Positions 1 to 64,000 of a DNA stretch of 64,000 nt are shown piece by piece. Numbering within the stretch: position 1 is the stretch's first letter; each line of letters begins with the position of its first letter. The DNA comes from Pelotomaculum isophthalicicum JI. GTDB lineage: Bacteria; Bacillota; Desulfotomaculia; Desulfotomaculales; Pelotomaculaceae. The notes beneath the pieces are model-generated. The model searched no databases. It was not told where the DNA came from and worked only from the letters and a program-made list of their open reading frames with translations. The DNA lies in NCBI RefSeq assembly GCF_029478095.1, contig NZ_JAKOAV010000002.1:124001-188000 (forward strand). The letters are read 5' to 3'. The position numbers and the translations under genes were made by a program.

Positions 1-337
1 CAATGATATGAGATATATCGTTACCGACCTGTATAAAAGTATAGATTAATGTCTTCCGACAGGGGACTGCCGGATGTGTCAGTAACCGCGTCTTTTGGTA
101 TGAACAGGTGGTTTTCCTTCTTTTAATCACCCTAATACCATTTCTTTACTAGAAATAACACACTTGAGCTTACAATGGGACAAATGGGGCGGGACTCACC
201 GGACCCGCAAGCTAGATACCCATCAGAAGGACCCATGCACGGGGGTAAAAGAAAAAGAGCCTTGTGGCTCTGACGATTCATAAATACTTTATAAAAACCC
301 CTTGGCTTATACACATCTAATGCGTATAATATATTCA
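1..337. other. Left-edge intergenic region
   Basis: No convincing gene is visible on either strand. The one recognisable element is a minus-strand terminator at 252-271. The stretch at about 160-250 is GC-rich and could fold, but it matches no RNA family I recognise. Confidence 0.5.
252..271 (-). terminator. Rho-independent terminator (minus strand)
   Basis: Read on the minus strand, AGAGCC and GGCTCT form a 6-bp stem with an ACAA loop, followed by TTTTTC. No minus-strand gene lies directly upstream of it, so the transcript it ends is unknown. Confidence 0.5.
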
Positions 338-340
338 AGA

Positions 341-406
341 GGTGGACACAATGAAATAAACGAAGTCACGGCAAAGGCAATCCTCAAGCGAGCGGGGCTG
401 AACTAA
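341..406 (+). pseudogene. Possible 3' remnant of a hicA toxin gene
   Basis: The frame ending at TAA 404-406 reads GGHNEINEVTAKAILKRAGL then N. This resembles the C-terminal end of HicA toxins (His, then Glu, then I-L-K/R-x-A-G-L). It lies directly before the HicB-type gene at 440, where hicA is expected. No HicA-like N-terminal part is visible upstream, so the toxin would be truncated. The match is short and the call tentative. Confidence 0.35.
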
Positions 407-439
407 ACCCCGCCTCACAAGAAATGGAGTGATAAAGAA

Positions 440-838
440 ATGAAAACTGCGTACCCTATCGTATTGACACCCACAGAAAAAATGTATGCCGTAACAGTCC
501 CCGATTTGGCCATATCCACCCAAGGCGCTGATGTTGTGGAAGCGATGTATATGGCCCGTGACGCTATCGGAATGTGGATATGCTACGAACAGGACGAAGG
601 CAGGCCAATTCCCGCGCCAAGCGATATAGCGGACGTGGAAACAAAGCCGGGCGAAATAAAAACCCTCGTGGATATTGATGTCGATGAGTATCGAAAGGCC
701 CACGACAACCGCACTATTCGCAAAAATCTCACCTTGCCAAGCTGGTTAAACGAACGCGCGGAAAAGGCGGGAGTAAATTTCTCCCAGGTCCTTCAAGAAG
801 GGTTGAAAAGCCGCCTTGGTATAAAGAAGCAACCATAA
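440..838 (+). CDS. HicB-family antitoxin
   Basis: This 132-residue protein has a HicB-type N-terminal fold (YPIVLTPTEKMYAVTVPDL, then A-x-x-x-A-R-D-A-I around residues 34-43). The C-terminal part resembles a ribbon-helix-helix DNA-binding segment (NLTLPSWLNERAEKAGVNFS). HicB proteins neutralise the HicA ribonuclease and repress their own operon. The start is ATG 440 after a GGAGTGAT motif. An apparently truncated hicA remnant lies just upstream and a second HicB-type pair follows at 969. With no complete partner toxin adjacent, it may now be a solitary antitoxin. Confidence 0.8.
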   Translation: MKTAYPIVLTPTEKMYAVTVPDLAISTQGADVVEAMYMARDAIGMWICYEQDEGRPIPAPSDIADVETKPGEIKTLVDIDVDEYRKAHDNRTIRKNLTLPSWLNERAEKAGVNFSQVLQEGLKSRLGIKKQP

Positions 839-968
839 CGGCTGTTTTACATTTTGACTTATGGTAATAGGGAATTTATAAGTCAAGGAAGGAACTAACT
901 ATTTATTCCAATGTTGCCACTGGAAAGCATCAACACCGTGGGGTATAATATCACCAGGGGGTGATTAC

Positions 969-1175
969 ATGAAAAAGGTAGAAGTTTTTTGCGTAATTGA
1001 AAAAGCTGATGGTGAATACCTTGCTTACTGTGACGAATTGCGGGCTACAGCAAGCGGTGACACAGAAGAAGAAGCATTAAATAATCTAAAAGCTGCCATA
1101 AAAGAATTAATCGATTACCAAGGACCACAAATCTTTGCCCCGAACAAAAAACGGATTCTGGTGGAGGTGGTCTGA
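969..1175 (+). CDS. Short HicB-like antitoxin
   Basis: A 68-residue protein of the short HicB type: a beta-strand pair (VEVFCVIEKADGEYLAYCDE), then the helix TEEEALNNLKAAIKELID typical of the HicB partial RNase H fold. It lacks the DNA-binding tail present in the longer HicB at 440. The ATG follows GGGGGTGATTAC, a strong ribosome binding site. The stop (1173-1175) lies in the initiation region of the HicA-like gene, so the two are probably translationally coupled. Confidence 0.75.
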   Translation: MKKVEVFCVIEKADGEYLAYCDELRATASGDTEEEALNNLKAAIKELIDYQGPQIFAPNKKRILVEVV

Positions 1176-1407
1176 TATAGCCAATCTTCCCCAACTTACT
1201 TATAAAGAGCTTCTATCAACGCTTAAACACTTTGGCCATATTTTACGCGGTGAGGGTTCACCAATTATCATCGGCATCAGCCGAAAAGGGAACTCTTTTA
1301 CAGTACACCACCACCAAAGTCGAAAAGTTACCCCCAGCAAGTTAGCCAAGATTTTAAAACACCTGGATGTGACACAGGCCGAATTTCTTGAATGGTATAA
1401 GAATTAA
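1135..1407 (+). CDS. HicA-like toxin, unusual start
   Basis: The conserved part begins at NLPQLTYKELLSTLKHFG, matching the usual HicA N-terminus (L-P-x-L-x-x-K-E-L). It continues through GEGSPIIIGISRKGNSFTVH, the double-stranded-RNA-binding-like fold with the catalytic-type His. HicA toxins are mRNA interferases. The only standard start in frame is TTG 1135, inside hicB, which would add 14 atypical residues. A good ribosome binding site (GGAGGTGG, 1163-1170) instead points to ATA at 1177-1179, exactly where the family normally starts. Either AUA is used, the start has mutated, or initiation is at TTG. Family call is fairly sure, start is not. Confidence 0.65.
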   Translation: MPRTKNGFWWRWSDIANLPQLTYKELLSTLKHFGHILRGEGSPIIIGISRKGNSFTVHHHQSRKVTPSKLAKILKHLDVTQAEFLEWYKN

Positions 1408-1484
1408 ATCGGTTTCCGGCGGCTATTACGTATGCGCGCGTGCGCATTATTCCTTCGCAGTGGTTGATTAGCATGATTATAAAC

Positions 1485-1516
1485 GGAACCGCCTTCTCCT
1501 GGCGAGAAGGCGGTCC
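1485..1516 (-). terminator. Hairpin downstream of SRP RNA
   Basis: A 13-14 bp near-perfect stem built on GACCGCCTTCTC (minus strand) lies just past the SRP RNA 3' end, followed by a weak T-containing run (CGTTTATAA). It is the likely end of the SRP RNA transcript. Confidence 0.5.
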
Positions 1517-1525
1517 CTCATATTT

Positions 1526-1802
1526 TAAGGCCGCGCACCTGCCTTTGAATATTAGTTTCCGGGCGATACACCCGCAGGTAGCTCGGACCAGGCGACCTCA
1601 CGGCACCCGGAGTATTTCTCTTAGTGCTGCTTCCGTCAGGACCTGACACGGTTCAAGAAGCTCCGTCGCGTGAGACCCGATCGTCCACACCCCTTGCAAA
1701 TGCCGGACCCCACAAGCTAAACCCTCGGGCAGGAATTCAACCCCGCTGCAGCGGATTGCGGGTATAGGGCACCGCTACCTCCCCGTCTAGCACGGCCAAA
1801 GT
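1526..1802 (-). ncRNA. ffs: Signal recognition particle RNA, large bacterial type
   Basis: On the minus strand, the sequence contains GTCAGGTCCTGACGGAAGCA, the conserved Ffh-binding hairpin (helix 8) of SRP RNA. It also carries the Alu-domain signatures GGGGAGGTAGCGGTGCCCT and GCCTGGTCCGAGCTA seen in Bacillus scRNA. The ends GGCCGTGC (5') and GCGCGGCC (3') pair with each other and set the approximate limits, giving about 277 nt. This large form with an Alu domain is typical of Bacillota. The RNA scaffolds Ffh for co-translational targeting of membrane proteins. tRNA-Ser lies about 70 bp upstream on the same strand. Confidence 0.93.
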
Positions 1803-1872
1803 CTTCCCTTTTCATCCAGCGCGGCGCCGGCCACCCTGCCTGACTGCCGCCTGTAGATACCGGACAATAAAA

Positions 1873-1963
1873 TGGCGGAGAGAGTGAGATTCGAACTCAC
1901 GAGACGGTTACCCGTCCACACGCTCTCCAGGCGTGCGCCTTCATCCACTCGGCCATCTCTCCG
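1873..1963 (-). tRNA. tRNA-Ser (anticodon GGA)
   Basis: The minus strand folds as a class II tRNA of 91 nt including an encoded CCA. The acceptor stem CGGAGAG pairs with CTCTCCG, the anticodon arm is CACGC-CTGGAGA-GCGTG with GGA at the anticodon position, the variable arm is long, and the T arm contains GTTCGAATC. It reads UCC/UCU serine codons. Confidence 0.96.
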
Positions 1964-2189
1964 TGCACTACTCAGGGATTACTATTAATGATTAACTTGC
2001 GTAAATAACAATCCATAAGAACACAAACCACGTTAAATAATTATACACGTATTTATTATTCACTGCAAGTATTTTTCCCGCCTGCCGCCACCCGGCAAGC
2101 CTTACAGGCCATCCGCCACGAACGTTACTGATTAAAGGCGAATAATATAGTTTAACAGAAATTACCTTAATATATGGAGGGTTCAAATC

Positions 2190-2834
2190 ATGACATTTTT
2201 TATGACCCCGCCGGGCCGCCACCAGTTGCCGCCGCTTCCTTATCTTTACAACGCCCTTGAACCGGTGATCAGCTCCGCCACCTTGCGATTTCACCACGAC
2301 CACCATCACAAATCATACGTTGACGACTCAAACAAAGCTGAGCTTAAGCTCGTGGAAGCGCGCCAAAAGAAAGACTTCGCATTAGTCAAGCACTGGGAAC
2401 GCGAATTGGCCTTTAATGGTTCCGGTCATATACTGCACAGCATCTACTGGACTGTCATGGCGCCGGCCGGGAGCGGCGGTCAGCCCGGCGCTCAAACTAT
2501 TAATCAAATAAATAATTATTTCGGCAGTTTCCCCGCTTTCCAGGAACAGTTCAGCGAAGCCGCCACAAAAGTGGAAGCCTCGGGATGGGCTGTGCTGGTT
2601 TGGCAGCCGGCCTGGGGGCACCTGGAAATTTTAAATGCTGAAAAGCACCAGAACTTGACCCAATGGGGCGGCATCCCCATTCTTGTGCTTGACGCCTGGG
2701 AGCACGCTTATTATCTTGACTATCAATACCGGCGGGCCGACTACGTCAAGTCTTGGTGGCAACTGGTCAACTGGTTTGAAGTCGAAAAGCGCCTCCTGCT
2801 GGCGATGCAGTCACAAATACCGTTAACATTATAA
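2190..2834 (+). CDS. sodA: Fe/Mn superoxide dismutase
   Basis: This 214-residue protein disproportionates superoxide to oxygen and hydrogen peroxide. The four metal ligands of the Fe/Mn family can be placed: His35 in the LRFHHDHHHKSYVD motif, His83 in GHILHSIYW, and Asp168 and His172 in LDAWEHAYYLDYQ. Length and lack of a signal peptide fit the cytoplasmic enzyme. The ATG follows ATGGAGGGTTC, a good ribosome binding site. It is monocistronic: tRNA-Ser lies upstream on the other strand and the ABC permease gene is convergent downstream. Iron versus manganese cannot be told reliably from sequence alone. Confidence 0.93.
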   Translation: MTFFMTPPGRHQLPPLPYLYNALEPVISSATLRFHHDHHHKSYVDDSNKAELKLVEARQKKDFALVKHWERELAFNGSGHILHSIYWTVMAPAGSGGQPGAQTINQINNYFGSFPAFQEQFSEAATKVEASGWAVLVWQPAWGHLEILNAEKHQNLTQWGGIPILVLDAWEHAYYLDYQYRRADYVKSWWQLVNWFEVEKRLLLAMQSQIPLTL

Positions 2835-2884
2835 AGCTAACATTTAGCGTTTTAACAAATATAAATTATAAAAAATTTCACACT

Positions 2885-3691
2885 TTATTGTATCAAACGG
2901 TTTTTGACCATTGCCAGGGGCAACCGGATAGTCAATATGACAAAAGCGGCCAGCCAGCCCAAGTCAGCCAGGTTGGACCAGGCCACCTTGCCGTGCAGCA
3001 GGGGGCGGATAACTTCCACAGCATGGTATAACGGCGTAAACCAGGGAAGAAACCTGACCCCCGCCGGCAGGTTGTCCACCGGAAAGAATACTCCGGCGAA
3101 CAAAAACATCGGCGAAATCAATAAGGTGAAAAAATATCCGAAGGAATCATAGTTCGGAGCGATACTGGTCCAAATTAGCGACAATATGGAAAAAGACATG
3201 ACCATCAAAGCAAGCGGCACCGGCGTCAGAAGCGCCCAGGGAGACTTGACCAAACCGAACATCGCCACCACTATCAAAAACACAGTGCCGTAAAGTACTC
3301 CTTTAAATGTCCCGTATAGTATTTCACCCATTACCACGTCATCCATGCTTACCGGAGTGGCCACCATGCCCTGGAAGATTTTTTGATGCCCCATTCTGGT
3401 AAAACTGCCGTAAGTCATCTCATATGTGGTGGAAAACATCGCCGAAGAAGCAATCAGCGCGGGGGCGAGAAAATCGATATATGACAGCCCTTCAATTTGG
3501 TTCACGTACACCCCCAGGCCGAAGCCCATGGCCCATAAGTACAGCATGGGTTCTATGAAATTAAACATGATATTTGCCTTCCAGGTTTTTTTGAAGACCA
3601 GCAGGTTGCGGTAGATAACCTTTAACACCAAGGGCCATGACAGGTCCGGGATAGTGGTTATTCCTTTAAACAATTGTTTTCTTTTTACCAT
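2885..3691 (-). CDS. ABC-2 type permease, NodJ-like
   Basis: A 268-residue integral membrane protein with about six hydrophobic segments and the ABC-2 fold. The C-terminal stretch ISPMFLFAGVFFPVDNLP, with LPWFTPLYHAVEVIRPLL after it, is characteristic of the NodJ/lipooligosaccharide export branch. It would form the channel for the ATPase encoded just upstream (3815-4756), exporting substrate across the cytoplasmic membrane. It is the last gene of the minus-strand cassette that begins at 6970. About 120 bp containing a dispersed repeat separates it from the ATPase gene, so expression of the two may differ somewhat. The substrate may be the product of the cysteine-rich protein and radical SAM enzyme, inferred from context only. 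Confidence 0.85.
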   Translation of the reverse strand: MVKRKQLFKGITTIPDLSWPLVLKVIYRNLLVFKKTWKANIMFNFIEPMLYLWAMGFGLGVYVNQIEGLSYIDFLAPALIASSAMFSTTYEMTYGSFTRMGHQKIFQGMVATPVSMDDVVMGEILYGTFKGVLYGTVFLIVVAMFGLVKSPWALLTPVPLALMVMSFSILSLIWTSIAPNYDSFGYFFTLLISPMFLFAGVFFPVDNLPAGVRFLPWFTPLYHAVEVIRPLLHGKVAWSNLADLGWLAAFVILTIRLPLAMVKNRLIQ

Positions 3692-3721
3692 AACGTCAAC
3701 CTCCCTTATGCCGGTCTTATA

Positions 3722-3812
3722 GAATGATTGTACCTACTCAGTAATTAGAAGCCATGATGAGAGAATGGCTTATTGTCCTCAGATCAGATATTCTGACTAC
3801 TGAATACTGACT
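3722..3812. repeat. Dispersed imperfect palindromic repeat, copy 1
   Basis: This block contains GATGAGAGAATGGCTTATTG and ATTCTGACTACTGAATACTG. A second copy at 9731-9826 shares the order GAGAGAATG, TTATT, ATATTCTGA, TACTGA. The arms (AGTCAG and CTGACT types) can pair. It lies between two genes of one operon. No coding potential. Confidence 0.6.
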
Positions 3813-3814
3813 AC

Positions 3815-4756
3815 TTATTCCTCGTCAAGCGTTTCGCCTGTAAGTTTCAGAAACACATCTTCCAGGTTGGCCGGCCTCAGCCTCTGGTAGCCTACAGGAA
3901 TACCCAGGGCGGCGGCCTTGCCGGACATCCTTTCAGCCAGTTCCCTGCCGTGGTCGGTAAACAATACCAGATCGTCCCCCAGCACCTGGCGGGCCTTGAC
4001 TAAATCCTCGCAACCAGCCACGAGAATCCCGTGCCGCGCGGGCTCCACTCCCAGTTCCAGGGCGTCATTGCCAGTGTGACGCTCAATCAATTCCCGGGGC
4101 GCGCCCTGTTCTAATATTTCCCCCTGGTGAAGCACGATGAGCCTGTCGCAAAGCTGGTCGGCCTCCTCCAGATAGTGGGTGGTCAAGAGCATGGTAGTGC
4201 CCGATTCCTTCAGTTTCTTTAAGCGCTGCCAGACCAGGTGGCGGGCATAGGGGTCCAGGCCTGTGGTGGGCTCGTCCAGGATCAAAAGCGCCGGCTGATT
4301 GAGCAACGCCCTGCCGATAGTTAATCGCCGCTTAAGACCGCCGGACAGGTGCTCCACCACCTCGCCGGACTTGTCCGTCAAATCCATAAAATTCAAAATG
4401 TCCCCGGCCCGCTTTTGGGCCAGGTCTTTAGGCATCCTGAAGTAGCCGGCGCAAACCAGGAGGTTTTCCCAGACGGATAATTCCGGGTCAAGGTTATCCT
4501 CCTGTGGCACTACCCCGACTTTGGCCTTGATATCTCTCGCCCTCTTCATGATATCTTCCCCAAAAACCTCAAGTTTTCCGGCGGTAACAGGGGAAAACCC
4601 GTAGATCATTTTCGCTATGGAGGTTTTCCCCGCTCCGTTCGGCCCGAGCAATCCAAAGCATTCTCCCCCGAAAACAGTGAAGTTGACCCCTTTTACCGCT
4701 TCAAAATCAGCAAATCTTTTGACCAGGTCCCTTGCCGCAATAACGCTTTCTCTCAT
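3815..4756 (-). CDS. ABC transporter ATP-binding protein, NodI-like
   Basis: This 313-residue ATPase has Walker A GPNGAGKTS (about residue 38), signature LSGGLKRR, Walker B LLILDEPTTGLDP and the H-loop TTHYLEEAD. The C-terminal extension of roughly 80 residues and the A-N-L-E-D-V-F-L-K-L-T-G ending are typical of the DrrA/NodI drug and lipooligosaccharide export branch. It pairs with the permease at 2885-3691. Its ATG directly follows the stop codon of the radical SAM gene with no gap, so the two are translationally linked. This suggests the exporter acts on the product of the modifying enzyme. Confidence 0.9.
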   Translation of the reverse strand: MRESVIAARDLVKRFADFEAVKGVNFTVFGGECFGLLGPNGAGKTSIAKMIYGFSPVTAGKLEVFGEDIMKRARDIKAKVGVVPQEDNLDPELSVWENLLVCAGYFRMPKDLAQKRAGDILNFMDLTDKSGEVVEHLSGGLKRRLTIGRALLNQPALLILDEPTTGLDPYARHLVWQRLKKLKESGTTMLLTTHYLEEADQLCDRLIVLHQGEILEQGAPRELIERHTGNDALELGVEPARHGILVAGCEDLVKARQVLGDDLVLFTDHGRELAERMSGKAAALGIPVGYQRLRPANLEDVFLKLTGETLDEE

Positions 4757-6031
4757 TTAACCCCATCGTTCCTTCGTAATAAATCTATTATGAATATTAT
4801 AACCCGACCGCATCAATCCGGATATCCTTTTGGCTTCCTGACAAACTACCCAGAACAGGCAATTCTCTTCAGACGGGGTAAAGTGATCGCCGGTTTGTTC
4901 AAAATTTACCGCGTAGCAGCCTCCGGTGCATTTTCTGGAGCAGCGCTTACAACTCTGTTGTTGACGTATAATTGGATTTTTGAACGGTTCCAGCAAATGG
5001 ACATCGATCTCAGTATTAACATTGCCTACGATACACCTGCCGACCTCACCGGTCAAGCCCAGCAACTTGGAACAGGGACTGACATCTCCGTTTGGCGCCA
5101 CAGCCAGCGACGTGCTGCCGGCCCGGCAGCCCCAACCGGAATACTCATTTTCACCCTTCTCGAACTCCTCAATAAAAATGGGAACACCTTTCTGCTTTAA
5201 AGCATGATAGTCCATCAATATTTTTAACAGGTTGAGGCCGTACCGTGTGATCTCCTCCCTGCTCCAGCTCTTGGCGCCTTGCGCGGGGGCGATAATGAAC
5301 TGATTGATGCCCAGGTCCACAAGTTGCTTAAAATCTTCCCTCATGCTGTCTATGGCGGCGTTGCTTACAGTCATCCTTACCCCCAGCCAGGGCTGGTACA
5401 TTTTCATCAGCGGGATTGAATAGGCGATTTTGTGCCAGGTGCCTTCACCGTTTTTTGTCCGGCGGTAGCGGCCATGAGTTTCCGGACCGCCGTCCATACT
5501 CAACAACATGTTGATATTATATTGCGAAAAGAATTTTAAAATATCTTCACTGACTAAAGTGCCATTGGTGGTTACCGCCCAAGTAATGGCCAGGTTGCGC
5601 TTTTTCGCGGCTTCCAGGGCATAGGGCACAATCTGCTTGATTAAATTAAATTCCAGCAGAGGTTCCCCGCCGATCAAGGTTATATTTACCATCGGAAAGG
5701 ACGCCCGCTCCATCAGCAGATCGATGGCATTCCTGGCCGTGGTAAAATTCATTCTGTCATGAGCGCTTTTTTCGCGAATAAAACAGTATTCACAAGTTAA
5801 ATTGCAGTTAAAGGTCAGGTTCAATTCCAATGCCGCCAATCCGAGTTTGGCCCGGTTTAACTCCTTTACAGCCAGGTTAGTCAATTTTTCCGCGTCCTCG
5901 TTATCCAATAAATATTTCCTTTTCAGAATATCCGTAAGAACCCGGGGGGAGTACCCAGGATTGATTCTGGCATACTCCCTGATAAAAACCGCCGCCTGCT
6001 CAAGCCAGGCGCCGTAGTCACTTATTCCCAT
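4757..6031 (-). CDS. Radical SAM/SPASM peptide-maturase-like protein
   Basis: A 424-residue enzyme. The radical SAM cluster motif is CNLTCEYC (Cys76, Cys80, Cys83) and GGEP is at 121-124. The C-terminal SPASM domain is complete: Cys302, Cys320, Cys333, Cys361, Cys364, Cys368, Cys372, Cys391 and Cys397 can bind two more iron-sulfur clusters. The N-terminal 65 residues form a small helical domain, perhaps for substrate recognition. SPASM radical SAM proteins commonly install thioether or carbon-carbon bonds in ribosomal peptides or activate sulfatases. There is no sulfatase here, but a cysteine-rich repeat protein ends 3 bp upstream and an ABC exporter follows immediately. A peptide-modifying role is therefore the best inference; the reaction cannot be read from the sequence. 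Confidence 0.88.
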   Translation of the reverse strand: MGISDYGAWLEQAAVFIREYARINPGYSPRVLTDILKRKYLLDNEDAEKLTNLAVKELNRAKLGLAALELNLTFNCNLTCEYCFIREKSAHDRMNFTTARNAIDLLMERASFPMVNITLIGGEPLLEFNLIKQIVPYALEAAKKRNLAITWAVTTNGTLVSEDILKFFSQYNINMLLSMDGGPETHGRYRRTKNGEGTWHKIAYSIPLMKMYQPWLGVRMTVSNAAIDSMREDFKQLVDLGINQFIIAPAQGAKSWSREEITRYGLNLLKILMDYHALKQKGVPIFIEEFEKGENEYSGWGCRAGSTSLAVAPNGDVSPCSKLLGLTGEVGRCIVGNVNTEIDVHLLEPFKNPIIRQQQSCKRCSRKCTGGCYAVNFEQTGDHFTPSEENCLFWVVCQEAKRISGLMRSGYNIHNRFITKERWG

Positions 6032-6034
6032 GGT

Positions 6035-6970
6035 TTATTCCTTTTCTTTTTCGTCTTTATTTTTCTGTTCTTCTTTAACTGTAAAATCCATCGGCATTGG
6101 GGATGAAACGGGAGCCATTCCAGCCGGTGTTCCCGCCGCCGGACCAGTTACACCGGTAAACGGGACGGCACAGTTATACCCGCTTGACGTAACGCACTGG
6201 GTAGCGTTAAACGAGAAAAGGCCGCAGAGTTGCTGAAACTGGAAAGTCGTGCACGGTACGCTAAAAGCGGAACCGCAGGGCTGCGTGTATTGGGAAATGC
6301 ACGGTTGCTGATACATGGATACGCAGGGCATCGCGTACTGGGAACCGCACGGTTGCTGAAACATGCATACGCAGGGCATCGCATATTGGGAATCGCACGG
6401 TTGCTGGTACATGCACATGCAAGGCATCGCGTATTGGGAACCGCACGGCTGCTGGTATTGGCACGCGCAAGCTTGCCCGTACAGGAAGGATCCGCAATAA
6501 ACAGCCGGACATCCGCCTACGTCGGCCAGCGGCCCCACTACTCCGTAGAACTGTTGGCTGCCGGGGCAACTATATCCCCCCGGCATGTTGCATTGCGAAC
6601 CAAATGGGGTTGGCCCGCAAGTACCAGGCGCATAGTTGCCGGGGCAGGTATAGACGCCCGAGCAAAAGACAGGCGGCCTGCAAACATACTGCTGGCTGCA
6701 GCCATACTGCGGGCCGGTGCAACCAATCTCCTCTTTTACGCTATCCCTCAGTTTTTCCGCCAGGCGCTCCATGCTTTTCTCGGTCAGGGTCTGTTTTGAC
6801 GGTTCCCAGACAATTTGAATTGACTTGATCGGAATTGAACCGACGCCTTCCATAGTTTCTATCCGCACATACTGCTCATTCACCGCCAATACTGTACCGG
6901 AGATCATTCTTCCGTTAACCAGTTCAACGGCAATATTTTTACCTTGACTGGCCTGCAATTGCTCAAACAA
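6035..6970 (-). CDS. Cys-rich repeat protein with Sm-like N-domain; candidate substrate of the radical SAM enzyme
   Basis: A 311-residue protein in two parts. Residues 8-55 look like a small beta-barrel of Sm/LSm type (VELVNGRMISGTVLAVNEQY, then VRIETMEGVGSIPIKSIQIV). A charged helix follows to residue 83. The remaining sequence has 26 cysteines, none before residue 84, and includes four 16-residue repeats (consensus QQPCxSQYAMPCxCMY) at 173-236. The tail is acidic and lysine-rich (KEEQKNKDEKEKE). The start is TTG 6970, 9 nt after AAGGAG. The layout resembles a long leader followed by a modifiable core and it heads the operon with the radical SAM and export genes. Alternatively it is a spore coat protein: low-complexity Y/Q/P/C repeats and the sigma-K-like promoter at 7007-7034 would fit. 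Confidence 0.7.
   Translation of the reverse strand: MFEQLQASQGKNIAVELVNGRMISGTVLAVNEQYVRIETMEGVGSIPIKSIQIVWEPSKQTLTEKSMERLAEKLRDSVKEEIGCTGPQYGCSQQYVCRPPVFCSGVYTCPGNYAPGTCGPTPFGSQCNMPGGYSCPGSQQFYGVVGPLADVGGCPAVYCGSFLYGQACACQYQQPCGSQYAMPCMCMYQQPCDSQYAMPCVCMFQQPCGSQYAMPCVSMYQQPCISQYTQPCGSAFSVPCTTFQFQQLCGLFSFNATQCVTSSGYNCAVPFTGVTGPAAGTPAGMAPVSSPMPMDFTVKEEQKNKDEKEKE
6263..6454 (-). repeat. Four 48-bp in-frame tandem repeats
   Basis: Four consecutive 48-bp units encode residues 173-236 of the cysteine-rich protein. Units one to three are close copies (QQPCGSQYAMPCMCMY, QQPCDSQYAMPCVCMF, QQPCGSQYAMPCVSMY). The fourth is diverged (QQPCISQYTQPCGSAF). Copy-number change would keep the reading frame. 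Confidence 0.9.
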
Positions 6971-7006
6971 CTCAAGTCACTCCTTGGGCTGATATTTTGT
7001 CTTATT

Positions 7007-7034
7007 CAATATATGATTGAAGGAGTTTTTCGGT
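7007..7034 (-). promoter_or_regulatory. Possible sigma-K-like promoter of the Cys-rich/radical SAM operon
   Basis: On the minus strand, AC (7034-7033) is separated by 17 bp from CATATATTG (7015-7007), the mother-cell sporulation pattern AC-N17-CATAnnnT. Transcription would start near 7000, about 20 nt before the ribosome binding site. The motif is short, so chance occurrence is possible. The same pattern recurs at 34488-34515. Confidence 0.35.
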
Positions 7035-7152
7035 TCAGGCCGGCTTGAAGGGATTACCGGTTTTGTGTGGAAGTATTTCTACGGAGTGCTTTTGCAGATT
7101 GATTTTCGCGGATAACACATTTTTTCAGCGGTAAGCGCCGGGGGATTATGAA

Positions 7153-7941
7153 TTGAGATTCTGCAGCCTTTCATCCTGCAGCTACGCCAACAGCGTTTTG
7201 GTGCAGGACAGCAATACATGTATACTCATCGACTGTGGTCTCAGGAAAAGAGATATCCGGCCATTCCTGCAAGAGGCCGGCTTGTCGCCGGGTGATCTCG
7301 ACGCGGTTCTGGTAACCCACTGTCATACCGATCATATTTACGGACTAAAATTTCTTTGCCAGGAAAAAAATCTTCCTGTCTACTCAACTCCGGGCATATT
7401 AAATGAACTGCATAAACTCTGCCATTTTAAAACAATTCCGGAATTAACCGCCTTCGGCGGCAACGCCGTGGAAAAAATCGGCAGTCTTTCGGTAACTCAT
7501 TTCAGACTGTCCCAAGATGTTGAAACAATCGGCTTTGTTATCGGTGGCGGTGACGGCGAGCGGATGGGGTTTATCACTGATACCGGTTATGTCCCGGAAA
7601 GCTGCCTTGAAGCTTTTCAATCACTTGATTACTTGTATATTGAGTCAAACCACGATGTAAACATGTATAAAAAATCAACAAAGCCATGGCATGTAATCAG
7701 GCGCAACCTGGGTCCCACCGGGCACCTCTCAAATGCGCAGTGCGGACTGGCGCTGCAAGCCATGGATCTAAAAAACTGCAAGCTGGTTGTACTGGGCCAC
7801 CTCAGCGAGAACGACAATGAGCCCTCCATAGCCGTAAACAACGCCCGGCGCCACTTGGCGGCAAACATACCTCTATTCAGCGCGCCCGCCCGGGTTCCGG
7901 GCACTTGGTCGGATCGGCCTCCCGCATTGCCGCATTTGTAA
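7153..7941 (+). CDS. Metallo-beta-lactamase-fold hydrolase, YycJ/WalJ-like
   Basis: This 262-residue protein carries the zinc motif THCHTDH (HxHxDH class), the Asp-containing FITDTGYVP strand and the late GHLS histidine. The opening FCSLSSCSYANSVLVQ resembles the SSSxGNxxxV start of YycJ-type proteins, which are 5'-exonuclease or hydrolase candidates linked to cell-wall and DNA homeostasis in Bacillota. The start is TTG 7153. An ATG at 7148 is out of frame and stops after two codons. It is a single gene, divergent from the operon starting at 6970. The C-terminal 20 residues (PARVPGTWSDRPPALPHL) look non-conserved. Confidence 0.85.
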   Translation: MRFCSLSSCSYANSVLVQDSNTCILIDCGLRKRDIRPFLQEAGLSPGDLDAVLVTHCHTDHIYGLKFLCQEKNLPVYSTPGILNELHKLCHFKTIPELTAFGGNAVEKIGSLSVTHFRLSQDVETIGFVIGGGDGERMGFITDTGYVPESCLEAFQSLDYLYIESNHDVNMYKKSTKPWHVIRRNLGPTGHLSNAQCGLALQAMDLKNCKLVVLGHLSENDNEPSIAVNNARRHLAANIPLFSAPARVPGTWSDRPPALPHL

Positions 7942-7987
7942 AAGCGGTTAATATAGGCACGCCCATCACCCCATTGATATTATGCTT

Positions 7988-8350
7988 TTAATAGTCACAA
8001 CCGCTATATTCAAAAATAGCCAGTTGGATAGAATCTGGTAGCTTAAAACCAAATTTGGCCCTTATTTTTGCGCTCAATTCTGCTATATCGGCGGTAATAT
8101 CCATGACCATAAAGCCTTTTGAATTGTAAAAGAAATCTTTGTATATGCTTACAATGTCAGTTCTCCCAAGCTTATAGGGCTTTGTTAAAACCTCAATCAA
8201 GGTAATAACTGATGTAATCACCTGTATAGCCCCTTCGGCTGTCCTACTAAATATATAGGAGACCTCATCGCTGTAATCGGTATGTTCCTCAATAAAGTAT
8301 ATTATCGGGGCGGTATCAATAAATAGTCGTAAACCCTTCTTTAATTCCAT
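7988..8350 (-). pseudogene. PIN-domain (VapC-like) toxin, C-terminally truncated
   Basis: The 120-residue product begins with the PIN signature RLFIDTAPIIYFIEE (first Asp) and contains the conserved Glu in TLIEVLTKP and the Asp in LPDSIQLA. It stops at EYSGCDY, where complete PIN toxins continue into the TND strand with the last acidic residue. The RNase site is therefore incomplete. ATG 8350 overlaps the stop of the antitoxin remnant (8341-8343), the normal coupled arrangement. Both genes of this pair are damaged, the toxin at its 3' end and the antitoxin at its 5' end. Confidence 0.7.
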
Positions 8351-8506
8351 TCGCTTCTCTCTTTATTAACATATTCCTGCGCATCAACACCCTCCCAAAT
8401 CGACTTACCTATGCCTTTTATTCCCGAAAAATCCTTGTTTTTCTCTTCAGCTACTTTCAATATTAAAACTCCATCTACCTCGTCTGATATTCTAAAGTCA
8501 CAAATA
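8341..8506 (-). pseudogene. Antitoxin remnant upstream of the truncated PIN toxin
   Basis: The minus strand reads FRISDEVDGVLILKVAEE, then a segment ending GKSIWEGVDAQEYVNKERSE-WN. This resembles the C-terminal half of AbrB- or Phd-type antitoxins that precede PIN toxins. No ATG opens it. The frame is the direct continuation of the aminotransferase frame past its TAA at 8509-8511, as if a deletion had joined the two genes. A short product from the internal TTG in LILKVA is conceivable. Confidence 0.5.
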
Positions 8507-8508
8507 AT

Positions 8509-9675
8509 TTATTTAAACCGGAAGTTTTCGCCTACCCGGCGCACAACCTCACTCAGCACTTTTTCTTCCTTGACCAGGGCGATCCGGACATACCCCTCGC
8601 CCCGCCGCCCGAAAGCCACGCCTGGTATGACAATAACGCCGGCCTTTTCCAGCAACTCGGCGGCAAAGCCTGCAGAATCACTGTACCCTGGCGGCAGCGG
8701 CGCCCAAACAAACATGGAAGCCTGCGGTTTGGGCATGGACCAGCCCAAAGCGGCCAACCCGTCCACCAGCACATCACGCCTTCCCTGGTAGGTGGCGGCG
8801 GTTGCGGCCACACAATCCTGCGGCCCGCTCAAAGCGGCCACGCCGGCCTCCTGCACCGCGTAAAACACCCCGTAGTCAATATTGGACTTAATCAACGCCA
8901 GGTCGGCCAGCACACCGGCGTTGCCCACCGCGAAACCCAAGCGGCAGCCGGCCATATTGTAGGTTTTGGAAAGAGAGAAAAACTCGACGCCTACTTCCTT
9001 CGCGCCGGGCGTTTCGAGAAAACTCACCGGCTTAAATCCGTCATATGCCAGTTCGGCGTAAGCCACGTCATGGCAAACCAGGATATCATGGCGGCGGGCG
9101 AATGCGACAGCCCTTTCAAAAAACTCACTATCAGCTATTGCCGCCGTCGGGTTGTTCGGGTAATTCAGCCAGAGCATTTTCGCCCGGCGCGCCACTTCCT
9201 CAGGAATGGCGTCAAAATCAGGCAGAAAACGGTTTTCCGGCAAAAGCGGCAGCGGGTAAATTTCCCCGCCGGCCAGGATTATGCCAAACTCGTAGATCGG
9301 GTAGCCGGGGTCCGGCACCAGCGCCACGTCCCCCGGGTCGATGTACGCCATGGCCAGGTGGGCCAAACCGTCCTGCGAGCCCATTAATTCCAGCACCTCC
9401 GAGCCCGGGTCCAGATCAACGTTAAAGCGCTTTTTATACCGCCCCGCCACCGCTTCGCGAAGGGACCGGAGACCTACCAGCGGGTAGGTGTAATTCCGCG
9501 GCTTCTCCACCGCGCGGCGCAGAGCCTCCACAATATGCGGCGCCGGGGGCAGGTCTGGGCTGCCGACGCCGATGTTGATCACTTCCAGGCCACGTGCCTC
9601 CACCCTTCTCTTGCGCTCTTCCATTTCGTTAAATACACCGGCGGATAAGTTGTCTATTCGCTTTGCCCTGTTCAT
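8509..9675 (-). CDS. Class I/II aminotransferase, LL-diaminopimelate aminotransferase type
   Basis: About 388 residues with the fold-type I PLP architecture: PDPGYPIYE, NYPNNPTAA, and the PLP lysine in SLSKTYNMAGCRLGF, followed by the conserved Arg near RIALV. The opening RIDNLSAGVFNEMEERKR and NIGVGSPDLPP resemble the DapL2/LL-diaminopimelate aminotransferase branch. That enzyme makes LL-DAP from tetrahydrodipicolinate for lysine and peptidoglycan. Specificity within the branch is hard to read, so broader use is possible. Start taken as ATG 9675 (MNRAK), 5 nt after GGGGG. The gene stands alone and its stop abuts the antitoxin remnant. Confidence 0.82.
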   Translation of the reverse strand: MNRAKRIDNLSAGVFNEMEERKRRVEARGLEVINIGVGSPDLPPAPHIVEALRRAVEKPRNYTYPLVGLRSLREAVAGRYKKRFNVDLDPGSEVLELMGSQDGLAHLAMAYIDPGDVALVPDPGYPIYEFGIILAGGEIYPLPLLPENRFLPDFDAIPEEVARRAKMLWLNYPNNPTAAIADSEFFERAVAFARRHDILVCHDVAYAELAYDGFKPVSFLETPGAKEVGVEFFSLSKTYNMAGCRLGFAVGNAGVLADLALIKSNIDYGVFYAVQEAGVAALSGPQDCVAATAATYQGRRDVLVDGLAALGWSMPKPQASMFVWAPLPPGYSDSAGFAAELLEKAGVIVIPGVAFGRRGEGYVRIALVKEEKVLSEVVRRVGENFRFK

Positions 9676-9730
9676 CATGTCCCCCTGACCCTTCAATCAA
9701 TAGCATAATTCTGCTTTTCATTATAATATA

Positions 9731-9826
9731 TTTAGGAGTCAGTAGTCAGGAGCCAGAAGTCAGAATGAGAGAATGTTTATTATCTTAAAATATTCTGAAT
9801 ACTGACTCCTGAATTCTGAATACTTG
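9731..9826. repeat. Dispersed imperfect palindromic repeat, copy 2
   Basis: This block has the same order of elements as 3722-3812 (GAGAGAATG, TTATT, ATATTCTGA, TACTGA). The arms AGTCAGTAGTCAGGAG and ATTCTGAATACTGACTCC can pair into a long imperfect hairpin. It lies between the aminotransferase start and the 9862-9890 promoter. Confidence 0.6.
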
Positions 9827-9861
9827 AATATAATCAGTTCCTTAATTCCCAAAATTTATCA

Positions 9862-9890
9862 TTGATTAGATACAGGAGTGGTTTTATAAT
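9862..9890 (+). promoter_or_regulatory. Promoter of the five-gene biosynthetic operon
   Basis: TTGATT (9862-9867), a 17-bp spacer and a perfect TATAAT (9885-9890) form a good vegetative promoter. Transcription should begin near 9897, leaving an untranslated leader of about 210 nt before the first gene. Confidence 0.75.
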
Positions 9891-9896
9891 GACTTT

Positions 9897-10108
9897 ATGG
9901 TAGGATGGTAGGTGGTTATGCTGGGTGCATTTCCAGACATTTGTATGGCACAGTTGATCAAGGCATTCCTACCGGAATGCCTTTTTTGACTGGTTGTCCT
10001 AGCGCCATATCTGCCACAAATCAAAATATCCGGGGAGGGATGGTAGTTTAAAGCAAGTACGGTAAGCACGGTAGATAAAAACTATGATTTGTGGAGGGTT
10101 TCTTACTG
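9897..10108 (+). promoter_or_regulatory. Leader RNA with terminator: candidate attenuator or riboswitch
   Basis: The leader between the promoter and the first start codon contains a terminator at 9960-9987, 60 nt after the predicted start site. GGTAGG occurs twice early on (9899-9904 and 9907-9912) and can pair with CCTACC (9967-9972) in the terminator, an alternative fold that would prevent termination. Further down, CCACAAATCA (10014-10023) is perfectly complementary to TGATTTGTGG (10085-10094), whose last bases overlap the GGAGGG ribosome binding site. This suggests a second control at translation. The leader matches no riboswitch class I recognise. A weak 46-codon frame from ATG 9905 could alternatively be a leader peptide. 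Confidence 0.55.
9960..9987 (+). terminator. Intrinsic terminator inside the leader
   Basis: AAGGCATTCC and GGAATGCCTT form a 10-bp stem with a short loop, followed by TTTTT. Its position between promoter and coding region implies premature termination. Confidence 0.8.
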
Positions 10109-11302
10109 ATGGAAAAACAAACAATTAAAATAGGGGTCATCGGCGGGCCGTTTGACCGGGTTACCGCTGTGCTCGAAGAATTTGAACCGGGCCAGAAGGA
10201 TTTTATCATACACCCGGAACAATGCGGCTTCGCCTCAAGATCCGTTCCTGAGCCCACCGGGAGAGAAGTTGAAATAACCTTACCCGCCCGTCTGCACCCG
10301 ACAGTGCTGGACATGAACAGGTTTAGCCCCGTCCGGCCGGGCGGCGGGGGGATGGGCATCGCTATCGGCATTTACCTGAAAGCCAAGGTGCGCTCGACCA
10401 CAAACCCGGAAATCGTGGTGAGCGGAGAGCGGCCCCTGGTTGCCACTCATTTTGCCAAGGTTATCAAGGAGATCCTTGGCTACCGGGGCGGGTTTGAAAT
10501 CGAGTTGTACGACCACAAGCGCCGGCATGTCGGTTTGGGGTCGACCACCGGTTCGATGACCGCGGCCTGCATCGGCATGAACGAAGTCCTCGGCCGGCCC
10601 TTCACCAACAGGGAACTGCGCCGGATTGTCGGCTACAACGCCTGTGAGGAAAGCCCGCGTGCCAACGGCTGCCTGATCCGCGGCTTTGAAACCGGCATCG
10701 GGGCGATGGCCAGTGTCAACGGGGGAATAATAATAGCAACCGATAATTTAGAAATGATTTACCGGGCGGCCATGCCGGACACGAAAGTCGTCATCGTCAT
10801 TCCCGACGTCCCCAGTCTGGAAGATGAGTTCACCGGTAAAGAAACAGCCGCCGAGTCGGAAGTGGAAGTTCTAATGAGGCGCGGCCGGTACCTTGATTAC
10901 TTACAAAGCGGCGTCAAGGCGCAGATAATCCTGCTGGACATGATGCCGGCCATGGTGCAGGGCAACCTGAAGGGAATCGGCGACGCCCTGTTTGACATCT
11001 GCTTCCTCGGTTCCAAACGGGCCGAGTGCGAGCAGCACGGCATCGCGGGCACGCAGATTTACAACTATATCGCCAGTTTCCGGGAAGCGGGCGCCGAATT
11101 GGCCGGTATGAGTTCGGTCGGGCCGACGATATTCGCTTTGACTCAAAAACCGGAAGTACCGGACAGGCTGCTGGAATTACTTGAGTCACGGGGTAATGCG
11201 AAGAGCCGGATCATGGTTACCGAAGTGGACAACATCGGCGCGCGCGTTACGGAAAACGGCGTGGAAAGGAACTATATCAATGAAAGCTGGTTGTCGGGTT
11301 AA
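10109..11302 (+). CDS. GHMP-fold protein similar to beta-ribofuranosylaminobenzene 5'-phosphate synthase
   Basis: A 397-residue protein. PARLHPTVLDMNRFSP followed by PGGGGMGIAIGIYL matches the start of archaeal beta-RFAP synthase (MptG: R-x-H-x-x-x-x-D-x-N, then GGxGxxI). GLGSTTGSMTAACIG is the GHMP phosphate-binding loop. MptG joins PRPP with an aromatic acid, releasing CO2, in methanopterin synthesis. No methanogen genes are present here, so the substrate probably differs. The start is ATG 10109 after GGAGGG. The gene overlaps the TrpF-like gene by 23 bp and opens the operon behind the controlled leader. Family assignment is good; activity is inferred. Confidence 0.75.
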   Translation: MEKQTIKIGVIGGPFDRVTAVLEEFEPGQKDFIIHPEQCGFASRSVPEPTGREVEITLPARLHPTVLDMNRFSPVRPGGGGMGIAIGIYLKAKVRSTTNPEIVVSGERPLVATHFAKVIKEILGYRGGFEIELYDHKRRHVGLGSTTGSMTAACIGMNEVLGRPFTNRELRRIVGYNACEESPRANGCLIRGFETGIGAMASVNGGIIIATDNLEMIYRAAMPDTKVVIVIPDVPSLEDEFTGKETAAESEVEVLMRRGRYLDYLQSGVKAQIILLDMMPAMVQGNLKGIGDALFDICFLGSKRAECEQHGIAGTQIYNYIASFREAGAELAGMSSVGPTIFALTQKPEVPDRLLELLESRGNAKSRIMVTEVDNIGARVTENGVERNYINESWLSG

Positions 11303-11987
11303 AATTTGCGGTATAACCAATATTGAAGACGCCAAACTGTCCGCCGGGGAAGGAGCGGATTATATCGGCGTGGTAATCGAAGTATCTTACTCGCCGCGTT
11401 CACAAACAGTGAAAAGCGCGGAGCCGATCTTCGCCAACGCCCCTGTTCCGGCGGTGGCCCTGGTTCATGAGATGCAGCCGGACCGCCTGACGGAACTGGT
11501 GACGTGTCTGAAACCCTTTGCCGTCCAGTTCCTCAGCCAGGACGGGGCGGCCATGGCCGGACAACTCAAGAAAATCGCGCCCGGCATGGAAATCTGGCAA
11601 TCTCTTTTCTTGCCGGCGTCCGGAGACAGCTCATCGGCGTTCGACTGCGGGACCATGCTAAAGCAGGTTGAGCAGTGCAAGGAGGCTGGCGTGGACGCAG
11701 TGGTTTTGGATACCGCGGCGGTAATTAACGGGGTGGTCAGGTTCGGCGGTACCGGCACAACCGGCCGGTGGGACCAGGCCGCCCAGGTGGTGGCGGATTC
11801 CACCCTGCCGGCTTTCCTGGCCGGCGGGATCAAACCGGAAAACGTCAGAGAGGCGGTTGAAAGTGTCCGGCCTTACGGCATTGACCTTTGTTCGGGCGTG
11901 GAGTTGCACACCGGCATAAAAAGCCTGGCCAAATTGCGCTCGTTAATGGAAGAAGTACAAAAGGCGGGGGGAATAAACAAGTGTTAA
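11280..11987 (+). CDS. TrpF-like phosphoribosyl isomerase paralogue
   Basis: A 235-residue (beta/alpha)8 protein with the landmarks of phosphoribosylanthranilate isomerase: VKICGITNIEDA with the catalytic Cys, GADYIGVVIEVSYSPRS, an Asp in VVLDTA, GGTGTTGRWDQA for phosphate binding, and LAGGIKPENV plus GIDLCSGVE. The usual QLHG strand is altered to QFLSQDG. There are no tryptophan genes nearby. Instead it overlaps the MptG-like gene (23 bp) and the dehydrogenase gene. A role in isomerising another phosphoribosyl-amine by an Amadori-type reaction is a reasonable inference. Ordinary TrpF activity cannot be excluded. Confidence 0.78.
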   Translation: MKAGCRVKICGITNIEDAKLSAGEGADYIGVVIEVSYSPRSQTVKSAEPIFANAPVPAVALVHEMQPDRLTELVTCLKPFAVQFLSQDGAAMAGQLKKIAPGMEIWQSLFLPASGDSSSAFDCGTMLKQVEQCKEAGVDAVVLDTAAVINGVVRFGGTGTTGRWDQAAQVVADSTLPAFLAGGIKPENVREAVESVRPYGIDLCSGVELHTGIKSLAKLRSLMEEVQKAGGINKC

Positions 11988-13030
11988 TGAAAGCCGCCGT
12001 CATGCACGGCAAGGGGGATATCCGGCTGGAATCCGTGCCCGCTCCCATCGCTGGAGAGGGAGAAATCATCGTCAAGGTCAGGGCATCAGGCATCTGCGCC
12101 ACCGACATCAAGATGCTTTTAGGCCAGGGATCGCCGAAAGATTTGCCGGCGATACTTGGCCATGAGGTTAGCGGCATCATCGCCCAAACCGGGCCGGGCG
12201 TGCAAAATTACGCGATCGGCGAGCGGGTGGCCGTCTACCCCATCGCCGTGTGCGGCGAGTGTTTTTTCTGCAAGAGCGGCAGACACAACCTCTGCCTGCA
12301 TGAATTCGGGCTGTCGCACGGCATTGACGGCGGCTTTGCCGAATACGTGCGCATCCCGAAACAAATCATTAACATCGGCGGCGTGGTTAAACTGCCGGAC
12401 CACATCCCCTTCGACAAAGCGGCTGTGGCCGAGCCGCTGTCCTGCTGCCTGGCGGCGGCACGCGCCACCGGGACGGGCGCCGGCGACAACGTGCTGGTGG
12501 TCGGCGCCGGGCCGATGGGCCTGATGCACCTGAAGACCGCGCTATGGCACAAGGCCAGGGTGATGGTTACCGATATCCGCCCGGACAGGCTCGCGCTGGC
12601 TGAAAAAATAGGCGCCGCTGCCTGCCTGGACGTGAACAGCGATGACGTGGCCGGTGAAGTGCGCCGACTGACGGGCGGGCTTGGCGCGGATATCGTCATT
12701 GCCTCCCTTGGTGTGCCGGAAGTGATGGAGCGGTACTTCCCGGCTGTGCGCAACGGCGGCATATTCAATATCTTCGGCGGCCCGCCGGCGGGGCAGCCGG
12801 TCCCGGTGGACCTGCGCTGGATTCACTACTCTGAGATCGTGCTTACCGGAACCTTCGCCTCCACTCCCGCCGACTTTCAACTGGCGGTCTCTTTAATCGG
12901 CAGCGGTGAAATCGAAGTGGACGACCTTATTTCCCACCGCTACACGCTGGACGATATGCTGGACGCGGTGGAGCAAGCCCGCAGGCAGGAAATTATCAAG
13001 GGTGTTGTGTTAATACCGGAGGGGGACTAA
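11981..13030 (+). CDS. Zinc-dependent medium-chain dehydrogenase
   Basis: This roughly 349-residue protein belongs to the MDR alcohol/sorbitol dehydrogenase family. Catalytic zinc residues appear in GICATDIK (Cys) and GHEVSG (His-Glu). The structural zinc site is CGECFFCKSGRHNLC. The NAD(P) site is VVGAGPMGLMHL, and TDIRPDRL with Asp after strand 2 suggests NAD preference. It would oxidise or reduce a polyol or ketose intermediate of the operon pathway. The start is GTG 11981, 8 nt after GGGGGGA; ATG 11987 is the alternative. It overlaps the end of the TrpF-like gene, so the two are coupled. Confidence 0.85.
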   Translation: MLMKAAVMHGKGDIRLESVPAPIAGEGEIIVKVRASGICATDIKMLLGQGSPKDLPAILGHEVSGIIAQTGPGVQNYAIGERVAVYPIAVCGECFFCKSGRHNLCLHEFGLSHGIDGGFAEYVRIPKQIINIGGVVKLPDHIPFDKAAVAEPLSCCLAAARATGTGAGDNVLVVGAGPMGLMHLKTALWHKARVMVTDIRPDRLALAEKIGAAACLDVNSDDVAGEVRRLTGGLGADIVIASLGVPEVMERYFPAVRNGGIFNIFGGPPAGQPVPVDLRWIHYSEIVLTGTFASTPADFQLAVSLIGSGEIEVDDLISHRYTLDDMLDAVEQARRQEIIKGVVLIPEGD

Positions 13031-13035
13031 TAATT

Positions 13036-13842
13036 ATGGATGGATTTTCAGTCAGACTGAACCGGATTTTACGGCCTGACACCGGGAGGTCCCTGGTGGT
13101 GGCCATCGACCACGGCATGGCCTTGGGCCCTATGACTGGGCTGAAGAATGTCGGAGAAACTGTATCCAGACTGGACGCCACCGGACTGGTGGACGCCTGG
13201 CTGGTGACAAAGGGTATTTACCGGTATGCTTTTGAGCCGGTAAACAAACCTGGTATTATTCTGCGGATTAGCGGCGGCGCCACCATTTCCGGCCCGGAGC
13301 TGACCCGGGAAGGACAGACCGCCACCCTGGAGGACGCACTGGCGGCCGGCGCCGACGCCATAGCTACTTCCGCCTTCATCGGCTCGCCTTATGAACACGA
13401 CACTCTCACCGGACTTGCCCGGGCGGCCAGCGAGTGCCGCAAATGGAACATGCCGCTGCTGGGAGTGGTTGGTCTTGGGAAGATAAACGAAGACCAAAAG
13501 AAGGACCCCCGTTTCATCGCCCTGGGCGCGCGCGTGGCCGCCGAACACGGGGCGGATCTGGTAAAGACCTATTACACTGAAGAAGGCTTCGAGCAGGTAG
13601 TGGCCGGCTGCCCGGTGCCGATTTTGATCGCCGGCGGGCCGAAGTGCGAAACCGACCTGGACACCCTGAAAATGATCGCCGGCGCGCTCAACGGGGGCGC
13701 CAAAGGCATCGTCATGGGCCGCAACGTCTGGCAAAGCCCGCACCCGGAAGCGCTCCTGGCCGCCGTGCACGGACTTATCCACCGGGGCTTCAGCGTACAG
13801 GAAGCCAATGACCTGCTGGAGGACGGCATCAACCGGGGGTAA
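13036..13842 (+). CDS. DhnA/LsrF-type class I aldolase
   Basis: A 268-residue (beta/alpha)8 aldolase of the archaeal-type class I family. AIDHGMALGP holds the conserved Asp-His. GADLVKTYYTEEGFEQV holds the Schiff-base lysine and closely resembles LsrF. CPVPILIAGGPK and GIVMGRNVWQSPHP form the phosphate end. Relatives are fructose-bisphosphate aldolase, the LsrF thiolase of autoinducer-2 breakdown, and the ADH synthase of archaeal aromatic synthesis. No lsr transporter or kinase is present. In this operon a carbon-carbon bond step on a sugar phosphate is likely. The start is ATG 13036 after GGAGGGGG, 5 bp past the dehydrogenase stop. Confidence 0.85.
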   Translation: MDGFSVRLNRILRPDTGRSLVVAIDHGMALGPMTGLKNVGETVSRLDATGLVDAWLVTKGIYRYAFEPVNKPGIILRISGGATISGPELTREGQTATLEDALAAGADAIATSAFIGSPYEHDTLTGLARAASECRKWNMPLLGVVGLGKINEDQKKDPRFIALGARVAAEHGADLVKTYYTEEGFEQVVAGCPVPILIAGGPKCETDLDTLKMIAGALNGGAKGIVMGRNVWQSPHPEALLAAVHGLIHRGFSVQEANDLLEDGINRG

Positions 13843-13849
13843 ACAGTTA

Positions 13850-13999
13850 ATGGAATACTGGAATATTGCTGCTCCACAGATAATAACCTACTATTTATTA
13901 TGTCTGGTATTATGTCTGGCGCATGCTCTATTGGCAGTATCAAAAAACGACCCGGCGCGGAAGCAAAATTCCGCCCGGGACGTTATTTTTCCACCATAA
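13850..13999 (+). CDS. Small single-span membrane protein, operon tail
   Basis: A 49-residue product beginning MEYWNIAAPQIITYYLLCLV with one hydrophobic span (about residues 9-31) and a basic tail (KNDPARKQNSARD). The ATG lies 8 bp past the aldolase stop and 9 nt after GGGGGT, so it looks translated as part of the operon. I recognise no family. The hydrophobic helix and spacing argue for a real gene, but its length leaves doubt. The far end overlaps no other gene; the convergent PIN toxin ends at 14021. Confidence 0.45.
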   Translation: MEYWNIAAPQIITYYLLCLVLCLAHALLAVSKNDPARKQNSARDVIFPP

Positions 14000-14020
14000 A
14001 GACTGGGTAATATGCACTGT

Positions 14021-14479
14021 TCAGCACATTTTCTGCAAGAGCATGACGTATTTCTTCTTCCCGTCCAGGGCGTTGAAGAGCCTTTCATCCGCAGTCCAGA
14101 ACTCACAAATTTCACTGGTCCTTTCCTCTACGATCTCCGCTACAGCCAAATAAGTTGCATCATACAATGTGGGCATATCGAAATAGCGGCTGATTTTCCA
14201 TGCCCGATCCATTATCACATCATCGTCTGACAAATACTTGATTCCAGGAAACTGCTTAAACTCAAGCCACATGTCGTCTGCTTCCTGAACGGCTAACTCG
14301 TTTCTTCTACGCTTTTTTCTAAGAACAGTACCAATTTCAGCCCATGCAAACGGGGGCAGCACGATCAATTGCCCACTTTGAATAATCCTCCGCATTAAAG
14401 CTATAGCTTTATCGCTGTCCTCTTCCACTACCAGTACTTTTATAAACACAGACGCATCAAGGCAAATGTAATTACTCAT
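14021..14479 (-). CDS. PIN-domain ribonuclease toxin (VapC-like)
   Basis: The 152-residue protein opens with ICLDASVFIKVLVVEEDS (first catalytic Asp at about residue 8). The conserved Glu is in PFAWAEIGTVLRKK, the third acid in LYDATYLAVAE and the last in FWTADERLFNAL. The RNase site is complete, unlike the PIN gene at 7988. VapC toxins cleave tRNA or rRNA and are inhibited by the protein encoded just upstream (14472-14780, overlapping by 8 bp). Together they form a complete toxin-antitoxin module. Confidence 0.88.
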   Translation of the reverse strand: MSNYICLDASVFIKVLVVEEDSDKAIALMRRIIQSGQLIVLPPFAWAEIGTVLRKKRRRNELAVQEADDMWLEFKQFPGIKYLSDDDVIMDRAWKISRYFDMPTLYDATYLAVAEIVEERTSEICEFWTADERLFNALDGKKKYVMLLQKMC

Positions 14480-14780
14480 AGCGTCCCGACCCTTCCCGCA
14501 ACTCGCGGATTAACTGAGTGGAATCACTATGAACCCCGGTTTTTTTCATTACCTTAGCCCTCAATTTAAGTATCCTGTCAAGGCTTTCCTTCCTGCTTCT
14601 GGTCAAGACATCGGATTCCGACTCATCAGTTCTTTGCATATTTTCGAAAGACTCTGCATCCACGAGATATGCCACGGGTTTGGAACGTTGCAATATTATC
14701 ACTGGTTCCCTGCTTTTTACCACTTCCGACAGGATCTCACGTATACCTACCCTGATATCTGTTACATTTACCATTCGCAT
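14472..14780 (-). CDS. Phd/YefM-family antitoxin
   Basis: The 102-residue protein has the Phd/YefM N-terminal DNA-binding fold: NVTDIRVGIREILSEV, then EPVIILQRSKPVAYLVDAESFE. The C-terminal half is a charged helical tail that would wrap the toxin. It precedes the PIN toxin gene with an 8-bp overlap and probably represses the pair. ATG 14780 follows GAGG by 8 nt. Confidence 0.87.
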   Translation of the reverse strand: MRMVNVTDIRVGIREILSEVVKSREPVIILQRSKPVAYLVDAESFENMQRTDESESDVLTRSRKESLDRILKLRAKVMKKTGVHSDSTQLIRELREGSGRYE

Positions 14781-14945
14781 TGCTAATACCTCTATTCATA
14801 CTTTTAATGCTACTGTAACACGAAATGGGAATAATTGCAACAATTTTACCAAGTTATTTTAGCCGCTTAGTCACCTTCAAATTTTCATTCTTATTGCTTT
14901 TTGAGGCTAATCAATATATAATATGCATTTTTTATTGGAAAAATG

Positions 14946-14987
14946 GGCCGGGAAAGTTGACTTTCAAGTCTGCTCACCCGGCGCTTT
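14946..14987. terminator. Bidirectional terminator
   Basis: GCCGGG and CCCGGC pair around a long loop. There is a T6 run on the plus side (GCGCTTTTTT) and T5 on the minus side (CCCATTTTT). Its likely job is ending the cyclase transcript (minus strand). Confidence 0.65.
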
Positions 14988-15031
14988 TTTAGATAATCTG
15001 AGCAATATTTTTTAGTTGACAAGCTGGATAA

Positions 15032-16900
15032 TTATGAAACCTCGCCTGAAGCTTCGCTCACTTGTTTGGCTTTGACCGTGTAAATTAGCACCTTTTCAAC
15101 CATGCCGCGCACGCTGGTCTCGCCCAGGAGCGTTATTTCCCCTGGCAGATTATCCTTGTTTTTAAGATACTTGAGCGCGCGGTCGCTCATAATGATGTTC
15201 GTCTTATACTCCTTGTTCATGCTCTCGAGACGCGAGGCCAGGTTCACTTCCCCGCCCATAATCGTGTAATCCATCCGTTCCGGACTGCCAACGTTGCCAA
15301 CCACCACCGGCCCGGAATTGATGCCGACACCGATGTTGAACAACGGTTCGCCCTGATCTTCCCATTTTTTATTAAGCTCCTTCAGGCGCTCCAGCATTTC
15401 CAGGGAAGCCGCCAGCGCCCTGTCCGCGTGGTCTTCGTAGTGAATCGGGGCGCCGAAAAAGGCCATGATCCCGTCACCCATATACTTGTCCAGAGTGCCG
15501 CCGTGCTTGAAAATTATCGCGTTCATCTCGGTAAAGTATTCGTTTAGCCGCTGCACCACATATTCAGGCGTCTTATCCTCGCTGAACGAGGTAAAACCAC
15601 GCACGTCCGAAAAGAATATCGTCAACTCCACCCTCATTCCCCCCAGGACAATGTCCTCCGGGTGCTGCAGCAAGTCAGACACCACGGCGGGAGGAACGTA
15701 GCGGGCAAACAGCGCGCGTGTGCGTCGCCGGTCCATCTCGGTGCGCACCAGGTTCTCGGCAGTCATGCCGGTGTAGATTAGCATGCCCAGCCCCAGCGGC
15801 GACGCCAGGTTAACCCAGTAGCGCCCATAGTACCAGGACAGGTACACGCCCACACCTGCCGCCGCTAAAATCACCAGCAGGTAGAGCAACCCCCGCAGGG
15901 GGTTTTTCGCCCGCGACACGCCAGCCACGGACAATACGCCGACAAGCAATAATATTACCAGGTTTACGGCCTGCGGCGCCCTTTTGTAAAAACTTTCAGC
16001 ATGATAGGTGGCCAGGGCGGAGGCATGCACCTCGACTCCCGGCGACGGCAGCGCGCCGCCCAGCACCATATTGCCGAGAGTGAAAGGAGTAGTTACATAG
16101 TCATGTTCAGAAGCTGAGGTAAAGCCGATAAATACGACCTTTCCCGCTAATTTATCGCTGCTTACCCGATCATTGAGGATGTCAGTAAAGCTGTATGTCT
16201 GAAAAGTTGAAGCGGGTCCCCAGAAGTTAATTAAGGACTGATATTTGTTATCTATGGGAACAGCCAAATCACCCGCGTACAGAACCCCTTTTCCGTCAAG
16301 CTTCAGGCTGTTCGGGTTAAGGCCCTTTTCCACCAGGTACGTGGCTACGCTAAGACTGGGAAACGGCCTGCCGAAAGTATTCGTATCCACAGTGGTGACA
16401 CGCCTGATCACACTGTCCACGTCTTCGGGCACATTGGCGAAACCGATGCCGTTGGTGGCAGCAGCCAACTGTTTCACCGGGAAGCGCGGAACCTGGTAAA
16501 CTTCGCCTGCGGCGTTCTGCTCAAAAGAGAACATGTTGCCCAGCACCACCCGGCCCTGCGCCTTCACCGCAGCTGCGAGAGCGGCGTTATCCTCCGGCGT
16601 GCCCGGCGTGTCGAAAACCACGTCGAAGCAGACCACCTTCGCGTCTTTCAGTTTTTCCAGCAGGCGGGCGTACATTTGGCGAGGCCAGGGCAGCAGCCCG
16701 ATTTCCCCGATGGAACGGTCGTCTATGGCCACCACCACGATATCCTCAGGCGCAGGCCGCGCTCCGCGCAGTTTGAACCAGCTGTCATACAAGCCCAGCT
16801 CCAGTCCTTCCCAAGCGCCGGCCAGGCTTGTGACCATAACCAGAACAACAAGCGCAAACGCCACGCCTTTTCCTTTCAGCTTTTCCACCCAGCCCCGCAT
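15032..16900 (-). CDS. CHASE2-domain adenylate/guanylate cyclase
   Basis: About 622 residues. After an N-terminal membrane anchor (VAFALVVLVMVTSLAGAW) comes a CHASE2 sensor with YDSWFKLRGARPAPEDIVVV and AIDDRSIGEIG-PWPR motifs. Three hydrophobic segments follow, then a class III cyclase domain: ELTIFFSDVRGFTSFSE with the metal Asp, KYMGDGIMAFFGAP with the second Asp, and VGNVGSPERMDYTIMGGEVNLASR. It would sense an extracellular signal and make cAMP (or cGMP). The start is ATG 16900, after AAGGAAGG; upstream in-frame codons look non-coding. No cAMP receptor gene is adjacent, although the cNMP-binding fusion at 30736 might respond. Confidence 0.88.
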   Translation of the reverse strand: MRGWVEKLKGKGVAFALVVLVMVTSLAGAWEGLELGLYDSWFKLRGARPAPEDIVVVAIDDRSIGEIGLLPWPRQMYARLLEKLKDAKVVCFDVVFDTPGTPEDNAALAAAVKAQGRVVLGNMFSFEQNAAGEVYQVPRFPVKQLAAATNGIGFANVPEDVDSVIRRVTTVDTNTFGRPFPSLSVATYLVEKGLNPNSLKLDGKGVLYAGDLAVPIDNKYQSLINFWGPASTFQTYSFTDILNDRVSSDKLAGKVVFIGFTSASEHDYVTTPFTLGNMVLGGALPSPGVEVHASALATYHAESFYKRAPQAVNLVILLLVGVLSVAGVSRAKNPLRGLLYLLVILAAAGVGVYLSWYYGRYWVNLASPLGLGMLIYTGMTAENLVRTEMDRRRTRALFARYVPPAVVSDLLQHPEDIVLGGMRVELTIFFSDVRGFTSFSEDKTPEYVVQRLNEYFTEMNAIIFKHGGTLDKYMGDGIMAFFGAPIHYEDHADRALAASLEMLERLKELNKKWEDQGEPLFNIGVGINSGPVVVGNVGSPERMDYTIMGGEVNLASRLESMNKEYKTNIIMSDRALKYLKNKDNLPGEITLLGETSVRGMVEKVLIYTVKAKQVSEASGEVS

Positions 16901-17014
16901 CGCTTCGCCTTCCTTCGGCAAAAAGTTTCTATATTTGACATAAAAAATATACCTATACCATGCTATCACCCAATAAGAGCTTTGTCCACGAAAAATTGCG
17001 TACATTCAATCATG

Positions 17015-17053
17015 ATCAAGCCCGGAGGGGTTTGTTCCCCGCCGGGCTTGATT
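17015..17053. terminator. Strong hairpin, possible terminator
   Basis: ATCAAGCCCGG and CCGGGCTTGAT form an 11-bp stem with inner pairs GGGG and CCCC. It lies between the cyclase start and the S-layer pseudogene end. T-runs are poor on both sides. Confidence 0.45.
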
Positions 17054-17117
17054 TAAACCGTTAAAAATCGTATCCTAATTGTGTGGGTAATACGCCCCTT
17101 TTAAAAACTACTTTTTC

Positions 17118-18202
17118 TTATGGTGAGCTGAAATAGCCGCCGATAGTCCAGCCAGCTGTGCTGGGCGGTGAAAGCCCGTCCGATGATCTCAGATTGCCGT
17201 CGGCTTTAAGATAAAATACATCTCCTGGAACCAGATTACCGCCTGTTGCGTTGATTACGGTAAGAGTTAGGGTTCTGGCGTCATTCCAAGTGCCGCAATA
17301 GTCCGTACCGAACGATTTCCCTTGGAAGTCAATCAGGGCATCAACGGCTGCCTTGTTGTTGACTGGCGGTTGGTTGGTGTCAATGTCAAAAAGTATGATA
17401 ATTGTATCGCCGTTGCCCCACCGGGAAGAGATACACTGCCGCTAATGGTGCTTCCGGTAAGGATGGTAAGGTTTTTATTAGTTGCATTTCCTTGGGAGAC
17501 GTCTATCTCCCCGTCGTAGTAGCCCTGCAGTACACAATTTGGCACTATATCTTTCACCGAGTACCGTACCAGGTAGCCGCACGCCGCGGGAACAACCAGG
17601 CTATAGTCCGCATAATTTTGTCCTTGCTGGATAACGATGTCCGTCCACCCGTTCGGAGGGTAATCCTTGTTAAGCATAGCCTCCACCCTAACGCTGAGAC
17701 TGGATGACGCCAGTTGCCCTTCCGGCAGCGATACCTTTCCGGAAATGGTGTATCCAGCCAAGAGACTAAAGTCGATGTTAGCCTGGTTCCCAGCTCTAAC
17801 ATCCACTCCTTCAGCGGAATCGTAATTTGCCGTGGTTATATAATCAAAACCATAATAGCCGCGCTGAGCATAGCTTGAGTTGCTTGTTTGCCGATGTCGT
17901 TGTAGGTCTGGGCAGCGGGAGCCTGTCCTGCTAACTTATTTGCCCTGGCCAGCATGGCGGCCGCCTCGGCCCTGGTCAGGGTGCCGGCCGGGTGGAAGCT
18001 GCCGTCGGGGTAGCCCTGGATGAGGTTGGTCTTCACCAGGTAGTTGACGAACGGGTAATAGGTATCGTTTTCGGGCAGGTCTGTAAACACCGGTCCGGCG
18101 GCATACACGCCGGGTACCGCGTACAGGCCGAATACTGTGGTGACTCGCTAGTGCGACGGCGCAGATGCATGCTATCCTCAACACGTTATTGCGGAACTTC
18201 AT
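17118..18202 (-). pseudogene. S-layer-homology surface protein, multiply frameshifted
   Basis: Pieces of one secreted protein lie in three different frames. A start with signal-peptide-like sequence (MKFRNNVLRIACICAVALAS) is at 18202. An SLH domain (VFTDLPENDTYYPFVNYLV, YPDGSFHPAGTLTRAEAAAM) is at 17836-18108. Carboxypeptidase-regulatory-like repeats (AGYTISGKVSLPEGQ, TGSTISGSVSLPGGA) are at 17333-17806. A C-terminal piece (GTWNDARTLTLTVINATGG) ends at TAA 17118-17120. At least three frame changes break it. SLH domains bind secondary wall polymers, so the ancestor was an envelope protein. Confidence 0.85.
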
Positions 18203-18549
18203 AACACACCCCCTCTAAGGTAATATAATCAAACTTAATATTCCCACTTCCTCTCCAGCCGCATCCGGCGATTAGTTTTAACCCATGTTCGTTGAGCAAT
18301 TAATTGACTTTTCACCCTCGTCTTTGATTTACACAAAATATATCACTATTAGTTTATCACTGGTTACCATACCGTAATTTTACACTTCTCGAGTATTTTT
18401 TTAAAGAGAAATCTTTAACCCGACTGTAAACAATATGCCCTTGCGGCTTAAATAACCCACTCGCTATAGCCACCCGCCGGCAGTAAAAGGATTTTGATGA
18501 TGTCTGTCTAATTATTTCCGTAAGATTATTTAATGGAAGGACTGAAAAT
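18203..18549. other. Intergenic region
   Basis: No gene is visible in these roughly 350 bases. It separates the minus-strand S-layer pseudogene from the plus-strand gene at 18550. TTGACT near 18305 could belong to a promoter but no good -10 is correctly spaced. Confidence 0.5.
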
Positions 18550-19341
18550 ATGATTAAAGAAATGGGATTACCGGTACTTTCGGAAAATTATGTTTTACAA
18601 ATACTACTTCAAGAATCAGATAAGTTTATAAATTTTTATAAAAATGAAAGACATAAAATTAGAGTTAAAGTAAACTGGGCTTTTGACGAGAGGTTAAACT
18701 CCCAAATAAAGTCTATTGGTTTAGAAAATCCAGATACCAAAGAAATCGAGTATGTTGTTATAATAAAACAGGTTCCAATACAGTTTGACGATGCTTTTGA
18801 CACTGCGCATGAATTACAGCATTTAATCTTAAATCAAGAAGGCTTTCCAAGTCTTTGTTATATTAATAATACCAATAATGCTAACATTAATTTGGTCAAT
18901 GGCATGAATGATTTGGCTTGCCGCATTTCCAAATCAATAAATGATCCATTAGTTAATTCAAGATTAGTTAAGTACAATTTTGATTTATGGGATAATTATG
19001 ATAGAGTTTCAAAAGCTCAAATGCCTTTCATGCAATCTATAAAAAATATTTTTCCAAATGAGCCTTCTAAGATGGAAGGGAAGGCATTTATTGCATCCAC
19101 ATTCATTCAAGCTGTCTTGGATTGGGAAGTAGCATGCCGGGTATCCCCGAACATAAATAATAATTATATAAAAAACCTTAGTTCCATGTTTCCCGTGACG
19201 ACCAAAGAGACAGAGGATATATTGGCGCTAATTAAGGCTCACGGCTACGATTCTCCTGATAAAGCTAGTATCATTTTCTACAATATAACTCAGAAATATG
19301 GACTCGGACATTTATTTACACTCCCCCTTTTAAATATATAA
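18550..19341 (+). CDS. Hypothetical protein with HExxH motif
   Basis: A 263-residue protein of unknown family with no signal peptide. DTAHELQHLILNQEG (about residues 88-102) contains HELQH, the zinc-metallopeptidase HExxH signature. A downstream acid ligand might be the Glu of SKMEGKAFIAS. The gene is far more AT-rich and uses more Asn/Ile/Lys codons than most neighbours, which suggests horizontal acquisition. The ATG follows GGAAGGAC. It stands alone between a pseudogene and minus-strand genes. Peptidase activity is inferred from one motif only. Similar orphan HExxH proteins occur in defence and phage contexts, but nothing nearby supports that here. Confidence 0.6.
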   Translation: MIKEMGLPVLSENYVLQILLQESDKFINFYKNERHKIRVKVNWAFDERLNSQIKSIGLENPDTKEIEYVVIIKQVPIQFDDAFDTAHELQHLILNQEGFPSLCYINNTNNANINLVNGMNDLACRISKSINDPLVNSRLVKYNFDLWDNYDRVSKAQMPFMQSIKNIFPNEPSKMEGKAFIASTFIQAVLDWEVACRVSPNINNNYIKNLSSMFPVTTKETEDILALIKAHGYDSPDKASIIFYNITQKYGLGHLFTLPLLNI

Positions 19342-19602
19342 TAAGCATCTATTTTTCACAGCCTCCGCAAATCCCGCGGAAACAGCAACGACCGCCATAT
19401 TCCAGCGGTAATTACGTCTCCTTCTTTAGCCTTGAGCGGAATAAAGGATATCGGTAAAGATTTTACAGACCGCAGGCCATTTTATTGAGTATTTACATTG
19501 ACCAAGGCAATGGCAGTGCCGCAATTCTCGCTCAGCAACCTACTCCAATATTTAGAACTAAAGCCGGGACTCGCAGTTCCTGGTTATTTAACGTGACTCT
19601 GT

Positions 19603-19806
19603 TTATTCAACCGTCGTCGTACTCTTTCGATTACTCCATTTAGACATAATGTTTATATGACTTCTACGTTTTTTCGCCTTATGGCCTGGTGACAGCTCAC
19701 CCGGCTGGCCATATTTTGCATGTATCTCATTAAGTTGTTCGGATGTAAGCTGATAACTGTTTATTAGACTATCTTCCACGAAATATTTATTTTCGATACG
19801 GACCAC
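19603..19806 (-). CDS. Small hypothetical protein
   Basis: A 67-residue frame opening with GTG after GAGGGGG. The first 35 residues (YFVEDSLINSYQLTSEQLNE, then IHAKYGQPG) read like real protein. The basic tail (KAKKRRSHINIMSKWSNRK) looks less constrained. I recognise no family. The spacing between ribosome binding site and GTG is very short. It could be a decayed gene. Confidence 0.3.
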   Translation of the reverse strand: MVRIENKYFVEDSLINSYQLTSEQLNEIHAKYGQPGELSPGHKAKKRRSHINIMSKWSNRKSTTTVE

Positions 19807-19916
19807 GCCCCCTCAAATTAACACAAACATAATTGTATGATATATGAACCTGTTTTATGCGAATTCCCCACAGCCATTTTTTACATATCAATAGTAGCCG
19901 ATGAAATTCGGAGGCG

Positions 19917-21164
19917 TTATGGCAAACAGGTGTTTGAGGGAAGGACTTTTATATCTATACACAATATGAAACGGTTACTATTAACATCCTCAAACTGCGA
20001 AGATATTGTAATGCACAGGTTACCTGATGCCAAAGAGATATATGGTTCAGTTGTAAATTGTGTTGATCCAGTGCTCATAAGATAATAATAATAATCTTTT
20101 AATGAATGTTCTGTTCCTTTTTTAGCTGGTCCATATATCTTGCTGTTTCGTTTTATTTTTAGCTGATCGCAAAAGGTTTCAGTAATTTGTGTACCACTTT
20201 CATTTATTATATAAATACACTCCACTATTGTATATTTTTGAATTATAACACTGAGCATATCATCGAAATTATCACATGTTACATTAGAAAGTTCATTGAT
20301 AATATTGGATAAGACCATATAATATTCTTGATACATAAGTTTAATTGATTTAATCTTATAGGTCATATAATTATTAAATTTATTGGCAATATAAAAAATA
20401 TTTTTTTTGGTTTTTTCATCTGTCACAAATGTATAATCCTGTGGTTTTGAAAAATAAAATCCCTGAAGCATATCCGCGCCAAGCTCAAGCGATACTAAAG
20501 CTTCTTCCTCTCTTTCTACACCCTCCGCGACAACAAGGGCACCTATTTTTCTTGAAAGGTTAACTAATGATTTGAATATTTCTTGTTTATAAAAATATTT
20601 ATCAATATAACTGATTATTCCTTTATCTATTTTCAATATATCAGGTTTAACAAGAGCTACTCTATCTAAATTAGAATAACCGGAGCCAACATCATCCAGT
20701 GCTGTCAAGTATCCCTTTTCCTTATATGTGTTTATAAATTTCTCCAGAGATTTAGTATCACGTACTTTAGATTCAACAATCTCTATAACTATATTATTTG
20801 AAAATAGATCTAAATTTTTAACCATGTTTAACAAATGTCCCGAGCCTACAATCCCATTATCCATTATTGACGTATCTAAATTAAGGAATAAAATATAGTT
20901 CTTATTTTCGAAATTATTAAATTTGTAAGCCTCCAAAGCCTTTTTTCTACACAACCTGTCTAATTCCAAATTCATATTTTTATGTCTGGCAAATTCAAAC
21001 AAAGTATCTGGAGAAATAATTTTATTTGTTCCAGTATTTAGACCTCTGCATAAGGATTCAAAACCAATTATTGATTTCTTTTTAACGGATATAATTGGTT
21101 GAAAATATATACGTATGTTCTCATTATATATAATATTATTTATATTAATTATACTGTTATCCAA
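19917..21164 (-). CDS. EAL-domain protein, probable c-di-GMP phosphodiesterase with C-terminal sensor domain
   Basis: A 415-residue protein. The EAL domain spans residues 15-255: FQPIISVKKKSIIGFESLCR (the EAL triplet is ESL), LNLDTS, VIEIVES, ALDDVGSGYSNLD, KPDILKIDK, VAEGVEREEE and GFYFSKP. All metal and catalytic acids appear kept, so hydrolysis of c-di-GMP is plausible despite Ala-to-Ser in the name motif. The C-terminal 150 residues resemble the Cache-like tail of YkuI-type proteins. The gene is AT-rich relative to neighbours. A GGDEF protein at 32639 is the likely opposing activity in this window. Confidence 0.85.
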   Translation of the reverse strand: MDNSIININNIIYNENIRIYFQPIISVKKKSIIGFESLCRGLNTGTNKIISPDTLFEFARHKNMNLELDRLCRKKALEAYKFNNFENKNYILFLNLDTSIMDNGIVGSGHLLNMVKNLDLFSNNIVIEIVESKVRDTKSLEKFINTYKEKGYLTALDDVGSGYSNLDRVALVKPDILKIDKGIISYIDKYFYKQEIFKSLVNLSRKIGALVVAEGVEREEEALVSLELGADMLQGFYFSKPQDYTFVTDEKTKKNIFYIANKFNNYMTYKIKSIKLMYQEYYMVLSNIINELSNVTCDNFDDMLSVIIQKYTIVECIYIINESGTQITETFCDQLKIKRNSKIYGPAKKGTEHSLKDYYYYLMSTGSTQFTTEPYISLASGNLCITISSQFEDVNSNRFILCIDIKVLPSNTCLP

Positions 21165-21210
21165 AATTACACCTGCTTCTAATTAAGTCATAAAATATCC
21201 ACTGTGATTC

Positions 21211-22698
21211 TTAGTCATTTAACCGAACATCTGCTCCCAAAACACCAATTATCGTACCATGACTGTCCTTCATCGGAACGGATATGGTCAAGCACAATTT
21301 TTTGGTAATTGCGGATAAGTAAATGTCCGATACGTATTCCTCACCAATGGCAGCTTTTTGCCACCACTGGCGAATCCGGGCATTAGCCAAGCCGGCTGGC
21401 GGCTCGGAAAAAATAAACGTACCGTCCATACGGTTCGACCATACCGCCTCAAGCTCAGGTTGTCTGGTTATTAGTTCTCCCAGCACTTGTTGATGCTCAT
21501 TGGCGTTTAGAGAAGTAATGCGGGGATTTTCGGACTCCGCGCACAATACTTTGAGCAGCCGCTCTATATTTTCTTTGTGTGCCACGCTGCTTGTAATAGC
21601 GCTGGTATCTATCTTTACTTTCCCGCTGACATCTTCCAACATGCCTGCCGCTTTTTGCAGGCGCACGCCGGTGGTGGTGATTTTCTCAAGGTTTTCTTTC
21701 TGCGCTTCTGCAGCTGCGCTTACTTGTTGCAGATAGCCTTGTATTTCTTCGCTACTTCTTTCAACGGTGGAAGATATGGCCGACACCGCACGGGCAATTT
21801 CGGTCAGCACAGCTTCAGCGTTAACCGTATTTTCAACTCCTTTAGCGACACTTTTCCGGTCACTCTCCACCGTTGATTTGACCTTTTCAACCTCTTTACG
21901 GATAGATTGAAGTATCTTGACGGTGTCTCCCACGGCTGTAAATGTTTTCTCAGATAGTTTTTTAACTTCTTCGGCCACAACTGCGAATCCCTGGCCATGT
22001 TCACCGGCGCGGGCTGCCTCTATGGCTGCGTTAAGCGCCAGCAGCCTGGTTTGATCAGAAATTTCGGCAATAGTGTTTAGGATGACGTCAACCTGCCCTA
22101 CTGAGGTATCTAACGTCGTTACATAGTCAGCTACTTGCTTCGAGTCGGTATCGGCTTGTTCGATAGCGCGGCGGGCAGAGCCCATATCCTCCAGGCATGT
22201 AGCAACCGCTTGCTCATTTTCCTGTGTCTCTTGCCGTAATTTCCGGGACATGTCAGCCAGCGAACCGGCCACTACTTCCACCCTGGTGAAGTCCCTGGCT
22301 ATTTGCCCGGATGCCTTGATAGTCAGATTCATTTGTTCAACAGCTGCAAAGACCTGTTGCGATGCCAGTTGCGCCATCCCGGACACATCCCTTAACAGCT
22401 TTGCGGTCTCATCGGCTGCTCCAGCCAGGCTGCCGTATTCCTTCGGATAGTGACGCTTCTCTTTTAGGACGGCAACCTTCCCCGCCGCAAGATTTTTTAT
22501 CTCCTGATTTAAAAAATAAAGCCATCGGTTATTTTCTTTACGCCACAGTGTGCCCAATAATAAGCCGGTGATCAGTGTGTTAACAACCAGTGCCGAGACA
22601 GCCCTGATTTCCCAGCGGCAAAAAGCCGATAACGCAATAACAGAGAGGAAAGTAAAGAATAATAAATATAATCTCGTCAGCTTCTTATTTATCAGCAT
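21211..22698 (-). CDS. Methyl-accepting chemotaxis protein with C-terminal Cache-like domain
   Basis: A 495-residue protein. Two N-terminal hydrophobic segments ([17 protein letters not shown] and [17 protein letters not shown]) anchor it with almost no periplasmic loop. The cytoplasmic signalling hairpin has the signature [20 protein letters not shown], then [17 protein letters not shown]. After the signalling domain, about 85 residues ([18 protein letters not shown] through [15 protein letters not shown]) resemble a PDC/Cache sensor, normally N-terminal and outside the cell. This implies intracellular sensing. The start is ATG 22698 after GGAGG; upstream in-frame codons are ignored. Confidence 0.85.
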
Positions 22699-23016
22699 AG
22701 CTTCAAACCTCCTATTTATAAAATCGTATCCAGCGTGGGCAATCAATAAAAAAAGCCCTTGCCGCCAGAACAGCCAGGACTTCATCGTCAATATTTCTTA
22801 TATCTTCTTCGATAATCAGAATAACAAAATTATACCAATATCATGATTTAAGAACAAGAATTTTTTATTGTAATCAATTCAGTTTTCCTATTTGGCAGTT
22901 TCGCCGCATTCTCTTTACCTCAGCCGCGGGTTAGTTGTGTCACTGACTAAGACCTATACCGAAAACAAGCTGGAGAAAAGATTAAATTCTACTGTACGAT
23001 AGACAAGCGAATCCTG
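22699..23016. other. Intergenic region
   Basis: About 320 bases between the chemoreceptor start and the end of the UPF0316 gene. A minus-strand frame at 22710-22840 reads protein-like ([20 protein letters not shown]) but has no start codon. Nothing else is supported. Confidence 0.4.
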
Positions 23017-23610
23017 TTAAGGCCTGTGCCGGGGAAAAATCCCTCCATGGATGGAGCGAATATCAGATATATTAAAAAAAATATCCGGCGCAACCTCATT
23101 TATAATATTTATGATATTGGGAACATTTTTCCTTTTAACAGTGACAAGAAGTACTTCCCGAATACCTGTCCTGCCCTCTCCTGTTATTTTGGTGACACCG
23201 TAATTCTCCTTCCTCAACCGGGCAGTCAATAAGTCGCCAAATGACATTTTCGGAAACACTTGAATGACCACATATCCGAAGGCCATTTTCCCCTCTATAA
23301 AGGCCCCGGCGATATTCCCGGTGGCAAATCCCCCTGAGTAGGCGATTATTTTAAGAGGATCACTTATTCCGCCGGATATAACCGTACCTAAAACCAACAC
23401 AAAAACAGTCACCTCAAAAAATCCAATGATTGCCGCTACAATATAATAACCTCTAGTCAGCATCAAGAGCCGGAAGACATCGAGCGAAACATCCACTACT
23501 CTGGCAGCAAAGATTATAAAATAGCCATAAACGGGGTTTGCAAAGATTGTTTCCAGGATATGCTTCCCTCCTCGCCAAAAAACAGGGTCACGGTTACACT
23601 CTGATCTCAT
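23017..23610 (-). CDS. UPF0316/DUF2179-type membrane protein
   Basis: A 197-residue protein with three hydrophobic helices (YGYFIIFAARVVDVSLDVFR; YYIVAAIIGFFEVTVFVLVL; IAYSGGFATGNIAGAFIEG) and a soluble C-terminal part with REVLLVTVKRKNVPNIINII, the DUF2179 fold. This is the layout of UPF0316 proteins, whose function is unknown. The start is ambiguous. ATG 23610 adds about 16 atypical residues. A GGAGGG motif closer to ILETIF favours a later non-ATG start. The uvrA-like fragment ends 36 bp upstream on the same strand. Confidence 0.75.
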   Translation of the reverse strand: MRSECNRDPVFWRGGKHILETIFANPVYGYFIIFAARVVDVSLDVFRLLMLTRGYYIVAAIIGFFEVTVFVLVLGTVISGGISDPLKIIAYSGGFATGNIAGAFIEGKMAFGYVVIQVFPKMSFGDLLTARLRKENYGVTKITGEGRTGIREVLLVTVKRKNVPNIINIINEVAPDIFFNISDIRSIHGGIFPRHRP

Positions 23611-23645
23611 TTTATTATTCCCAAAAAATACCCGCAAGGATTCTA

Positions 23646-24516
23646 TTATAAGGATTTTCGCAAACAATCCGCTGTAATTGTTTCTCCATTTTTCAACATT
23701 TCCAACGGCGTCCCGGTAAATACAACTTGTCCACCATTTTTGCCTCCCTCCGGGCCAAGGTTTACAATCCAATCGGCGGCTTTTATAACCTGCTGATTAT
23801 GTTCTACTACAATTACAGTGCTTTTGGAATCCAACCGTTGCGCCGCGGCTTAACTCTCCCAGCCGCTCCCCCAGGCAATCCGGGCAAATATCAAAATCAA
23901 AATAATCGTTCAATTGTTTCGCGTCGCCGCCTTTATCGGACATCCGCCTCCAAAGCGTTGGAAAAACGCCCTCAAATTTGCCCGCTACAACTGTCCTGGG
24001 GGGAAGAATACCGGGAAATACTTTCTTCACCTCATCGCTTTCCACGCCATGGAAAAGAATCGATTTCATCTTGTAATTGCAATGATTGCAATACATAAAC
24101 ACTTTAAATTTTCCATCCGCTTTTTCAACTTCTTCCTTGCATTCCGCGGCCGATATCACTTCATCGCAGTGGGGACAGACCTGTACTCCCAGCTTTTCAT
24201 AAACAATCCGAAGGTCCGTATAAATGTCGGTAAGCGTTCCAACGGTCGAACGGGGATTTTTATTCGATTCAGTTTGGGTAATCCTGACTGCCGGCGACAC
24301 GTTGCGAATAAAATCAATTTTAGGTTTACGAATCCCCTGATACCCTATTGCCTCCAAATACTGTCTTTGACATTCCTGGTAGATAACATCGATTGCCAAT
24401 GTAGATTTCCCGGAGCCTGACAGCCCCGTGAAAACGATCAACTGATCACGGGGTAGCTCCAGTGAAATATCCTTTAAATTTCCCTCTCTGGCGCCACTTA
24501 CGATAATATTAGACAT
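23646..24516 (-). pseudogene. UvrA-like ATPase with large internal deletion
   Basis: The N-terminal part (start ATG 24516 after GAGGGGGG) reads IIVSGAREGNLKDISLELPR, then the Walker A LSGSGKSTLAID and the zinc-finger-type pairs CPHC and CPDC. After GELSRGATV the frame fails. The extreme C-terminus of UvrA ([20 protein letters not shown], then NLGPEGG) follows at 23646-23834 in another frame. Several hundred residues with the second ATPase core are missing. The ancestor resembles the UvrA2/UvrA-like class. The remaining N-terminal half probably has no repair function. Confidence 0.85.
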
Positions 24517-24622
24517 TATATTCCCCCCTCTCTCCCAGCTTTTATTGATACGCAAATCGCTGCCCAGCATGATGTTGATTTGAGCCTATTTTGGCTTTTA
24601 ACTGCTTTCTTTTATATGGAGG

Positions 24623-25036
24623 CTACTCCATAGGAATCAATTCAGCGTATTGCTCAGGGCCAAATTCGCGGTCATATTCAATGTCGTTGAAGATGTCCGG
24701 GAAATTCTGCTTCATGTATAATAACATGGGTATCATGAGTTGCTTTAAAGCGGCAGGCGTTGTTGGTAAAGTGGTGACTTCCAGTAATTCGTGCCACTGT
24801 GCCAGTGTATAGCGGTAAACAATTCTGGTTTTTGTAACCCCTTGGGTGATTTCGGTAGGAAACCGGAAGGGTTTTTCCGCGTCGAATACCCGTTGTATTG
24901 ATACCGCTAGGGGTACGCCGATATCCTTTCCGTAAACCGCAATGGCGATAATTTCTGTCTCAATGATAGCGCTGGTTGCTTGTGATTGTTGATTATCTTT
25001 GGGAGGTATTTGGACCAGCAATAAAGGAGTGTTCAT
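24623..25036 (-). CDS. Hypothetical protein
   Basis: A 137-residue protein I do not recognise. It begins MNTPLLLVQIPPKDNQQSQA, has IETEIIAIAVYGKDIGVPLA as a likely beta region and a helical C-terminal half (ALKQLMIPMLLYMKQNFPDI). No signal peptide, membrane span or metal motif is evident. GGTGATC just before ATG 25036 matches the anti-Shine-Dalgarno extension; ATG 25048 is the alternative. It stands alone on the minus strand. Confidence 0.55.
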   Translation of the reverse strand: MNTPLLLVQIPPKDNQQSQATSAIIETEIIAIAVYGKDIGVPLAVSIQRVFDAEKPFRFPTEITQGVTKTRIVYRYTLAQWHELLEVTTLPTTPAALKQLMIPMLLYMKQNFPDIFNDIEYDREFGPEQYAELIPME

Positions 25037-25505
25037 TTGATCACCCATCTCAATTTTTTAGAGTCATTCTCGTATAACATATTATGTCATCGGGCAGGCT
25101 GCTTACCCATCCTTTTATGGTCAGTTTTTCTGCTTCCCACCGGGTATAATCTCTATAGTCAACTTCCCACAGAAACATGTTAAGAAGCCATTATTTGCAT
25201 CACCGCTTGATTAAATAACATTTTTATTATATATTGGATGAACTTTTTCCACAAATCAATTAGCAAGATTAGCAATGGTGACTAATGCAGTCTGCCCCCC
25301 CCCGAGGCACCGGTGAGCAAGTAGCAGTATTCACGCTTTCCAGGTATTCGAGAGCATAACAGAAAACCCGCAATCCTTATGTGTCAAGGGATGCGGGTAT
25401 TCACAAAATCTTTTTGTTTTTTAATACTGGCTTTATTTACATGACCAGATTATATTAATTAATTTTTAACTAAAAAAGTGGCCTATAGATAGTAAATAAC
25501 TATAT
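25037..25505. other. Intergenic region with repeat and terminator
   Basis: About 470 bases without a gene. It holds a C9 homopolymer (near 25295-25303), the dispersed repeat at 25312-25408 and AT-rich sequence. Confidence 0.55.
25312..25408. repeat. About 95-bp direct repeat, copy 1 (with terminator-like hairpin)
   Basis: It begins GGTGAGCAAGTAGCAGTATT and ends with a hairpin in which CCCGCAATCCTT and AAGGGATGCGGG pair. Read on the minus strand the stem is followed by GGGTTTTC, a terminator form. The second copy at 26796-26890 has the same start and hairpin. The two flank a toxin-antitoxin module and a splB fragment. Confidence 0.75.
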
Positions 25506-25907
25506 TCAACTGTATTTCTCTAAAAATTGTGTGGGCATGAGTATTTCCGGCTTTTCAATCTCCATGTCGGAAAAATCTTTATCTCCAGTAATTAAAATAT
25601 CCACATCCTCTGTAATAGCTGACACAAGAACGGGCAAGTCCTTTTTATCCCTAATACTCGGGTACTTACCGGCGTCGATCCTTTCAACCGTATAAGCATA
25701 TTCAAAAGGCAATTCCGAAAGAAATATATCCAAAAACTGATATTTTGCCGGAAATTTGCGTTTGATTACCACTTTAAGCTCATCAATCACATAGGATGGC
25801 AATACAATAGTATGATGGTCGGTAATGGTATCAATCAATTTGCGCATGTTGGGGGTGGGAAAGAGATAAGCTGAAATGAGGATATTTGTATCAATCATTA
25901 TCCGCAT
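25506..25907 (-). CDS. PIN-family toxin
   Basis: The 133-residue protein starts MRIMIDTNILISAYLFPTPN (first Asp) and has the Glu of VIDELKVVIKRK. DKKDLPVLVSAITEDVDILI and TGDKDFSDM supply the remaining acids, so the PIN ribonuclease site is complete. It belongs to the 'putative toxin, PIN family' group usually partnered with AbrB-type antitoxins, and such a gene overlaps it by 17 bp upstream. Confidence 0.88.
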   Translation of the reverse strand: MRIMIDTNILISAYLFPTPNMRKLIDTITDHHTIVLPSYVIDELKVVIKRKFPAKYQFLDIFLSELPFEYAYTVERIDAGKYPSIRDKKDLPVLVSAITEDVDILITGDKDFSDMEIEKPEILMPTQFLEKYS

Positions 25908-26166
25908 AACGTTCTTCCCACATTTCTTTTCTTATTTCATCCACCATATCCACTACATCCTGCTCGTTTTTCAGACCAAGCCGTTCAGCTTCACCTTCAA
26001 ATGCCTTTTGAATATTCAAAAAAGCTACCTTGGCTGCATTTGCAAAAATAATCTTATCGCCATCTTCAATAAAAATTACTTTATCACCGTCTTTTAGGTT
26101 GAGCTTTTTGCGAATGTCAATAGGAATTGTAATCTGACCTTTACTTGTAATTTTTGCAACTTCCAT
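25891..26166 (-). CDS. AbrB/SpoVT-type antitoxin
   Basis: A 91-residue protein with the swapped-hairpin DNA-binding fold MEVAKITSKGQITIPIDIRK-KLNLKDGDKVIF, then an acidic helical tail to bind the toxin. ATG 26166 lies 8 nt after AGGGGTG. The stop lies inside the toxin gene, giving translational coupling. Confidence 0.88.
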   Translation of the reverse strand: MEVAKITSKGQITIPIDIRKKLNLKDGDKVIFIEDGDKIIFANAAKVAFLNIQKAFEGEAERLGLKNEQDVVDMVDEIRKEMWEERYADND

Positions 26167-26325
26167 TTTCAACACCCCTTATTTCATTACTTTCCTTACT
26201 TGTATCGTATGTTTTTTTCGGCAAAATATCAATCCCTTATTGGTTTCCATTCCATAATGGCTTTATTTTAAAACCATAGTTAAGTTCCGGCTTTGGTATG
26301 TGCCGCATATCAGCTTGTGCCAATA

Positions 26326-26804
26326 TTATATCATAAAACCATCGCTATTTCCAATATTTCCCTGTAAATGGTGATAGGACGTTTCTTCATACAGCGCCCC
26401 CACCAAAAATCTCAGCGGGTAACCGGCCAACGCCACTTTTTTGGCTGCCGCCAGCCTTTCCGCCAGCGGCGGGGTGGCGTGCTCGAACCGCTGGATGATT
26501 TCCCCGGTATTGATGCTGAAGCGAAAGCAGGTATGCCCATGATGAGGCGCGTCCAGCAGCGAGTCAAGTCGGTAAATTTGGTGACAAAGCGGAAACGGCC
26601 GTGCTCCTGTGTCCCGAAGAACTTGATAACCTTTCTTAATATGCCGGTGTAAGGCTCCGTGGGAATTGGGTCGGACGTGGCGGCCCCTTCAAAAACAGAG
26701 ACCTCCGGCTTCCTCTTTTCGATGTATTCCCGGGTGGCGCTTAAGATTTCTTCTATGTTAACATATATACGGATGTAAGGCTTTTTACCCAAGTTGGTGA
26801 GCAA
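26326..26804 (-). pseudogene. Spore photoproduct lyase (splB) fragment with frameshift
   Basis: The first frame reads RIYVNIEEILSATREYIEKR and continues to FRFVTKFTD. After a 1-nt deletion near 26566 the next frame continues with DSLLDAPHHGHTCFRFSINT, then GEIIQRFEHATPPLAERLAA, and KKVALAGYPLRFLVG. This is the central part of spore photoproduct lyase, the radical SAM enzyme that repairs UV thymine dimers in spores. The N-terminal cluster-binding cysteines are missing because the gene is cut off at the repeat copy at 26796. The end after RFLVG is not recognisable. Confidence 0.85.
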
Positions 26805-26890
26805 GTAGCAGTATTCATACTTCCGAGGTCTTGAAAACCTAGTAAAAACCAGCAGTCCTTATGTTTCAAGGAACGCAGGGTTTTTATCAA
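26796..26890. repeat. About 95-bp direct repeat, copy 2
   Basis: Same start (GGTGAGCAAGTAGCAGTATT) and same terminal hairpin type (AGTCCTTATG ... CAAGGAACGCAGGG) as 25312-25408. Its left edge coincides with the truncated 5' end of the splB fragment, and its right edge abuts the antitoxin-like gene ending at 26887. Confidence 0.75.
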
Positions 26891-27321
26891 ATCACCTTTG
26901 TTTTTTTAATTACTGATTTTTTGACCTTTTTCAACTTGTAGACATCGTTTATATCGCATCTAAACACATTTGCTATTTTAAAAGCCATAACTAGATCAGG
27001 CATCTTTTTGTTTTTTTCATAACTAAGGTATGTTTTATTGCTAATACCTAGGATGTTTGCCGCTTCACTTTCCGATAATCCAGCGTTTAATCGCATTGCT
27101 TTTAAATTTTGTTTCAAAGATAACTCGTATTTTGTATTTTCTTCTATATTTTTATTTATTTTCTCTATATCTTCATTAGATAAAAACTTCTTTCCGCAAT
27201 TTAAACATTCTTTAAGATCAATGCCCTTGGTAACGACAGTAATTCCATTTACGAAATTCGTCATTTTATCTCGAAAAACAATTTCTCCGTTCAAACAATA
27301 TGGACATTTCAAAACCTGCAC
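26887..27321 (-). CDS. MqsA-like antitoxin or regulator (zinc finger plus HTH)
   Basis: A 144-residue protein: an N-terminal zinc ribbon with LKCPYCLNGEI and LKECLNCGKK (two CxxC), a helical linker, and an XRE-type helix-turn-helix (LKAMRLNAGLSESEAANILG, then ISNKTYLSYEKNKKMPD). This is the YgiT/MqsA layout, in which the zinc ribbon contacts an MqsR/RelE-type toxin. No toxin gene lies upstream; the neighbours are a repeat and the divergent regulator at 27542. It may act alone as a repressor. Confidence 0.8.
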   Translation of the reverse strand: MQVLKCPYCLNGEIVFRDKMTNFVNGITVVTKGIDLKECLNCGKKFLSNEDIEKINKNIEENTKYELSLKQNLKAMRLNAGLSESEAANILGISNKTYLSYEKNKKMPDLVMAFKIANVFRCDINDVYKLKKVKKSVIKKTKVI

Positions 27322-27495
27322 ATCCCTTCTTATGGTTATTAATTCTGGTTATTAATCCAGAACTAAAAAATGTTGGGTAAGTCTTGCCATAAAAAGATAT
27401 TGACGAACCACAATTAAAAGATACGGATTGCAAGACAACCACACTAAATACAACCAATTGATACGAATCATGCTTATGTGTTTTATTGTATTCCC

Positions 27496-27504
27496 TGTTA
27501 TAAT
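27496..27504 (+). promoter_or_regulatory. Extended -10 promoter element
   Basis: TGTTATAAT is a perfect extended -10 (TGn plus TATAAT), about 38 bp before ATG 27542. No strong -35 is present, as expected for extended -10 promoters. Confidence 0.6.
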
Positions 27505-27541
27505 GTTCTACAAGGGAAATTTTAAATTTGAGGGGATAAAG

Positions 27542-28474
27542 ATGTCCGATATACTCTATTACACACCAGAAGAGGTTGCTAAAATCCTAAAGATTTCCAA
27601 GGGAACGGTTTACGAACTAATCAAAAGAGGGGAACTCCCTTCATATCGCATTGGAAGAAAAATGCGGGTTAGTCCATCAGATCTTGAGGCATTCACCAAA
27701 CCAGCATCACCAAATAGATTCGCTTACCAGGCGGCTAGCGGCTCTATTGAACAAATTATCTTAGAATGCGGCGGGTTTATTATATGTGGCCAAGACATAG
27801 TCTTAGATGTTTTAACTAGACATATTGAAAGGCTTAACCCAATGTTCCGCTCTTTACGTTCTTACGTTGGAAGTTTAGATGGGTTGCTGGCCCTATACAG
27901 GGGTACTGCCAATGTTGTGACGACACACTTATGGGATAGTGAAACAGGAGAATATAATATTCCTTATGTACGAAGGTTGCTGCCAGGTCAGTATACAGTA
28001 GTTATTAACCTGGTCTACCGGTATCAGGGTTTTTATGTCTCGCCGGGCAATCCGAAAAATGTAAGAGACTGGGGAGATCTAACGAATCCTGACGTGACAT
28101 TTATTAACCGTGAAAAAGGCTCCGGCACAAGGATCTTACTGGATGAACAATTGAGAAATCTCAATATAGATCGTCGGCAAATTAACGGTTATCAAAATGA
28201 AGAATTAAGCCACATTGCAGTTGCAAGTTCTGTGGCCAGGGGATTAGTTGATGTTGGCCTGGGAATAGAAAAAGCCGCACTTCAAGTCCCTGAAGTTGAA
28301 TTCGTTCCTTTGAAAAAAGAACGATATGATATCGTAGTTTACAAAGAGGATTTAGAAAAACCGAGTTTCCAGGCTCTCCTAGCTGCGCTGAATTCAAGAG
28401 AGTTCCGTGCGGAAGTAGCCGGGATGGGTGGATATGATATTTCTCAGACCGGAGAAATCATGAGTGAAATTTGA
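27542..28474 (+). CDS. HTH (excisionase-type) regulator with periplasmic-binding-like domain
   Basis: A 310-residue protein. Residues 1-55 are a MerR/excisionase-type helix-turn-helix (YYTPEEVAKILKISKGTVYE, then LIKRGELPSYRIGRKMRVS). The rest is a substrate-binding-protein-like domain of the molybdate/PBP type (SLDGLLALYRGTANVVTTHL, FINREKGSGTRILLDEQL, DVGLGIEKAA). Such proteins are one-component regulators of metal-oxyanion or sulfur metabolism genes. The start is ATG 27542 after GAGGGG, behind an extended -10. The nearby gene at 28493 is a fragment, so the natural target is not visible. Confidence 0.85.
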   Translation: MSDILYYTPEEVAKILKISKGTVYELIKRGELPSYRIGRKMRVSPSDLEAFTKPASPNRFAYQAASGSIEQIILECGGFIICGQDIVLDVLTRHIERLNPMFRSLRSYVGSLDGLLALYRGTANVVTTHLWDSETGEYNIPYVRRLLPGQYTVVINLVYRYQGFYVSPGNPKNVRDWGDLTNPDVTFINREKGSGTRILLDEQLRNLNIDRRQINGYQNEELSHIAVASSVARGLVDVGLGIEKAALQVPEVEFVPLKKERYDIVVYKEDLEKPSFQALLAALNSREFRAEVAGMGGYDISQTGEIMSEI

Positions 28475-28492
28475 CAATGATAAATACAATAT

Positions 28493-28870
28493 TTAACATA
28501 TGGTACATTTTTCGACAAATATTATATTTTGATACCATGCATCATACTTAATATTATTTCCCACAATTGCAACCCGGCCCATATGGATATACTGTTTATG
28601 ATTTGAAATAAAGCTGTCTTTTGAAATAAAGCCGTTTTTTTCACCATGGTCAATGATAAAACGCTTAATATCCTGTAGCGGAAAAGTATCGCCGTTCGTT
28701 TTCCGGCAACTGACTTCACAGGTAAGAGAGCACACCCGGCACAAGGTTTCAGCCAGTGGTGTTTTTTGCTTAATTGCCACCATCGCTTCATTTTCTTTTT
28801 CTTGTTCAATCAGAGACATGTAACTGACAGCGTTTTTTTCAATGGGGCATGCAAATCTCCTTTTTATCAT
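28493..28870 (-). pseudogene. N-terminal fragment of a GltD-like Fe-S/FAD oxidoreductase
   Basis: The 125-residue product starts with the pattern of glutamate synthase small subunit and related NAD(P)H oxidoreductases: ACPIEKNAVSYMSLIEQ, KTPLAETLCRVCSLTCEVSC with the iron-sulfur cysteines, LQDIKRFIIDHGEKNG, and then GRVAIVG, the beginning of the FAD-binding GxGxxG. Right after VAIVG the similarity stops (NNIKYDAWYQNIIFVEKC). The gene has lost its FAD and NAD domains. A 3' deletion or insertion replaced the rest. Confidence 0.75.
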
Positions 28871-29106
28871 TTAACGCTTCCTCCGTTTCTTCAAGAGTGT
28901 GTTCTTTGATAATTAGCGCCAGTGGCTATAGGTTCATCTTCTTTTGGGGAAGAAATGTAAGCTCCTTAATTAATCAGTTATGCTAGTTATCATTATAACT
29001 GATTAAGTTTATCAAATATACATATTGAAGAAATCACCAGCTTCTTAAAATAGTATAATTATAAAGCAAGTTCAGTATTACGTGCGCTCTTACCCGGAGG
29101 GTGATC

Positions 29107-29217
29107 TTGATTGATAATCATCTATCCCGGATTTTTAGAAATTACTTGATTCAAAGCTATTGTTCCAATAAAATAAAAACTAAAACAATAACCACCAATT
29201 ATAATTCCTGCGGTTGA
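29107..29217 (+). CDS. Possible leader peptide of the exporter gene
   Basis: A 36-residue frame (MIDNHLSRIFRNYLIQSYCS, then NKIKTKTITTNYNSCG) starts at TTG 29107, 3 nt after a strong GGAGGGTG. Its stop codon (29215-29217) abuts the GAGGAGGG ribosome binding site of the exporter gene. This arrangement suits translational coupling or attenuation. No similarity is recognised. The frame may be chance, but ribosome binding site and position are suggestive. Confidence 0.35.
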   Translation: MIDNHLSRIFRNYLIQSYCSNKIKTKTITTNYNSCG

Positions 29218-29232
29218 GGAGGGTATCATAAA

Positions 29233-30639
29233 TTGGTTCAAGATAAAGCACTAAGAAAATATACATTAATAACCGTGACGCTGGCGTCATTTATGACTCC
29301 CTTCATGGGCAGCGCGGTCAACCTGGCCATACCCGCGATCGGGGAACAGTTTAACAGCAGCACTTACATGCTGAGCTGGGTTGTGAGCAGTTATCTCCTT
29401 TCTTCAGCGGCGCTGCTTCTGCCGTTCGGCAGGCTGGCGGACATTCTCGGCCGGAAAAAAATTTTTGTGTTGGGGATTTTGGTTTTCACTCTGTCTTCAC
29501 TGCTGTGCAACCTGTCCTGGTCCATCCAGGCGCTGGTTTTTTTCAGGCTCTTGCAGGGAGCGGGCGGCGCCGCGCTTTTCAGCACGGGGATGGCCATTTT
29601 AACCTCGGTTTTCCCGCCCCAGGAGAGAGGCAAGGTGCTGGGCATCAACGCCGCCACAGTCTATACCGGCCTGTCACTGGGGCCGGTGCTGGGCGGCGCG
29701 ATGAACCAGCATTTCGGCTGGCAGTCCATATTTTACTTAAACGTACTGATTGGCTTGCCGGTCATGCTGCTGGCGGTTTGGAAGCTGAAAGCGGAGTGGG
29801 CGGACGCCCGGGGCGAGCGGTTTGATTTAACCGGCGCCACGCTGTACAGCGCCGGTTTGGGGTCTTTGATGTACGGCTTCTCATCCATGGGCACCTCTGC
29901 CTCAGCCAAAGTGTTCACCGCAGCCGGCCTGATTCTGCTGGCCTTGTTCGTCAGGCGCCAGGCGATGGTTCGACAGCCCATGCTGAATATCAAGCTGCTC
30001 AGCGGAAACACGGCGTTCGCTTTTTCCAACCTGGCGGCCTTAATCAACTACAGCGCGACTTTTGCCGTCGGTTTCCTGCTCTCCCTGTACCTCCAGGTGA
30101 TTATGGGATATAACTCCCAGACAGCGGGACTGATCCTGCTGTCGCAGCCGGTGCTCATGGCTCTGCTGTCTCCTTTCGCGGGAGTTCTCTCCGACCGCGT
30201 GGAACCGCGGATAGTCGCTTCCTGGGGAATGGGCCTGACCACTATCGGGCTGGCTTTATTCAGCTTCATCGGCAAGGATACGCAAACATGGTTTGTCGTG
30301 GCCAACCTCGCCCTGCTGGGCACAGGCTTCGCGCTGTTTTCTTCCCCGAACAACAACGCCATCATGGGATCGGTGGAAAAGCAGTTCTACGGCATAGCTT
30401 CGTCAACCCTGGGAACCATGCGGCTCACCGGACAGGCCGCCAGTATGGCGCTGGCCACTCTGATCATTGACTTGCACATCGGCGGCGTCCAGTTGAATGC
30501 CGCGGACCCCGGCTTGCTCATCAAAAGTCTCAACATATCTTTCGTCATATTTGCGGTTGCCTGCTTTGGAGGAATATTCGCCTCGCTGGCCAGGGGCAAC
30601 ATGATCACGCCCAGGGCACAAAAGTCGCCCGCCGATTAA
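29233..30639 (+). CDS. MFS drug exporter, DHA2/EmrB-QacA type
   Basis: A 468-residue membrane protein with about 14 hydrophobic helices. It contains the MFS motif GRLADILGRKKIFVLG between helices 2 and 3, the antiporter motif ATVYTGLSLGPVLGGAM in helix 5, and NLAIPAIGEQF in helix 1 typical of DHA2 exporters. It would expel drugs or other amphiphiles with the proton gradient. The start is TTG 29233 after GGAGGG. The region upstream contains a TATAAT (near 29052) and a possible leader peptide. The gene has clearly higher GC content than its surroundings. Confidence 0.9.
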   Translation: MVQDKALRKYTLITVTLASFMTPFMGSAVNLAIPAIGEQFNSSTYMLSWVVSSYLLSSAALLLPFGRLADILGRKKIFVLGILVFTLSSLLCNLSWSIQALVFFRLLQGAGGAALFSTGMAILTSVFPPQERGKVLGINAATVYTGLSLGPVLGGAMNQHFGWQSIFYLNVLIGLPVMLLAVWKLKAEWADARGERFDLTGATLYSAGLGSLMYGFSSMGTSASAKVFTAAGLILLALFVRRQAMVRQPMLNIKLLSGNTAFAFSNLAALINYSATFAVGFLLSLYLQVIMGYNSQTAGLILLSQPVLMALLSPFAGVLSDRVEPRIVASWGMGLTTIGLALFSFIGKDTQTWFVVANLALLGTGFALFSSPNNNAIMGSVEKQFYGIASSTLGTMRLTGQAASMALATLIIDLHIGGVQLNAADPGLLIKSLNISFVIFAVACFGGIFASLARGNMITPRAQKSPAD

Positions 30640-30735
30640 AGGGCGCCAAACCCTAAAATCGCTATTATCTTTCCTTTTAGGCAATAGCTGGTTACAATGA
30701 TGAAAAGGTCTCTTGGACACAAGGGGGTTATTCTA

Positions 30736-32638
30736 TTGTATGAAATAATATCCAGCATACCGCTTTTTTCCGGTTTGGATAGAATAAACCTAGCGAAAAT
30801 AATCCCCGAAATGGAAAGAAAGTCATTTGCCGCCGGTCATATCATATTTAATCAAGGTGACCCGGGAGACTCTTTGTTCATTATAATTAACGTTAGTTAA
30901 AGTTTTCTGCACCGATGATGAAGGAAAAACACAAGAACTGGCCTCTCTGGGAACAGGAGAATGCTTCGGGGAAATTTCATTGCTGACCGGCCAGCCCCGG
31001 ACGGCAAGTGTACAAGCCGCGACAGATATCGCTGTGTATGTGTTATCTAAAACAAGCCTTTATAACTTAATGAAAAAACATCATTCCCTTTCAATTTATT
31101 TCAATGAAATATTGGCCGCGCGGCTGTCATCTACCAACGCCGGACTTAGCGGCGAAAAAAACAGGGAAACTGCAAAGGATACACTAGCAAGCGGGCAATT
31201 TCTCGCGGGGAATATAATATACAGGCGTCAGCAGCCTGCCAAACGCCTTAATAAAACAAGGATATCAATCGCCGTTGCGGGAGCGGTTATATGCGTTATT
31301 TCCACTTGCTTGTTCCTATTAAATGGTCTTAGCAAACCGCACATAATATTTATTGAGCTGCTATTAGCGGCAACTTTTTGCTGGGGGTTAAACATCCTTT
31401 CATTTCATGTTGTGTCTCTCTCCTTGCCTGTTTTAGCGGTCTTATTAGGTGTCACTACCACGGAAACAGCTTTTTCCGGTTTCTCCAATTCTTCATGGTA
31501 TCTTCTGCTAGGTGTGCTTGCCATATCGGCGTCGATATCAAAAACAGGCTTATTATTCAGGCTGGCGTTGTTATTACTGAGGAAATTCCCCCCCAGCTAT
31601 ATCGGACAAACCCTGGCATTTGCTTTAACCGGCTTAATCCTAACGCCGGTCATCCCCTCCAATAATTGCCGCGCCGCGCTGGCCAGCCCGCTTGCCCGAA
31701 ACTTAGGCAAAGCCTTGAATCTAAAAAATTACAGTCCCGGCACAGTGGGCCTGGCGATGTCCTGTTTACTAGGATTTGGCCAAATGTCTTTTATGTTTCT
31801 CAACGGCTCGTCGTCAAATCTTCTTGTATTGGGGTTGCTGCCTGGAGAGATAAGCTCACAAATAACATGGGGATACTGGTTAAAGGCGGCGCTGCCGATA
31901 GGCGCGCTATTCTTTTTATTATCTTATCTGTTTATCATCCTTTTTTACCGGCCTCAGGGAAAAATACAACTGAACCCGGCTGTTATCGAGTCGCAGATAA
32001 AGATTCTCGGGCATATCACCATGCAAGAAAAAATATCACTAATGACTGTTGTGATAACAATACTCGCTTTTCTTACCCAGCCCTGGCACAACATCAACAC
32101 CGCGTGGATAGCCATGCTCGCCTTCTTGATTCTGTGCGGGTGTTCGATAATGGACGAAAAAAGCGTGCGTTCTGATATTGACTGGAATTACCTGATCGCA
32201 TTCGGCTCTTTAACCGGGCTCGGGAATATCATGTCTTCCATTGGGTTAACCGCTGTCATCGCAGACAAGGTGGAACCCTATTTGAACATAACAGGTAATA
32301 AGATACTGCTGTTATTATTTATAACTATTGTCTTTTACCTGATTCGTTTCGCCCTGCCCGCCGCCCCCGCTCAAATAATTACCATGATTATGTTTATGCC
32401 GTTAACTTCCGTAACAGGGATTAATCCGTTCATTATCGGATTGATTGTGATCCTGTGCAGCAATCCCTGGTTTCTTCCGCACCAAAGCACCGTATATCAA
32501 AATGTTGTTAATGGAACTGAAGGAAAATCATTTCGCCATGAACAGGTGCTAAAGCTTGCCTTCGCTCACTTCGTAATCACTATCTTTGTAATTATTGTAA
32601 CGTTTCCTTATTGGCAGAATATCGGATTGATTCGTTAA
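30736..32638 (+). pseudogene. cNMP-binding domain fused to SLC13/DASS-type anion transporter, frameshifted
   Basis: Starting at TTG 30736 (8 nt after GGGGG), the first frame gives a cyclic-nucleotide-binding domain: IPLFSGLDRINLAKIIPEME, FAAGHIIFNQGDPGDSLFII. It stops at 30900. The domain continues in another frame with GECFGEISLLTGQPRTASVQ, then runs into about 12 membrane spans of the divalent-anion/Na+ symporter family (LTPVIPSNNCRAALASPLAR; LPAAPAQIITMIMFMPLTS). Only 1-2 nt separate this from an intact fusion of about 634 residues. It is either a recent pseudogene, a phase-variable gene or a sequencing error. The fusion implies transport gated by cAMP or a similar ligand. Confidence 0.8.
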
Positions 32639-34300
32639 TCAATCAAAAACCTCCGCCACAATACAGTTCCGCCCATTTAACTTCGCTTCATAAAGGGCGT
32701 TATCGGCAAGGGCGTTATCGGCCCGCGCCAGCAAATCTTTTAAAAAATCCTCCTCTATATTTATGGACTCAACCTTTATGACACTTATCAGGCCGATGCT
32801 GATAGTTACAGACAATTCCCCGATCATGGTTTTGACAGTTTGGTTCTCTAACATGGACCTGATTCTATTAGCCAAAGCTACCGCGCCATCATGATCTATA
32901 TGAGGTATGTAAATAATGAATTCTTCGCCCCCGAACCTGGCCAGTATATCAGACCTGCGAAGATTTTTGTTAACGATGTCCACCACGCCCCGCAGCACAT
33001 CGTCTCCGGCCAGGTGTCCGTACGTGTCGTTAATAAGCTTAAATTTATCCAAATCTAAAAGCATTAGCGAAAATGGAATACTATAACGGCGCGCGGCGGC
33101 AATTTCGTAGTCCAGTTGATTAAGTATATACCGTTTGTTATAACAACCGGTCAACGCATCTGTAATCGACATCTGTTCAAGTTTCCTGTTCGCTTTATAA
33201 AGCTTTGACTGAAATTGCAGCAACTCTTCATTTTGCAGTTTTAATGTCTCATTATTTTCGTTGATTTTTTCGATCAACCCGCGCAATTCGGTTACGTCGT
33301 TTAAGGTAATGCTCCGGCCCAATAAATTTTTTTTATGGTCAAACACAGGTGAAATGTTCATGGCAACATGGCGCGGTTGTTCTTGATTGATAATTATTTC
33401 CGTTTGAAGGATTTTTGATTTGTCACCGCCATATTCCTCCAGAAACTCTCCGTCAAACTCAATTCCTGAAGCTGGATAGAATTCCCCAACATTAAAAACA
33501 TGACCCGGTTGAAGGTTGATCAATCTGCCCGCGCTTTTGTTGATATCGAGAACAACTTCGTTTTTGTCAATGATGACCATGCCTGTGGCCATGCTATCAA
33601 TTACTTCACGCTGGGCGATGCTTACAATTTTAAACAAGTCGTACTTCTGTATGGCCACTACGAAGCATATAGCTAAAATAATGAGGCCGGAAGAAGTCAA
33701 GCCGGGCACGACAACGGTCTCTGGCAGAATAAAGGCATTTAGCAGCACGTCAGTGATTGACAACGCAAGAAAAGATACAACTCCCCAGATGCAGAGCATC
33801 AACTGCTTTTTCTTATTCTTTTCGGAGACAGTCGCCAATTCATATATCATTAGCGCACCACCCACGATAAAGTAAATTATTATTGAGAATACAAACAGCC
33901 AAAAAAAAGGCCCGTAAGTACGCGTCGCCCATCCGTTTAAGGATGGTTTGGCGAACAGAAAATGCCACGGGTTGGTTATAACCAGCAAGGAGCAAAAGAC
34001 AGCAGGCACAGCCCACAGGTACAGGTACGCTTTCTTTACATTCTTGATTTTTCCAGTTAAAACTAAAGCGAATATATGCCACCCGAAGCCGAGAAAGCAA
34101 AGACTAACAAAAGCCGCGCTCAGGAACACCCATTGCAGTTGCTGATCAGGGGTTACATTAATAAGAAAATTGCAGAACGGCCACATGCCAAGCAAATAAT
34201 GAAAAACTAAATAAGCTTTATAGAGAACTGTTATGTCATTTACTACAAGAACATACATAAATAGCGCCACCAGGATAACAAAAACATAAAAATCCACCAC
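32639..34300 (-). CDS. Diguanylate cyclase with seven-span membrane sensor and PAS domain
   Basis: About 553 residues. The N-terminal half has seven hydrophobic helices of the histidine-kinase 7TM type. A PAS domain (MATGMVIIDKNEVVLDINKS) and a short coiled coil follow, then a GGDEF domain: LTGCYNKRYILNQLDYE, MLLDLDKFKLINDTYGH, ILARFGGEEFIIYIP. The active-site GGEEF is intact, so c-di-GMP synthesis is expected. The start GTG 34300 lies 9 nt after AAGGAG; an upstream ATG at 34396 has no ribosome binding site. Near the C-terminus ADNAL occurs twice in tandem from a 15-bp duplication (about 32697-32726). Confidence 0.87.
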   Translation of the reverse strand: MVDFYVFVILVALFMYVLVVNDITVLYKAYLVFHYLLGMWPFCNFLINVTPDQQLQWVFLSAAFVSLCFLGFGWHIFALVLTGKIKNVKKAYLYLWAVPAVFCSLLVITNPWHFLFAKPSLNGWATRTYGPFFWLFVFSIIIYFIVGGALMIYELATVSEKNKKKQLMLCIWGVVSFLALSITDVLLNAFILPETVVVPGLTSSGLIILAICFVVAIQKYDLFKIVSIAQREVIDSMATGMVIIDKNEVVLDINKSAGRLINLQPGHVFNVGEFYPASGIEFDGEFLEEYGGDKSKILQTEIIINQEQPRHVAMNISPVFDHKKNLLGRSITLNDVTELRGLIEKINENNETLKLQNEELLQFQSKLYKANRKLEQMSITDALTGCYNKRYILNQLDYEIAAARRYSIPFSLMLLDLDKFKLINDTYGHLAGDDVLRGVVDIVNKNLRRSDILARFGGEEFIIYIPHIDHDGAVALANRIRSMLENQTVKTMIGELSVTISIGLISVIKVESINIEEDFLKDLLARADNALADNALYEAKLNGRNCIVAEVFD

Positions 34301-34487
34301 GCATATCCACTCCTTGAATAACCGGAGACTTGCCAGTATTTCATGAAATTTCGCCAGCAAGAATATAATTCCTGCAAATCCAACATTTTTTCGCATGGCG
34401 CCAAAAGTACATTAATATAAACATGCGATCTTCAGCATCGACCGGTACGAATTAATAAATAATTTTCAAGCAGCCCGTTCTAATGAC

Positions 34488-34515
34488 ACTATTTGCAAGC
34501 ACTAAGCATAAAATT
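34488..34515 (+). promoter_or_regulatory. Possible sigma-K-like promoter of the small-protein genes
   Basis: AC (34488-34489), a 17-bp spacer and CATAAAATT (34507-34515) match AC-N17-CATAnnnT. The start site would lie near 34522, about 10 nt before the AAGGAGGG ribosome binding site. This is the same geometry as upstream of the cysteine-rich protein operon. Confidence 0.3.
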
Positions 34516-34547
34516 TAAATAACACCTAAAAAGGAGGGTCGTACTAA

Positions 34548-34745
34548 GTGGTCAAAGAGACTATGGCGGCTGTGGAAGCGATGAAGGAAACAATGGGTGT
34601 GCTCGATTGTTCAAAAGGCGGATCAAAGTGCTCTGCTCCAAATTTTGTTTTTTTCATTTTCAAAGACGCCAAGTGTGTGAACATCTTTAACGGAGCTTGC
34701 GAAACATGGGATCCCGGCGATTGCGCGGATAATGAATGCGACTAG
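34548..34745 (+). CDS. Small Cys-containing protein, family member 1
   Basis: A 65-residue protein starting at GTG 34548, 10 nt after AAGGAGGG. The N-terminal helix (VKETMAAVEAMKETMGVLDC) is followed by a hydrophobic strand (NFVFFIFKDAKC) and the motif VNIFNGACETWDPGD, ending in acidic residues with two more cysteines. The C-terminal motif is shared with the protein at 34951, so the two form a small local family that I do not recognise. Five cysteines suggest metal binding or disulfides. A terminator follows at 34775. Confidence 0.7.
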   Translation: MVKETMAAVEAMKETMGVLDCSKGGSKCSAPNFVFFIFKDAKCVNIFNGACETWDPGDCADNECD

Positions 34746-34774
34746 TAATAAAAATTTGATACTATTTATCAACT

Positions 34775-34801
34775 ATTGCCGGTTTAACCGGCAATTTTTT
34801 A
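34775..34801 (+). terminator. Intrinsic terminator
   Basis: ATTGCCGGTT and AACCGGCAAT form a perfect stem, followed by TTTTTT. It ends the transcript of the 65-residue protein gene. Confidence 0.9.
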
Positions 34802-34950
34802 CTAAAACATTCTCCTTCTTTATGCATACTTTGTTAAACTTTACAATATCTTTTTAATAATATTGATAAAAGCGATTGTCATCCTGCCGGCCAGGACTTG
34901 TAACTTTTGTTGACGCGTTATTATTAATAATAACTAGAAGGAGGAAATAA

Positions 34951-35304
34951 ATGATTAAGGACATAGCTGAGGCCATGGACATAATAAAGGATACAATCGA
35001 TGGGCTAAACCAGGAAAGCATGAAGGCAATAGTTACTGAAATCAAAGAAATTATGGATAAAGCAGTTGACAAACTAAATAATAACAGTATAGCAGCAGCA
35101 AGTGAACCCAAAAAAAACAACATGCAAATTATATTTAGTGAGATCAATGATATTATTAAGGAATCTGTCGATAAACTGAATAAAGAGTTCGAAGGTAAAA
35201 ATATCAATTGTTGTTGTCCGTTTATTATTTGTTTCCTGCTAAAAGATGCTGAGTGTGTAAATATCTATAACGGAGCTTGCGAAACATGGGCTCCTGGCAA
35301 TTAA
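34951..35304 (+). CDS. Small Cys-containing protein, family member 2 with extended helical region
   Basis: A 117-residue relative of the preceding protein. The N-terminus (MIKDIAEAMDIIKDTIDGLN) and C-terminus (CVNIYNGACETWAPGN) match it. The middle is enlarged by two similar amphipathic helices (IKEIMDKAVDKLNNNS and INDIIKESVDKLNKEF). A CCCP cluster precedes the hydrophobic strand FIICFLLKDAEC. The ATG follows AGAAGGAGG. It stands 206 bp after member 1 and 57 bp before the propeller-like gene. Function unknown; gene duplication followed by internal expansion explains the structure. Confidence 0.72.
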   Translation: MIKDIAEAMDIIKDTIDGLNQESMKAIVTEIKEIMDKAVDKLNNNSIAAASEPKKNNMQIIFSEINDIIKESVDKLNKEFEGKNINCCCPFIICFLLKDAECVNIYNGACETWAPGN

Positions 35305-35360
35305 CCGTATTCACACTTTTGCCGGCTTCACGATATCAAATGTTTTAGGGGGATTTATTG

Positions 35361-36626
35361 ATGGATGTTTCGACTGGCTGTATCATCTCCTCGCAGAGTA
35401 ATTTTTTACTGAGCCATCAGATGCTCCGGGACGCGACAGGCAAGCTATGGCTTTTCTATCTGGCTCCGGACGCTTTTTTAAATTGCGGAACATCTGAAAA
35501 CGAAGGAAAGACCTGGTCCAATCCCTCAGAACTAACTGATGAAGTCTCCGGCCCTTTTACCGCGGTTACAGACCAAAACAATCATATTCATCTTTGCGCC
35601 GTCAGGAGATTAAATGAACTTACATACATGCAATGGGACGGCCTTAATTGGTCAAGAAATATCCTACCTATGGATAACCTCAGGGGGCAGCCCTTTTTCC
35701 CCATTGCGCATATTGACCGGTGGGGTGTTGTACATATTGTCTGTGGATTCAGAAGCAATCCCGATGAATGGTCTGTTGTACACTATCTAATCGATGCGCG
35801 TAAGAACCTTTTGATAAAGACACATTATGATGTACCCTGCGCTTTGGATATTCTCCTGGATATCAGCACCAAAGACGCAGGTCCCAAGAAATACGTTTCT
35901 TTTTTGGCAGGCGCGCTAGACAGCGATACACAAGGCAACCTTCACCTTGTTCACCGCTATTTTGACGGCAGGTATTTTCAGCTTTACTATAACTTTTTTA
36001 ATTCCGGCAGCAGCCAGTGGGGGCCGCCTGTTCCTCTAATTGACGCTGATTGCAACTGCGGTATACCTTCTATGTTCATTGACCCGCAAGACAACATTCA
36101 TCTCCTGTGGTCTTCTTTCAGCGCAGGCAAATTCAGGTTAAACTATAGGCGAAAATCGGGCGATTGGCAGCAACAAGTGATATTATCGGAAAAAAGCACG
36201 GCAATCGAATCTCCGCTCCTGCTTCATGTAAGAGAAGAAGTTGCGGCTTGCTGGCACGAAAACGGCAAAATACTTTACCACACGCTAAATAATTTTTCTG
36301 ATGAAATTAGCCCAACCCCCTGGATTTGTCCTGATGATACCGCGGCAATAAAGGTAAACAGCAACACATGGTCTTCCGGCTCTAAGACGACTATACCGCT
36401 AACATTGGCCAGGAAGGAAAACGGTCATCATATAATTCATTTTGATACTGCCAACCTGACGGATGATATCCCCAATTCTCACGCAAAACAAGATTCAGAT
36501 AATATAGTGGATGGTTTTTTTTACCTAAAAGACAGCAATTTACCTGGAATTCAACAGAAACAGCACGCCCAGCCAGCTGATAATCCGCAAAATGACGGTA
36601 AAATAATTACGTGGAAGAATTTATAA
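35361..36626 (+). CDS. Beta-propeller-like protein (BNR/sialidase-type repeats), function unknown
   Basis: A 421-residue protein without signal peptide. It has recurring units of about 50 residues such as GTSENEGKTWSNPSELTDEV (an Asp-box-like SxNxGxTW), TDQNNHIHLCAVRR, DRWGVVHIVCGFRS, DTQGNLHLVHRYFDG and DPQDNIHLLWSSFSAG. This predicts a propeller of five or six blades. The C-terminal 70 residues are low in structure. Catalytic residues of sialidases are not evident, so a binding or structural role is more likely. The start ATG 35361 lies 8 nt after AGGGGGAT. It closely follows the two small proteins and may work with them. Confidence 0.6.
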   Translation: MDVSTGCIISSQSNFLLSHQMLRDATGKLWLFYLAPDAFLNCGTSENEGKTWSNPSELTDEVSGPFTAVTDQNNHIHLCAVRRLNELTYMQWDGLNWSRNILPMDNLRGQPFFPIAHIDRWGVVHIVCGFRSNPDEWSVVHYLIDARKNLLIKTHYDVPCALDILLDISTKDAGPKKYVSFLAGALDSDTQGNLHLVHRYFDGRYFQLYYNFFNSGSSQWGPPVPLIDADCNCGIPSMFIDPQDNIHLLWSSFSAGKFRLNYRRKSGDWQQQVILSEKSTAIESPLLLHVREEVAACWHENGKILYHTLNNFSDEISPTPWICPDDTAAIKVNSNTWSSGSKTTIPLTLARKENGHHIIHFDTANLTDDIPNSHAKQDSDNIVDGFFYLKDSNLPGIQQKQHAQPADNPQNDGKIITWKNL

Positions 36627-36652
36627 TAATAACTATTTGAGCCGTAAACAAA

Positions 36653-36677
36653 GAGCAGGCGGAAATCGCCTGCTTTA
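36653..36677. terminator. Bidirectional terminator
   Basis: AGCAGGCG and CGCCTGCT form an 8-bp stem with a GAAAT-type loop between two convergent genes. TTTAAAA follows on the plus side and CTTTG on the minus side. Confidence 0.75.
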
Positions 36678-36718
36678 AAATTGCTGTTAGCCTCCCCCGG
36701 GTATACAACGCGAAAATG

Positions 36719-38575
36719 CTATATTTTAAACTTGCCTACTATAGCGTCCAGTTCTTCAGACAGTTTGGACAAGGATTCGGCTGACGCTGAAACCTCTTCC
36801 ATAGCGGCCGTTTGTTCTTGTGTCGCGGCAGCCACATTCTGCACACCCGCCGACACCTCTTCCGTAGCGGCCGCTACACTTTGAATCTCCTCCGTCAGAC
36901 TTTGCACGGAACTGATAATATTTTTAAAACCATCCCCTACTTCCTGAATAACTATTGTGCCCGCTTCAACGTCCCTGCCGCCTTTAGCCATGCTCTCAAC
37001 CGCTCTCTGTGATTCAGCCTGGATGGCGTTCACCAAGTTGCCAATTTCCTTCGTGGCGTTAGCGGATTCTTCGGCCAGCTTCCTTACTTCTTCAGCCACG
37101 ACGGCAAATCCCAGCCCTTGTTCCCCTGCCCGGGCTGCTTCTATAGCAGCATTCAGAGCCAGTAAGTTGGTCTGGTCGGCTATGTTAGTAATTAGTCCGA
37201 CAATTTGGTTAATCTCTTGAGATTTTTTGCTCAGTTCATTAATGGTAACAGCAACCTGTTCTGCCGATCCGGCGATACTTTGCATCTGTCCAATCAACTT
37301 GGCTATTCCCCGATCCCCCTCACCGGCGAACTTGGCGGCAGTCTCGGAAGCTTGCGCCACAGTCTGCGTGTTTGATGAAACCCGGTCAACCGTGGCGGCG
37401 ATTTGACCCATGGTGACCGCGGTTTCACCGGCTCCGGCCGCGGTTTGCTGGGCACTCGAAGTCAGTTGCTGGGATGTCCCGGCCACCTGTATCGAGGCGC
37501 TTTTTACATCCAACATAATCGCCCTCAGGTTGGCCAGGAATTGGTTAACAGCCTTGGCCAAGTCGCCCGTCTCATCATTGCTTCGCACCTTGATTTCCTG
37601 GGTAAGATCGCCGCCCTTTTCCGCCAGCATATTGAATTCATCTTTTAACACCAGGATGGGTTTGACAATCTGATTGGACAGGACAACCGCGACGGCTCCC
37701 GCGATAAACAAAACAACCAAGGTCAGAATAATCGAAATAACAGCCAGGGATCTCAAAGCGGCCGAAAGTTCCGCAACAGGGCTCGTCAGTACGAGAGACC
37801 ACTTGCTTCCCGCCACCGGAGCATATGCGATGAACTTATCCACACCCTCAAAGACGTAGCGGGTAACGCCGCTTTCCCCTTTAACCATCTTTTGCGCGGC
37901 TGACGTCAAATTCGAATCAAGGCTGCTGTCCTTTAACAGGTTTAATTTCATAACCATATTTTTATCAGGATGGGCGATGCACAGGCCATCCCCCTGAATC
38001 ATATAGGCGTAGCCCGTCTTGCCAACCTTGATCGTAGATAATTCACTAATAATCTCGTCTATCGGCTGTGTGCCCAATAAAAGCCCTGTGACTTGGTTGT
38101 CCCTCTTCAGCGGCGCGGCCACCGCGACAACAAGATGTCCGGTCACTCTGGAAACAATCGGGTCGGAGACTACCGCCTGCCCGGTGCCCATCACTTGCTT
38201 AAAGTAATCCCTGTCACTGATACTGCCTGTGCTGCCATCTGTTGAATAGTAATCGCCCTTGCCGTCGACCATAAGTAAGGACTCATAGTCATTAAAGCGT
38301 TTTTGCTCAGTAGTTAAGTAAGATAGGATTGCATCACGATTCCCGGTGGCGATAATTGGTGAATTGGCCAAAGTATTAATTTCAGTTCTGTGTTCGTCAA
38401 GCCACAAGCTGACTTCAGTGGCGCAAGGTTTAGCCAAGGAAGTAAGATCGAGCTCAAAGTTGCTGATCAGAACCTGCTGCGCCTTTTTATAGCTAAAATA
38501 AGACAATGTTCCCAGGGCCACCACCAAGATGACTATGATTGTCGCCATAAACTTGAACTTAATACTCCTCCCCAT
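36719..38575 (-). CDS. Methyl-accepting chemotaxis protein (dCache-HAMP)
   Basis: A 618-residue receptor. TM1 ([17 protein letters not shown]) precedes a double-Cache extracellular sensor (about residues 35-280, with [20 protein letters not shown] and [20 protein letters not shown]). Then come TM2 ([19 protein letters not shown]), HAMP and a signalling domain with [38 protein letters not shown]. dCache receptors usually bind amino acids or other small metabolites. The start is ATG 38575 after GAGGGAGG. It is the only gene of its transcript; a terminator-like hairpin lies in its leader. Confidence 0.93.
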
Positions 38576-38599
38576 TTCTGATTACCTCCCTCTTTTTAT

Positions 38600-38660
38600 A
38601 AAAAAACCCCCATTATCCCTGATTAATATAAATCCAAATAACCATTCAGAGATATAGGGG
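38600..38660 (-). terminator. Terminator just upstream of the chemoreceptor gene
   Basis: On the minus strand, CCCCTATATCTCTG and CAGGGATAATGGGG pair at the base of a larger loop, followed by TTTTTTT, only about 20 nt before the chemoreceptor ribosome binding site. It ends transcripts coming from the kinase/regulator genes or acts as an attenuator. Confidence 0.6.
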
Positions 38661-38744
38661 TATTCCTGATTTTATTCCTCGTATTCTCTTATTTATATTT
38701 ATAACTACTTATTTCGACAATATGGCAATTATTTACTATCAGCC

Positions 38745-39392
38745 TTAAATCGTGGTCAAACCTTCCCGGATAGCGTACTTTATGAGCCCCGCCATACTTT
38801 GTATGCCCAGCTTGTTCATTATATTTCTCCGGTGAGTATCGACAGTCTTCTCGCTCACGTGGAGGACGGCGGCTATTTGGACTGTATTTCTACCTTCGGC
38901 CAAAAGCTGGAGCACTTAGCGCTCCCTGGCTGTTAGGATGGAAAAAACAGAAACCCTTTTTTCATGCAGGCTTTGCACGTAATCTGTGACGACTACACCT
39001 GTTATACTGGGGCTCAAGTAATATTTACCCGCGATAATTGTATTCACCGCGCCGGCCAGCTCCTCGAAGGCGCAGTCCTTGAGCAGGTATCCCGAAGCGC
39101 CGGCGCTTAACATCTCCGACACAAATCTTTTATCTGAATGCATCGATAAAGCGATGACTTTTGTATTCGGGCTTTCTTCCTTGATCTTGCGGGTGGCTTC
39201 GATGCCGTTTAAGTCAGGCATCGCGACATCCATAATAACAACATCGGGCGACAGTTCCCGCGCCAACCGCACTGCCGTGCGGCCTTCCGCGGCTTCAGCG
39301 ATTACTTTCATCCCAGGTGTTTCCTTAAGTAAGGAGCGGAGGCCGTCACGGACGATCTTATGGTCGTCAACAAGAATTAAGCTAATACTCAA
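38745..39392 (-). pseudogene. NarL/LuxR-type response regulator interrupted by an in-frame stop
   Basis: The receiver domain is intact: SLILVDDHKIVRDGLRSLLK, phospho-Asp in SPDVVIMDVAMPDLNG and Lys in GYLLKDCAF. At the start of the DNA-binding domain the expected T-A-R-E-R-E-V-L reads TARER-stop-VLQLLAEG, with TAA at 38916-38918. The helix-turn-helix then continues in frame (NTVQIAAVLHVSEKTVDTHR, RNIMNKLGIQS) to TAA 38745-38747. The total of 215 codons is normal for the family. Without readthrough only a lone receiver is made. It follows the histidine kinase gene by about 20 bp and should be its partner. Confidence 0.85.
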
Positions 39393-39411
39393 ATGTATCC
39401 CCCCAACAACC

Positions 39412-41814
39412 TTACCGGCGCCTGAGAGGCGCTTCCATAGTAACGATAGTCCCCATATTGTGTTTAGATTTTATTTCCATATTACCTCCCATATGCACCA
39501 AACGTTCACGCACACTAAAAAGGCCAAATCCGCCAATCTTACTTAAATTAAAGCCTCTTTTAGAAATATCAAAACCCGAACCGTCGTCCTCAATCACTAT
39601 AATTAAGTTCTTTCCTTGTTTCTGTATAGATACCAACGCTCTTCGCGCTTTGGCATGCTTAATGATATTCATAAGTATCTCTCTTACCGCGGTATAAAGA
39701 ATAACCCGTATTTCATCGTCCATCGGCTTTGACTGCCCGTCATCCCGAAAATTAAACCTGATCCCGTGCTTTTCAATTATTTGCTCACCCAACCATTGAA
39801 CAGCCGCTTCAAATCCAAGTTCATAAAGGATGGGCGGGCTTATTTCAAACGTCAATGAACGTGTATATTGAATTGTTTTTTTAATAAGCGTTTCGATCTC
39901 GTCAACATTTCTTTTCAGTGTGGCGTTTGGCATTAATTCCCGCAACGCGCCCAACTCCATTTTGGCGACTGCGAGGGACTGCCCGATATGATCGTGAATG
40001 TCTAATGCGATACGCCGCCGCTCCCGCTCCTCGGCTAATGACAATTTTGCCGCAAGTGATCTCAGCTTAATTTCATAGGCTTTAACTTTCATCTCAGCTG
40101 TTTTTCGCTCGGTGATATCATGCTTTTCAAAAATGGCTCCTGTTACCCGGCCTCTATCATCAAGCAATATATTGCCGGTGCTTTCAATCCACAGGTAGTG
40201 CCCGCTGACGTGCCTGTAGCGCACTTCCAACTTAATCTGCTCTTTGGTTTTAAAAAAAACATCAAGCATTTCCGCCGTTCTTTTCAAGTCGCTCCTATGT
40301 ACGAAGTCTAAAACAGACCTCCCAATCAAATCTTTAGGCTCATATCCTAAAAAACTTTTATGTGAAGGGCTGACATAACAGTAAACTAACCCGGCGTCGG
40401 TTTGGGTGATCATATCCATCATATTATCGGTGATCCGCCGAAGATTTGCCTCACTTTCCCGCAACGCTTCCTCCGCCTTTTTTCGCTCGGTGATATCTGC
40501 CGCAACGGCTATTGAACCGGCGAAATTCCCGTTATCATCAACAATAGGCGAAGCTGTCATGCTCGTATAAATCCTTGTACCGTCCTTACGAATAAATATA
40601 AAATCAAATTGCTCCGAGACACCCTGTTTACGGTGCTCGAAGATAGCTTTCCAAGCTTCAACGGAACAATCCTCAACAAACGAGTAAGGCGTCCGGCCTA
40701 TCATTTCCTTTACAGTGTATCCCAGCATTTCAGCCATTCTGGGGTTCACAAAAGTTGTCCTGGCATCAAGATCAATTACCCAAATACCTTCCTGAGCCAG
40801 TTCCATCAACTGGCGGTATTTTTTCTCGCTTTGCCGCAATTCCAGCTCAACCTGCTTACGCTCAGTGATGTTATCAGCAATTCCGATAATCCGGCATATT
40901 CGTCCGGATGAATCCCGCACGGGGACAAGGGTGGTTTGGAAGTACCTGTATCCGGCCTTTAAGCCAATTTCATATTCATAGCTGACCGGCGCATTCGCGT
41001 TAATACACTTGTTATAATTAGCGTTCAAGATTTCAGCGTTTTCGGGGGAGAGGAATTCTTCCGGGGATTTGCCTTGAATATCCACGATAGAGTATCCCAA
41101 CATTTTTTCACCTGACGGGTTCAAGCTGGCAAACCGAAATTTGCCCTCGGAAGTCACGTCTAGCGCAAAGATGCCGTTGGAGGCGTTGACAAATACCTCG
41201 CGGTAGCGCCACTCGCTTTCCTTGAGCGCCGCTTGCGCCAGCCTGCGCTGCTTTTCTTCCTCCATACGCTCCAGACAAAAAGAAATATCCCGCGATACTT
41301 CTTCAAGCAAGGTAATTTCTTTATCCTTAAAATAATCCATTTTGTTTACATAAAGGCTCAGGGCACCATGTACCACGCCTTTTACCTTGAAGGGAAAAGA
41401 CGCGGCCGCGCGAATCCCCGCCTCGTCAAGCGCCTCACGCCAGGGAAATGAGTGCCGGTCTTGCAAGGTGTTGTTGATGATGACGGGTACCCCCTCACGG
41501 ATGGCAGAGCCGGTGGGTCCCCGTCCTCTTGGCCGGTTGTCGGCAAAAACGTTGACTTTTCTCACGAAATCCAGAGGTTCGCCTGCCCAAGCGACTGGTA
41601 TCACAGCATGAGTCTCAGGGTTGTACAGACCGATCCAAACCAGCATGAAAGCCCCGTTCTCCACAGCTATGCGGCATACCTCGGCAAAAAGCTCTTCTGG
41701 TGAGCGGGCCCGCACCATTGCCTGGTTAACCAGGCTCAGAACTTCATACAACCTGTTTAGGTGGAGGCCCACCTCCTCATTATGCGTGCTTTCATTAATC
41801 TGTTTACTCACCAA
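39412..41814 (-). CDS. Multi-PAS sensor histidine kinase (NarX/LiaS-type)
   Basis: An 800-residue soluble kinase: a GAF domain (residues about 20-190), three PAS domains each ending in an ITERK motif, then HisKA_3 (ERERRRIALDIHDHIGQSLA with the phospho-acceptor His) and HATPase (REILMNIIKHAKARRALVSI; IEDDGSGFD; GGFGLFSVRERL). No membrane span, so it senses a cytoplasmic signal, perhaps redox state or a ligand bound by GAF or PAS. Its presumed partner regulator follows and is interrupted by a stop codon. The start is probably TTG 41814 or the adjacent GTG. Confidence 0.9.
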   Translation of the reverse strand: MVSKQINESTHNEEVGLHLNRLYEVLSLVNQAMVRARSPEELFAEVCRIAVENGAFMLVWIGLYNPETHAVIPVAWAGEPLDFVRKVNVFADNRPRGRGPTGSAIREGVPVIINNTLQDRHSFPWREALDEAGIRAAASFPFKVKGVVHGALSLYVNKMDYFKDKEITLLEEVSRDISFCLERMEEEKQRRLAQAALKESEWRYREVFVNASNGIFALDVTSEGKFRFASLNPSGEKMLGYSIVDIQGKSPEEFLSPENAEILNANYNKCINANAPVSYEYEIGLKAGYRYFQTTLVPVRDSSGRICRIIGIADNITERKQVELELRQSEKKYRQLMELAQEGIWVIDLDARTTFVNPRMAEMLGYTVKEMIGRTPYSFVEDCSVEAWKAIFEHRKQGVSEQFDFIFIRKDGTRIYTSMTASPIVDDNGNFAGSIAVAADITERKKAEEALRESEANLRRITDNMMDMITQTDAGLVYCYVSPSHKSFLGYEPKDLIGRSVLDFVHRSDLKRTAEMLDVFFKTKEQIKLEVRYRHVSGHYLWIESTGNILLDDRGRVTGAIFEKHDITERKTAEMKVKAYEIKLRSLAAKLSLAEERERRRIALDIHDHIGQSLAVAKMELGALRELMPNATLKRNVDEIETLIKKTIQYTRSLTFEISPPILYELGFEAAVQWLGEQIIEKHGIRFNFRDDGQSKPMDDEIRVILYTAVREILMNIIKHAKARRALVSIQKQGKNLIIVIEDDGSGFDISKRGFNLSKIGGFGLFSVRERLVHMGGNMEIKSKHNMGTIVTMEAPLRRR

Positions 41815-42129
41815 TAGAGCCTTCTTTCTTTACCTATTGCATTTTTCCCGCTCTATTATGAGATTTCTTTAAATTCACTGTAATCCCTGCAATATTTTCT
41901 ACTCTCACCGAAAAAACATAAATTCAAATATAAAACTTTTAATTACAGATGATAACTAAAACTCGACATTTTATTTCTTGTCGATTATTATATAATAACG
42001 TAAAATGATTTTTGAATTTTGAGATCTGAGAAAATCGCATTCAATTTAACTTTATATAAATTAATTTAGTGAATAAGAATTCCGATATTTAGCTATCCAA
42101 AAGGAAATTGTTAAAGTAGGAGTAATTGT
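41815..42129. other. Divergent AT-rich intergenic region
   Basis: About 315 bases between the divergent kinase and trkA genes. It is very AT-rich with several TATATAA-like candidates, but I cannot pick promoters with confidence. Confidence 0.5.
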
Positions 42130-43503
42130 ATGAAAATCACCGTAATTGGATTAGGAAAAGTGGGCATGGAGATCATCCGGCGACTCTGTGAAGAGGGACA
42201 TGACATTCTGGTCATTGATAAGGATGAATCTAAATTGTCCAAGATATACGAAAACAATTTGGACGTCATCGCGATGAAAGGGAATGGTTCCAGCGCCCGG
42301 ATACTGAAGTCTCCAGAGGTGGCTGGAAGTGACCTCCTGGTGGCGGTAACGAACAGCGACGAAATCAACATGATCGCCTGCATGATGGCTAAAAAAATGA
42401 ACATACCAAGGACAGTCGCCCGGATCAGGGACCCGGACCACGCCCGCGACCTGATCGTCTCCAAAGAGGACATGGGTCTCGACCTGGTGGTAAACCCGGA
42501 ATACGCCGCGGCCATGGAAATCAGCCGGCTCCTGACAGTAGCCCTGCCTGTTCACACCGAACTCTTTGCCGACGGTAAGATCCTGATGGCAGACGTCACG
42601 GTAGATGAAACTATGACAGCTTTTGTCAGCAGGAAAATAAAAGACGTGGAACTGCCCAGGGCTTGCCTGATCGTGGCCATTTCACGCCGTGGGGAAATGG
42701 TCATACCCGGCGGGAAAGACATCATTCTGTCCGGCGATACCATTTATTTGCTCGGTCATTCTGAAAGTGTAAACAAGTTTTGTATGAAGATTAAAAAGAA
42801 GAAGCAAAAAATGCAGGATGTGATCATTTTGGGAGGCGGCAGAATCTCTTACTACCTGGCGGAAAAACTCAACTCCCAGGGCATCCGGGTAAAAATTATC
42901 GAGCAAAACCTGGAGCGCTGCCGGGACTTGGCTGAGAGCCTGCCGGAAACGCTGGTCCTGCAGGGCGACGGTTCGGACATTGAAATCTTAAAACGTGAAG
43001 GTCTTAAAGAAACTGACGGATTCGTAGCGGTGACCGGTATAGACGAGGAAAACCTCCTGCTCGCCTTGTTGGCCAAACAGATGGGAGCCAAAAGGGTGGT
43101 AGCCAAGGTCAGCCGGCCGAGCTATACTTCTATGGTGGAAAGATTAGGGGTGGACGCCGCCATTAGCCCGCGATTGAACATGGTCAGTGAGATCCTGCGC
43201 TTCATCCGGGGCGGCCGTCTTCTCTCCCTGTTCCTTCTTCTGAATGGTCAAGCCGAAGTATTCGAAATAATCGTCCAGCCCGGCACCAAAATTGCCGGCA
43301 AAGCTTTGAAGAACTCGGGAATGCCCAAGGGAGTCATCATCGGGGCTATAATTCGCGGTGAGGATACTATAATTCCAGAGGGCAACGACGTAATTTTGGA
43401 AAATGATCGCCTGGTGGTATTCGCTCTCGGGCATATCATGCACATTATTGAGAACCTATTCAACCTGGGAGGATCTCCGCTTGAACAAAAACCTTATTAT
43501 TAG
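42130..43503 (+). CDS. trkA: Trk potassium uptake protein TrkA
   Basis: A 457-residue peripheral protein with two RCK halves. Each begins with a Rossmann nucleotide motif: VIGLGKVGMEIIRRL with acidic DKDE, and ILGGGRISYYLAEKL. Each ends in a TrkA-C domain (ISRRGEMVIPGGKDIILSGD; AIIRGEDTIIPEGNDVILEN). It binds NAD(H)/ATP and gates TrkH for potassium uptake. The start is ATG 42130. It overlaps trkH by 23 bp. Confidence 0.94.
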   Translation: MKITVIGLGKVGMEIIRRLCEEGHDILVIDKDESKLSKIYENNLDVIAMKGNGSSARILKSPEVAGSDLLVAVTNSDEINMIACMMAKKMNIPRTVARIRDPDHARDLIVSKEDMGLDLVVNPEYAAAMEISRLLTVALPVHTELFADGKILMADVTVDETMTAFVSRKIKDVELPRACLIVAISRRGEMVIPGGKDIILSGDTIYLLGHSESVNKFCMKIKKKKQKMQDVIILGGGRISYYLAEKLNSQGIRVKIIEQNLERCRDLAESLPETLVLQGDGSDIEILKREGLKETDGFVAVTGIDEENLLLALLAKQMGAKRVVAKVSRPSYTSMVERLGVDAAISPRLNMVSEILRFIRGGRLLSLFLLLNGQAEVFEIIVQPGTKIAGKALKNSGMPKGVIIGAIIRGEDTIIPEGNDVILENDRLVVFALGHIMHIIENLFNLGGSPLEQKPYY

Positions 43504-44920
43504 AACCCTGGGGCTGGTACTAATATGTGAAGCCGGGGCCATGCTGCCGTCCTTCTTCCTTTCCCTGTACTACAAGGAACCGGACATGCTACCCTTTCTC
43601 TACAGCATTCTTCTACTGGCAGTACCGGGCTTTTTGTTAACGCTGATCCGCGTCAGGAATAAAGATGTCGGATACCGCGAGGGATTTGCCATAGCCACCA
43701 TGACCTGGCTGGTTACCGCAGCCTGTGGCGGCATTCCTTTTCTCCTGTCCGGCACTTTAACCACTTTTTACGACGCCTTTTTCGAAACAATGTCCGGCTT
43801 TACTACCACCGGCGCCTCGGTGATCCCCAACGTGGAAATCCTGCCGCACGGGATCCTGTTCTGGCGGAGTTTCACCCATTTCCTGGGCGGCATGGGTACC
43901 ATCGTGCTCATCCTGGCGCTCATCCCGTCTTTAAAGGTCGCCGCCATGCAGCTATATAAGGCTGAGGTGCCCGGCCCCACCAAGAGCAAGGTGCTGCCCC
44001 GCATTCTTCAGACCACCAGACAACTTTGGAAAGTCTACATGCTGATAACAGCAACGGAGGTAATCCTTCTCGTCCTGGCCGGAATGCCGCTGTTCGACTC
44101 CTTCATTCACACCTTCGGTTCGGTGGGCACAGGCGGCTTTTCCTGCAAAAACGCCAGTATAGGCGCTTACAACAGTCCGGCTATAGAATACATCGTGATT
44201 TTTTTCATGAGCATTTGCGGCATGAACTTCGCCCTGCACTACAGCATCATGCGCGGTAATTTTAAAGCTTTACTAAAGGACCCTGAGACTAAGCTCTACC
44301 TGGGCATTATTGCAGTCAGCACCGCGCTTATCGCCCTAAACGCTTTTAATACACTGGGCTATACTCCGAGTGAAGCGTTCCGCTCTTCCTTTTTTACTGT
44401 TTCCTCCATTATAACCACTACCGGCTATGTAACAGCGGACTTTGATCGCTGGCCTGATTTCAGCAAGATTATCTTGTTACTGTTAATGTTCGTCGGCGGC
44501 TGCGCCGGCTCAACCGGCGGCGCCATTAAGAACGTGCGCTTTCTTATACTCTTCAAGAGCGCCGCCCGGCAAATTTTGAAACTTCTGCACCCCCAGGCTG
44601 TCGTTCCGGTCCGGCTGGGACGTCAAGTGGTCCCCGATGAAGTTGTTGAAAACGTTCAGACCTTCTTCTTCCTATATATGCTCATTTTTGGCGTATCCAC
44701 CTTATATATCACTACTCTGGGCTTCGATCTGGTCAGTGCCGCTTACGCCGTAGCGGCCACTCTGGGCAACGTCGGGCCAGGTCTGGGACTGGTCGGCCCC
44801 ATGACCAACTACGCTATCCTGCCGGACTCCGGTAAACTTCTTCTCTCATTCTGCATGTTGGTTGGGCGATTGGAAATCTATACCGTCCTGGTGGTTTTCA
44901 GCACCCGTTTTTGGCGGTAG
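43481..44920 (+). CDS. trkH: Trk potassium transporter membrane subunit TrkH
   Basis: A 479-residue channel-like protein with the four pore repeats of the Trk/Ktr family. Selectivity-filter stretches are visible: MSGFTTTGASV, GSVGTGGFS, SIITTTGYVT and LGNVGPGLG. It forms the potassium pathway gated by TrkA. The start TTG 43481 lies 7 nt after GGGAGG and inside the trkA end, so translation is coupled. The gene ends 24 bp before the convergent glycosyltransferase gene. Confidence 0.94.
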   Translation: MNKNLIIRTLGLVLICEAGAMLPSFFLSLYYKEPDMLPFLYSILLLAVPGFLLTLIRVRNKDVGYREGFAIATMTWLVTAACGGIPFLLSGTLTTFYDAFFETMSGFTTTGASVIPNVEILPHGILFWRSFTHFLGGMGTIVLILALIPSLKVAAMQLYKAEVPGPTKSKVLPRILQTTRQLWKVYMLITATEVILLVLAGMPLFDSFIHTFGSVGTGGFSCKNASIGAYNSPAIEYIVIFFMSICGMNFALHYSIMRGNFKALLKDPETKLYLGIIAVSTALIALNAFNTLGYTPSEAFRSSFFTVSSIITTTGYVTADFDRWPDFSKIILLLLMFVGGCAGSTGGAIKNVRFLILFKSAARQILKLLHPQAVVPVRLGRQVVPDEVVENVQTFFFLYMLIFGVSTLYITTLGFDLVSAAYAVAATLGNVGPGLGLVGPMTNYAILPDSGKLLLSFCMLVGRLEIYTVLVVFSTRFWR

Positions 44921-44943
44921 CATAAATTTACACAGCGTTCATC

Positions 44944-46707
44944 TTAAAACAAGAAAAAAAGTTGTTCTCCATACTGAAGAACAACGAAATAAACATTCTG
45001 GAGGTCATTCGGGAACAAGAACCAGGCAATGACGCTGGGATATATAAGTTGAATGATTTTCTTAAACTGATAAAAAAAAGTACTTAGCATACTAGAAGTG
45101 TGAATCCTTTTCTTAACAGCGATATCAAATAAAACCTTGACAAGATAGAAAAACAACAACACGTTCAAAAACGAAGTGCATATAAGAACAGGGCTAAAGG
45201 ATATGGAATTTATTCCTTTGCCCGTCTCAAAGAGAACCACATGGGTATTTATATATACGGTTGTGCTGAATCCGGCGGACAACAGCAGCAGCCTTTTATC
45301 CTTGAGATAGATGAAAGCTAAAATCGACAGGGCGACAGCGGGAAACAAATATCTTTCATGCATCCTGGTGGAAAACATGAATACGCCAGCTATCTGGAGC
45401 AGCGCTGCCGCGCAAGCAAATGCCCGGCTGTTTCCTTTAATGTAAATAAACCATGAAAAAGCTGTGACTATGACAATAAAAATCATTCCCCAGTTATGAT
45501 AGCTCAACAAAAACGCGGTAGTCCCGTCCTTTATATAGTTTTTCCCAATCAAGCTGAAGAAATTGAACGCGTTTACGGAGGCATAAGGATACTCCGCCAT
45601 AGTATTTGAAAAGAGCTTGAAGATCCACAGCGCACCTTTGTTCAGAGTAAACGGCAGGATGATGATAACGGCCGTACTCAAGGCGAAGGCTGCCGCTGTC
45701 AGGAAGTTCTTAAAGCTCTTCCCCCTGATCAGCTCAAAGAAAAGCACCGGAAGAAATATAATACCTTGCGGCTTCATCAACACGGCGGCTGTAAACAAGG
45801 CGGAAGAAAGGCCGGTCTTTTTTTCCGAAAGCAGATAAAACGAGGATACAACAATTAAGGTGAAGAATGAATCCACCTGTCCCCAAAAGGTAGAATTGAT
45901 AAAGATTGCCGGGTTAAAGATATAAAAGGCGGATACCAGGATGCTGATTTCCCGGGACAAGTATTTGACGGCCAGCTTGTATATAAGGTATGACGTGGCA
46001 ATGTCAGCCAATATCGACGGCAGCCTCAAAGGCAGCGTATAATACGGACTCATTGCCTGCATGCCGGCAACCTTGCCGATCAAAAACAAAATATACATGT
46101 ACAATGGCGGGTAGTCGCTCGACCTGGAACTCGAATAAACTTGAAAGAGATTGTTCGCGGCGGCGGTGGCCCAGTTTTTGAAAAGACTCATGTCAAAAGG
46201 ATGTCCATCCGTCAATGTGGCGGCGGAAATTCGTAACAGCAACCCTGCGCAAAGCAAGGTAAATATCAATATTCTTTCATGGCCGGGGCGGATTTTCATC
46301 TTTTTGCATATAAGAAAATAATATGCCGCGATGAATAAAGCTAAAAATATTACTGAATATGTGACAATCTGCGGAGAGTACTTGATACCCGCGCTGGTAA
46401 TTCCCCCCATTACGCGCCCATTGGGAGGCGCCGTACGCTGGGTCGAATTAAAATCCGGCTGCCCCCCGGGCAATTGGTTGGTTGACTCAGGCTGCCGGTT
46501 TCTTTCACCCTGGGGGGGATTGCGAGTTTCAGCGCCGTTTCTTTCACCCGGTATAAAATTACGGGTTTCAATGCGGCTTTGGGGCGAGGTGGTATTACCG
46601 CTGTAGTTTTTTACCGCGTAAAAGCATAATAACCCTGTTGACAGAACTATTAGCAGCAAGCTTATTTTCACTATATGCTTCTTTAAAAACGCCATCCGGC
46701 CGCTCAT
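44944..46707 (-). CDS. Polytopic glycosyltransferase (GT39/DUF2029-like)
   Basis: About 587 residues. After TM1 an external segment is rich in short repeats (RNFIPGERNGAETRNPPQGE, RNRQPESTNQLPGGQPD). Some ten further spans follow. The first catalytic-type loop has DGHPFDMSLFKNWA with Asp, and later SSDYPPLYMYIL and MKPQGIIFLPVLFF resemble polyprenyl-phosphate-sugar mannosyl- or glucosyltransferases. It would move a sugar from undecaprenyl phosphate to a surface acceptor. ATG 46707 overlaps the gtrA stop (ATGA). The last codons lie inside a terminator hairpin, so the C-terminus may be rearranged. Confidence 0.75.
   Translation of the reverse strand: MSGRMAFLKKHIVKISLLLIVLSTGLLCFYAVKNYSGNTTSPQSRIETRNFIPGERNGAETRNPPQGERNRQPESTNQLPGGQPDFNSTQRTAPPNGRVMGGITSAGIKYSPQIVTYSVIFLALFIAAYYFLICKKMKIRPGHERILIFTLLCAGLLLRISAATLTDGHPFDMSLFKNWATAAANNLFQVYSSSRSSDYPPLYMYILFLIGKVAGMQAMSPYYTLPLRLPSILADIATSYLIYKLAVKYLSREISILVSAFYIFNPAIFINSTFWGQVDSFFTLIVVSSFYLLSEKKTGLSSALFTAAVLMKPQGIIFLPVLFFELIRGKSFKNFLTAAAFALSTAVIIILPFTLNKGALWIFKLFSNTMAEYPYASVNAFNFFSLIGKNYIKDGTTAFLLSYHNWGMIFIVIVTAFSWFIYIKGNSRAFACAAALLQIAGVFMFSTRMHERYLFPAVALSILAFIYLKDKRLLLLSAGFSTTVYINTHVVLFETGKGINSISFSPVLICTSFLNVLLFFYLVKVLFDIAVKKRIHTSSMLSTFFYQFKKIIQLIYPSVIAWFLFPNDLQNVYFVVLQYGEQLFFLF
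44952..44985 (-). terminator. Terminator overlapping the end of the glycosyltransferase gene
   Basis: On the minus strand, GTTGTTCT and AGAACAAC form an 8-bp stem with a 9-nt loop, followed by TTTTTTT. The stem codes for the final residues (YGEQLFFLF), so the stop codon lies downstream of the hairpin. Confidence 0.8.
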
Positions 46708-47123
46708 GATAATTCGCCCCTGGTTTTTTGGCTTTCCGCAAATACCCAAAGCCGGCTTCCGATAAAGTTAACAATGATGCCGGCCCCTGTGGCCGCCACC
46801 TTGCAGAACCAAAGATTCAGATGATTTACATCGTGCAATACGGCAAGCAGACTGGACGACACCAGTAAGGAAAACCCGTTCACGACGATAAAACTAGCGG
46901 CCTCCTGGAGATTAGCTTTCCTGGCAACCCGGAACGTCCACTTGCGATTGAAAAAGTAACTATTCACGACACCGGCTGAATAGGACAGCACCTGGGCAAG
47001 CAGATACGGAACCCCGGCGAGATTCAGAAGAAAAAAGGCGGTAAAATCCACAGCCGTGTTTCCCAACCCGACGGTGCAGAAACGCAGGAACTGGATAATC
47101 CTGTACTTATTAGAGAACACCAC
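46704..47123 (-). CDS. GtrA-family membrane protein
   Basis: A 139-residue protein with four hydrophobic helices and the GtrA opening FLRFCTVGLGNTAVDFTAFF. The motif YSAGVVNSYFFNRKWTF sits between helices 2 and 3. GtrA proteins are thought to flip undecaprenyl-phosphate-sugar across the membrane. It overlaps the GtrB gene upstream by 14 bp and the glycosyltransferase gene downstream by 4 bp, forming a complete lipid-linked sugar unit: synthesis, flipping and transfer. Confidence 0.9.
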   Translation of the reverse strand: MVFSNKYRIIQFLRFCTVGLGNTAVDFTAFFLLNLAGVPYLLAQVLSYSAGVVNSYFFNRKWTFRVARKANLQEAASFIVVNGFSLLVSSSLLAVLHDVNHLNLWFCKVAATGAGIIVNFIGSRLWVFAESQKTRGELS

Positions 47124-48090
47124 AAATCACCTCAATCTCAGGCTTTGCCTCTTCTACTTCTTGCTTATTCCGGAGAATATACAGCGGCCGGTTTTTCGTT
47201 TCGTCGTAAATTCTGCCGACATACTCTCCGAGGATGCCCAAAATGATCAAGACCACGCCGTCCAGCAGCAGCAGGCAGGCTACAAGCGGCGACCATCCGG
47301 CAACAACACCGATATTAAATAATCTTTGGGCTACTGAGACAACCAGATAAATAAAACTGGCGAACGAAATCACAAAACCAAGATATGTGGCCAACTTCAA
47401 AGGTTTATGGGAGAAAGACGTAATCCCGTCCAACGAAAAGCGAAGCATTTTCTTCAACGGATATTTTGTTTCTCCAGCAAATCGTTCTTCCCGGACATAC
47501 TCAATGGCTGTTGAACGGAAGCCTACCCAGCTGACCAGACCGCGGACGAAGCGGTTTTTCTCCCGGACGCTGCGCATAGCATCGCAAACTTTCCGGTCGA
47601 TCAGGCGGAAGTCGCCGGTATCAAGTGGGATGTTTACCTCGGTCAGCGCGCGCAGGGTGCGGTAGAACATGGCAGCAGTCCACTTTTTAAACAGCGTCTC
47701 CCCTTTCCTTTTCGAACGCTGCGCATAGACAACTTCATAGCCTTCTTTCCATTTATCAATCATTAGCGGGATCAGTTCGGGCGGATCCTGCAAATCGGCG
47801 TCGATAATCACGATGGCTTCCCCGCGGGCATAATCCATGCCCGCGGTTATCGCTATCTGATGCCCGAAATTGCGCGAGAAATCAAGCAGCTTCACACACC
47901 CGTCCGATTCGGCGAATCCTTCGATCAGTTCCGCCGTCCGGTCCCGGCTTCCATCATTAACAAATAACAATTCATAAGGTTCGCCGGTGGATTCCATCAC
48001 CCGCGTCAGCCGGCGATAGGTTTCATTTATAACTGCCTCTTCGTTATAGACCGGAATGATAATGGTATGTCGAACGTTTTTCTTCATCAC
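47110..48090 (-). CDS. GtrB-type undecaprenyl-phosphate glycosyltransferase (GT2)
   Basis: A 326-residue enzyme. The GT-A domain shows TIIIPVYNEEAVINETYRRL, LLFVNDGSRDRT, the metal-binding DADLQDPPELIP and DTGDFRLIDRKV. Two C-terminal helices (LATYLGFVISFASFIYLVV; CLLLLDGVVLIILGILGEYV) anchor it. It would load glucose or a related sugar from its nucleotide onto undecaprenyl phosphate. The family includes YkcC and GtrB. It follows the larger glycosyltransferase gene by 16 bp. Confidence 0.92.
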   Translation of the reverse strand: MMKKNVRHTIIIPVYNEEAVINETYRRLTRVMESTGEPYELLFVNDGSRDRTAELIEGFAESDGCVKLLDFSRNFGHQIAITAGMDYARGEAIVIIDADLQDPPELIPLMIDKWKEGYEVVYAQRSKRKGETLFKKWTAAMFYRTLRALTEVNIPLDTGDFRLIDRKVCDAMRSVREKNRFVRGLVSWVGFRSTAIEYVREERFAGETKYPLKKMLRFSLDGITSFSHKPLKLATYLGFVISFASFIYLVVSVAQRLFNIGVVAGWSPLVACLLLLDGVVLIILGILGEYVGRIYDETKNRPLYILRNKQEVEEAKPEIEVICGVL

Positions 48091-48106
48091 ACCTCATCCT
48101 TTATTT

Positions 48107-50296
48107 TTAGATGTTAATTTCGTACAATGTCTCATTATTCCCCATTCCCATCGGACGACCACCTTGAGGACCATCTTGTGGACCATTCTGGGCAGCGTTT
48201 GACTGCCACTCTTCTTTGGGAACCTCCGTGCTGTTGGCACGGATCCAATCCATCACTTCGCTGCTGCCGCCTCTGCCGCCTGAACCGGACGAGGGTATCA
48301 GGAAATATTTCACCTTCTTATCTGCCACCATTTGTTCCAACTTCTCAATTGTTAGGATTGGGTCCGAACCGCTAAACCCACCCATGGCGACAACAGCTTT
48401 TCCGGTCTCAATAATATAAGATTCAGCCGTGGATGCTTCCGGAGTCATAAAAAGGTACGCTTCCCCCGTGTTATTCCTGGTTACATAATCGAGCAACTTG
48501 GTATTGATACTAGAGTTCATGCCGCCGCCACCCATGCCCTGCCTCTGACCGAATCCCTGTTTGCTTGGACCGGCTTGCGGCATCATGTAGTTGTCGCCAT
48601 AAAGAAGCGGAGTAGCCGCCCAGTATAACGGCGCCACCAGCAATACCAGCATCCCGGCCACCGCGGCGATCGGCGCCAGCTTTTCTTTCTTCGCGGCGAG
48701 CAGCAATACCAGCGCCAGCCCGATTCCCGCGACTCCGATGCCGGTTAACCATCCCGCGCCGATTTGCTTTTGATAAGGCTGCAATATATATAGTTCAAAA
48801 GCCGTGGCAGCCAGCAGGCCCGCCGGCAAAAGCCACCTTTTCCAGCCCTCTTTGCCGCGGTACTGGTTCCAAAGCTCTACCCAGCCTGCTCCTGCCAGCG
48901 CCGCGATCGGGGGGGCGAGCATAATCAGGTAATAGTGATGGAAGAAACCCGCTACGCTGAAAAACGCCATTGCCGGGAGCAGCCAGGCCAGCCAGAATAA
49001 AGCCTCATTTTGTTTGGCAGTCAGCTTTCTTAAGCGCATGCCTGCCAGCAGTCCGGCGCAAGCAAACGCTACAAAAGGCAGCAGCCAACTGGCTTGCCCG
49101 GACAGTTCGGATTGGAACAAACGCAGCGGCCCGGCCTGACCGGTTCCGAACATACCACCGCCACCTTGTCCTGGCGGTCCACCCCCGCCAGGCATTTGGC
49201 CCGGTCCTCCATTACCCTCAGGGTCGAAGCCTCCCGGCATGTAGTTTCCGTCAGGCGGCACTTGCTGCTGGCCGGACATGTTATTCCCGCCCTGCTGCAT
49301 CTGCTGTCCGTCGGACGTGCCGTTCCCGTCCCATTGCATCTGCTGCCCGCCAGGCATATTGTACCCGTCCTGAGGCATCTGCTGCCGCTCAGGCATATCA
49401 TTCTCATCCTGCCGCATTTGCCGCCGCTCCTGTGTTATGTCCCCCTGCCTTGTTTGACCTTGATCCGGCGGCGCGCCGCCAGGACCCATGCCTCCCCGAC
49501 CCATCCCTCTCAAGCGGGCTATCCCGTTATACCCGAAGGCAAGCTCCAATACGGAGTTTGTTTGGCTGCCGCCGACGTATGGCCGGTTATCCTCCGGAAC
49601 CATATCAACGACCACCGCATAGGACACAGTAACTACAGACATGATTACTGTCGCCGCCGCAAGCACAGCCAGTTTCTTTTTCCATTCACATTTGAAAGCC
49701 AGCAGGTAAAACACGTAAAAAGCCGGAACAACCATGTAAGCCTGCAGCATCTTCATATTAAAGCCTACACCGATCATGGCAAAGGCGCCAAAAAGCCACG
49801 ACAATTTCTGTTCACGAATTCCCCGGAACAACATCCAGGTGGCCAGGAGGAGTGTAAATACCAACAAGCTGTCAATATTGTTCGTCCGGCTCACCGCAAC
49901 CGCGATTGGAGTACATGCCATTATTAAACTGGCTAATCGCGCGGCAGTTCTGCCATATGTTGGCTTAACCAGAAAATACATCAAAAATACGGAACCGATA
50001 CCGGCCAAAGCTTGCGGGAGAATCACGCTCCACCCGTGAACCCCGAAAATATAGGCGAATAACGTCTGGACCCAAAAAGTGACCGGCGGTTTATCCACCG
50101 TAACGTACCCGCCAGGATCTAAAGAAGCGTAGAAAAAATTGTGCCAACTCTGCAGCATGCTGGTTACCGCCGCAGTATAATAGGCGTTGGCGTTCTGGTC
50201 ATTCCAGATTTTATAAATATTTAAGAAAGCGGCTAGTAAAGCAGTGCCAATCAGGATAATATCTAAATGCTGAAATTTCCTCGTTTTTACTTTCAT
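48107..50296 (-). CDS. GT39/YkcB-like membrane glycosyltransferase with Met/Gln/Gly-rich insertion
   Basis: About 729 residues. The N-terminal membrane part has the catalytic-type loop SLDPGGYVTVDKPPVTFWVQ (Asp) and RTNNIDSLLVFTLLLATW, as in ArnT/PMT enzymes and Bacillus YkcB. Between spans lies an external low-complexity stretch of about 130 residues with units of about 13 residues (QQMPQDGYNMPGG, QQMQWDGNGTSDG, QQVPPDGNYMPGG). After further spans, a soluble C-terminal domain (KLEQMVADKKVKYFLIPSSG) is shared with YkcB-type proteins. It is first gene of the operon under the 11-bp-repeat promoter. The start is ATG 50296; TTG 50314 is the alternative. Confidence 0.85.
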   Translation of the reverse strand: MKVKTRKFQHLDIILIGTALLAAFLNIYKIWNDQNANAYYTAAVTSMLQSWHNFFYASLDPGGYVTVDKPPVTFWVQTLFAYIFGVHGWSVILPQALAGIGSVFLMYFLVKPTYGRTAARLASLIMACTPIAVAVSRTNNIDSLLVFTLLLATWMLFRGIREQKLSWLFGAFAMIGVGFNMKMLQAYMVVPAFYVFYLLAFKCEWKKKLAVLAAATVIMSVVTVSYAVVVDMVPEDNRPYVGGSQTNSVLELAFGYNGIARLRGMGRGGMGPGGAPPDQGQTRQGDITQERRQMRQDENDMPERQQMPQDGYNMPGGQQMQWDGNGTSDGQQMQQGGNNMSGQQQVPPDGNYMPGGFDPEGNGGPGQMPGGGGPPGQGGGGMFGTGQAGPLRLFQSELSGQASWLLPFVAFACAGLLAGMRLRKLTAKQNEALFWLAWLLPAMAFFSVAGFFHHYYLIMLAPPIAALAGAGWVELWNQYRGKEGWKRWLLPAGLLAATAFELYILQPYQKQIGAGWLTGIGVAGIGLALVLLLAAKKEKLAPIAAVAGMLVLLVAPLYWAATPLLYGDNYMMPQAGPSKQGFGQRQGMGGGGMNSSINTKLLDYVTRNNTGEAYLFMTPEASTAESYIIETGKAVVAMGGFSGSDPILTIEKLEQMVADKKVKYFLIPSSGSGGRGGSSEVMDWIRANSTEVPKEEWQSNAAQNGPQDGPQGGRPMGMGNNETLYEINI

Positions 50297-50370
50297 CTCC
50301 CCCTTTATCCGCAATGTTTGGCCGCAGCCTTAAGCAACCCGCCATAATGTCCCGGTTGTTTACTATTAAA

Positions 50371-50446
50371 TAATACGCCTTTTGGCTGAATTCTCCCTTA
50401 ACGGCAACTGAACGTTGATTGAGTATTAGCTGAATATCCACTGAAC
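50371..50446 (-). promoter_or_regulatory. Direct-repeat operator and promoter, site 1 (glycosyltransferase operon)
   Basis: On the minus strand, six 11-bp units run without gap from 50446 to 50381, four of them starting TTCAG: TTCAGTGGATA, TTCAGCTAATA, CTCAATCAACG, TTCAGTTGCCG, TTAAGGGAGAA, TTCAGCCAAAA. Four bases later comes the -10 TATTAT (50376-50371). Head-to-tail 11-bp repeats just before the -10 are typical binding sites of OmpR/PhoB-family activators. Confidence 0.8.
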
Positions 50447-50619
50447 AAATCGCCGCTTATATATGCCCCAAAGTCACTTATCCAATAACCAGAAGGAGGC
50501 AATAGGGACGATGATTCCCTTTTGCCTCCCTCTATTGCCTCCCATTGCCAAAACATTTCTTATTTGCCTTCCGAACCAGTTAAATTTAAAAATTCTCCAT
50601 TTAATTGTGTTCCTCTTCA

Positions 50620-51327
50620 TTACACTCTACCGTTGGTCTTATCTATTATTTTGAAGCCAAATCCCCATACTGTATCAATTTTTAGAGCTGAACCTGCATT
50701 AGAGAGCTTTTTCCGTATTCTTTTGATCATATCGTCTGTCGCGCGGGTTTCCACTAAGTTTTCAAATCCCCATACTTTGTCTAGAAGTTCATTGCGGCTG
50801 ACAGCTCTGTTTCTATTAATAACTAGATAATAAAGCAATGAAAATTCCATTCCTGTAAGTCCGATGTTTTTATTATCAAACTCAGCCGTTTTGGTATCGG
50901 AATTTATAGAAATATCCAATATCTTTATAATATGATTATTTTCAACGTTGCTTTTGTCAAATTCAATTCTTCTAAAAATACTTTTCACCCTGGCGATAAG
51001 TTCCATGGGGCTAAACGGTTTTGTAAGATAGTCGTCACTACCAATATTAAGCCCGGCTATCTTATCAGATTCGGTATCTTTAGCAGACACAATGATAATA
51101 GGCACATTGCTTTTTTGGCGGAGCAGCGAACAAATAGTATAACCGTCCATCTCCGGCATCATGATATCTATTATGAGCATATCCGCTGGTCTGATACTAA
51201 AAGCCTCATAAACAGAGCGTCCATCATAAAAAGCTTCAACCTCATACCCCTCTTTAACGAGAAATGACTTTATAATATTGCAAATATTTATCTCATCATC
51301 AGCTATATATATTAACTTCTTATCCAT
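50620..51327 (-). CDS. OmpR-family response regulator (no adjacent kinase)
   Basis: About 235 residues. The receiver (IYIADDEINICNIIKSFLVK; phospho-Asp in MLIIDIMMPEMDGY; Lys in LTKPFSPMELIARV) is followed by a winged-helix domain (LTGMEFSLLYYLVINRNRAV, VWGFENLVETRATDDMIKRI). No histidine kinase gene adjoins it; the one at 52881 has its own regulator. The start is ATG 51327, 8 nt after AGGAG. It is divergent from the 94-residue protein gene at 51547, and the region between has two clusters of 11-bp TTGCCACAG repeats that it probably binds. Confidence 0.92.
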   Translation of the reverse strand: MDKKLIYIADDEINICNIIKSFLVKEGYEVEAFYDGRSVYEAFSIRPADMLIIDIMMPEMDGYTICSLLRQKSNVPIIIVSAKDTESDKIAGLNIGSDDYLTKPFSPMELIARVKSIFRRIEFDKSNVENNHIIKILDISINSDTKTAEFDNKNIGLTGMEFSLLYYLVINRNRAVSRNELLDKVWGFENLVETRATDDMIKRIRKKLSNAGSALKIDTVWGFGFKIIDKTNGRV

Positions 51328-51360
51328 AAAGCTCACTCCTGATTTATTTTATTAACATTG

Positions 51361-51498
51361 TTGCCTCAATTTTGCCACAGTTTTGTGGATATTTATTTAT
51401 TAAATTTATATAAAATGAAAAGTTAAGAAGAAAACGGTGAAGATGGATATTTAACATCACATCCCACCTCTTGCCACAGGTTTGCCACAGTATTGAAA
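51361..51498. promoter_or_regulatory. Two clusters of 11-bp TTGCCACAG repeats
   Basis: Cluster A: TTGCCTCAA at 51361, TTGCCACAG at 51372, TTGTGGATA at 51383. Cluster B: TTGCCACAG at 51471 and 51482, then TTGAAAGGA at 51493. Spacing is 11 bp throughout. TTGAAA (51493-51498) could also serve as the -35 for TATTAA (51515-51520), upstream of the gene at 51547. Cluster A is placed to act on the divergent regulator gene. Confidence 0.7.
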
Positions 51499-51546
51499 GG
51501 AGGGTAGCAGAAATTATTAATCACACTTTTAAGGAGGTAAATATAA

Positions 51547-51831
51547 ATGAATGGAATTCAAAGTATCAGCTCCACTAATTTTATGATGAACATGAAAAGC
51601 ATTAATAACAAGAATGAGAAAGATCCTTTTTTAACCGATGCGGCAAAGGTTATAGGTATCTCATACGACGATCTAAAAACTTTACTAGAATCAGGCGAGG
51701 ACTTACAAACGATAATTGAAGAAAAAGGTCTGTCCCTGGAAGATTTCCAAAAACAGATGTATACACTTTTCAATAGTCATCAAAATGCCAACGTCGATCA
51801 AGTTGGGAATATTGTTAATGAAACCGCCTAA
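51547..51831 (+). CDS. Small protein with ILGIS/DDL helical module
   Basis: A 94-residue protein with no signal peptide. The N-terminal 25 residues are polar and Met/Asn-rich. Residues 31-70 (AAKVIGISYDDLKTLLESGE, then DLQTIIEEKGLSLEDF) form a three-helix module. The same module occurs in the secreted protein at 51926-52564 (VAQILGITTDELRSELKAGT, then TLEQIASDKGITLDQL), so the two are evolutionarily linked. ATG 51547 follows AAGGAGGT. Expression is probably controlled by the TTGCCACAG repeats upstream. No function is known to me. Confidence 0.75.
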   Translation: MNGIQSISSTNFMMNMKSINNKNEKDPFLTDAAKVIGISYDDLKTLLESGEDLQTIIEEKGLSLEDFQKQMYTLFNSHQNANVDQVGNIVNETA

Positions 51832-51868
51832 TTAAAACAACTGCATAACGCCACGCTGGCGCCAGCCA

Positions 51869-51905
51869 GTAAGGCTCAGATTGGGTAATCCAATCTGAGC
51901 CTTTA
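51869..51905. terminator. Bidirectional terminator
   Basis: AAGGCTCAGATTGG and CCAATCTGAGCCTT form a perfect 14-bp stem between two convergent genes (ends at 51831 and 51926). Confidence 0.92.
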
Positions 51906-51925
51906 CAATTTTGGGGTAAATCAAA

Positions 51926-52564
51926 TTATTTCTGATAATTAGCATCGGAAGGCGGCATCTGTAAAGACCCATCCGAAGGCCCGTTTCCGCCCATTCCAGG
52001 CTCTGTGCCCAGCTTACTCAGATCTATATCCTCCAATCTAGTCAACACGCTTTGGGCTTGTTCCGCTGTTAATTTCCCCTGAGACACCTGATTATCCAAC
52101 TCAGTTTTTCTATTAGCCAACCATTGCTCCTTAAGTTGATCAAGAGTTATTCCCTTGTCGCTGGCAATCTGCTCCAGGGTAGTCCCGGCTTTCAACTCAC
52201 TTCGAAGTTCATCGGTTGTAATGCCAAGAATCTGGGCAACGTCCTCCATCGGACCGCCTTGTTGGCCGCCGCCCAGTTGGCCTGAGCCCTGTTTAACAAC
52301 CGGTGCACCCGTACTTTTTAATATCACTGTGTTGTTTTCAAAGCTCACATCCATTTTCAAAGCCTCCGCCACAGCTCTAACCGGCAGATAAGATGTACCG
52401 TCAATCACTATGGCCTCTTTTGCTAAAGTACTGTTGTTAAGAACCACCGGATATGTTCCCTCCACTACTTTCCCGACCAAACTATCCTGCACATCTGCCG
52501 CCGCCAAAGCGGCAACACTAATTAATACTAAAAAAACAATTGTAGCTACAGATAACTTTCTCAT
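51926..52564 (-). CDS. Secreted copper-amine-oxidase-N domain protein
   Basis: A 212-residue protein. A signal peptide (MRKLSVATIVFLVLISVAAL-AAA) precedes a copper-amine-oxidase N-terminal domain (GTYPVVLNNSTLAKEAIVID, GTSYLPVRAVAEALKMDVSF), a wall-associated module common in Clostridia. A Gly/Gln linker, then the ILGITTDELRSELKAGTTLE helical module and a C-terminal Gly/Pro/Met tail follow. It is exported and probably associated with the envelope. Its promoter carries the same 11-bp operator as the glycosyltransferase operon and the regulator operon, so it is likely a co-regulated surface stress or sensing protein. Confidence 0.82.
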   Translation of the reverse strand: MRKLSVATIVFLVLISVAALAAADVQDSLVGKVVEGTYPVVLNNSTLAKEAIVIDGTSYLPVRAVAEALKMDVSFENNTVILKSTGAPVVKQGSGQLGGGQQGGPMEDVAQILGITTDELRSELKAGTTLEQIASDKGITLDQLKEQWLANRKTELDNQVSQGKLTAEQAQSVLTRLEDIDLSKLGTEPGMGGNGPSDGSLQMPPSDANYQK

Positions 52565-52681
52565 ATTCCTCCTCCTTCACTCATAATTAGTTACTTCACA
52601 TCCGGAAGATTAAAAAACTGAAACGACTGATTATTTCCTGCTAATCTCTTTCACCTCCTCGGTATTTTATATGCTTTCACA

Positions 52682-52757
52682 ATAATACATCTTTTGGCTG
52701 AATTTTCCCTTAAAGGCAACTGAACAATTATTGAGTATTAGCTGAACAAACGCTGAA
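52682..52757 (-). promoter_or_regulatory. Direct-repeat operator and promoter, site 2 (secreted protein gene)
   Basis: Minus-strand units from 52757 to 52692: TTCAGCGTTTG, TTCAGCTAATA, CTCAATAATTG, TTCAGTTGCCT, TTAAGGGAAAA, TTCAGCCAAAA. Spacing is exactly 11 bp. TATTAT (52687-52682) follows after 4 bp. Unit by unit it is nearly identical to site 1. Confidence 0.8.
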
Positions 52758-52770
52758 GAAAAACAAATTT

Positions 52771-52820
52771 AAAAAGAGATCCCGTGTCACTGTCAAAGTG
52801 GTGCGGGATCTCTTCTTTTT
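52771..52820. terminator. Bidirectional terminator
   Basis: AAAAAGAGATCCCG and CGGGATCTCTTCTTTTT pair around a loop with inner CACTG/CAAAGTG pairing. It ends the kinase/regulator operon (minus strand). Confidence 0.85.
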
Positions 52821-52880
52821 AAATTACTCTCGGTATATTTATGGAAGTACTTTTCTGTTCACTCTGCTTGCCAAAGCGAA

Positions 52881-54332
52881 TTATACGGGTAGCCGGATGC
52901 GAAACAAACACCCTTCTCCCTCTTTACTTTCAACATCAATGGTTCCTCCATGAGCGTTAACAATGGATTTGGTAATCGCCAGGCCTAAACCGGCGCCGCC
53001 ATATTTGCGCGTACGGGAGGAATCGCTGCGATAAAAACGATCAAACACGTGGGGGAGATGACTTTCACTGATTCCCGGCCCGTTATCTTCAAAGGACAGA
53101 AGCGCTCCTTCACTTTGCCCGGATAGCGAAATCCGGATATGACCTTTTTCCGGGTCCGTATGCTGCACCGCGTTATGAAACAGATTTAAAATAACCTGCT
53201 TCATTTTATCTACATCATATTTGCATTTCATATTTGGTTCGATCAATAAGTCAAGCTTTCTGCCACCCGCCAGGATACGCAATTGCGGCTCCATCTCTTT
53301 GACAACGTTATCTAAAAAACCTTCCTTAAGCTCGATGTGGGGCGCGCGGTCAAGCTTAGTCAACAGGAGAAGATCATGCACCAATTTAGTGAGGCGTTCC
53401 GATTCGCTATGCATGCTTTTTAACGATTTGTGCAATTGATCAGGCTGATTTGCCGCGCCGCGGAGCAGCACCTCTAAAAAACCGTGAATAGAGGTTAACG
53501 GCGTGCGCAGTTCATGAGAGGCGTCCGCTATAAAACGGCGCATCTGTTCTTTAGTTTCTCTTTCCGCTTCAAAGGAGGCCTCCAGCCGCTCCAACATGCC
53601 GTTGAAGGATTCCGCCAAGCGGTCAATTTCCATCTGTCCTTGCCGGGTCGGGAAACGCCTGGCTAAATTCCCGGCATCGATTTGCTCCGCCGTATCCACC
53701 ATGTTAAATAAAGGCACCAATGTCTTTTTAAGTATCGGTAAAAAGCCAAGCAGTCCGAACAACATCGCAACTAGAGAAAGGAACAAAAAAGTGAGCAGTT
53801 GGCGAATAAGCAACTCCTTGAGCGGGTTGGTCAAAGTACTTACTTGAACGACGCCAAGCATTTGCCCACGATCAAAAACCGGTTGAAGCACCAATAATTG
53901 TTCCGCCCCCCCGGCATCATTAACTATTTTGTAGTTCTGACCCGGTTTTTTCTTCAACACGTCCATATACTCTTGTTGTTCCAATCTTGGGGGACTTATG
54001 CCGTCGGGCCCGTTGAACAAAACGGAATAGTTGCCCTGCAGATCAATGAAGGCCAAATTCGCGTCAGGAATAAAGAAACGCGGCGGACGTAACATCCCAT
54101 ACTCCGGGCCCAAGCCGAAACGCTGCCCTATCTCGGGGGCGAGCGTCATTATCTGGCTCTGCATGCTGGAAGCCTTATTTCTGTAAATAACATCCCGCAT
54201 AAAAACATATTGAAACAGGCCTATAAGCGCAAGTAAAACAGCGAGGATTAGCAGCGACCGGGATAAAAGTTGGACCCGGAGCGAGTTGGGAGCGAAAAAA
54301 GCTTTGATTTGCGCACTTAGCTTTTGACTCAT
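52881..54332 (-). CDS. Sensor histidine kinase (HAMP-HisKA)
   Basis: A 483-residue membrane kinase. TM1 (LLILAVLLALIGLFQYVF) and TM2 (LLTFLFLSLVAMLFGLLGFL) enclose an external sensor of about 140 residues. HAMP follows (LFNMVDTAEQIDAGNLARRF), then HisKA with FIADASHELRTPLTSIHGFL, and HATPase motifs NLFHNAVQHT, EDNGPGIS, YGGAGLGLAITKSIV. It phosphorylates the OmpR-type regulator whose gene overlaps by 4 bp upstream. The signal is probably envelope-related, judging by the targets inferred for the regulator. Confidence 0.93.
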   Translation of the reverse strand: MSQKLSAQIKAFFAPNSLRVQLLSRSLLILAVLLALIGLFQYVFMRDVIYRNKASSMQSQIMTLAPEIGQRFGLGPEYGMLRPPRFFIPDANLAFIDLQGNYSVLFNGPDGISPPRLEQQEYMDVLKKKPGQNYKIVNDAGGAEQLLVLQPVFDRGQMLGVVQVSTLTNPLKELLIRQLLTFLFLSLVAMLFGLLGFLPILKKTLVPLFNMVDTAEQIDAGNLARRFPTRQGQMEIDRLAESFNGMLERLEASFEAERETKEQMRRFIADASHELRTPLTSIHGFLEVLLRGAANQPDQLHKSLKSMHSESERLTKLVHDLLLLTKLDRAPHIELKEGFLDNVVKEMEPQLRILAGGRKLDLLIEPNMKCKYDVDKMKQVILNLFHNAVQHTDPEKGHIRISLSGQSEGALLSFEDNGPGISESHLPHVFDRFYRSDSSRTRKYGGAGLGLAITKSIVNAHGGTIDVESKEGEGCLFRIRLPV

Positions 54333-55012
54333 GATAAATCAACCCGGTATCCTGAGCCGCGCAGGGTTTTTATCAATTGATGGTCTTTGTCGTTTAATTT
54401 ATCCCGCAAAGAACGAATATACACTTCAACAATATTTTCCTCCCCGCCAAAATCATAGCCCCATACTTTTTCCAAAATCATCGTTTTACTAATAACCAAC
54501 CCATGATTAAGAACTAAAAATTTGAGGAGCTTATATTCGGTGGGCGATAACTCCAAAACCCGGTCTTCGAGCTTGATCTCTTTGCGGCGGTCATCAATAT
54601 GAAACGGCCCGATCACGACTTCCCCAAACAAGTTTGGAAACTGATTGCGGATCCTGGCATAGATTCTGGCAAGCAGTTCCTCAAAACTAAAAGGTTTTAC
54701 CATGTAATCATCGGCTCCCAGGGTAAGACCCTTTACCCGGTCATCCACTTCATCCTTGGCCGTCAGCATGATCACAGCCACATTTTCCGTTTTTTTAAGC
54801 ATCCGGCAGACTTCAAAACCGTCCATTCCCGGCATCATCACATCAAGTATGACAACATGCGGCTGGAATTGCTTCATCAGGTTAATGGCCGTCATACCTT
54901 CCTGGGCGGTTCGCACCTCAAATCCCTCATTTTGCAGACCAAGCTCCAGAAATTGTAGAATATTCGGCTCATCATCCACTAATAATATCTTAATTCCTTT
55001 TAATTGTTGCAT
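54329..55012 (-). CDS. OmpR-family response regulator, probable master of the 11-bp-repeat regulon
   Basis: A 227-residue regulator: receiver (ILLVDDEPNILQFLELGLQN; Asp in VVILDVMMPGMDGF; Lys in MVKPFSFEELLARI) and winged helix (LSPTEYKLLKFLVLNHGLVI; VWGYDFGGEENIVEVYIRSL). It overlaps its kinase gene by 4 bp. Its own promoter has four TTCAG-type 11-bp repeats (55148-55191) at the same distance from the -10 as the two other promoters in this window. The simplest reading is autoregulation plus direct activation of the glycosyltransferase operon and the secreted protein. Confidence 0.93.
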   Translation of the reverse strand: MQQLKGIKILLVDDEPNILQFLELGLQNEGFEVRTAQEGMTAINLMKQFQPHVVILDVMMPGMDGFEVCRMLKKTENVAVIMLTAKDEVDDRVKGLTLGADDYMVKPFSFEELLARIYARIRNQFPNLFGEVVIGPFHIDDRRKEIKLEDRVLELSPTEYKLLKFLVLNHGLVISKTMILEKVWGYDFGGEENIVEVYIRSLRDKLNDKDHQLIKTLRGSGYRVDLS

Positions 55013-55067
55013 TTCTGACCCACCACCTTTATATCAGGGACATTTCATCGGGAACATTCCTCTGACA

Positions 55068-55128
55068 GGAGGTGTGTCCCCATTCCTTGTTAGGTGTGTC
55101 CCCACTCCTTGTCGGGAGGTGCGTCCCT
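55068..55128. repeat. Short tandem repeat in the regulator leader
   Basis: Three imperfect units of about 22 bp, each starting AGGTGTGTCCCC or AGGTGCGTCCC with CTCCTTGT-type tails, lie between the promoter and the regulator gene. They would be transcribed in its 5' leader. Confidence 0.65.
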
Positions 55129-55137
55129 GTTTCTTTT

Positions 55138-55191
55138 ATTATCCAGGCTATAACTGAAACCATACTGAAGAAAAACTGAAAATCTGTTGAA
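55138..55191 (-). promoter_or_regulatory. Direct-repeat operator and promoter, site 3 (regulator/kinase operon)
   Basis: Minus-strand units from 55191 to 55148: TTCAACAGATT, TTCAGTTTTTC, TTCAGTATGGT, TTCAGTTATAG, exactly 11 bp apart. The -10 GATAAT (55143-55138) follows after 4 bp, the same geometry as sites 1 and 2. Confidence 0.8.
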
Positions 55192-55236
55192 TATCAACGA
55201 AGCCAGCTTGTTTACTGATGAGCGCGTAAAAAATCT

Positions 55237-55269
55237 AAAGGGTTATCACCCCGATAGCGATAACCCTTT
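55237..55269 (-). terminator. Terminator downstream of the LysM gene
   Basis: AAAGGGTTATC and GATAACCCTTT form a perfect 11-bp stem; TTTAGATTTTTT follows on the minus strand. Confidence 0.88.
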
Positions 55270-55297
55270 ATTAATCAGTAATATGGCGGCGAAGGCT

Positions 55298-55786
55298 CTA
55301 TTGCTTCAGCTTATCGGTTTCTTTCGGCGCCTTAATAGTTTGTCCTATACTGAGGATACTGTCTACATCAATTTTATTATAACGGGCCAGTTCAGACGCG
55401 TAACTTTCCGTGCCATAATAATAAATTGCAATCTTTTCAAAACAGTCACCTTCTTGAACTTTATAATAAATAATATCATCAGCAGGCGTTTGTTGATTTA
55501 CCGGTTGCTGATTTTCCTGCTGCTGGTTTACCGGTTCTTTGACTTGTTCTTTGAATGTTACAAATCCCTCATCCTCATTTAATTGCCCGGCTTGAGTCGG
55601 TGATTCAGACGTCTCACACATATAGATCCTAACAATACCGGCAATGATTATCAATAGAACTGTAACTATTAAGCCTAATATTAAATATTTCTTTTGCATG
55701 AGAACCGGCCTGGTTTCCTGGAAATCCATCCCCTCTATATCCTTAACGGCCTTACCGATAATCTCACTATCGTCCATTCTTTTCAA
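55298..55786 (-). CDS. Membrane-anchored LysM protein
   Basis: About 162 residues. A short cytoplasmic N-terminus precedes one span (YLILGLIVTVLLIIIAGIV). A Gln/Pro-rich linker (VNQQQENQQPVNQQ) leads to one C-terminal LysM domain (YYKVQEGDCFEKIAIYYYGT, then LARYNKIDVDSILSIGQTI), which binds peptidoglycan. The inside-out topology tethers wall to membrane. TTG 55786 lies 8 nt after GGGAGG; TTG 55807 and ATG 55777 are alternatives. Single gene with its own terminator. Confidence 0.83.
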   Translation of the reverse strand: MKRMDDSEIIGKAVKDIEGMDFQETRPVLMQKKYLILGLIVTVLLIIIAGIVRIYMCETSESPTQAGQLNEDEGFVTFKEQVKEPVNQQQENQQPVNQQTPADDIIYYKVQEGDCFEKIAIYYYGTESYASELARYNKIDVDSILSIGQTIKAPKETDKLKQ

Positions 55787-56378
55787 CCACGGTGCCTCCC
55801 TTAACAAGCTATCTATAAATAATTATCGTCAAAAAAGGCAATACGTTTAACTGCATTATTTCATAATCTACTTAACCTGCGATACCTTTTAATTCAACAT
55901 AATATGAGCATATTCCTTGACAAATATTTCGAATAATAACGCCAAGATGGCGGTCAAAGACAACTGTTTATCGTCTTTGGCGACCTTTGGGCATGCAACG
56001 CGGCTCATATTCGCCCCTTATAATTGTTCAAACTCATTCACGAAAAGCATAATTTTTTAAGCAATAAAAAAGACCCTCAGTTCTGTTTGAATTGAGGTCT
56101 TTATATCCTTCTCAACTTTGATTAGTCCAGTCGATGAACGCATAAAATAGGAGCCCGGAGGCCTTTAGGCTAGTTATTTGTGAGAGGGCTTTCAATTAGT
56201 GTTGCAAAAATAAACTTATATCAGGATTCCTCCAAATTTTTATAGTACTTTACTATATGGTAAATAATACTATTTTGTTACATCATATAAATACTATTTG
56301 TTTACTTCCGGACAACCAACTTGTAAACGTTACGTCGGCCAGTTCCAGGGATTTCCCGGACGCTTTGCTGTAATTCAA
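55787..56378. other. Intergenic region
   Basis: About 590 bases without a recognisable gene. It holds a terminator at 56066-56102 and a weaker hairpin near 55950-55985 (CAAAGAC and GTCTTTG). The rest is AT-rich. Confidence 0.55.
56066..56102 (-). terminator. Intrinsic terminator of the restriction-modification operon
   Basis: On the minus strand, AAAGACCTCAATTC and GAACTGAGGGTCTTT pair with one or two mismatches, followed by TTTTTT. It is the first clear terminator past the metallopeptidase gene. Confidence 0.75.
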
Positions 56379-57110
56379 TTAGTAACCCAGTCCCCTCACA
56401 ACCTCGTGATCAAGAATTCTTTTGCGCTCTTTCCAGTCCGGCATATGCACAGTCAAAAAGCCATAAAAATCCTGATCATGCTTGGGATGAAGAAAGTGCG
56501 CCAGCTCATGCAAAACAACATAATCAACACAAGGTGGCGGAGCTTTGTATAAATAATAATTAAGATTGATTTTTCCATGCCTTCTGGAGCAACTGCCCCA
56601 AATGGTTTTCATTCTTCTGACCTGAAGCGCCGGTTTATCGATGCCATGCTTGGCAATAATGGGATACAGTCTGTCGATAGCCGCTAAAAAATAGGCTTTG
56701 CTCTGTTTTCGCCACCAGCGCCCAAATTGCTTTTGTAAAGCTTTATTATCCCCGGTGGCGGGAGACTGAATATAAACATAGTCTCCCTCTTGTTTTATTT
56801 TATGTATATTTGCTTCACCGACCATGATTCTGATTTGCCTGCCCAGAATACGTGTGGTTGTGCCGCTGCGTATTTCTGTTTCAAGTTCATCCGCTGCCGT
56901 CGCTTTAAAATAATTCAAAGACTTTTCGATCCAGGCAGTTTTGCTTTTGAGGAAATCATTCAGATATTTGTCCGGCACGCCAAGCGGCGCCGATAACTTC
57001 ACGACACCGTCAGGGAACACCTTCAGCCGGATTCTTTTTACGCTTTTACGTTCAATAAATACTTCAACATCGCCCAACGGTTTTGTAAAACATAGTTTTT
57101 TCACGCTCAT
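56379..57110 (-). CDS. YgjP-like zinc metallopeptidase (DUF45)
   Basis: A 243-residue protein with the DUF45/YgjP layout: an N-terminal beta region (IERKSVKRIRLKVFPDGVVK), the conserved MKTIWGSCSRRHGKINLNYY and the zinc site HELAHFLHPKHDQDFY (HExxH plus a third His). Such genes often accompany type I restriction systems, and here it follows hsdR by 3 bp at the end of the operon. The substrate is unknown. Confidence 0.88.
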   Translation of the reverse strand: MSVKKLCFTKPLGDVEVFIERKSVKRIRLKVFPDGVVKLSAPLGVPDKYLNDFLKSKTAWIEKSLNYFKATAADELETEIRSGTTTRILGRQIRIMVGEANIHKIKQEGDYVYIQSPATGDNKALQKQFGRWWRKQSKAYFLAAIDRLYPIIAKHGIDKPALQVRRMKTIWGSCSRRHGKINLNYYLYKAPPPCVDYVVLHELAHFLHPKHDQDFYGFLTVHMPDWKERKRILDHEVVRGLGY

Positions 57111-57113
57111 AGC

Positions 57114-60100
57114 CTAATACCTTCTCACCGCCGTTGTCATAAGTCCTTCCAATATAAGGTCAATTTTCTCGACCGGCAGTTCTATTCCGTGTTCTTCGAT
57201 AAAATCCCAGATAAGATCGTCAAGCACTTGCGTCATATCTTTTTGCACCGCCGTATTAAACCGCCAGTCAACTTTAGCCCGGTTGGCTATGGACTTTTTC
57301 ACCTCAATAGCCAGATATCCCATCGCTTCATCTATTTCCGGCGAAATATCCTTTATTTCCGCGGCGATGATATTTTGAATCGATCCGTAAAAAGCTTTCG
57401 CGTCACTGTCATTGTCTATACAGGCCGGATAATGATGGCTGGTATAACCTTTCTTAAAATCATCCGCGATTTTCTCCATTTTAAAGAGATAAGAATCATC
57501 ATTTCTCGACGCCCTGTATTCTTCAAGGGTTTCTTTCAACTGTTCGGAAAACTTCTTGTGCAGCAACGGGTCGTCATAACGGCAGGTTTCCAGTTCCCTG
57601 TCCATACGCGTGCGAATGGCGTCACCTTTGGCAGCTTTGCTGTCCAGTTTTTCAAGCTGCTCTTTCATCCCCACGGGATCGTGGATAGAAACCGGCTCGA
57701 CAATTATTTGACTCGGTTCTGAAAGCACAAAGTTATTCAGCAGGCTGCGAATGCCGTCTTCATACCTGCTAAAATCCACTTTTTCATTGTAACGGAGCAA
57801 AATCGCCCCGCGCAGCTTTTGAAATTGAAGCAAATCCTGCTTGTATTTTTGCATTTGTTCATATCCGACGGCGCTATATAAAGCATAGCTCCCCACAGCC
57901 AAGTCCAATAACCGGGAAAATATTGAAAGACGCTCATAAAAAAGCTTTCTATAATTAACATCCTCCAATACGCTTTGCCAGCCCTCGGAACTGTTTCGAT
58001 CAAAGTCCTTCCCCTCGAATACCGCCCACAATTCCTGATGGGACTTTTCCAATCTGAGCTTCTGATCACCGGCGCCAAGAATAACATTCTCTATATCGGC
58101 TTGATCATATCCGTCCATGCCCGATTTTTCGTCTGAATACATATCCATGGCAGTATTCAGCCTGCTAAAAATACCCCAGTAATCCACGATAAGCCCGAAA
58201 TCTTTGCCGGGGCACACGCGATTGACCCGGGCGATGGCCTGCAGCAATGAATGTTCTTTCATGGGTTTGTCCACATAAAGCACGGCGGCGACCGGCGCGT
58301 CAAAGCCGGTCAGCAGCATGTCCTTGACGATCAACATATCCACATCTTCGCCGCCAATGAAGCTGTTTTGGACCCAGTCCTCATATTCCTCGTGGTTGCA
58401 GCCGTGGAGCGGCTCCACCTCTTCTTTGAAAAAGTCTTTTATTTTCTTCCTGTTTTCGCCGGTAAGCTCCTCACCTTCATTAATATTTTCCGGCGATATC
58501 ACCACCGCTGTTTTCACCCCGCCAAGCTTCTTGATTGATTTATGCAGGTCAATGGCAGCCGGGCGTGACGAGGCCGCGACCATGGCCTTTAACCCCTTTG
58601 GCTTGGCGTAGCTGGTAAAGTGCTCGTGTATATCGAAAGCCACCATGTCGATCCGCTGGCGAGTCTGCGCCAGGGGTAAAAAGCGGCTCCACTTGCGCTT
58701 CATGTCTTCTTGCCGCTCAGGGTTTAACGGCGCAATGATGTATTTTAGGTAATCGTCTATCTTTTCACCGGCCACATCCTGGGGAATGATCCTGCCCTCA
58801 TAGACGAGAGGAACAATGACACCGTCTTCCACCGCCCGGTTAATCGGGTAGCTGTCTATAAGCGGCCCGAATCTTTTATAGGTGTTGAACTTGTCTTTCT
58901 TGAGCAGGGGCGTGCCGGTAAATCCGATCTTGATCGCGTTGGGCAGCACGTCAATCATCAAGTTGTGCAGTTGGCCGTACTGGCTGCGGTGGCTCTCGTC
59001 CACCAGCAAGAAAATATTGCCGTCTTTAATCTTAATTCTGCTTTTGGCCGCCTTGTCAAATTTATGAACCAGAGTGGTAATGATAGTTACGCTTTTGTCA
59101 TTTAGCAGATCTATCAGGCCTTTGCCTGTTTTAGCCCGGATGGGGTTAAGCTGAGTTTTGGCAAAATTATCTCTAAGCTGTTTGTCCAGATTGATCCGGT
59201 CATTGACCAGTACAAAACGGGGGTTTTTAAAGTCCGGATCAGCCAGGATTTTTTTAACCAGCATGACCATGGTCAAAGACTTGCCGCTGCCCTGCGTATG
59301 CCAGATCACACCGCTTTTGGTGTTCTTGTCGTCTTCACCTTTGATCCGTTTCATAGCCGCCTGGATGCCGAAAAACTGCTGGTAGCGGCCTATCTTCTTC
59401 ACATTGTTATCATAAAGGGCAAAAAAACGAATTAATTCCAGCAACCTCTCCCGGCAGAGCAAGGAAACAATGGTTCTATCCTGTTCGTTAACCAATCCGT
59501 CCGGGCTGACGTTGCGGCATTTTTCCTGCTGCCACTGATAGTCTCTTTCCCGCCATACGCTAAAATACTCGGAAAGCGTGCCGCAGGTGCCGTATTTGAC
59601 AATATTGGGATTCATGGCCATGACGATTTGGGAAAATTTGAACAATTGGGGGATGTAGCCGGGCTGCCAATTGCGTACGTTCTGCGCGACACCCTGCTCA
59701 ACATCCACGCTGGATTTCTTGCACTCGATTACCACCAGGGGAATGCCGTTGATGTGCAGCACGATATCCGGCCGCGCATATTTGCCGTTCGGCCGTTCCA
59801 CCGAGAATTCGTCAGTCACGTGCCAGATATTGTTTGCCGGCTGCTCCCAGTCGATAAACTTCAAGTCGAAGGACTGGCGTCCTCCGTCGAACAACTCTTC
59901 CTCATAGCTGTTGCCGGAGACAAGCAGGTCGTAGATCGTCCTGCTCGCCGACATCAGGCCGGAAACCAGCGGCGCGTCGATGTCATTAATCGCCTTGCCG
60001 ATCGACCGGCCGGAAAAAGGCGTCCGCTTGCCCCTGTACACAAAAGACTGCCGTTGCAGGAACTCGCGCAAAACTTCCGGGAACAGCACATTGGAAAGCC

Positions 60101-60221
60101 GCCCTCGCAAGATTTCCGCCTGAGAACGCGGTATGTACTGATAGCCTAATTTCTCTAAGACCTTTATCGCCCGGTTCTGACTCTCCGGGCGTTCATCGAA
60201 TATTGTGCGGTCAAACATCAA
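57114..60221 (-). CDS. hsdR: Type I restriction endonuclease subunit R
   Basis: A 1035-residue motor-nuclease. The N-terminal nuclease domain has the Asp of RPDIVLHINGIPLVVIECKK and the ECK motif (about residues 150-175). Helicase motifs follow: VIWHTQGSGKSLTMVMLVKK (Walker A), LLVDESHRSQYGQL (DEAD-type box), KIGFTGTPLL, and LLTGFDAPVAAVLYVDKPMK with AIARVNRVCPGK. A helical C-terminal region would bind HsdM/HsdS. It overlaps hsdS by 4 bp. All key motifs are present, so the enzyme looks functional. Confidence 0.96.
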   Translation of the reverse strand: MMFDRTIFDERPESQNRAIKVLEKLGYQYIPRSQAEILRGRLSNVLFPEVLREFLQRQSFVYRGKRTPFSGRSIGKAINDIDAPLVSGLMSASRTIYDLLVSGNSYEEELFDGGRQSFDLKFIDWEQPANNIWHVTDEFSVERPNGKYARPDIVLHINGIPLVVIECKKSSVDVEQGVAQNVRNWQPGYIPQLFKFSQIVMAMNPNIVKYGTCGTLSEYFSVWRERDYQWQQEKCRNVSPDGLVNEQDRTIVSLLCRERLLELIRFFALYDNNVKKIGRYQQFFGIQAAMKRIKGEDDKNTKSGVIWHTQGSGKSLTMVMLVKKILADPDFKNPRFVLVNDRINLDKQLRDNFAKTQLNPIRAKTGKGLIDLLNDKSVTIITTLVHKFDKAAKSRIKIKDGNIFLLVDESHRSQYGQLHNLMIDVLPNAIKIGFTGTPLLKKDKFNTYKRFGPLIDSYPINRAVEDGVIVPLVYEGRIIPQDVAGEKIDDYLKYIIAPLNPERQEDMKRKWSRFLPLAQTRQRIDMVAFDIHEHFTSYAKPKGLKAMVAASSRPAAIDLHKSIKKLGGVKTAVVISPENINEGEELTGENRKKIKDFFKEEVEPLHGCNHEEYEDWVQNSFIGGEDVDMLIVKDMLLTGFDAPVAAVLYVDKPMKEHSLLQAIARVNRVCPGKDFGLIVDYWGIFSRLNTAMDMYSDEKSGMDGYDQADIENVILGAGDQKLRLEKSHQELWAVFEGKDFDRNSSEGWQSVLEDVNYRKLFYERLSIFSRLLDLAVGSYALYSAVGYEQMQKYKQDLLQFQKLRGAILLRYNEKVDFSRYEDGIRSLLNNFVLSEPSQIIVEPVSIHDPVGMKEQLEKLDSKAAKGDAIRTRMDRELETCRYDDPLLHKKFSEQLKETLEEYRASRNDDSYLFKMEKIADDFKKGYTSHHYPACIDNDSDAKAFYGSIQNIIAAEIKDISPEIDEAMGYLAIEVKKSIANRAKVDWRFNTAVQKDMTQVLDDLIWDFIEEHGIELPVEKIDLILEGLMTTAVRRY

Positions 60222-61474
60222 GAAGAAACCTCCTGCGTATTGACTCTAACCATACCAGTCAGCAATAGCTGCATAAGAGCTTTTTTCTGCTTTTTCAGTT
60301 CCTCCAGTTGCTTTTCATGCAGATCAATTTCACGGTCGGCAGTGGATAGGACTTCAGCTATGGCGGTTTGCTCCTCTGTTGATGGGTATATTATCTTTAA
60401 TTTCTTAATTTCATTTCCGCTGATAGCATCAAATGTACTACCTTGCGATACTTTTAACCATTTATCTTCTATACTTAATAAATACTGATACATATATCGC
60501 TGACAATGTTTGGGACGAATAGCGCTGACACCTCTACCAATGCATGCTTTTTGATTTGCTATAGCAACCGCTCCCACTGGTGCTCTGATAGTTAAAATAA
60601 TATCACCAGCATAACAAGTTTTAGTTATTTGCGTAGTCCATAATCGAGGTTTAGTAACCCCTTTTTGGCAGTCCGCATTTCCTTGAATTAAAGGAATCCC
60701 AACTCTATCCTTATTATAGGCCTTTGAATCAGGAGATTGCCCAATAACGACATTGCAAACATCCCCCAATTTAACCTTTTGTAACTCATCAGTAAAACCA
60801 GGTAGACGTTTTTTACCTGTGAGCAGGTTTTGCATCAGCCACTTTTTTTGCTGTTTTTTTTCTCCTATAAGCTTCTCTTTCAATTCTATAGACTTGTCCC
60901 ATGTAGAGAGAATTTCGGCAATCTTCTTTTGCTCCGGCAAGGGAGGGTGAATAGCAAAAAGTCTTTGAAAAGAACTTTTGCTCATCACTCTATTTCTTCC
61001 TGCCCCTCCTGGGGATATATCAGATAACATCTTTTTGAAACGAGGCTGTATTACATAATATTTATAAAAAAATGGACAAGCTTTATCATTAAATACATAT
61101 GTCGGAAACCTATGTGACACTAATTTGCCCTCATCTTCTTGATTTGCCAGCGCTATTGCATGTTCCCATGCAAATGTGATATTAACAATTAAATCATTTT
61201 CGGCAACTGAAAACAGTTCTTCCATAGCGATAGAATCAGGATCATCAACAAATTCATGAAAAGTCCCTTTAGCATGACTCCTAAGACCAAGACGCCAATA
61301 TCCTACTTCTGGTTTAGCTACTTTTCTCTCTATTTGGTCAAGAATATATTTGAGTTGTATTACATCCCACTCATTCGGCACTATACCCACCTTGGTCTTT
61401 TTATACCCCGTAGGAACTACATCTTTTTGTATCTGCTCAATACGCTTTTTTATCTCTGGTTTCAATATTTGCAC
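60218..61474 (-). CDS. hsdS: Type I restriction system specificity subunit S
   Basis: A 418-residue protein with two target-recognition domains and the two conserved helical repeats (KKIAEILSTWDKSIELKEKL; QTAIAEVLSTADREIDLHEK), each followed by KKQ-K-LMQ-LLTG. It reads the bipartite DNA target for HsdM and HsdR. The target cannot be predicted from sequence. Base composition of the recognition domains is more AT-rich than hsdM/hsdR, as is common with exchanged specificity domains. GTG 61474 or the TTG three codons later is the start. Confidence 0.94.
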   Translation of the reverse strand: MQILKPEIKKRIEQIQKDVVPTGYKKTKVGIVPNEWDVIQLKYILDQIERKVAKPEVGYWRLGLRSHAKGTFHEFVDDPDSIAMEELFSVAENDLIVNITFAWEHAIALANQEDEGKLVSHRFPTYVFNDKACPFFYKYYVIQPRFKKMLSDISPGGAGRNRVMSKSSFQRLFAIHPPLPEQKKIAEILSTWDKSIELKEKLIGEKKQQKKWLMQNLLTGKKRLPGFTDELQKVKLGDVCNVVIGQSPDSKAYNKDRVGIPLIQGNADCQKGVTKPRLWTTQITKTCYAGDIILTIRAPVGAVAIANQKACIGRGVSAIRPKHCQRYMYQYLLSIEDKWLKVSQGSTFDAISGNEIKKLKIIYPSTEEQTAIAEVLSTADREIDLHEKQLEELKKQKKALMQLLLTGMVRVNTQEVSS

Positions 61475-61562
61475 CTACACTTACTTAGGAAAAATTCTAC
61501 TAAATAATCAGGATATCTAGGACTACTTATACAACGAGTTTTTTGTAGATAATCGTTATTTT

Positions 61563-62015
61563 TTACTTTATTTTATTTTTGTTCTCTAATTTTTTCAACT
61601 CTTTCCTTTCCAACTGTCCGACGCTTTCATCGGGAGTAGGCAGGTCCTCTGGCATAGTCCCGCCAAGCTTTTTGATTGTATCCCGAACGGTTTTGCCCAC
61701 TACAAAATGGGTTTGGTTGGCCTTTTCTTTCCCTTTTATATTTTCTCTTCTAAGTTTCTCATCTGTTTGGGTCGCACGAAACAAATTTGCCGCAAGCTCA
61801 GTGCTGCCCATATGATCGAGTATCTTTTGACTTTTCTTTAAGCCCTTTCTTTGATGTATTTCTTTAACACCTAAGCCGCCATAAAGCCCCTGGTATCCTT
61901 TGTTTTGAAATACCGCGCATTCTTGCGGGGTTTCAACACCGGCCATCTTTGCGGCTTCATTGACGTGTTTAATATCCTCAAAGGTTCTTTCGCTATATTT
62001 TTGAATATCGCTCAT
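61563..62015 (-). CDS. DinD-like protein lacking its N-terminal domain
   Basis: The 150-residue product matches the C-terminal half of E. coli DinD: AGVETPQECAVFQNKGYQGL, HQRKGLKKSQKILDHMGSTE, LAANLFRATQTDEKLR, GGTMPEDLPTPDESVGQLE. The usual BRO-like N-terminal 120 residues or so are missing. DinD inhibits RecA-mediated strand exchange in E. coli. The ATG overlaps the hsdM stop (ATGA), so the shortened gene is translationally coupled and probably expressed rather than a random scrap. It sits between hsdM and hsdS, a position often taken by accessory genes. Confidence 0.85.
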   Translation of the reverse strand: MSDIQKYSERTFEDIKHVNEAAKMAGVETPQECAVFQNKGYQGLYGGLGVKEIHQRKGLKKSQKILDHMGSTELAANLFRATQTDEKLRRENIKGKEKANQTHFVVGKTVRDTIKKLGGTMPEDLPTPDESVGQLERKELKKLENKNKIK

Positions 62016-63598
62016 AACCCCAACTCCTTCAGATACTTGGCCATTTGCGCCTCGACTTCGGCAAGCTCCTTTTGGATGTCGGCGATATTGTTTTTTACCT
62101 CTTCAATATCCACCAACGCTTCCTCCTCAAATGAATCAACATAGCGGGGGATATTCAGGTTGTATTCGTTGGCACTGATTTCGTCTGCGCCGGCCACATG
62201 GGCGAATTTCTTAACATCCGTCCTGTTCTTATAGGCGTTTACAATGTCCTCGATATGTTTCGTTTCAAGTTTGTTCTGGTTCTTGTCCTTTTTATAGCGG
62301 AGTCTGCCGTTTTCATCATTTCCGGAGGCGTCAATAAAAAGCACGTCGTCACGGTTGCGGTTTTTCTTGAAAACCAGGATGCAGGCCGGAATGCTTGTCC
62401 CGTAAAATAAATTGGCGGGCAGGCCGATGACCGCGTCCAGCAGGTTTTTCTCGATCACAGTCTGCCTGATCCTGCCTTCCGACGCGCCCCTGAACAAAAC
62501 GCCGTGGGGAGCGACGGCGGCAATCCGGCCGCCGCTCTTGAGGCTGGCGATCATGTGCAGCAAAAACGCCCAGTCACCCTTACTGGAAGGGGGTACTCCC
62601 CAGTCAAAGCGGTGGTACCGGTCAAGCGAAGCTTCCATTTTGAATTCTTTGCCTTTGCCGGTCGCCTCGCCGCCGGTGTTAAAACCCGCCGCCCATTTAT
62701 CCTGCGAAAAAGGCATGTTGGCCACGATGACGTCGAACTGCATGAGATTGCCGTCCGGGTCCAGGTGCAGGGGGTTGGCCAGGGTATCGCCCCAGCGGAT
62801 CCTGGCGTCCATAATTTCATGGACAAACATGTTCATTTTGGCCATTGACCAGGAGGAGCCGTTCATTTCCTGGCCGTACAGGGCGAGTTTTTTAATCGCG
62901 TTGTTTTCCTTGGCCTGGGCTATTTTACCGGTTTTTATGAGCAGGGAGCCGGAGCCGCAGGTGGGATCGTAGATGGTGTCGTTTATTTTCGGGTCGACTA
63001 TGCGCGCCATCAGTTCCGACACTTCCGGGGGAGTAAAGAAAGAACCGGCCTTTTTGCCGGCCTGGCTGGCAAACTCGCCGATCATATATTCATACGCTTC
63101 GCCAATGGTGTCGGCGGCCACCTTGCCTTCCTCGGGCTTGATGGAGGAGGGACGCAGGTCAAGGGACACGAAATCTTCCAGCAACTGCCTCAAGCGGGTG
63201 TTTCTTTGCCTTTGATTGCCCAGCATGGCTTCACTGTTAAAGTCAATGCTTCTGAATATGCCGGTGAACAGGGAAGGATTGTCGTCTTCTATGCCGCGCA
63301 AAGCCGTATTAATAAGTTCCCCCAGGTTATCTTCATATCTTTTGTCATAAAGCCAGGAAAAGCTCTGTTCTTCCCTGATGACAAAGGGGAGCCTGTTTAT
63401 CGCTCTTTCCAGCCGCACCGGATTGTCATATTTCTTTGTTAGCTCGTCAACGTTTTCCCTATAGGTATCGCTAAGGTATTTAACAAATAACATGGGCAAG
63501 ATGTAATCTTTATAGTTTGCCGCGTCGATAGCCCCTCTGAATGTATTGGCGCCTCTCCAAAGCGCGGCCTCGATATCTTTTCTGGTAGTAGCCATCAT
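62012..63598 (-). CDS. hsdM: Type I restriction system methyltransferase subunit M
   Basis: A 528-residue N6-adenine methyltransferase. The N-terminal helical HsdM domain (LWRGANTFRGAIDAANYKDY, ILPMLFVKYLSDTYRE) is followed by motif I DPTCGSGSLLIK and catalytic motif IV as ANMPFS (NMPF in place of the classical NPPF). GDWAFLLHMIASLKSGGRIA follows. The C-terminal coiled coil (EEVKNNIADIQKELAEVEAQ) contacts HsdS. It overlaps the upstream specificity-like gene and downstream dinD-like gene by 4 bp each. Confidence 0.95.
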   Translation of the reverse strand: MMATTRKDIEAALWRGANTFRGAIDAANYKDYILPMLFVKYLSDTYRENVDELTKKYDNPVRLERAINRLPFVIREEQSFSWLYDKRYEDNLGELINTALRGIEDDNPSLFTGIFRSIDFNSEAMLGNQRQRNTRLRQLLEDFVSLDLRPSSIKPEEGKVAADTIGEAYEYMIGEFASQAGKKAGSFFTPPEVSELMARIVDPKINDTIYDPTCGSGSLLIKTGKIAQAKENNAIKKLALYGQEMNGSSWSMAKMNMFVHEIMDARIRWGDTLANPLHLDPDGNLMQFDVIVANMPFSQDKWAAGFNTGGEATGKGKEFKMEASLDRYHRFDWGVPPSSKGDWAFLLHMIASLKSGGRIAAVAPHGVLFRGASEGRIRQTVIEKNLLDAVIGLPANLFYGTSIPACILVFKKNRNRDDVLFIDASGNDENGRLRYKKDKNQNKLETKHIEDIVNAYKNRTDVKKFAHVAGADEISANEYNLNIPRYVDSFEEEALVDIEEVKNNIADIQKELAEVEAQMAKYLKELGL

Positions 63599-64000
63599 TT
63601 TTCCTCCCTGGAATTTGCCGTGACGCTTTTTAGTACCGCCGCCATGAGCCCTTGATCCGCCGCGATTAAATCAATCAACAGCCTTTTTCGTTTCTTGTGC
63701 AGCAGCCACATCTGACCGACAGCCACTTGTTTTTCATATGCTATGGCGGGTATGTCCAACGCCGCCAGGGCTTTTACTGATATGGAATTTATCGCGGCCA
63801 CCGAACCGACGATATTGCCGTTCAGCAGGGCAATGCCCTGGTTTTCCAACAGGCAGGCTATATAGGCCGGAAAATATTCTTTGGTCACGCGAATAACAAT
63901 AAGGTTGCTTGAAAAGGTTGTATTCGGCACGTCCTCCCGCACCAGCGTCGCCACGTCCGGGTTAAGCCTTTTGAATAAAATATCATTTTCCCTGACGAAA
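63595..64000 (-). CDS. Specificity-subunit-like protein, partial at window end
   Basis: The frame is open to base 64000 and continues beyond. The visible 135 residues read NDILFKRLNPD, TTFSSNLIVIRVTKEYFPAY, IACLLENQGIALLNGNIVGS and SISVKALAALDIPAI. This is the second half of a type I target-recognition domain, followed by a helix (KQVAVGQMWLLHKKRKRLLI). It overlaps hsdM by 4 bp. Lone S-like domains upstream of hsdM occur in some type I operons. Whether it is a full second S subunit cannot be seen here. Confidence 0.75.
   Translation of the reverse strand, partial: FVRENDILFKRLNPDVATLVREDVPNTTFSSNLIVIRVTKEYFPAYIACLLENQGIALLNGNIVGSVAAINSISVKALAALDIPAIAYEKQVAVGQMWLLHKKRKRLLIDLIAADQGLMAAVLKSVTANSREEK

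Follow-up and report, generated by a model that had tools for sequence, protein, structure and literature searches.

What does a radical SAM/SPASM enzyme do beside a large cysteine-rich protein and a pair of ABC transporter genes? This question is raised by a locus of Pelotomaculum isophthalicicum JI lying within the 64,000-nucleotide stretch of DNA analysed here (the window), for which a sequence-only reading had proposed a modified-peptide system made of precursor, modifying enzyme and exporter, with a hint of production at sporulation. The four co-directional open reading frames of that proposal are all present on the minus strand (Table 1), with gaps of 3 bp between the Cys-rich and radical SAM genes, 0 bp between the radical SAM and ATPase genes and 123 bp between the ATPase and permease genes. 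In the window's species, the exporter genes appear to be co-transcribed with the first two, an arrangement that we count against the explanation preferred below. An exact 8-mer scan of all species returned an identical locus in Pelotomaculum sp. PtaB.Bin013, and its matches were near relatives only.

Table 1. Features of the locus, in positions of the window.
Feature	Position	Strand	Remarks
NodJ-type ABC permease gene	2885..3691	-	accessory neighbour, in three species only
NodI/DrrA-type ABC ATPase gene	3815..4756	-	accessory neighbour, in three species only
Radical SAM/SPASM enzyme gene	4757..6031	-	424 aa; unnamed subfamily; always adjoins the Cys-rich gene
SPASM region, C302...C320...CX2CX3CX3C...C391, signature GGCYAVNFEQTG	4859..5128	-	
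SAM-cluster motif CNLTCEYC (CxxxCxxC), residues 76-83	5783..5806	-	invariant in 16 homologues
Cys-rich Sm-head protein gene	6035..6970	-	311 aa; starts with TTG; putative substrate of the enzyme and protein of the spore surface; family in 22 genomes
Cys/aromatic tail, 26 Cys, proposed modified region	6038..6721	-	predicted disordered when unmodified
48-bp tandem repeat, 3.8 copies, encoding QQPCGSQYAMPCMCMY-type units	6274..6454	-	three full 16-residue units and a partial one
Conserved helix region, family consensus SLTEENMExLAxxLR	6725..6799	-	candidate recognition element for the enzyme (inferred role)
Sm/Hfq-fold head, residues 1-57	6800..6970	-	AlphaFold model and Hfq alignment; weak LSM profile matches
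Shine-Dalgarno AAGGAGTG of the Cys-rich gene	6978..6985	-	read from the sequence
Sigma-K-type promoter AACC-N16-CATATATTG	7007..7035	-	ends 36 nt before the start codon; exact match to MACM-N16-CATANNNTD

The Cys-rich protein was found in 17 of 100 relatives, every time with the same radical SAM gene immediately downstream. Profiles of the two families, run separately on 113 genomes of the window's order or class, matched an identical set of 19 genomes without exception; three further genomes elsewhere in the phylum (G161, G218 and G478) carry both genes, adjacent, and every genome matched by the enzyme profile in a 199-genome sample of the phylum has the substrate too. Over these whole-genome searches, whose scope is the window's phylum, the two genes are adjacent in 22 of 22 genomes and across several unrelated genomic settings, a perfect co-occurrence that is a count of genomes and not of independent events. 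The pairing of substrate and enzyme, as first proposed, is thus strongly supported, and the Cys-rich family does not occur mostly without the enzyme, as was then envisaged for the contrary case: the number of such genomes is 0. Presence is patchy inside genera (in genus g7, two of six genomes have the pair; in g21, some do and some do not), so that substrate and enzyme seem to have been gained and lost together. It is nearly certain, in our view, that the two belong together.

Around the pair, superoxide dismutase and metallo-hydrolase genes are found in the window's genus, the sporulation gene yqfD is its neighbour in four genomes (G003, G011, G014 and G018), and all five Desulforamulus-type genomes have a SigK-like sigma gene at a distance of ~2 kb. 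That this last gene is sigK itself was rejected: an intact sigK lies elsewhere in at least one of the five, so that the neighbour of the pair is an additional SigK-like gene. NodI- and NodJ-type genes follow the pair in only 3 of the 18 species with a contig long enough for the comparison, namely the window's own, P. terephthalicicum and PtaB.Bin104, those of G008, G013 and G017 being too short to show presence or absence of a transporter. Since it adjoins the pair in three close species only, the transporter is accessory, and the exporter loses its place in the proposed set. The conserved unit is two genes, not four.

We then considered the promoter. A match to the sigma-K-type pattern in a single genome means little: the window's genome has 126 against 70 for the reversed pattern, and the window 5 against 1.5 expected. 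Conservation across species makes the match more than chance. The conserved upstream consensus that marks a sigma-K regulon is indeed found, AC-N16/17-CATANNNT lying upstream of 26 of 31 non-redundant family genes, about 15-45 nt before the start, when shuffled upstreams give 0.41 expected matches and a maximum of 4 in 1000 shuffles. The same motif precedes 2 of 238 other genes of these loci (a comparator set that leaves out the family's own genes), one of the two being a SigK-like gene. Once the gap is relaxed to 15-16, 25 of the 31 family upstreams fit the sigma-K consensus published for Bacillus, MWCM-16-CATANNNTD (PMC9562818), and unlinked paralogues in G001, G009, G015 and G019 also carry a promoter of the AC-N16/17-CATANNNT type. 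Control by sigma-E was rejected, its consensus occurring in 0 of the 31 upstreams. Genes of the sigK family are present in all 60 relatives searched; spoIVA is present in 93 of 100, and does not discriminate because nearly all relatives carry it. Overall, the conserved sigma-K-type promoter and the presence of sigK indicate that the pair is very probably expressed late in sporulation in the mother cell, with sigma-K-type control highly likely from the upstream motifs, which upholds the early hint of production at that stage.

The protein itself has 26 cysteines, the first of them at residue 84, both as first counted, and the Sm-like head then noticed is borne out by structure prediction. Residues 1-55 of the AlphaFold model form a helix and five strands with a pLDDT of about 90, as in the N-terminal helix and five-strand barrel of the Sm/Hfq fold, and the model aligns to Hfq with VIA-align Z scores of 9-11 over 54-59 residues. 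Matches of the head to LSM profiles are weak and below cut-off, so that we predict the Sm/Hfq fold only and not membership of the family. The model suggests a ring-forming, Hfq-like assembly of the head. The SLTEENM helix can still be recognised, in altered form, in the remotest members of the family.

The most informative comparison is that of distant relatives, in which head and helix are conserved whereas the tail repeats are wholly different. The repeat is QQPCGSQYAMPC in the window's protein, where the four 16-residue repeats described earlier do exist, as three full units and one partial, CGPFQFGQP in most Pelotomaculum, CGFRFQQP in Desulforamulus, CFERFGQP and CTQMYAQP in G218, and CRERFGPPPP and CPQYQYGPPYG in G161; CxxxYxQP is met among the unrelated repeats of distant relatives. 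In most tails, the cysteines lie 6-10 residues apart with one aromatic residue each. Phe, Tyr or Trp is found at +3 to +5 of 481 of the 565 tail cysteines (85%), and an aromatic residue at +4 of 46% of them overall, compared to a shuffle maximum of 20%, rising to 93% in the G218/G478 group. Note that a conserved module also carries CRPPD, in which position +4 of Cys is Asp, which counts against the explanation preferred below, and that a structural cause of the periodicity is possible, since the Cys-to-aromatic distance varies from +3 to +5 and the tails are repetitive. A cornifin (SPRR) profile also matched the tail, below its cut-off (E 0.0008); this was taken as compositional similarity.

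The enzyme has the complete CxxxCxxC site and SPASM cysteines ascribed to it at the outset, together with GGEP, and its ten Cys (three in the SAM motif, seven in the SPASM region) are invariant in 16 homologues. It belongs to the superfamily, scoring above cut-off with Pfam Radical_SAM (54 bits) and SPASM (24 bits), and none of the NCBIfam equivalogs reaches its cut-off: the nearest is PapB (NF047865, 211 bits for a cut-off of 340), followed by QhpD (TIGR03906, 161 for 453), the SCIFF maturase (TIGR03974, 156 for 425), the CXXX-repeat family (TIGR04115, 116 for 350), the anaerobic sulfatase maturase (TIGR03942, 101 for 349) and the Cys-every-fifth family (NF038107, 92 for 600). A sulfatase maturase identity was rejected on these scores and on the lack of a sulfatase in the neighbourhood; the enzyme does not cluster with the sulfatase maturases, as had been allowed for, the PapB score being about twice theirs. 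PapB, QhpD and CteB all make Cys thioethers. Short peptides are the usual substrates of the known maturases of this type, a point against the explanation preferred below. By sequence, the best match among solved structures is CteB (PDB 5wgg, 112.7 bits); the central SPASM spacing, CX2CX3CX3C in the enzyme versus CX2CX5CX3C in this nearest solved homologue, likewise counts against that explanation. The structure model of the enzyme has a pLDDT of 49, too poor for judging the active site or the recognition domain.

We consider it fairly probable that the pair is a two-gene sporulation module, in which a coat or exosporium protein made in the mother cell has its tail cross-linked by the radical SAM enzyme. 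RNA polymerase carrying sigma-K would transcribe the two genes together late in sporulation; the enzyme would recognise its substrate via the Sm-like head, the SLTEENM helix or both, thread the disordered tail and oxidatively couple Cys thiols to nearby residues. There is good reason to take the tail as the part that is modified. As for the bond, analogy with the nearest enzyme families leans towards Cys thioethers. The likeliest partners would be the Phe or Tyr found 3-5 residues further on, so that each chain would contain many small thioether rings, each formed with a loss of 2 Da; subtilosin A, in which Phe accepts a Cys thioether, is a precedent for a Cys-to-Phe bond (PMC8172795). We put forward the aromatic partner tentatively, with slightly more doubt than belief. 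Stiffened and redox-stable, the protein would be laid down in the coat or exosporium, possibly multimerised through its Hfq-like head; a place in the spore outer layer is likely. In several genomes, unlinked paralogues would be further substrates of this enzyme. The fullest form of this proposal, a spore armour whose tails are closed into many radical-made Cys-to-aromatic thioether rings and carried on an Hfq-like ring, as a structural ranthipeptide-type chemistry under sigma-K, is speculative, and we regard it as possible rather than probable.

The window's own gene order (substrate, enzyme, ATPase, permease), the 0-3 bp gaps between the first three genes and an enzyme closest to peptide maturases would all suit a secreted ribosomal peptide of the ranthipeptide or sactipeptide kind, with the Sm head as leader, the Cys tail as core and NodIJ-type export of the product as toxin or signal. 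As a general case with a dedicated exporter, this was rejected, NodIJ adjoining the pair in three species only; the pair has no conserved dedicated exporter or protease, and no protease gene was found at it. The promoter is moreover of the late mother-cell type, the head is too large and too well folded for a usual leader, and many paralogous substrates have no transporter. We rate a secreted peptide as quite unlikely. Because conservation does not extend to the exporter, we replace the picture of a secreted leader and core peptide by that of a mother-cell structural protein, and a protein made in the mother cell needs no exporter to reach the spore surface.

Such a structural protein might also be a coat protein cross-linked by ordinary disulfides, which the enzyme alters sparsely or in another way: a single sactionine, an epimerisation, a C-C cyclophane on aromatics or a maturation of the head. 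The crust proteins CotY and CotZ, ExsY and the exosporium protein CdeC are Cys-rich and described as disulfide-linked (PMC6101409), the enzyme is weakly similar to cyclophane-forming families too, and Phe-X-Phe occurs in many tail repeats. This alternative is nevertheless unlikely: in the genomes searched, the Cys-rich tail occurs only where the enzyme is present, and in every such genome, so that the tail seems to need the enzyme, and the closest enzyme families are those that form Cys thioethers. It is highly improbable that the tail binds and stores a metal or cluster for use at sporulation, with the enzyme as its maturation factor; almost no His in most tails and a spacing unlike that of CxC or CxxC metal sites argue against it, in spite of the high Cys content and of one paralogue (L118) with a tail rich in Cys, His, Tyr and Asn.

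In model species, the outer layers of the spore are described as joined by disulfides and related oxidative links; to our knowledge, the means by which strict anaerobes make coats of similar toughness have been little studied. A search of a limited literature collection for radical SAM enzymes and spore coats found no such spore system described. If the two-gene sporulation module is as we propose, bacterial spore coats would be toughened in a way that is new, by cross-links that are not reducible as disulfides are. It would link RiPP chemistry to spore assembly and widen the reach of this chemistry beyond short secreted peptides to proteins 200-340 residues long, with repeats such as CFERFGQP and CGPFQFGQP as scaffolds for enzymatic stapling.

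Several known systems resemble parts of this locus. The two downstream genes are like NodIJ/DrrAB ABC-2 exporters (NodI 301 bits, NodJ 175 bits), although both score below the NodI and NodJ cut-offs and are not conserved with the Cys-rich/radical SAM pair. CotY/CotZ/ExsY and CdeC/CdeM are likewise Cys-rich structural proteins made late in sporulation for the outer layers of the spore; they differ in having no radical SAM partner in the published descriptions examined, and we know of no Sm-like head in them. The CXXX-repeat and Cys-every-fifth systems share a radical SAM enzyme and a substrate with regularly spaced cysteines, unlike the wider spacing with one aromatic per Cys seen here. SCIFF/CteB offers the closest solved structure and a Clostridial thioether chemistry, on a short six-Cys peptide. 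QhpD, which acts on a protein subunit recognised through its leader (PMC7876137), puts several Cys thioethers into that subunit and not into a secreted peptide; its bonds are Cys-to-Asp/Glu in a quinohemoprotein subunit, with no sporulation link. In PapA/PapB, a radical SAM/SPASM enzyme also stands beside a Cys-rich substrate with repeated Cys-spacer-acceptor motifs, and PapB yields thioethers, joining Cys to Asp in CX3D and tolerating 0-6 spacer residues (PMC9413430). The substrate PapA, however, is short and its acceptors lie in CX3D motifs, whereas the substrates described here are proteins of 200-340 aa with mostly aromatic candidate partners, a predicted Sm-like head and a putative sporulation promoter.

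A second Cys-rich protein with an Sm/Hfq-fold N-terminal part (Sm head) is encoded in the window's genome on contig C30 (L054), carries CGPFQF repeats and lacks an adjoining radical SAM gene, and unlinked paralogues resembling it are present in genomes G001, G009, G015, G019, G218 and G478. In the G015 paralogue (L118), the usual repeats give way to a tail with abundant Cys, His, Tyr and Asn, and no sigma-K-type promoter was seen upstream of this gene. The Sm head also occurs by itself, as the Sm-head protein of L056 contains just one Cys and lacks the Cys tail; it weakly matches Hfq and DUF6897. In Desulforamulus aquiferis, apparent frameshifts affect the Cys-rich and radical SAM genes alike, reflecting either decay or sequencing error.

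Beside the pair in the window lies a divergent metallo-beta-lactamase-fold gene, whose position is kept in the genera of G000/G001 and of G009/G015/G019. Elsewhere in the window, two small overlapping genes read as HicB/HicA toxin-antitoxin-like, and a GHMP-kinase-fold protein is weakly similar (89 bits; cut-off 328) to beta-RFAP synthase, a methanopterin synthesis enzyme.

Positions of the features discussed (G, genomes compared, G000 being that of the window; L, loci taken from such genomes; C, contig)
Feature	Locus	Position
Paralogue, CGPFQF repeats	L054 (G000:C30)	15716-16432
Paralogue, variant tail	L118 (G015)	2004-2615
Sm-head protein, one Cys	L056	8354-8692
D. aquiferis pair	L067 / L119	8319-10250 (L067)
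SigK-like gene	L047	13900-14598
SigK-like gene	L050	5375-6127
SigK-like gene	L051	13335-14030
SigK-like gene	L052	5210-5905
SigK-like gene	L067	12083-12781
Split sigK	L182 (G011:C1)	1159800-1165600
Split sigK	L183 (G001:C43)	
sigK halves, window's genome	L184 + L185	1718-2095 + 2397-2888
Metallo-beta-lactamase fold	window	7153-7941
HicB/HicA-like	window	969-1407
GHMP-kinase fold	window	10091-11302

In five Desulforamulus-type genomes, a SigK-like sigma gene is located ~2 kb away from the pair. This gene could encode an additional sigma factor with a dedicated role, because G055 harbors a sigK, intact and scoring higher, elsewhere in the genome. In G011 and G001, sigK is divided into N- and C-terminal halves with ~4 kb between them; in the window's genome, the halves are found on two contigs. 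The intervening stretch in G011 encodes a serine recombinase of the resolvase type and a protein resembling a DNA methyltransferase, both named by ORF reading. The arrangement resembles an interruption of sigK by a skin-type element.
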